From Deltaproteobacteria bacterium (GTDB lineage Bacteria; Desulfobacterota; Syntrophia; Syntrophales; UBA2210): a stretch of DNA of 15,291 nt. Shown in pieces: positions 1 to 15,291 of the stretch (positions are counted from its first letter, which is position 1; every line of letters begins with the position of its first letter). The notes beneath the pieces were generated by a model. That model was not told the DNA's origin. It saw only the letters and a list, made by a program, of their open reading frames with translations, and made no database searches. The stretch is taken from positions 1 through 15,291 of the forward strand of contig JAFCZZ010000011.1 in assembly GCA_019314085.1 (NCBI GenBank), given 5' to 3'. The position numbers and the translations under genes are program-made.

Positions 1-16
1 CAGCGGCGGTGGCGCG

Positions 17-274
17 GTGAGCAAGAAGGGAATACGCATCATCGAGGCGATGCTGCGCGTTGACAAGGTCACCGAGGCAGCGGCATCGTTTTATGACAGC
101 ACCGACGATGCTCCCGTGGCCGAGCATCTGTTTCGATACTGGGTTGTCACCGAGTGCTCCACCGGCCGCCTGACGGTTCAGCCGGTGCCGGCTGGGAACT
201 TTGGAGTGCTAGCGGACCCGCCTGGCCCGCAACATGGCTGCGCTCAGGGCCATGATCAGGATCGGGTTAGGTAG
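17..274 (+). CDS. Uncertain hypothetical protein, possible 3' end of a longer gene
   Basis: This is an 85-codon frame beginning with GTG and ending in TAG. It stays open to the left edge of the window, so it may be the tail of a longer gene. The first 60 residues read like ordinary protein (a helix around IRIIEAMLRV, then a mixed acidic and hydrophobic stretch). The last 20 residues are poor in structure and overlap the end of the recombinase gene on the other strand by 66 bases. I do not recognise a family. No leftward frame of useful length competes in bases 1-208, which is the main support for it. It could be a chance frame in GC-rich DNA. Confidence 0.35.
   Translation: MSKKGIRIIEAMLRVDKVTEAAASFYDSTDDAPVAEHLFRYWVVTECSTGRLTVQPVPAGNFGVLADPPGPQHGCAQGHDQDRVR
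176..199 (-). terminator. Possible hairpin terminator after the recombinase gene
   Basis: Ten bases past the TAG stop of the recombinase there is a hairpin. A 6-bp arm pair (AGCCGG/CCGGCT) is extended by GTTC/GAAC with a two-base bulge, and the loop is very short. No T-run follows on the minus strand, so it is not a textbook intrinsic terminator. It also lies inside the uncertain rightward frame. Confidence 0.3.
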
Positions 275-2587
275 CAGCTTCCGGGCGGGCCCGAGCCGGG
301 TGAGCGCTGCGGCGCGGCGGTTGGGTGTGGCGTCGCGGAAGCCTGTCGGCACCCGTGTCGCCCGCACCAGATCTCGCTCCTGCTCCTCCTGCATCATGGC
401 CTCGGCCTCGCTCATGCCGCCCTCAGGTTCGCTGGCTTGCTGCAGCAGCCGCCCCCCCCGCTCCCATTGCTCGAGCACCGCTGGCACCTCAGACTCGGGC
501 AAAAGCGCCGCCAGCTCTTGCTCCTGGGCCTGGGGGCACGGGATCCGGTAGGCCGCCATGGCTTCGAGGTAGTCGAGCCGCTCAGCCCAGTTCTTGCGCC
601 GGTACCAGGCGTCCGGTTTTCCCTCTTCATGCAGGTGGCGGGCTAGGCGGCGAGCCACACACTCGGAGTGAGCGCCGGTGGCCGCCGCAAACTCACGGGC
701 AAACTCGGGCGTGTGCCGGATGTTGCCCTGCCGAACGCGAAACAGCCCCTTGTACTTGTCCCCCTCGCGTCCGAGCGGGGCCCCGGCGGTGCAGAGCGAA
801 AACAGTTGCAAGATGGGATCGGCACCGGCCTCTTTGCCAAACAGCTTCTTGACCAGCGCCATGAAGTGGGGGCTGAGGTATTTGCTGTGCTCCGCGGCGC
901 GCGAGCTGAGCTGCTCGCTTTGTTCTCCGCCCCGCTCGAGCACTTTTTTGGAGATCTCGGCGCTGACCGCTCGGCCCTTGCGAGCCTTGCGCTCGGCGGC
1001 GTAGGAGAAATCGCTCACCTTCCCGGCAGTGAGCGTGCTCGTCAGCCGTTGTAGCTCGTTTTCTAGCGCGGCCCCGCTCAGCTCTTTGAGCTCGGGCTCG
1101 ATCTCTTCGTCGCCGGCGACCATCTCATACTGGCAGAGCAAGCTCAGAAACTTACCAAGCTCCTTGCGGCTGAGCCCATCAAATCGCGCCGTCCGGTCGG
1201 CGGGGGGCTGCCCCACCCAGACCTGCAACCAGTCCAGTAGCTCCCCCCGATCCCGCTCGCTCAGGTCCCCCAGAGGATCGGTGCTGCGGTACCACTTGGG
1301 GATGTCCAGCGGCTCGCCCGTGGCTACCCGGGTCTCGCCCGTCTCGCGGTACTGCCACGCCGTCTGCTGAAACCAGCTTATGATGGCGCCGTCAATGTGA
1401 GTGCGCAGCACCGCCGGCCTCGAGCCTGACCGCAGCCGCGTCTCGCTCGGCGGGGCATTGGTAGGCAGCCATCCGCCGTTGCGCCTGCGGAGCACCTCAT
1501 CGGTCTCGAGCGTCACCAATGCCGCCGTGCGCACCCATTGGCTGAGCGCGGCGGCAGCGGTGGGTCCGAACTTCTCATCGACCATCCAGCGGTCGTATAG
1601 GGCCACTAGCTCCAGGCAGAGCTGCTCGGAGCATAGTGGATCGCCTAGCGGACCCAACAGCTGGCTCGGGCTCATGATGGGCATGGCGGGAAAATCTGGG
1701 TTTGGGGTATAGCCGAAGCTCTCGGAGTGCATTCTGCCCCCCGCGCCCTCCCACCAGGGAAGGCCAGTGCGTTTGCCGACGTAGGCATGGCTCAGCAAGC
1801 CTGTGGAGCCACGCTGCAGCCAGGTCCTCGCCCGACCCTTGCTCTCGCCCCAATTGGAGCTGTAGGTCTCGCGCACTAGCGCGGGGGCCTGCTGTTGGGC
1901 GGCCTCATGGATTGGCTGCAGCAGCACTTCGCCGGGCGGCGGCACGGGGGCCTGCCCGAGCCCCACTAGCCCGCGCTTTGTGGGTTTGGTCCCTGCCCCC
2001 TCTCCGATTACCCCCGCAATCGCCACAGCTTCATGCTCTGGCGCCTCTAAGTCAATCTCGTGCTCCGGCGCCTCGGCTGCCCCTGCCGGCTCTGAGGGCG
2101 CCATAGCGGCCTCGATGGTCCGCGAGGGTCTTGGGGCCGCCGCCTGGCTGCCCGGCGCCGGGGCTCTACCACTGGCAGCGGGCATCAGGCTTCTGCTGCG
2201 GGGATCTCGGACCTCCAGATAGTGGCCGGTGTACGCTAGGCTCGAGTGGCCCATCGTGGCCTGGATGGTGGAGATGTCCACGCCCCGATCCCGGGCGTTG
2301 AGCGCGGCCAAGTGCCGGAGCCCGTGGGGGTGCATCTTCGTGTACCCGGCGCTGTCCTTGTCATGCCCGGCGAAGGTGGCGCGGCGGTGCAGCATGCGGG
2401 CCAGTCCGCTCGGCGACAGCCCGCTCAGCTCCTCGGCTCGCTGCAGCCCGGTCTCGTTCCGTCCCCAGAGCTTGAGCGGAGGGAATAGGGGCGCATCGGC
2501 CTCGGTGAGTAGATCGGTCAGCGAACCGGGCTTGCTGCGAGCCGCTCGCCCGCTCAGCTCGGCTTGAAACTCACCGATGGCCGCCAT
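209..2587 (-). CDS. Giant tyrosine recombinase, C-terminal part (box II catalytic half plus large unknown extension)
   Basis: This is the downstream part of a phage-integrase-type site-specific recombinase, in the same frame as the N-terminal part and separated from it by one TAA and 13 sense codons. Residues 86-92 (HPHGLRH) carry the box II His and Arg (H88, R91). GHSS holds His114, and Y123 in TGHYLEV is the expected nucleophile. After about residue 130 comes a Pro/Ala-rich linker containing EAPEHE twice (172-177 and 181-186). Then about 550 residues follow that I cannot assign, rich in Trp, Leu and Glu, ending in a hydrophobic patch (PILIMALSAAML) and basic residues. Ordinary integrases end soon after the Tyr. 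The ATG at 2587 has no ribosome-binding site, so separate translation looks unlikely. Confidence 0.8.
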   Translation of the reverse strand: MAAIGEFQAELSGRAARSKPGSLTDLLTEADAPLFPPLKLWGRNETGLQRAEELSGLSPSGLARMLHRRATFAGHDKDSAGYTKMHPHGLRHLAALNARDRGVDISTIQATMGHSSLAYTGHYLEVRDPRSRSLMPAASGRAPAPGSQAAAPRPSRTIEAAMAPSEPAGAAEAPEHEIDLEAPEHEAVAIAGVIGEGAGTKPTKRGLVGLGQAPVPPPGEVLLQPIHEAAQQQAPALVRETYSSNWGESKGRARTWLQRGSTGLLSHAYVGKRTGLPWWEGAGGRMHSESFGYTPNPDFPAMPIMSPSQLLGPLGDPLCSEQLCLELVALYDRWMVDEKFGPTAAAALSQWVRTAALVTLETDEVLRRRNGGWLPTNAPPSETRLRSGSRPAVLRTHIDGAIISWFQQTAWQYRETGETRVATGEPLDIPKWYRSTDPLGDLSERDRGELLDWLQVWVGQPPADRTARFDGLSRKELGKFLSLLCQYEMVAGDEEIEPELKELSGAALENELQRLTSTLTAGKVSDFSYAAERKARKGRAVSAEISKKVLERGGEQSEQLSSRAAEHSKYLSPHFMALVKKLFGKEAGADPILQLFSLCTAGAPLGREGDKYKGLFRVRQGNIRHTPEFAREFAAATGAHSECVARRLARHLHEEGKPDAWYRRKNWAERLDYLEAMAAYRIPCPQAQEQELAALLPESEVPAVLEQWERGGRLLQQASEPEGGMSEAEAMMQEEQERDLVRATRVPTGFRDATPNRRAAALTRLGPARKLLPNPILIMALSAAMLRARRVR

Positions 2588-2626
2588 GGCTGGGGCCGGA
2601 ACTACGAAGGTGCGCGTCTTGTCACC

Positions 2627-2629
2627 TTA
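2627..2629 (-). other. In-frame TAA at the catalytic lysine codon of the recombinase
   Basis: Minus-strand reading is GGC TAA GGT GAC AAG ACG CGC, that is G-stop-G-D-K-T-R. Tyrosine recombinases have GKGxKxR here, the beta2-beta3 hairpin. The stop lies 24 residues after the box I Arg, the same spacing as Arg148 to Lys172 in E. coli XerD (from memory). A single A-to-T change of AAA gives this TAA, and frame is kept on both sides. TAA ends other genes in the window (6656, 11680, 13350), so it is not a reassigned sense codon. Confidence 0.9.
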
Positions 2630-3817
2630 GCCCACGATCGTGAGCAGGACGGGGGCGGAGTGCAGCTGCCCGCGTCGAATCGACTGCAACTCCTCGGCGC
2701 GCACGCCGGTCAGCAGCATGAACAACAAGATGGCCCGATCGCGCAGAGCCATGAGCGTGGCCACGCCGCTGGCCGCCGAGCTGACGTCCGCTCCACTGGC
2801 GGCGGAGGCGGCCGCGGCCGCGGCCTGCTTTCCATGGCTGCGCCGGAAAGTGGTGGCGAGCACCTGTACAAATAGCTCCATGTCCGGGGTCTTGATCTCC
2901 CGGCTGAGCTGCTTGCGCGTGCGAGAGATGCGGGAGGCTCGCCGTCTCGGCTCATTCCAGATGTTGTGGGCGAGCAGCGCGTCGGCGGGCCCGACGTTCT
3001 CTCCAGTGGCAGAGCGCAGGTGCTCCCAGAACGAGCACAGCACGCTTAACCGAGATGCGACCGTGCTTGACCGCTCAGCGCCCCGGGCCTGGGTGTGCGG
3101 ATTGGTGAAGTACTGAAACAGCTCAGGATCCACGCGGTAGTCAAGCTGCGCTCTGGAAGGAGAAACCTCATCGACGTGCACCGATTCGGAGCGGATTTGC
3201 TCCACCGTGGGAGTCCGCCGAACTATCCCGTGCTCGGTCAAGCAGGCCAGGTGAAGGTCTAAGCCGGTGGGGGGTTGGCGCCCGTGCTGCTCGGCGAACG
3301 CTGCAGCAGTGTCTCCGCGCAGATCGCCTTGTTCGATCTCGAGTACCGAGAGCGACTCGGAGCGGCCCGCTGCGGTGAAGGTGACGTTTACGCCAAACCC
3401 CGCGGACAGTAGCTTGCGCCGCAGCTCGGAGCAGCGAATGCCAGGGGACAGTTTGACTGCCCGGTAGATGGTCAGGTCCAGGGTTCGGTCGGGATCTTGC
3501 GACAGCCTGAGCTCGTCAAGCCCCAGCTTGCGTTCGGTGAGCCACTGGGCGTAGGCGTGCGCCTCGGCGCGCCGCACCAGATCGGGGGTTGGGTAGTGCT
3601 GCCTCTCGGCCCAGTACCAGTCCCAAAACTCCAGCAGCGCAAAGGCGTAGCTGCGCCGAGTGTGCTCGTTCTGTTTTGAGCCGAGAAATCCCAGCAGCGC
3701 CTCGGAGTACCGCTCACCGCGAGCTTGTCGGCTCCAGGCCTGGGTGAGAAGTTTGAGTTTGATCCCTGCCCTGGAAAGCTTGTTGTCCGGGGAGCTGATG
3801 TCGATCGCCGTGGCCAC
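2627..3817 (-). CDS. Giant tyrosine recombinase, N-terminal part (core-binding domain and box I Arg), ends at premature TAA
   Basis: This is the upstream part of the recombinase. It starts at GTG 3817; an in-frame TAG 12 bases upstream (3827-3829) limits the start. Residues 40-95 resemble the first half of a SAM-like core-binding domain (HTRRSYAFALLEFWDWY), and residues 245-295 look like its second half (SSTVASRLSVLCSFWEHL). The roughly 140 residues between them look inserted; part (125-150) could be a small winged helix. The catalytic domain starts near 310, is broken by an Ala/Ser-rich stretch (331-352), and reaches box I, LLTGVRAEEL, with Arg373. The frame then stops at residue 397 where the catalytic Lys belongs. 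The gene is the most distal visible member of the leftward genes, 200 bases behind the sigma-like gene. As written it is a truncated, inactive protein unless the stop is read through or is a sequencing error. Confidence 0.8.
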   Translation of the reverse strand: MATAIDISSPDNKLSRAGIKLKLLTQAWSRQARGERYSEALLGFLGSKQNEHTRRSYAFALLEFWDWYWAERQHYPTPDLVRRAEAHAYAQWLTERKLGLDELRLSQDPDRTLDLTIYRAVKLSPGIRCSELRRKLLSAGFGVNVTFTAAGRSESLSVLEIEQGDLRGDTAAAFAEQHGRQPPTGLDLHLACLTEHGIVRRTPTVEQIRSESVHVDEVSPSRAQLDYRVDPELFQYFTNPHTQARGAERSSTVASRLSVLCSFWEHLRSATGENVGPADALLAHNIWNEPRRRASRISRTRKQLSREIKTPDMELFVQVLATTFRRSHGKQAAAAAASAASGADVSSAASGVATLMALRDRAILLFMLLTGVRAEELQSIRRGQLHSAPVLLTIVG

Positions 3818-3974
3818 GGGGCCAGTCTACCTAATTTTCCCTGGACGCGGGAGCGTTTCCGTGCCCGCTCGGTACCGACCCGTCGGAGGCCTAGTGGTTC
3901 TTGTCCGGCCCCCTCTCGGCCGGCTGAGGCGGCTGCGACTCCCCAGGCTCGTCGCCCGAGTGCTCGCTTCTCCA

Positions 3975-3993
3975 GCTCGGGGCATCTCCGAGC
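3975..3993 (-). terminator. Possible hairpin in the gap between sigma-like gene and recombinase
   Basis: GCTCGG and CCGAGC form a 6-bp stem with a 7-base loop, 28 bases past the TAG of the sigma-like gene. No T-run follows, so termination is only possible, not shown. I found no clear promoter in the remaining 150 bases before the recombinase start; the only AT-rich patch is at about 3828-3840. Confidence 0.25.
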
Positions 3994-4020
3994 CCGCAAC
4001 TTGCCCGAGTCGCGGGGCCC

Positions 4021-5091
4021 CTAGTCATCTCCCTCGCCGTCTTCTTTGACATCGACCCATCCCATCCAGAAGCGAAATAGCTCGGGGCCGTGCTCGTCCT
4101 CGAGCATTATGAAGAACACGGGTCGGTGGAGATACGCCAAGACCCACTCTCCAATCTTAGGGTGGGTCTTGGACACCCACTGCGCCACGCATCTTGCGCT
4201 GCGCGTCGTCTTGAGCACTGACGCATTTGCGGAGAGGTGCGGAGCGGATTGTACGCGCGCGCCCCTGAGGTCATTGGACCCGCACAGCGCATCGTATAGC
4301 TCCTGGTGATGCCGCAGATACCTGGCGCGGATGATGGGTCGTTGGTTGCGGCGCGCCCAGCGTGAGATGTAATTCTCTAGCGTGACCACGGCGGATTCTA
4401 TCTGTGCCCACCGAGAGTCAGATGGCGTAGCGTCGCGCTCAGGCGCGATTCCTGGCAGTTCGGCGGCAAAGTGGCGCAGTGCTTTGCCGTACGACGAGTG
4501 GTGCAGATACCGCAAGGCTCTCGCCTCCATCTGTCGTATGCGCTCCCTGCTCCTGGGATGACCGTTTGCTTTGGGTAGTGCCCGGCCGACCTCTGCCAGC
4601 TCCATTGGTCCGTCGGCATTGCCGATCCCAAAGCGCCGCCGCAGCACCTCGGCATGCTCCTTCGGCAGTAGGTCGAGCGCCTTGCGCACGGCATCCGCTG
4701 CCTGGGATGACTGAACCTCGTCCTCCGGGCTCGTGGCCGGCTCCGGCAACAGCGCTGCCACGGCTGCGGGAGGGAGTAGCTGCTCGGCGCCCACCTCAGT
4801 GATGATTTCCGGGACCGTCACCGCCAGCACTGCCCCGGGCCACAACTCAGCTGCGTCGCAGCCATAGAATTTGGCAATCTTTTGAGCGCTTGGCTTCCAC
4901 GCGATCGTCTCCTTTTTCAGGTGATTGTTCAGCGGTGACACCCGGAGACTCTCGAACCCCCCGTAAGCCCCCGTGGTAACACCGATGCGTTGCGCCAATT
5001 GACGCTGGGTGAGGTTTAGCTTTAGCCGGCGCGACTTGAGGTGGTTGTTGCGCAACCGTAGCGACAGCTCGAAGTCCTTGACGTCAGGCAT
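4021..5091 (-). CDS. XRE-type HTH and sigma-70 region 4 fusion protein
   Basis: Predicted DNA-binding regulator of 356 residues. Residues 11-80 form a Cro/CI-type helix-turn-helix (LNLTQRQLAQRIGVTTGAYG), ending in a CDAAELWP motif common in phage regulators. Residues 131-197 match sigma-70 region 4, with the hallmark LLPKEHAEVLRRRFGI and SRERIRQMEARALRYL, the part of a sigma factor that contacts the -35 element. No region 2 is present, so it cannot be a complete sigma factor. Residues 200-356 are unassigned, with Trp-rich ends and an acidic tail. It lies 3 bases behind the 118-residue gene and has a GGAGGG site 10 bases before ATG. I infer a middle/late transcription activator. Another possibility is a DNA-binding protein that only borrowed the region 4 fold. 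Confidence 0.8.
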   Translation of the reverse strand: MPDVKDFELSLRLRNNHLKSRRLKLNLTQRQLAQRIGVTTGAYGGFESLRVSPLNNHLKKETIAWKPSAQKIAKFYGCDAAELWPGAVLAVTVPEIITEVGAEQLLPPAAVAALLPEPATSPEDEVQSSQAADAVRKALDLLPKEHAEVLRRRFGIGNADGPMELAEVGRALPKANGHPRSRERIRQMEARALRYLHHSSYGKALRHFAAELPGIAPERDATPSDSRWAQIESAVVTLENYISRWARRNQRPIIRARYLRHHQELYDALCGSNDLRGARVQSAPHLSANASVLKTTRSARCVAQWVSKTHPKIGEWVLAYLHRPVFFIMLEDEHGPELFRFWMGWVDVKEDGEGDD

Positions 5092-5094
5092 GGC

Positions 5095-5451
5095 TCAGGT
5101 GCCCTCCGGTTCGCCATCGGCCCCTTCAGCAGCAGGCGGGTCGTCTTCGGATTCGGCGTCGATCGGAGGTTGGTCGTCGTTTCTGATGAACTTGTCGTGC
5201 CGCTCCCTGAGTTCTTGGGCGAGAAAAGAAAGCTGACCGCAGTTGCTAATGACGAGATCTATCAGTTCTTCTAAGTCCTCGGCGTCGGTGAACTGAATCC
5301 ATTTGACCTGGGCCTGGACAGCACACGCCACCGCATCGATCTTTTGCGCGGCCTCGCGCTTCCACTTGTAAAAGTCTAGCTGCCGCCGCTTCTCGTCGAG
5401 GTGGGCAGTGGCTCTCTGGAGTGCTTTTTCACTGATTTTTTTTTCTGTCAT
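5095..5451 (-). CDS. Hypothetical helical protein with acidic tail
   Basis: 118 residues, family not recognised. The start is set at ATG 5451 because it overlaps the stop of the previous gene as ATGA. Further upstream the same frame only shadows that gene. The protein is mostly helical and charged for residues 1-90 (KALQRATAHLDEKRRQLDFY, then LEELIDLVISNCGQLSFL), compatible with a coiled coil or helical bundle. It ends with about 30 acidic, Pro-rich residues. Codons 3-6 contain a run of nine A, an odd feature in GC-rich DNA (see findings). The gene is immediately followed by the sigma-like fusion and is presumably co-translated with it. Confidence 0.7.
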   Translation of the reverse strand: MTEKKISEKALQRATAHLDEKRRQLDFYKWKREAAQKIDAVACAVQAQVKWIQFTDAEDLEELIDLVISNCGQLSFLAQELRERHDKFIRNDDQPPIDAESEDDPPAAEGADGEPEGT

Positions 5452-5873
5452 GGCGACCTCGAGCCCATGGTTTTGAGCAGCGAGCGCCAGACGGCAACCG
5501 GGGCTCCATGGCGACTCTTTCGTTTGGTCGTGCGGAACCGTCCGGTGCGCTCGATGATGTGACACTCGACCGCCCGCTTCAGCACTGAGCCCAGCGCGCG
5601 CGAGTCTGCTGGGGGCTTTAGCTCGGTGTCCCATATCTCATCGGCGGTGAAGTAGCGCCTTCGCTGGGCCACCTGCAGTACGGCGCGTTCGGCAAGTCCG
5701 GCCCACCCGGCGCTGACGCCAAAAGCGGTTACGTCGGCGCTTGAGCTCGGCGGCCGGCCAGAGGCCGAGAGGCCGCTGGACTCACCAAATAACGGCAGCT
5801 GTCGTTTGTCATCATCCATTGTTGCGCCTGTGAGTGGGTCGACAGGGGGTAGCTTCTCGATGGCTCTCTTCAC
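5448..5873 (-). CDS. Winged-helix-like phage hypothetical protein
   Basis: 141 residues. The core (about 60-130) has YFTADEIWDTELKPPADSRA, then a helix and VAVWRSL, the pattern of small phage proteins thought to be winged helices (my recollection of the family; function unknown). The N-terminal 55 residues are low in structure and include QLPLFG, a short motif resembling beta-clamp-binding peptides. That resemblance is only suggestive. I chose GTG 5873 because it overlaps the TGA of the 35-residue gene as GTGA. GTG 5876 and ATG 5819 (MDDDKRQLPLFG) are alternatives. The stop overlaps the next gene start as ATGA. Confidence 0.7.
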   Translation of the reverse strand: MKRAIEKLPPVDPLTGATMDDDKRQLPLFGESSGLSASGRPPSSSADVTAFGVSAGWAGLAERAVLQVAQRRRYFTADEIWDTELKPPADSRALGSVLKRAVECHIIERTGRFRTTKRKSRHGAPVAVWRSLLKTMGSRSP

Positions 5874-5977
5874 CACCAGCCAGCAATAAATCCGGCCAGA
5901 ATTAATCCAATGCTGAGGCCCACAAATAGGCCGCAGCCAAAGTCGCCGCCAGATGGCTCTGCCGCCAGGCGCCTCAT
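5870..5977 (-). CDS. 35-residue single-span membrane peptide
   Basis: Short ORF: ATG 5977, stop TGA 5872-5870. The N-terminus is MRRLAAEPSGGDFG, followed by one hydrophobic stretch of about 20 residues (CGLFVGLSIGLILAGFIAGW) and a terminal Trp pair. Two Arg at the start predict an N-in orientation by the positive-inside rule. A GAGG site lies 8 bases upstream. It starts 10 bases after the previous stop and its own stop overlaps the next start as GTGA, so it fills what would otherwise be a gap in the operon. I do not know the family. A role in envelope alteration, exclusion or lysis regulation would be guesswork. Confidence 0.6.
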   Translation of the reverse strand: MRRLAAEPSGGDFGCGLFVGLSIGLILAGFIAGWW

Positions 5978-5987
5978 CCCGTCTGCC

Positions 5988-6263
5988 TCACAGCCATGTC
6001 TCGCAGAGAGTGGGGTCGTCTGTGGGATCTCTGCCGACGCAGACCCGTTCGCTGGGGATGAGTTCTCTGGCCTCGTTCAGCGATTCTGCGAGGCGTGGCA
6101 CGACGTCGGCATAGAGCTTCCCGTCGCCCTGCGTAAGCCACCGACGAACGACGAAGTGTCGAGGGTAGTCCAAGGGGTGTTCGTAGATGGCGAAGACGCT
6201 GAGAGAGTCTTCGTACCCCTCGAGCCCGGGCCACTCAGCTGTGGGCTTTGATGGCGTCACCAT
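5988..6263 (-). CDS. Small phage hypothetical protein
   Basis: 91 residues. Start ATG 6263 has AGGAG seven bases upstream; the frame continues upstream inside the previous gene, but without such a site. The middle, FAIYEHPLDYPRHFVVRRW, is a pattern I associate with widespread small phage and prophage proteins of unknown function. The acidic, Leu-rich second half (RLAESLNEARELIP) is probably helical. It overlaps the end of the DUF7768-like gene by 7 bases, so translation is likely coupled. No Cys pairs, signal peptide or membrane segment are seen. Confidence 0.75.
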   Translation of the reverse strand: MVTPSKPTAEWPGLEGYEDSLSVFAIYEHPLDYPRHFVVRRWLTQGDGKLYADVVPRLAESLNEARELIPSERVCVGRDPTDDPTLCETWL

Positions 6264-6640
6264 TGGGAGGCTCCTGGGGTGGCGGCGGGGGTTTGCATGT
6301 TCCAAAATTGGGACATAAGCTCAACTTCCAGGCGGCGCTGCACGACGGGGATGCCTCCCGGGCATTTTTCGCACACTGCGATGCCGTCTTTCATGCCGCC
6401 GCTGATGTCTAGATCGATGTAGACCGCGCACAGATCGGCGGCTGGGTACCACGCCTGGGCCGCCGCCATACCGCTTGCGCGCAGCTCCTCGTCCAGATCG
6501 TTCCACACCTGGGTGTAGAGCAGGTGGCTTGCGAACGGCGCCTCGCCACGCTGCAGGCTGTCGAGCATGCACAGTCGCGCATAGCGGATGTTTCGCTCGA
6601 AGTCGCCGCTCAGGGGGCTCTCGATGATGACTCTCTTCAT
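6257..6640 (-). CDS. DUF7768-like protein (nucleoside 2-deoxyribosyltransferase-like fold)
   Basis: 127 residues. The N-terminus (KRVIIESPLSGDFERNIRYA), the central APFASHLLYTQ and the later YIDLDISGGMKDGI follow the pattern of phage proteins now called DUF7768. That family is thought to share the fold of nucleoside 2-deoxyribosyltransferases and the DUF4406 group. An enzymatic role in nucleotide metabolism is plausible but not established. The last 25 residues go beyond the usual end, and a Cys pair (CEKC) sits near residue 90. ATG 6640 has AAGGA four bases upstream. It stands between a Cys/His protein and a small hypothetical gene in the early operon. Confidence 0.75.
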   Translation of the reverse strand: MKRVIIESPLSGDFERNIRYARLCMLDSLQRGEAPFASHLLYTQVWNDLDEELRASGMAAAQAWYPAADLCAVYIDLDISGGMKDGIAVCEKCPGGIPVVQRRLEVELMSQFWNMQTPAATPGASQW

Positions 6641-6655
6641 GGTTCCTTTGGGGCG

Positions 6656-7111
6656 TTATCGGGCGGTTCTTTCGACGAACTTTCGGTTTAGCTGTACTCG
6701 CTTGGCGAGCTGTTTGCGGCTTAGGGCTCTGAGTCGCCACGTACGCAGATAGAAGCGTCGCTCCCAGTCGTTGAACCATCCACGCCCATGCCCGTGCTCG
6801 ATGGCTTCCACGTTGAGCGCCCTGACCTCGTTGGTTCGCACGCGGCGCAGCGCGTCGAATATTTTGTGAGACGGTAGCATGAGGAATTGGCTGACGCAGA
6901 CGTTGCCCACTTCGGTGCTGGCGCCGTTATGGCGGTTGTCGATTACGCAGATCTCGACAATCGGATGGTGGGTGCACAGGCACGTCTTCGGCGCCTTTGG
7001 ATCGACGAGGTAGACTTCGCTCAGGACCCATTCGCGTCTCGCCAGCTCCCAAGAGTCGCTGTTGCTGCGCGCGATGATCTCGGCTGCGAGGATCTCTCGC
7101 TTGGTAGGCAT
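6656..7111 (-). CDS. Cys/His-containing phage hypothetical protein
   Basis: 151 residues. The block PKTCLCTHHPIVEICVIDNR followed by VGNVCVSQF has Cys44, Cys46, His48, His49, Cys55 and Cys72, a plausible metal site. The pattern is one I have seen in uncharacterised phage proteins. After this comes a helical, strongly basic C-terminus (WERRFYLRTWRLRALSRKQL), which could bind nucleic acid. ATG 7111 abuts the TAG of the preceding gene directly and has GGAGG seven bases upstream. The gene ends in TAA, which matters because it shows TAA works as a stop in this genome. Function unknown. Confidence 0.75.
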   Translation of the reverse strand: MPTKREILAAEIIARSNSDSWELARREWVLSEVYLVDPKAPKTCLCTHHPIVEICVIDNRHNGASTEVGNVCVSQFLMLPSHKIFDALRRVRTNEVRALNVEAIEHGHGRGWFNDWERRFYLRTWRLRALSRKQLAKRVQLNRKFVERTAR

Positions 7112-7546
7112 CTATGCGCCTCCGCCCTCGCTGTCCTCATACCAGTCGCAGCTAATGGGGCGCTCGCGCCCGAAGCGGCGATACCAATGCCCCGGCCCAT
7201 CATCGGTCCAGAATTGGGCCACCTGTCGAGGCACACTGTTCATGGTCGGCCCCGCCGGGCAGCACGCTACGTTGGGCGGATCCCCGTAGTGGATGGAACC
7301 GTCTTTCACCCGGTCGGTCAGTGAAGGCTCACCGTACAGGGCGCGGCGCGACTGAGACCAGCTCATGCACACCAGAAACTGGTGCTGGCATCTCTGGCAC
7401 ATGATGAGGAGCAGCACCACCTCGGAGGCGTAGATGTTGGCGCAGTCCCTCGGTTCAAACTTGCCGTAGCGAGGCACCCCGTGCTCGTCAAACCAGCTCG
7501 GCTTGTCCTCGATGCGACTCCGGATGTCGGCGTAGTCGTGGTGCAC
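7112..7546 (-). CDS. Phage hypothetical protein with Cys pair
   Basis: 144 residues. It starts at GTG 7546, which overlaps the previous stop as TAGTG and has GGAG five bases upstream. The N-terminal block (DYADIRSRIEDKPSWFDEHG, then CANIYASEVVLLLIMCQRC) matches, from memory, a common phage protein of unknown function whose CxxC likely helps bind a metal. Further Cys are in the VACCPAGP segment and near the C-terminus (ISCDWYED). No membrane segment is convincing. It is part of a run of Cys-rich small genes that may share a zinc-binding, nucleic-acid or protein-contacting role. Confidence 0.75.
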   Translation of the reverse strand: MHHDYADIRSRIEDKPSWFDEHGVPRYGKFEPRDCANIYASEVVLLLIMCQRCQHQFLVCMSWSQSRRALYGEPSLTDRVKDGSIHYGDPPNVACCPAGPTMNSVPRQVAQFWTDDGPGHWYRRFGRERPISCDWYEDSEGGGA

Positions 7547-7773
7547 TATTGCTCCAGGTCGGGGGCGAGCCGTATCGTAAGGGGCCCGTGAATGCGCCAA
7601 TAGCACTCGGGCGGCGGCTTGGTGGGGAATGGCTGGTTGGGCCCCCGCAGCACCAGCATCCCAGAACAGCTCGGCGAGTAGGGGTTACAGGTGTAGGTGT
7701 CTCCCATTGAGCCGATTTTTACGTGCAGGAAGTGGCACTCGCTGCAGTTATTGATCTCTCTCGTGGTTGCCAT
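7546..7773 (-). CDS. Small Cys-rich protein
   Basis: 75 residues. The start at ATG 7773 has AGGAGA ten bases upstream; the frame extends further upstream only as a low-quality shadow of the next gene. The pattern CSECHFLHV, then TCNPYSPSCSG, and a late ECYWRIHG suggest a small zinc-binding fold. The same pattern of CxxC followed by a second Cys pair occurs in phage proteins lacking known function. It is coupled to the next gene by a one-base stop/start overlap. Confidence 0.7.
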   Translation of the reverse strand: MATTREINNCSECHFLHVKIGSMGDTYTCNPYSPSCSGMLVLRGPNQPFPTKPPPECYWRIHGPLTIRLAPDLEQ

Positions 7774-7804
7774 GTCAGTGCTGTCTCCTAGGCGTTGCTG
7801 CCGG

Positions 7805-8128
7805 CTAGTTCTTCGACGGAGCCCACTGTGCCTGTTCCTTGCCTGTAACGTAGTCGAACCCGAGGCAGTACCAGATGGATTCACGGAGATCTCCGTGGCA
7901 CCCCCCACTAGGGCACAGATCCTTGCGGATGAGGACGCACAGCTCGCACGTCTTGGCGTGGCCCCAGCCACCATCGGAACAGATGCTGGCATACTCGTAC
8001 CGCTGACCGGGCAAGACCTCTTCCCCGCATTCGCAGCAGCGGTGAGCAACCCGCGCCCTCCGCGTCTGCGCCTCATAAACGTCGGCGGCGACGCCGTCAC
8101 ACCCGCCGCCGCATGCGCAGCTATCCAT
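7805..8128 (-). CDS. Cys-rich zinc-binding-like phage hypothetical protein
   Basis: 107 residues with about eleven Cys. The core HRCCECGEEVLPGQRYEYAS then KTCELCVLIRKDL has two Cys pairs (31-34 and 61-64) plus Cys50, 72, 77 and 88. This is a zinc-ribbon-like layout found in many uncharacterised phage proteins, where a treble-clef-type fold seems likely. The N-terminus (MDSCACGGGC) adds another Cys cluster. ATG 8128 has GGAG seven bases upstream. No enzyme motif is seen. It sits in the middle of the early operon next to another Cys-rich gene. Confidence 0.8.
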   Translation of the reverse strand: MDSCACGGGCDGVAADVYEAQTRRARVAHRCCECGEEVLPGQRYEYASICSDGGWGHAKTCELCVLIRKDLCPSGGCHGDLRESIWYCLGFDYVTGKEQAQWAPSKN

Positions 8129-8181
8129 GGCGCAGCTCCGTTGTGGGTGCCGGGCAGCGGGTGACGCACAGGCTGGGCCTC

Positions 8182-8361
8182 TCAGCCATCTTCCCCCTCG
8201 TCCTCCTTCGCGCTCCCCCTAGCCTCCCCGCTAGGGAGCGTCTCGGGCGGCTCCGACTCCGGGGGCGCCTCTGTCTTTTTTCCGAAGGCCAGCTCGTAGC
8301 GGTCACTGTAGACCTGGTAGCTTACGAACCGCGGCCGAATCCAATGTCCTTTGACTCCCAT
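8182..8361 (-). CDS. Small hypothetical protein with acidic tail
   Basis: 59-residue ORF filling the gap between two well-supported genes. ATG 8361 lies three bases after the TGA of the upstream gene, and the stop is TGA 8184-8182. The N-terminus MGVKGHWIRPRFVSY followed by YELAFG resembles a class of very short phage proteins with KGHWxRP near their start. The second half is Glu/Pro-rich (PPESEPPETLP) and disordered. I know of no function. The frame continues the spacing and direction of the operon, which is the strongest support. Confidence 0.6.
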   Translation of the reverse strand: MGVKGHWIRPRFVSYQVYSDRYELAFGKKTEAPPESEPPETLPSGEARGSAKEDEGEDG

Positions 8362-8364
8362 GTC

Positions 8365-8580
8365 TCAGCTAGCTAGCTTTCTTAGATCTCTCGGTTTGTG
8401 GGTTTCCAGTGGCGCGACGCGAAGAACGTCGCGCAACGCGTTCACGAAGTACATGTAATCGAGCTTGTTGGAGTATAAGACGCGGCACCTTGGGCACCTC
8501 GCGCGCCCCCCGTAAGACTCCTCCTGTCTGCCACACCAGATGCACGGCGTGACGCACCTTAGCTGGGTGTCTTTCGCCAT
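8365..8580 (-). CDS. Small zinc-ribbon-like protein
   Basis: 71 residues. The start ATG 8580 overlaps the previous stop as TGATG, with GGGAG eight bases upstream. Two Cys pairs (CIWC and CPRC) 16 residues apart form a simple zinc ribbon (about residues 13-32), followed by a helical segment (YMYFVNALRDVL) and a basic end (HKPRDLRKL). Ribbons of this kind bind nucleic acid or protein partners; nothing shows which here. It is the second gene of the leftward operon, directly after the putative recombination protein, with which it may cooperate. Confidence 0.75.
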   Translation of the reverse strand: MAKDTQLRCVTPCIWCGRQEESYGGRARCPRCRVLYSNKLDYMYFVNALRDVLRVAPLETHKPRDLRKLAS

Positions 8581-9161
8581 CAGTTGGTCTCCCGAGCGAA
8601 TACGTCCGTGGCAGAGACCCATCCAGAGCCTACTGCCCGCGCGAGCGCCCTGAGTGAGGTCCCATCGCGTTGCCCAAGATAGCCCGCCGTCTCCCTGTGC
8701 AGTGCGTCAAAAGTCTCCCTCTCTACCGCCGCCTCGATGCACTGATGGATCAGCCTCTGCGGGAGCGCAGCGCAAATAGTGTTACGAAAAGCCCGACTCT
8801 TTCCGTCGTTCAACTGCAGGGATCGCCATCTGTTCCCCGTGTGCCTGCCAGGGGCGCCCTTGTGGCTCTTCCGGTAGAGTCGGCTCACAGTTAAGCCGGT
8901 AGTAAGATCTACAAACGTCGCCTCGAACAACCAGAAGCCCAGCCCCTCTCCATGTAGCTCAGCATCACACTCAGCGGACCCCCATTGCCTCAGAAGCATG
9001 GATGCCCCGTTGACCGTTACACCGCATCCAGCTGTCTGGCCTCGCTGGTTATGTGGGAGTGACCAGCGGTAGAAAAACTTCCCCCCCATCACCGCCGCTT
9101 CGGCTGTTGCGCGCCTCTCAACGGCGCTGTAGTCGCGGCCTGTTTGGTGGGTTCCAGCCAT
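8580..9161 (-). CDS. Putative phage recombination protein, possibly single-strand annealing type
   Basis: First gene of the leftward operon, 193 residues. The features that guide the call are FFYRWSLP, GASMLLRQWGSAECDAEL, ATFVDLTTGLTVSRLYRKSH, and above all DGKSRAFRNTICAALPQRL. I associate this order, including a GxSKAxRNxxxxALP block, with a phage family probably related to recombination or annealing proteins of the Rad52 type. I am not sure of the family name and assign the function with low confidence. ATG 9161 is only 6 bases from the -10 element, so the mRNA may be leaderless; ATG 9089 (MGGKFFYRW) is the alternative start. Lead position under repressor control fits a lytic recombination function. 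Confidence 0.6.
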   Translation of the reverse strand: MAGTHQTGRDYSAVERRATAEAAVMGGKFFYRWSLPHNQRGQTAGCGVTVNGASMLLRQWGSAECDAELHGEGLGFWLFEATFVDLTTGLTVSRLYRKSHKGAPGRHTGNRWRSLQLNDGKSRAFRNTICAALPQRLIHQCIEAAVERETFDALHRETAGYLGQRDGTSLRALARAVGSGWVSATDVFARETN

Positions 9162-9167
9162 GAGCGG

Positions 9168-9195
9168 ATATTACCGCGCGGGCAACAGAAGTCAA
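9168..9195 (-). promoter_or_regulatory. Leftward early promoter (TTGACT-16-TAATAT)
   Basis: On the minus strand the -35 is TTGACT (9195-9190), the spacer 16 bases, and the -10 is TAATAT (9173-9168, 4 of 6 to consensus). The expected transcription start falls on or next to the ATG at 9161, so the transcript could be leaderless. The -35 lies in the left arm of the palindrome. Confidence 0.5.
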
Positions 9196-9207
9196 CCAGT
9201 TGTTGAC
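9191..9207. promoter_or_regulatory. Palindromic operator GTCAACcagttGTTGAC
   Basis: Perfect 6-bp inverted repeat with a 5-base centre, located between divergent genes and overlapping the -35 elements of both directions. This is the expected position and size for the binding site of a dimeric Cro/CI-type repressor, here most likely the product of the adjacent rightward gene. I saw no second complete copy, only scattered half-sites. Confidence 0.6.
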
Positions 9208-9232
9208 ATGAGGGTAAACATGATGGCAGATT
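9203..9232 (+). promoter_or_regulatory. Possible rightward promoter with consensus -35 TTGACA
   Basis: TTGACA (9203-9208) is a perfect -35 inside the right operator arm, but the -10 candidates 17-18 bases on (GCAGAT, CAGATT) are weak. A weak -10 suits a promoter needing activation, as in repressor-maintenance promoters. If real, the start site would be near 9239 and the repressor would begin at ATG 9241 on a leaderless mRNA. Confidence 0.3.
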
Positions 9233-9471
9233 CTCCAGTGATGGCTAAGCTAAACCGCCGCAAGAACAAGCGCGCCACTCCCGCGAGTCGGGCAAAGGTG
9301 CTGAAGGTGGCCCTAAAAAAGAAAGGGTGGAAGCAGTGCCACGTGGCCAAGGCGATGAAGGTCTCGCCCCCAACGGTCTCTCGCTGGTTCACCGGAAAGC
9401 GGGCACCGGATCGAGATCATATCGCCGATCTATGCGAGCTGCTCGACATCCGCCCGGAGCTTTTACTGTGA
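9220..9471 (+). CDS. Small XRE-family repressor (Cro/CI-like)
   Basis: About 83 residues, nearly all one helix-turn-helix domain. KKKGWKQCHVAKAMKVSPPT followed by VSRWFTGKRAPDRDHIADLC is a classic Cro/CI fold (helices 2-3 are QCHVAKAMKV and PPTVSRWF). There is no C-terminal oligomerisation or self-cleavage domain, so it is Cro-sized rather than full CI. I prefer ATG 9220 because GAGGG lies five bases upstream; ATG 9241 (MAKLNRRKNK) is possible if the mRNA is leaderless, and a GTG-to-ATG extension to 9160 would overlap the divergent gene. Divergent placement against the early operon, with a palindrome between, says it is the lysis/lysogeny switch regulator. Confidence 0.8.
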   Translation: MMADSPVMAKLNRRKNKRATPASRAKVLKVALKKKGWKQCHVAKAMKVSPPTVSRWFTGKRAPDRDHIADLCELLDIRPELLL

Positions 9472-9662
9472 CCGGAACCGAGCGCGCCGTGCGTTATCCG
9501 ACCTCGGCGGACACGCTCCAAGAGTTGGAACGTGTCGTCGCATCGTGCCCTGGTTGGGCCCAGGACAAGTTTGTGGTGACCTATCAGGGCACCGATCTGA
9601 ACTTCGCCCAAGCCTCGCGCATCGTGAATCCTCCATCAGTGTCGCGCTCCAGCCAACGGTAG
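9468..9662 (+). CDS. Small hypothetical protein coupled to the repressor
   Basis: 64 residues. GTG 9468 overlaps the repressor stop as GTGA, the same coupling style used elsewhere in the window, and the TAG stop ends two bases before the helicase start, so it fits a three-gene rightward operon. TSADTLQELERVVASCPGWA is probably helical, followed by DKFVVTYQGTDLNFAQASRI. No family recognised. The last ten residues are low in complexity. It may be a helper of the repressor or helicase, or only a translational link. Confidence 0.5.
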   Translation: MTGTERAVRYPTSADTLQELERVVASCPGWAQDKFVVTYQGTDLNFAQASRIVNPPSVSRSSQR

Positions 9663-9664
9663 CC

Positions 9665-11356
9665 ATGTCCGTTCGGGTGACCGGTAGGGTCATCAGCGTC
9701 AAGCCGCTCGAAGACGGCACTCGGTTCTCGGTGACCGTCGGGCCGCCGCCAGAGCTGTTCTGGTTCGAGACGCGCCGCCCGCCACGTCTTGGTGCGCGGG
9801 TACGGGTCACCGGTTCGGTGCGCACCAAGCAGGAACTCGGCGGCGCTGCCGGTGGCTCGGTCAGTGTGCTGTCCTCTGCCCGCTGGAAAGCCGTGGACCA
9901 CTCGCACCCGGCAAGGCCCGTTCCCCAGACGTGGCTGCGTCGCGTTCAAGAGGTGATGGGCCGGCCTTTGTACCGGTACCAGGTTGAAGGGGCCGGTTGG
10001 ATTTGCTCACGCCTGTCGCAGCGTCGCGGAGCCATCTTGGGTGACGACCCGGGGCTCGGCAAGACGGCCCAGGCGGTAGCGGCCGCCGTTGCCCTTGGGC
10101 GCTACCCCGTGGTGGTTGTGTGCCCGGCCAGTCTGAAGCAGCACTGGGTGCGGGAGTTTGCCGAAGCGCGTGAGCCGCCGGTGATGTTCGTGGCCGAAGG
10201 CCGCTATGGGCCCATGGGGCCGGGGCAGGTGTTCATTTTGAACTACGAGCTTCTGTGGCCGCGAGAAAAGCAGCTCCTCGAGCTCAAGCCAAGTTTGTAC
10301 ATCTTCGACGAGGCGCAGTACTTGAAGGAGCCTGAGGCGCGCGGCAAGCACCGCGCTGCAGTGGCGACCCGGCTCGTGCGTCACACCGGCGGCGCGCTGG
10401 AGCTAACCGGCACCCCCATCATGAACCGCCCCGCTGAGCTGTGGCGGCTGCTGCACTTGAGCGAGCCCAACCGTTGGCCTTCTTTCGAAGAGTACCGCGA
10501 CCGGTACCTGACACCCAAGAAGGGCAAAGAGGTGGGGCGGCATGTCCGCACCAAGGCGGGACGGATCGAGCGGCTCGACGAGCTACAGGCCACGGTGGCT
10601 CCGGCCATGTTGCGGCGACTGAAGATGCAGGTGCTGCCGGAGCTTCCGCCCAAGCATCGTCGCAGCTTGCTGGTCGATCTCGGCCAGCAGTACATGACCC
10701 ACTACCGGGTGGCCGAACACAACGTGATTAAATGGCTCAGCGCCATGGGGCAAGACGCCAGGGCGGTGCGCGCTGCGCGGGCCGAGGGCTTGGTGCGACT
10801 GACGATGCTGCGCCACATCGCCGCCGTCGGCAAACTCGCCCATGCGGTGCCCAGCTATCTCGGCCGTTGGTATGGGCAGCCCAACCCCGAGCCGCTGGTG
10901 ATCTTCGCCTACCACCGCGACGTCATCGTGGGCCTGTGGAACATCTGTCGGCAGCTGCGCTCGCGCGTTGCCGGCATCGGTGGTGGCGAGGGCATGGCCA
11001 AGCGGCAGCGGCAGATCGATTCGTTCCAGAATGGTGAGGCCGACGCGTTCATTGCTCCGATCGCCAGCGCTGGGGTCGGCCTGAACCTGCAGCGGTCAAA
11101 CGAGGCGCTGTTCGTGGAACGGATCTGGACGCCAAGTGGCATGGTGCAGGCCGAGGATCGCATCCACCGGCTAGGGCAGCAGCGCCCCTGCACCATCACC
11201 TATCTCGACGCCCGGGGCACCGTGGACGAGTACATTGCCACGGTGCTCGAGCAGAAGCAGGCGCTCATTGCGGCGACCGTCGACTCCAGCGATCCGGTGA
11301 CCGAATCTGTCGAGACGGCCAACCAGGTCATGGCCGGGCTGCGTGACGACGAGTGA
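9665..11356 (+). CDS. SNF2-family DNA helicase/translocase with OB-like N-terminus
   Basis: 563 residues. It has the two RecA-like lobes of superfamily 2 SNF2 ATPases: Walker A GDDPGLGKT (126-134), Walker B FDEAQ (DEAQ rather than DEAH, 215-218), motif III LTGTP (247-251), motif V SAGVGLNLQ (468-476) and motif VI QAEDRIHRLGQ (495-505). The proteins closest in style are small SMARCAL1-like and phage SNF2 helicases, which move on double-stranded DNA or anneal strands. Residues 1-60 contain two RVTG-type strands (RVTGRVISV and RVRVTGSV) that could form an OB fold; this is a guess from pattern. ATG 9665 is chosen because the 64-residue gene ends at 9662; an upstream extension to 9545 only shadows that gene. 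It shares the repressor's direction. Confidence 0.85.
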   Translation: MSVRVTGRVISVKPLEDGTRFSVTVGPPPELFWFETRRPPRLGARVRVTGSVRTKQELGGAAGGSVSVLSSARWKAVDHSHPARPVPQTWLRRVQEVMGRPLYRYQVEGAGWICSRLSQRRGAILGDDPGLGKTAQAVAAAVALGRYPVVVVCPASLKQHWVREFAEAREPPVMFVAEGRYGPMGPGQVFILNYELLWPREKQLLELKPSLYIFDEAQYLKEPEARGKHRAAVATRLVRHTGGALELTGTPIMNRPAELWRLLHLSEPNRWPSFEEYRDRYLTPKKGKEVGRHVRTKAGRIERLDELQATVAPAMLRRLKMQVLPELPPKHRRSLLVDLGQQYMTHYRVAEHNVIKWLSAMGQDARAVRAARAEGLVRLTMLRHIAAVGKLAHAVPSYLGRWYGQPNPEPLVIFAYHRDVIVGLWNICRQLRSRVAGIGGGEGMAKRQRQIDSFQNGEADAFIAPIASAGVGLNLQRSNEALFVERIWTPSGMVQAEDRIHRLGQQRPCTITYLDARGTVDEYIATVLEQKQALIAATVDSSDPVTESVETANQVMAGLRDDE

Positions 11357-11396
11357 ACGCTGTCTTGGGACCGTGCACCGGCGGACCTGCGGGTTG

Positions 11397-11669
11397 TCAC
11401 AGTTGCTTGGCCTCGTTGAGACCGCGCTCAAAAGCCGCCTTTACTTGGGCGGGCATGCTGCCCCAGTCGGTTGGATGCCGCCCCGGTAGCTGCGGATCGG
11501 ACACCACCGAGGCCCACTCAACGGCGGGGGGTTTGCCCACCTCGTCGCCGAGCTCATCCAGGGCTGTCCCCAGTGCGCAGGCTGCGTCGTCGGCTGCTAG
11601 TTCGTACCTGTCGGCCTGCGGCTGTCCTTCGAGCTTTACCTCAACCGAAAATATCGTCTGCTTTGCCAT
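11397..11669 (-). CDS. Hypothetical protein
   Basis: 90 residues, family not recognised. ATG 11669 has GGGAG four bases upstream. It has a short beta-like N-terminus (TIFSVEVKLEG), a helical acidic stretch (CALGTALDELGDEVG), a Pro-rich middle and a terminal helix (MPAQVKAAFERGLNEAKQL). It has no Cys pair, membrane span or signal. It is the last visible gene of the right-hand leftward operon and converges on the helicase with a 40-base gap in which I see no hairpin or T-run, so transcripts may run into each other. Confidence 0.65.
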   Translation of the reverse strand: MAKQTIFSVEVKLEGQPQADRYELAADDAACALGTALDELGDEVGKPPAVEWASVVSDPQLPGRHPTDWGSMPAQVKAAFERGLNEAKQL

Positions 11670-11679
11670 GTGTCTCCCG

Positions 11680-11871
11680 TTACTTGTTGCGTTCTTTGTC
11701 GATAGCTCGACCGAGACTTTTGCGGCCCCGGTCGAGTGTTTTTTGTAGCTGTCTTGCGGCTACTCTGGCCTCGTCGTCGTGCCCGCAGTAGCGGCAGCGA
11801 TGAAAGCCGCGCCGGCTTTTGTACCAGCCCTTTTTCCCGCACACTGGGCATGCCCTTAGCTTGGATGTCAT
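11680..11871 (-). CDS. Small zinc-ribbon protein
   Basis: 63 residues. CPVC and CRYC, 14 residues apart (about positions 8-28), form a simple zinc ribbon with Lys/Arg-rich loops between (GKKGWYKSRRGFHR), then a basic helix (QLQKTLDRGRKSLGRAIDK). This suggests nucleic-acid binding, unproven. ATG 11871 is chosen because of the AGGTGG four bases upstream; the longer frame behind it is a shadow of the DUF2786 gene. Its stop is TAA, ten bases before the next start. Confidence 0.7.
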   Translation of the reverse strand: MTSKLRACPVCGKKGWYKSRRGFHRCRYCGHDDEARVAARQLQKTLDRGRKSLGRAIDKERNK

Positions 11872-11900
11872 GTGTCCACCTCTGCGCTTGGTAGTCGCGG

Positions 11901-12653
11901 TCAACTTTTCTTCGTCGCGGCGGCCTCTAGTGGAGGGGCGAGGGCGAGGCTGCGGCCGGCCACTCGCCCGGCCAGATGCCCGGAGAGGTTTTGCCGAAAG
12001 CCCTCCGGCGGTTCGCCGTAGCCCGGTCCAGTGGCGAGAGTGCGGCAGTAGCGAACGACCCGCTGCTCGTAATTCTCTAGCCGCACCAGGGCCCGCTCGT
12101 TGCGTCCGACGACAGCTCGTTGTTGCTGCTCCTTGGCGCGGCGCAGCCGCAACACGATCTCGAGCACGGCTCCGATCCGGAAACTCGTGCCCCACTGCGT
12201 TGCCTCTACTCGGCTCCAGCCGGCTCGGACCCGGCGCTGAGCGGCTACCGCTGCCCGAGCGAGCCGCTCAATCTCACGGCGCAGGTAGGTGTAGAGCTGG
12301 CGCACCACGGCCACGTCCTGGCGGTGGCCGATGAGGATGAGGCGAGCTTTACCGTGCCCCATAACCGACAGCGCTACCAGGCGGCAGTAGTTCAACTTGG
12401 CTAGCTCGGCGCCGAGGGTGAGCTTCCACAGCACGGGCTTGCCGATGACATCCAGCGGGTCGGCATCTCGGAGCGAGTTGCCGTTCTGTCCGTCCCGCAG
12501 CTGGTCGACTTCGGCCTGCTCGATCCGATGCTTTTCCATCAGGCCGGCGGCAGCGGCGGCGGCAGCGGCGGCCTCGTGGACGGTGGCCCCTTTGCCGACG
12601 CTGAGCGCCAGCAGCTTAGCAATCTTATCGAGGATTGTGTCCCGGTCCGTCAC
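11901..12653 (-). CDS. DUF2786 domain protein
   Basis: 250 residues. Residues 1-60 match DUF2786: ILDKIAKLLALS, an Ala-run helix (VHEAAAAAAAAAGLMEKHRI) and EQAEVDQL. DUF2786 proteins often carry a second domain of the DUF7168 type, which fits the middle section (LWKLTLGAELAKLNYCRLVA and MGHGKARLILIGHRQDVAVV). The last 100 residues are Arg/Leu-rich helices, possibly coiled coil (LRLRRAKEQQQR). Function is not known for the family, which is common in phages and bacteria. GTG 12653 overlaps the DUF4031 stop as GTGA and has GGAGG five bases upstream, which decides the start against an upstream extension. Confidence 0.85.
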   Translation of the reverse strand: MTDRDTILDKIAKLLALSVGKGATVHEAAAAAAAAAGLMEKHRIEQAEVDQLRDGQNGNSLRDADPLDVIGKPVLWKLTLGAELAKLNYCRLVALSVMGHGKARLILIGHRQDVAVVRQLYTYLRREIERLARAAVAAQRRVRAGWSRVEATQWGTSFRIGAVLEIVLRLRRAKEQQQRAVVGRNERALVRLENYEQRVVRYCRTLATGPGYGEPPEGFRQNLSGHLAGRVAGRSLALAPPLEAAATKKS

Positions 12654-12913
12654 CGTGTCCTCCGCTTGAACAGCCGGGCAGTGGCTTGGGCTCGGGCGGG
12701 CACGAACGTGGCGCCGAGCTTCAGTGCCCGCCTCCGCCGCACGAACGATAGGATGTCGTAGTGCGGGTGGACGCTGCTGGGCTGAAACCACGCTCGCTTG
12801 TGTCCGATCTGTACCGCTAGCCGGTGCAGCGGCTCGAGGTTTTCGCTGTCGGTGGTGAGGTGACAGCTGAGCTGTTGCCCTCCCCATCGACGCCACTCGT
12901 CAACCATGATCAT
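12650..12913 (-). CDS. DUF4031 domain protein
   Basis: 87 residues. The start MIMVDEW, then CHLTTDSENLEPLHRLAVQI, WFQ, the triad VHPHYDI, and ALKLGAT follow the DUF4031 pattern, a small family frequent in phages whose function is not established. The conserved HYDI and Trp residues are present, so it looks intact. ATG 12913 has GAGGTGA about five bases upstream; ATG 12907 is less like the family start. The next gene begins inside its stop (GTGA), so the two are likely co-translated. Confidence 0.85.
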   Translation of the reverse strand: MIMVDEWRRWGGQQLSCHLTTDSENLEPLHRLAVQIGHKRAWFQPSSVHPHYDILSFVRRRRALKLGATFVPARAQATARLFKRRTR

Positions 12914-12922
12914 AGGGTCACC

Positions 12923-13336
12923 TCAGCTCGATTCGGAAGTCTCGTCCCCTTCGTTGAGTCCTTGCGCGGCAGTGCAAGCGGGGCAGGCCCACCAGGCTTG
13001 CGTCTGGGTCGTCATCCAGTCCAGCAGGTCCTCATCATTGGTGGCTCGCCGCTCGCAGAACTTGCAGGTCAGCTCGCCGTGCTCTTCGCGCAGCTCATCG
13101 TTCAGCGCCTGTTTCAGTAGAGCTCCGGCCGACTCGGGCCAGCCCTGGTCGCACTGCTTCTGGATGGCGCAGAACGCCGCGTAGGCAGCGGCGCCATGGG
13201 TCACGAGCAGCATGCCAGCGATGAAGCGGGGCTTGGTCATGACGCGGGTCTTGCCGCTCAGTGCAGCTGGTTTGCGCGCCACGTAGTGGCGCACGAGCTT
13301 CTGGCAGCGTTGTGACTTCCAAGATTGCTTACCCAT
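12923..13336 (-). CDS. Hypothetical protein with C-terminal double Cys pair
   Basis: 137 residues. ATG 13336 has GGAGAG about seven bases upstream; the longer upstream frame shadows the next gene. The N-terminal half is basic (SWKSQRCQKLVRHYVARKP), the middle is helical and slightly hydrophobic (FIAGMLLVTHGAAAYAAFCA), and the end carries CKFC and CPAC about 28 residues apart, which can hold one zinc ion. The acidic tail is EGDETSESS. Family not recognised. Internal ATGs near residue 33 (MTKPRF) could also be starts but lack this site. Confidence 0.65.
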   Translation of the reverse strand: MGKQSWKSQRCQKLVRHYVARKPAALSGKTRVMTKPRFIAGMLLVTHGAAAYAAFCAIQKQCDQGWPESAGALLKQALNDELREEHGELTCKFCERRATNDEDLLDWMTTQTQAWWACPACTAAQGLNEGDETSESS

Positions 13337-13349
13337 GGGTTCTCTCCGA

Positions 13350-13652
13350 TTAGGGTCTGGTTTTACTCGGCGGGAGCGCGCGTGGCGCCCCCCAGGTAAC
13401 CCGGCACCGCCACCCCAGCGCGTAGTAAACGCGGGCCAGCACCTTGATTCCGATGTCGTGCCGGTCATCCAGCAGTCGGCGGCACTGCTTCTTGGTGATG
13501 CCGGACAGGCGGCGCAGTTTCTTTTTGCTGATCCCGTGAACGCGCATCAGCTTTTGGATGTCGCACTGCACATCGACCCGCAGCCGCTCGGCGACGAACA
13601 CGAGTTTCTCGGCCTTGTTTCTCGGCCCCAGCCCCTTCGCGATCCTGCTCAT
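13350..13652 (-). CDS. Small HTH (XRE-like) protein
   Basis: 100 residues. A helix-turn-helix is visible in residues 31-77: LMRVHGISKKKLRRLSGITK, then RRLLDDRHDIGIKVLARVYY and ALGWRCRV, the spacing of Cro/CI-type domains in small phage regulators and antitoxins. The N-terminus (MSRIAKGLGPRNKAEKL) is basic and the last 15 residues are disordered. ATG 13652 has an AGAGG-type site about seven bases upstream. It has no partner toxin next to it, so I read it as a DNA-binding accessory regulator of the operon rather than a toxin-antitoxin half. Stop codon TAA. Confidence 0.75.
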   Translation of the reverse strand: MSRIAKGLGPRNKAEKLVFVAERLRVDVQCDIQKLMRVHGISKKKLRRLSGITKKQCRRLLDDRHDIGIKVLARVYYALGWRCRVTWGAPRALPPSKTRP

Positions 13653-13698
13653 TTTCTCGCCTCTCGTTTTCGCACCAGTCGGACGTCGTGTGCGCGTT

Positions 13699-14364
13699 TC
13701 ATACGACAGTGATCCTTCCTCGGGGGCCCGGCCCCCAGCTGAACCAGCCGTAGTCGGCCGCGTCAGTGGTCGTCAACCCCATCTTCTTGCGACACTTGGG
13801 GCACCGCATCGAGGCCACGGAGCGTGGCCGGGTGCGCTTCGCGTCACATGTTTTGCAGGTGAACACGTGGCAGAACGATGGCCGCCGGCTCAGCACAAGC
13901 ACATCCGCGGGGTTGTGCTGCCAAAAGTCGCGACGCTTGGCCGAGGCGAGAAAACCCAGCCGCAGCAGGGCGTGGACTGAGCCGCTTGTCTTTTTTACAA
14001 CCTCGATCGACACTTGCGCGAACCGCAGCGCTAGTTTGTAGGGCGGGTTCATGACGACCATGTCCGCGCTCAGCGTCCATGGTGACTTCAGAAAGTCGGC
14101 GCAGCGCACCTGGTGTCGCACTCGCGCCACTCGTGCTCGATAGGGGTTGAGCTCGATGCCCCGCAGATTGTGGGAGCCGAATCGGCCGCTGTCTTGCAGC
14201 GCGTTCAAGATGGCGCCCTTGCCGCAGCCGGGTTCTAGGATTGTTCCGCCCCCTTGGCCGTAGTGGTAGGGGGACAGGTGGTTGATCAGCGCCTCTACCG
14301 CCCAGGCGGGCGTTTCGTAGAAGTCGTCTTTGTGGCGGACGACGGATCTGCCGGTGGCGCTCAC
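13699..14364 (-). CDS. N6-adenine DNA methyltransferase with inserted zinc ribbon
   Basis: 221 residues. DDFYETPAWAVEALINHL is the usual N-terminal motif of small phage adenine methyltransferases. Motif I is EPGCGKG (44-50), the acidic Glu of motif II is in GIELNP, and the catalytic motif IV is NPPY (106-109). RPSF (161-164) and ADYGWFSWG (203-211) belong to the C-terminal part. Between them lies an insertion with CKTC (170-173) and CPKC (188-191), a zinc ribbon. I do not expect it in this family. GTG 14364 overlaps the previous stop as GTGA. No restriction endonuclease gene is next to it, so it looks solitary, fitting self-modification against host restriction. Confidence 0.85.
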   Translation of the reverse strand: MSATGRSVVRHKDDFYETPAWAVEALINHLSPYHYGQGGGTILEPGCGKGAILNALQDSGRFGSHNLRGIELNPYRARVARVRHQVRCADFLKSPWTLSADMVVMNPPYKLALRFAQVSIEVVKKTSGSVHALLRLGFLASAKRRDFWQHNPADVLVLSRRPSFCHVFTCKTCDAKRTRPRSVASMRCPKCRKKMGLTTTDAADYGWFSWGPGPRGRITVV

Positions 14365-14600
14365 GTTTTTTCGCCCAGTCGACTTAGGTCGCAGCTCGAG
14401 CAGCGTCCTGACGCGGTCGGTAGCCCCGCCCGTCGCAGCTGGTCGTGGCGGGCTTGGATGTCTACGGCTTCAGCCGTCGAGTAGTGCGCTCTAGCCACGT
14501 CCTGCTCGCGGCGCGGCTCCAGCCAGAGTATCACCACACCATCCGCCAACACGGCCTCGGGGAGCCATCCCCTGACCCGCAGGTGGTCTGCGTCGGTCAC
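14361..14600 (-). CDS. Small hypothetical protein
   Basis: 79 residues. GTG 14600 overlaps the stop of the preceding gene as GTGA and has AAGGGG five bases upstream; its own stop overlaps the methyltransferase start in the same way. WLPEAVLADGVVILWLEPRR is probably a short beta-rich segment, followed by a helical DQLRRAGLP segment and a lone CSSC pair. I know of no family. Neat coupling on both sides argues that it is translated, and it may modulate the methyltransferase. Confidence 0.6.
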   Translation of the reverse strand: MTDADHLRVRGWLPEAVLADGVVILWLEPRREQDVARAHYSTAEAVDIQARHDQLRRAGLPTASGRCSSCDLSRLGEKT

Positions 14601-15073
14601 GGGGACCCCTTCGCGGCGATTGCTAACTCGATTGGGACAAGCTCAATCTTGAAAACGCTCCGCCACTCCCCGTGCTCATCGGTGGTGTCCGGGTAACAGC
14701 TCGCCACTCGAAACCCTGCTGGCCCCATCCTTCCGGTCTCGCGGTTCATCGTGACCACCACTACCTCCCTCGCGGCATCCGACAACGCGGTCTGCCCTCG
14801 CAATTGGCCCACCGTGCACTGCTTTTTTTCTGGCATACCGGTGATCGACGTGCCGAACTCCGAGTTGCTGATGCCCACTACGGCGTCGGTTCGTTCCGAG
14901 TCGACTACCACGCTACCTGGAGCCAAGCGGTCGTCGCATTTAATCGGGATGCCTTCGTAGTCCGTCCCCCCATACCCAGCCAGCATGTCAGAATGAACCA
15001 CGATGCGGGCTGGCTTGTGCCTGCGATGCCATGTATGCGCTACCGCGATTTTGAACCTGGTCTCGACGTCCAT
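14597..15073 (-). CDS. Hypothetical protein
   Basis: 158 residues, family not recognised. ATG 15073 has GGAGG five bases upstream (GGAGGACAAG before ATG), which I prefer over the longer frame that reaches into the adjacent gene. The sequence is mixed alpha/beta: IAVAHTWHRRHKPARIVVHS, a Gly/Tyr-rich loop (AGYGGTDYEGIPI) and late strands (FRVASCYP, SVFKIELVPIELAI). The pattern VHSDM...GYGG might be a binding loop but is not diagnostic. No signal or membrane segment. Its stop overlaps the next start. Confidence 0.65.
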   Translation of the reverse strand: MDVETRFKIAVAHTWHRRHKPARIVVHSDMLAGYGGTDYEGIPIKCDDRLAPGSVVVDSERTDAVVGISNSEFGTSITGMPEKKQCTVGQLRGQTALSDAAREVVVVTMNRETGRMGPAGFRVASCYPDTTDEHGEWRSVFKIELVPIELAIAAKGSP

Positions 15074-15105
15074 CTTGTCCTCCCTGCACGATCGTCTGCT
15101 GCCCC

Positions 15106-15288
15106 TCACTTCTGTAGCTCCGCCTCGCCGGCTGTCGTGAGCTCCCAACCGTAGCCGCCCCACACAATCAGCCCTTTTCTCTTGAGCGCGTGAAACGTCT
15201 GGATCCGTAGCCCTGGGCACCTGCCCCACGGTTTTACCTTGTGGAGCCATTGCAGCGTTTTGGACTGAGCCTTAGTCAGCCGAACCAC
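15106..15288 (-). CDS. Small winged-helix-like protein (may extend past the window edge)
   Basis: 60 residues visible from GTG 15288, open towards the edge of the window, so the true start may lie outside. LTKAQSKTLQWL, then a helix (LRIQTFHALKRKGLIVWGGY) and a strand ending WELTTAGEAEL are the outline of a winged helix: recognition helix plus wing, followed by LTxAG. Similar small winged-helix proteins occur widely in phages. It could be a regulator of the operon, but this rests on pattern only. Confidence 0.55.
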   Translation of the reverse strand: MVRLTKAQSKTLQWLHKVKPWGRCPGLRIQTFHALKRKGLIVWGGYGWELTTAGEAELQK

Positions 15289-15291
15289 CTT

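Follow-up and report, generated by a model that had tools for sequence, protein, structure and literature searches.

A stop codon at the hairpin lysine position of a giant tyrosine recombinase gene in a phage-like element

We found that a giant tyrosine recombinase gene carries, in one of its copies, an in-frame TAA at the position of the catalytic hairpin lysine, and that the frame is otherwise open and conserved on both sides. The gene lies in a stretch of 15,291 bases, which is called the window here. The stop is probably a recent and genuine nonsense mutation in one recombinase copy of a phage-like mobile element. Under this model, ribosomes would halt after residue 396, and the product would keep Arg373 while lacking the hairpin lysine, the HxxR motif, His524 and the tyrosine nucleophile. 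Such a protein would be unable to cut or rejoin DNA, and the element would therefore be fixed in place or would rely on another recombinase. That the stop falls on the lysine codon would then be a coincidence.

The interrupted recombinase frame

On the minus strand, a frame that starts with GTG (3817..2627) closes with TAA at 2627-2629. The same frame stays open past this TAA until a TAG at 209-211, which gives 1202 positions (3817 to 212), interrupted once, by the stop at position 397. This agrees with the preliminary description, in which the frame had been put at about 1,200 codons around the stop; an unrelated second in-frame stop, named there as one of the findings that would speak against it, was not present in the window frame. 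Read with X at the stop, the whole frame (209..3817, minus strand) matched Pfam PF00589 with an E value of 1.6e-13. The search for relatives gave 14 of 1170-1367 aa. The PF00589 scores were 51.3 bits for this whole frame and 35.9 bits for the C-terminal piece, both above the curated cut-off of 27.1, and the N-terminal piece alone gave no PF00589 match in the Pfam profile search. As judged from the model of an intact relative, P0002, the N-terminal open part of 396 aa (2630..3817, minus strand) comprises the N-terminal and core-binding regions and the first portion of the catalytic domain, in which Arg373 lies. The first ATG past the stop (2585..2587, minus strand), with 13 codons between, opens a recorded protein of 792 aa (P0003). 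Both the 396-aa and the 792-aa pieces are on record in the protein collection, from one contig of 15,291 bases only; as the window has this very length, it evidently represents the complete contig. The GC content at third codon positions is similar on either side of the stop (0.795 before and 0.808 after).

The stop lies in the context G-stop-G-D-K-T-R, 24 residues past the box I arginine, Arg373, exactly as previously described. A comparison with homologues at this position had been called for, and it placed a lysine in column 397 in 29/29 aligned relatives (alignment A2). As gene-called proteins, these relatives could not reveal an internal stop; in the DNA itself, the lysine codon was seen in five loci (L001-L004 and L011). 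Because all 29 relatives have the lysine, the stop is the derived state. The AlphaFold model of P0002 has the recombinase fold and places residue 397 between the strands 391-395 and 401-405, which form the expected beta-hairpin, and the assignment of the stop to the hairpin lysine is supported. According to passages of two published reports, the corresponding lysines of Cre and XerH are catalytic and that of Cre is likely a general acid (PMC4381057, PMC5241119).

The remaining catalytic residues are all present in the window copy and invariant in 29/29 relatives, with the Arg, the His-x-x-Arg, the His/Trp and the Tyr in register. Their codons, all on the minus strand, are those of Arg373 (2699..2701), His498 of the HxxR motif (2324..2326), the box II arginine Arg501 (2315..2317), His524 (2246..2248) and the nucleophile Tyr533 (2219..2221). 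The last four had been listed earlier as His88, Arg91, His114 and Tyr123, counted from the ATG at 2587. By descent, the gene is a tyrosine recombinase (phage integrase), and this copy is predicted to have lost its activity with the hairpin lysine.

Origin of the stop codon

The closest intact relative, P0002, is a protein of 1193 aa encoded on a 22,325-base ENA contig. The window copy is 84% identical to it over the whole length and has the same domain order; in contrast to the window copy, P0002 has a lysine in column 397 and an uninterrupted frame. Lineage-specific changes were scored at sites of difference between the window and P0002, provided that four or more of the six outgroup rows sided with either one. 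The window had 19 such changes and P0002 had 18, and by part the ratio of window to P0002 changes was 9:7 up to the stop, 1:1 over the remaining catalytic domain and 9:10 past it. At columns invariant in the 22 compared relatives (of 29), the window deviates only at position 199 and at the stop, and P0002 deviates at none. Outside the stop, the sequence gives no sign of relaxed constraint or decay. Since the rest of the protein is free of decay, the stop either arose very recently, is an error or is translated through, and the decay and GC data alone fail to separate these three.

The main rival to a nonsense allele is a consensus sequencing or assembly error, with an ordinary full-length recombinase in the organism, and we give it a modest but real chance. 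The lack of further damage, which counts to this extent against a nonsense allele, would be just as likely with a consensus error or with translation through the stop; the restriction of both recorded pieces to one contig and the existence of an intact relative as close as P0002 also fit an error. Against an error, mistakes that create a stop are rare in a consensus built from deep short reads, as that of this contig may or may not be. The other window genes with relatives in the related loci (those for the SNF2 helicase, the HTH, 193-aa, 142-aa and DUF2786 proteins) have open frames throughout the matched parts, and no match was seen to be split by a frameshift, as far as matches outside a systematic test can indicate. 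Furthermore, the protein cluster to which the 396-aa N-terminal product belongs (P0017, clustered at 90% identity) has two member sequences with one contig listed. The second member may or may not carry the stop; it could represent a further stop-bearing copy, which would also count against a recent nonsense allele, or simply a fragment from a contig edge.

We then considered the other copies of the gene. The relatives compared at the DNA level were G001-G006 and one element present in three records (G007-G009), which agree at 99.98-100% identity across 5,400 compared bases and were counted once. Together with the window they make eight distinct loci, of which G004 is partial; G010-G012, with open frames of about 300 aa, were left out. 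The only other break among the eight is a single in-frame TAG in G003 (L003:3614-3616). It falls in the column of window Glu63, a non-catalytic position about 330 positions upstream of the window stop, and the G003 frame is conserved both upstream and downstream of it; the frame that follows starts with GTG and stays open for 1236 aa. The stop at the lysine was seen in no relative examined, neither among the 29 aligned proteins nor among the DNA loci. The preliminary description had taken the stop to be more than a random pseudogene mark. This view is not supported: the stop is absent from all relatives examined, and G003 is broken at a different, non-catalytic place. Broken integrases are frequent in mobile elements, and the unrelated TAG of G003 indicates, at the sequence level, that nonsense alleles do occur in this recombinase family. 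Two of eight loci with one stop each, differing in place and codon, speak for scattered loss of function over a conserved signal. Nevertheless, two single-stop copies among eight loci, one of them partial, might exceed plain decay, and an inclined reader may alternatively take them as a hint of read-through.

In a wider search with the N-terminal piece, one match was found in the protein collection, the window's own product; this search was insensitive and missed the 547-aa relative P0030. Of the 25 matches of the C-terminal search, none but the window's own was a fragment confined to the C-terminal part and beginning past the lysine, which fits a nonsense allele. Neither piece had a relative among viral contigs, nor did the SNF2 gene. 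No match at 1e-5 was found for the N-terminal piece in plasmids or for the C-terminal piece in phages, and the window DNA had no near match in phages and plasmids. With P0002, three plasmid and phage records were matched, in the catalytic domain only. Alignment searches returned 4, 8 and 1 loci; the single locus was the L001 contig again, and three of the eight (L016-L018) had open frames of just 297-305 aa. Two scans of GTDB genome contigs, with two peptide patterns each, detected no relative. One distant relative, P0031, came from an NCBI source.

The position of the stop implies no mechanism. Apart from the lysine codon, a single substitution would turn 303/1201 codons in the frame into a stop; of the remaining catalytic codons, this holds for that of Tyr533 alone. 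Of random nonsense events, about 2/304 would therefore land on either reachable catalytic position and about 7/304 in a reachable, fully invariant column. The stop at the lysine is thus a modest coincidence, spotted after the fact; it is unusual for one gene and unremarkable as a pick from a scan of many windows. Any stop ahead of Tyr533 is equally disabling. For the same reason, the proposal that the stop was selected to lock the element in place finds little footing, since a stop almost anywhere before Tyr533 would serve.

Decoding of the stop codon

If the TAA were occasionally decoded, a little full-length enzyme would be made and recombination would be limited. We consider such read-through unlikely, although read-through integrases have precedent. 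In passages of one report, the intA gene of the Salmonella prophage ST64B is described with an in-frame TGA and yet a detected full-length protein, which its authors suggest is needed for prophage control (PMC12455584). Judged by the same passages (PMC12455584), the two genes are alike in that each encodes a phage tyrosine recombinase with a single in-frame stop and a nearby ATG without its own ribosome-binding site. They differ in that the window stop is TAA rather than TGA, in that the ST64B passages do not place the TGA at the catalytic lysine, and in that the full-length ST64B protein was detected whereas the window copy is known from sequence alone. An in-frame stop with the frame conserved on either side, as a read-through-regulated integrase would have, is found in the window, and the TAG of G003 lies in the same gene. 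However, a stop at the same place across relatives is not: column 397 is Lys, not a stop, in 29/29 relatives and the G003 stop is elsewhere, so that nothing about the signal is conserved. In addition, TAA is the least leaky stop codon, and normal activity would require that lysine itself be inserted.

Signals of recoding, which had also been proposed, were sought in the window, and none was found. The window holds no tRNA gene, no Rfam family was matched at the gathering score, and the RNA fold downstream of the stop is unremarkable (z-score -1.55, with 12/200 shuffles as good). A promoter and terminator scan of positions 1-4100 picked out a single promoter-like site on the minus strand (66-38; 0.3 in shuffles) and two terminator-like sites (2.4 in shuffles), all of which lie away from the stop. 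In the related loci, the tRNA scan gave one tRNA-Arg (tct) in L003 and none in eight others. This gene (L003:16724-16800, in G003) lies about 9 kb from the recombinase gene and is possibly an attachment site or a carried tRNA.

A broader version of the same idea is that single in-frame stops are tolerated or used in this family. The window ochre and the G003 amber would both be decoded at a low level, the full-length enzyme would be rare, and lysine-type suppression would couple excision to translational error. We regard this as very unlikely.

A change of the genetic code with TAA as a sense codon is extremely improbable. Of the 18 tiled open reading frames of the window, only that of the recombinase closes with TAA, and coding density rises from 0.864 to 0.893 when TAA is opened. 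Opening TAG or TGA, however, raises it further (0.939 and 0.903, respectively). Moreover, among the 23 plausible window genes, TAA also terminates 6656-7111 and 13350-13652, neither of which is backed by a family match. Five TAA-open frames have a TAA inside. Relatives that span the TAA were found for the recombinase, the one of the five for which they were sought; the other four fuse neighboring open reading frames (two) or only extend the start of one (two). TAA thus probably still serves as a terminator, its presence inside several genes is not supported, and a TAA-sense code was rejected.

The gene might instead have been split or exapted, with the 396-aa part serving as a DNA-binding regulator or the 792-aa part translated separately for another role, which we also hold to be improbable. 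The list of folds similar to P0002 includes the recombinase-like phage regulators SroF, YopR and MrpR, and the ATG 13 codons past the stop offers a start. In opposition to this, no Shine-Dalgarno-like sequence was seen by eye in the 20 bases before that ATG (at 2587), the catalytic residues are unchanged on both sides of the stop, and the change ratios given above are steady along the gene. A nonsense allele remains the probable explanation. The stop, the open remainder of the frame, the conserved column and the lack of decay elsewhere are observed; that the stop is present in the DNA, that it is not read through and that activity is lost are inferred.

The element and the recombinase family

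The genes around the recombinase are in part shared with related loci. The window, L001 and L002 have in common the recombinase, an SNF2-family helicase (9545..11356, plus strand), an HTH regulator (9160..9471, plus strand), a 193-aa protein (8580..9161, minus strand) and a 142-aa protein (5448..5876, minus strand). The recombinase and the helicase are also common to the window, L003 and L004, and a DUF2786/DUF7168 protein (phrog_421; 11901..12896, minus strand) is common to the window and L002. A DNA methyltransferase (phrog_799) is encoded at 13699..14364 on the minus strand. Two SNF2-family helicase genes each are present in L001 (5142-6851 and 20372-22072) and L002 (5224-6933 and 22296-23501), compared with one in the 15 kb of the window. 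A 356-aa protein (4021-5091, minus strand) combines a Cro/C1-type HTH with a segment like sigma-70 region 4, a seemingly unusual pairing. Names were assigned to 10 proteins of the window and to 20 of L001, L002, L003, L009 and L010, a subset of the open reading frames, and no capsid, portal or terminase was among them. Endolysin-like genes occur in G002 and G003, one of which also matches a "head and packaging" profile named endolysin.

Compared with XerD, XerA, XerH, lambda Int and Cre, which have roughly 270-360 residues, the giant recombinase has about 1200. Its N-terminal part is longer than theirs, and it has a C-terminal region with some 550 conserved residues; the window copy differs further in the stop at the lysine. 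The giant recombinases collected here (P0002, P0004-P0016 and P0018-P0029) have 1139-1367 aa, except for P0027 with 944 aa. Their C-terminal region carries a HSECVARRLARH...PCP motif. P0030, the 547-aa relative, stops directly after the catalytic domain and is without this region. In the window, positions 546-1202 (209..2182, minus strand) comprise a low-confidence linker followed by the conserved, mostly helical region, with no Pfam match. The C-terminal residues, about 550 in number, are predicted to be mostly helical and mostly with high confidence (mean pLDDT 78.6, pTM 0.73). No match at E 1 or better was found in Pfam, the PHROGs gave a chance-level match alone (E 0.2), and the comparison with solved folds gave no convincing match. 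By analogy with other large recombinases, a possible role of the region is to bind DNA or a partner at synapsis.

As a nonsense allele, the stop is of little importance. If read-through were true, it would match the reported TGA case with an ochre codon and would allow the control of excision by translational error to be tested cleanly. The enzyme family itself, with about 1200 residues and a C-terminal region without a Pfam family, is more unusual than the stop, and giant recombinases with this large uncharacterized region merit separate attention.
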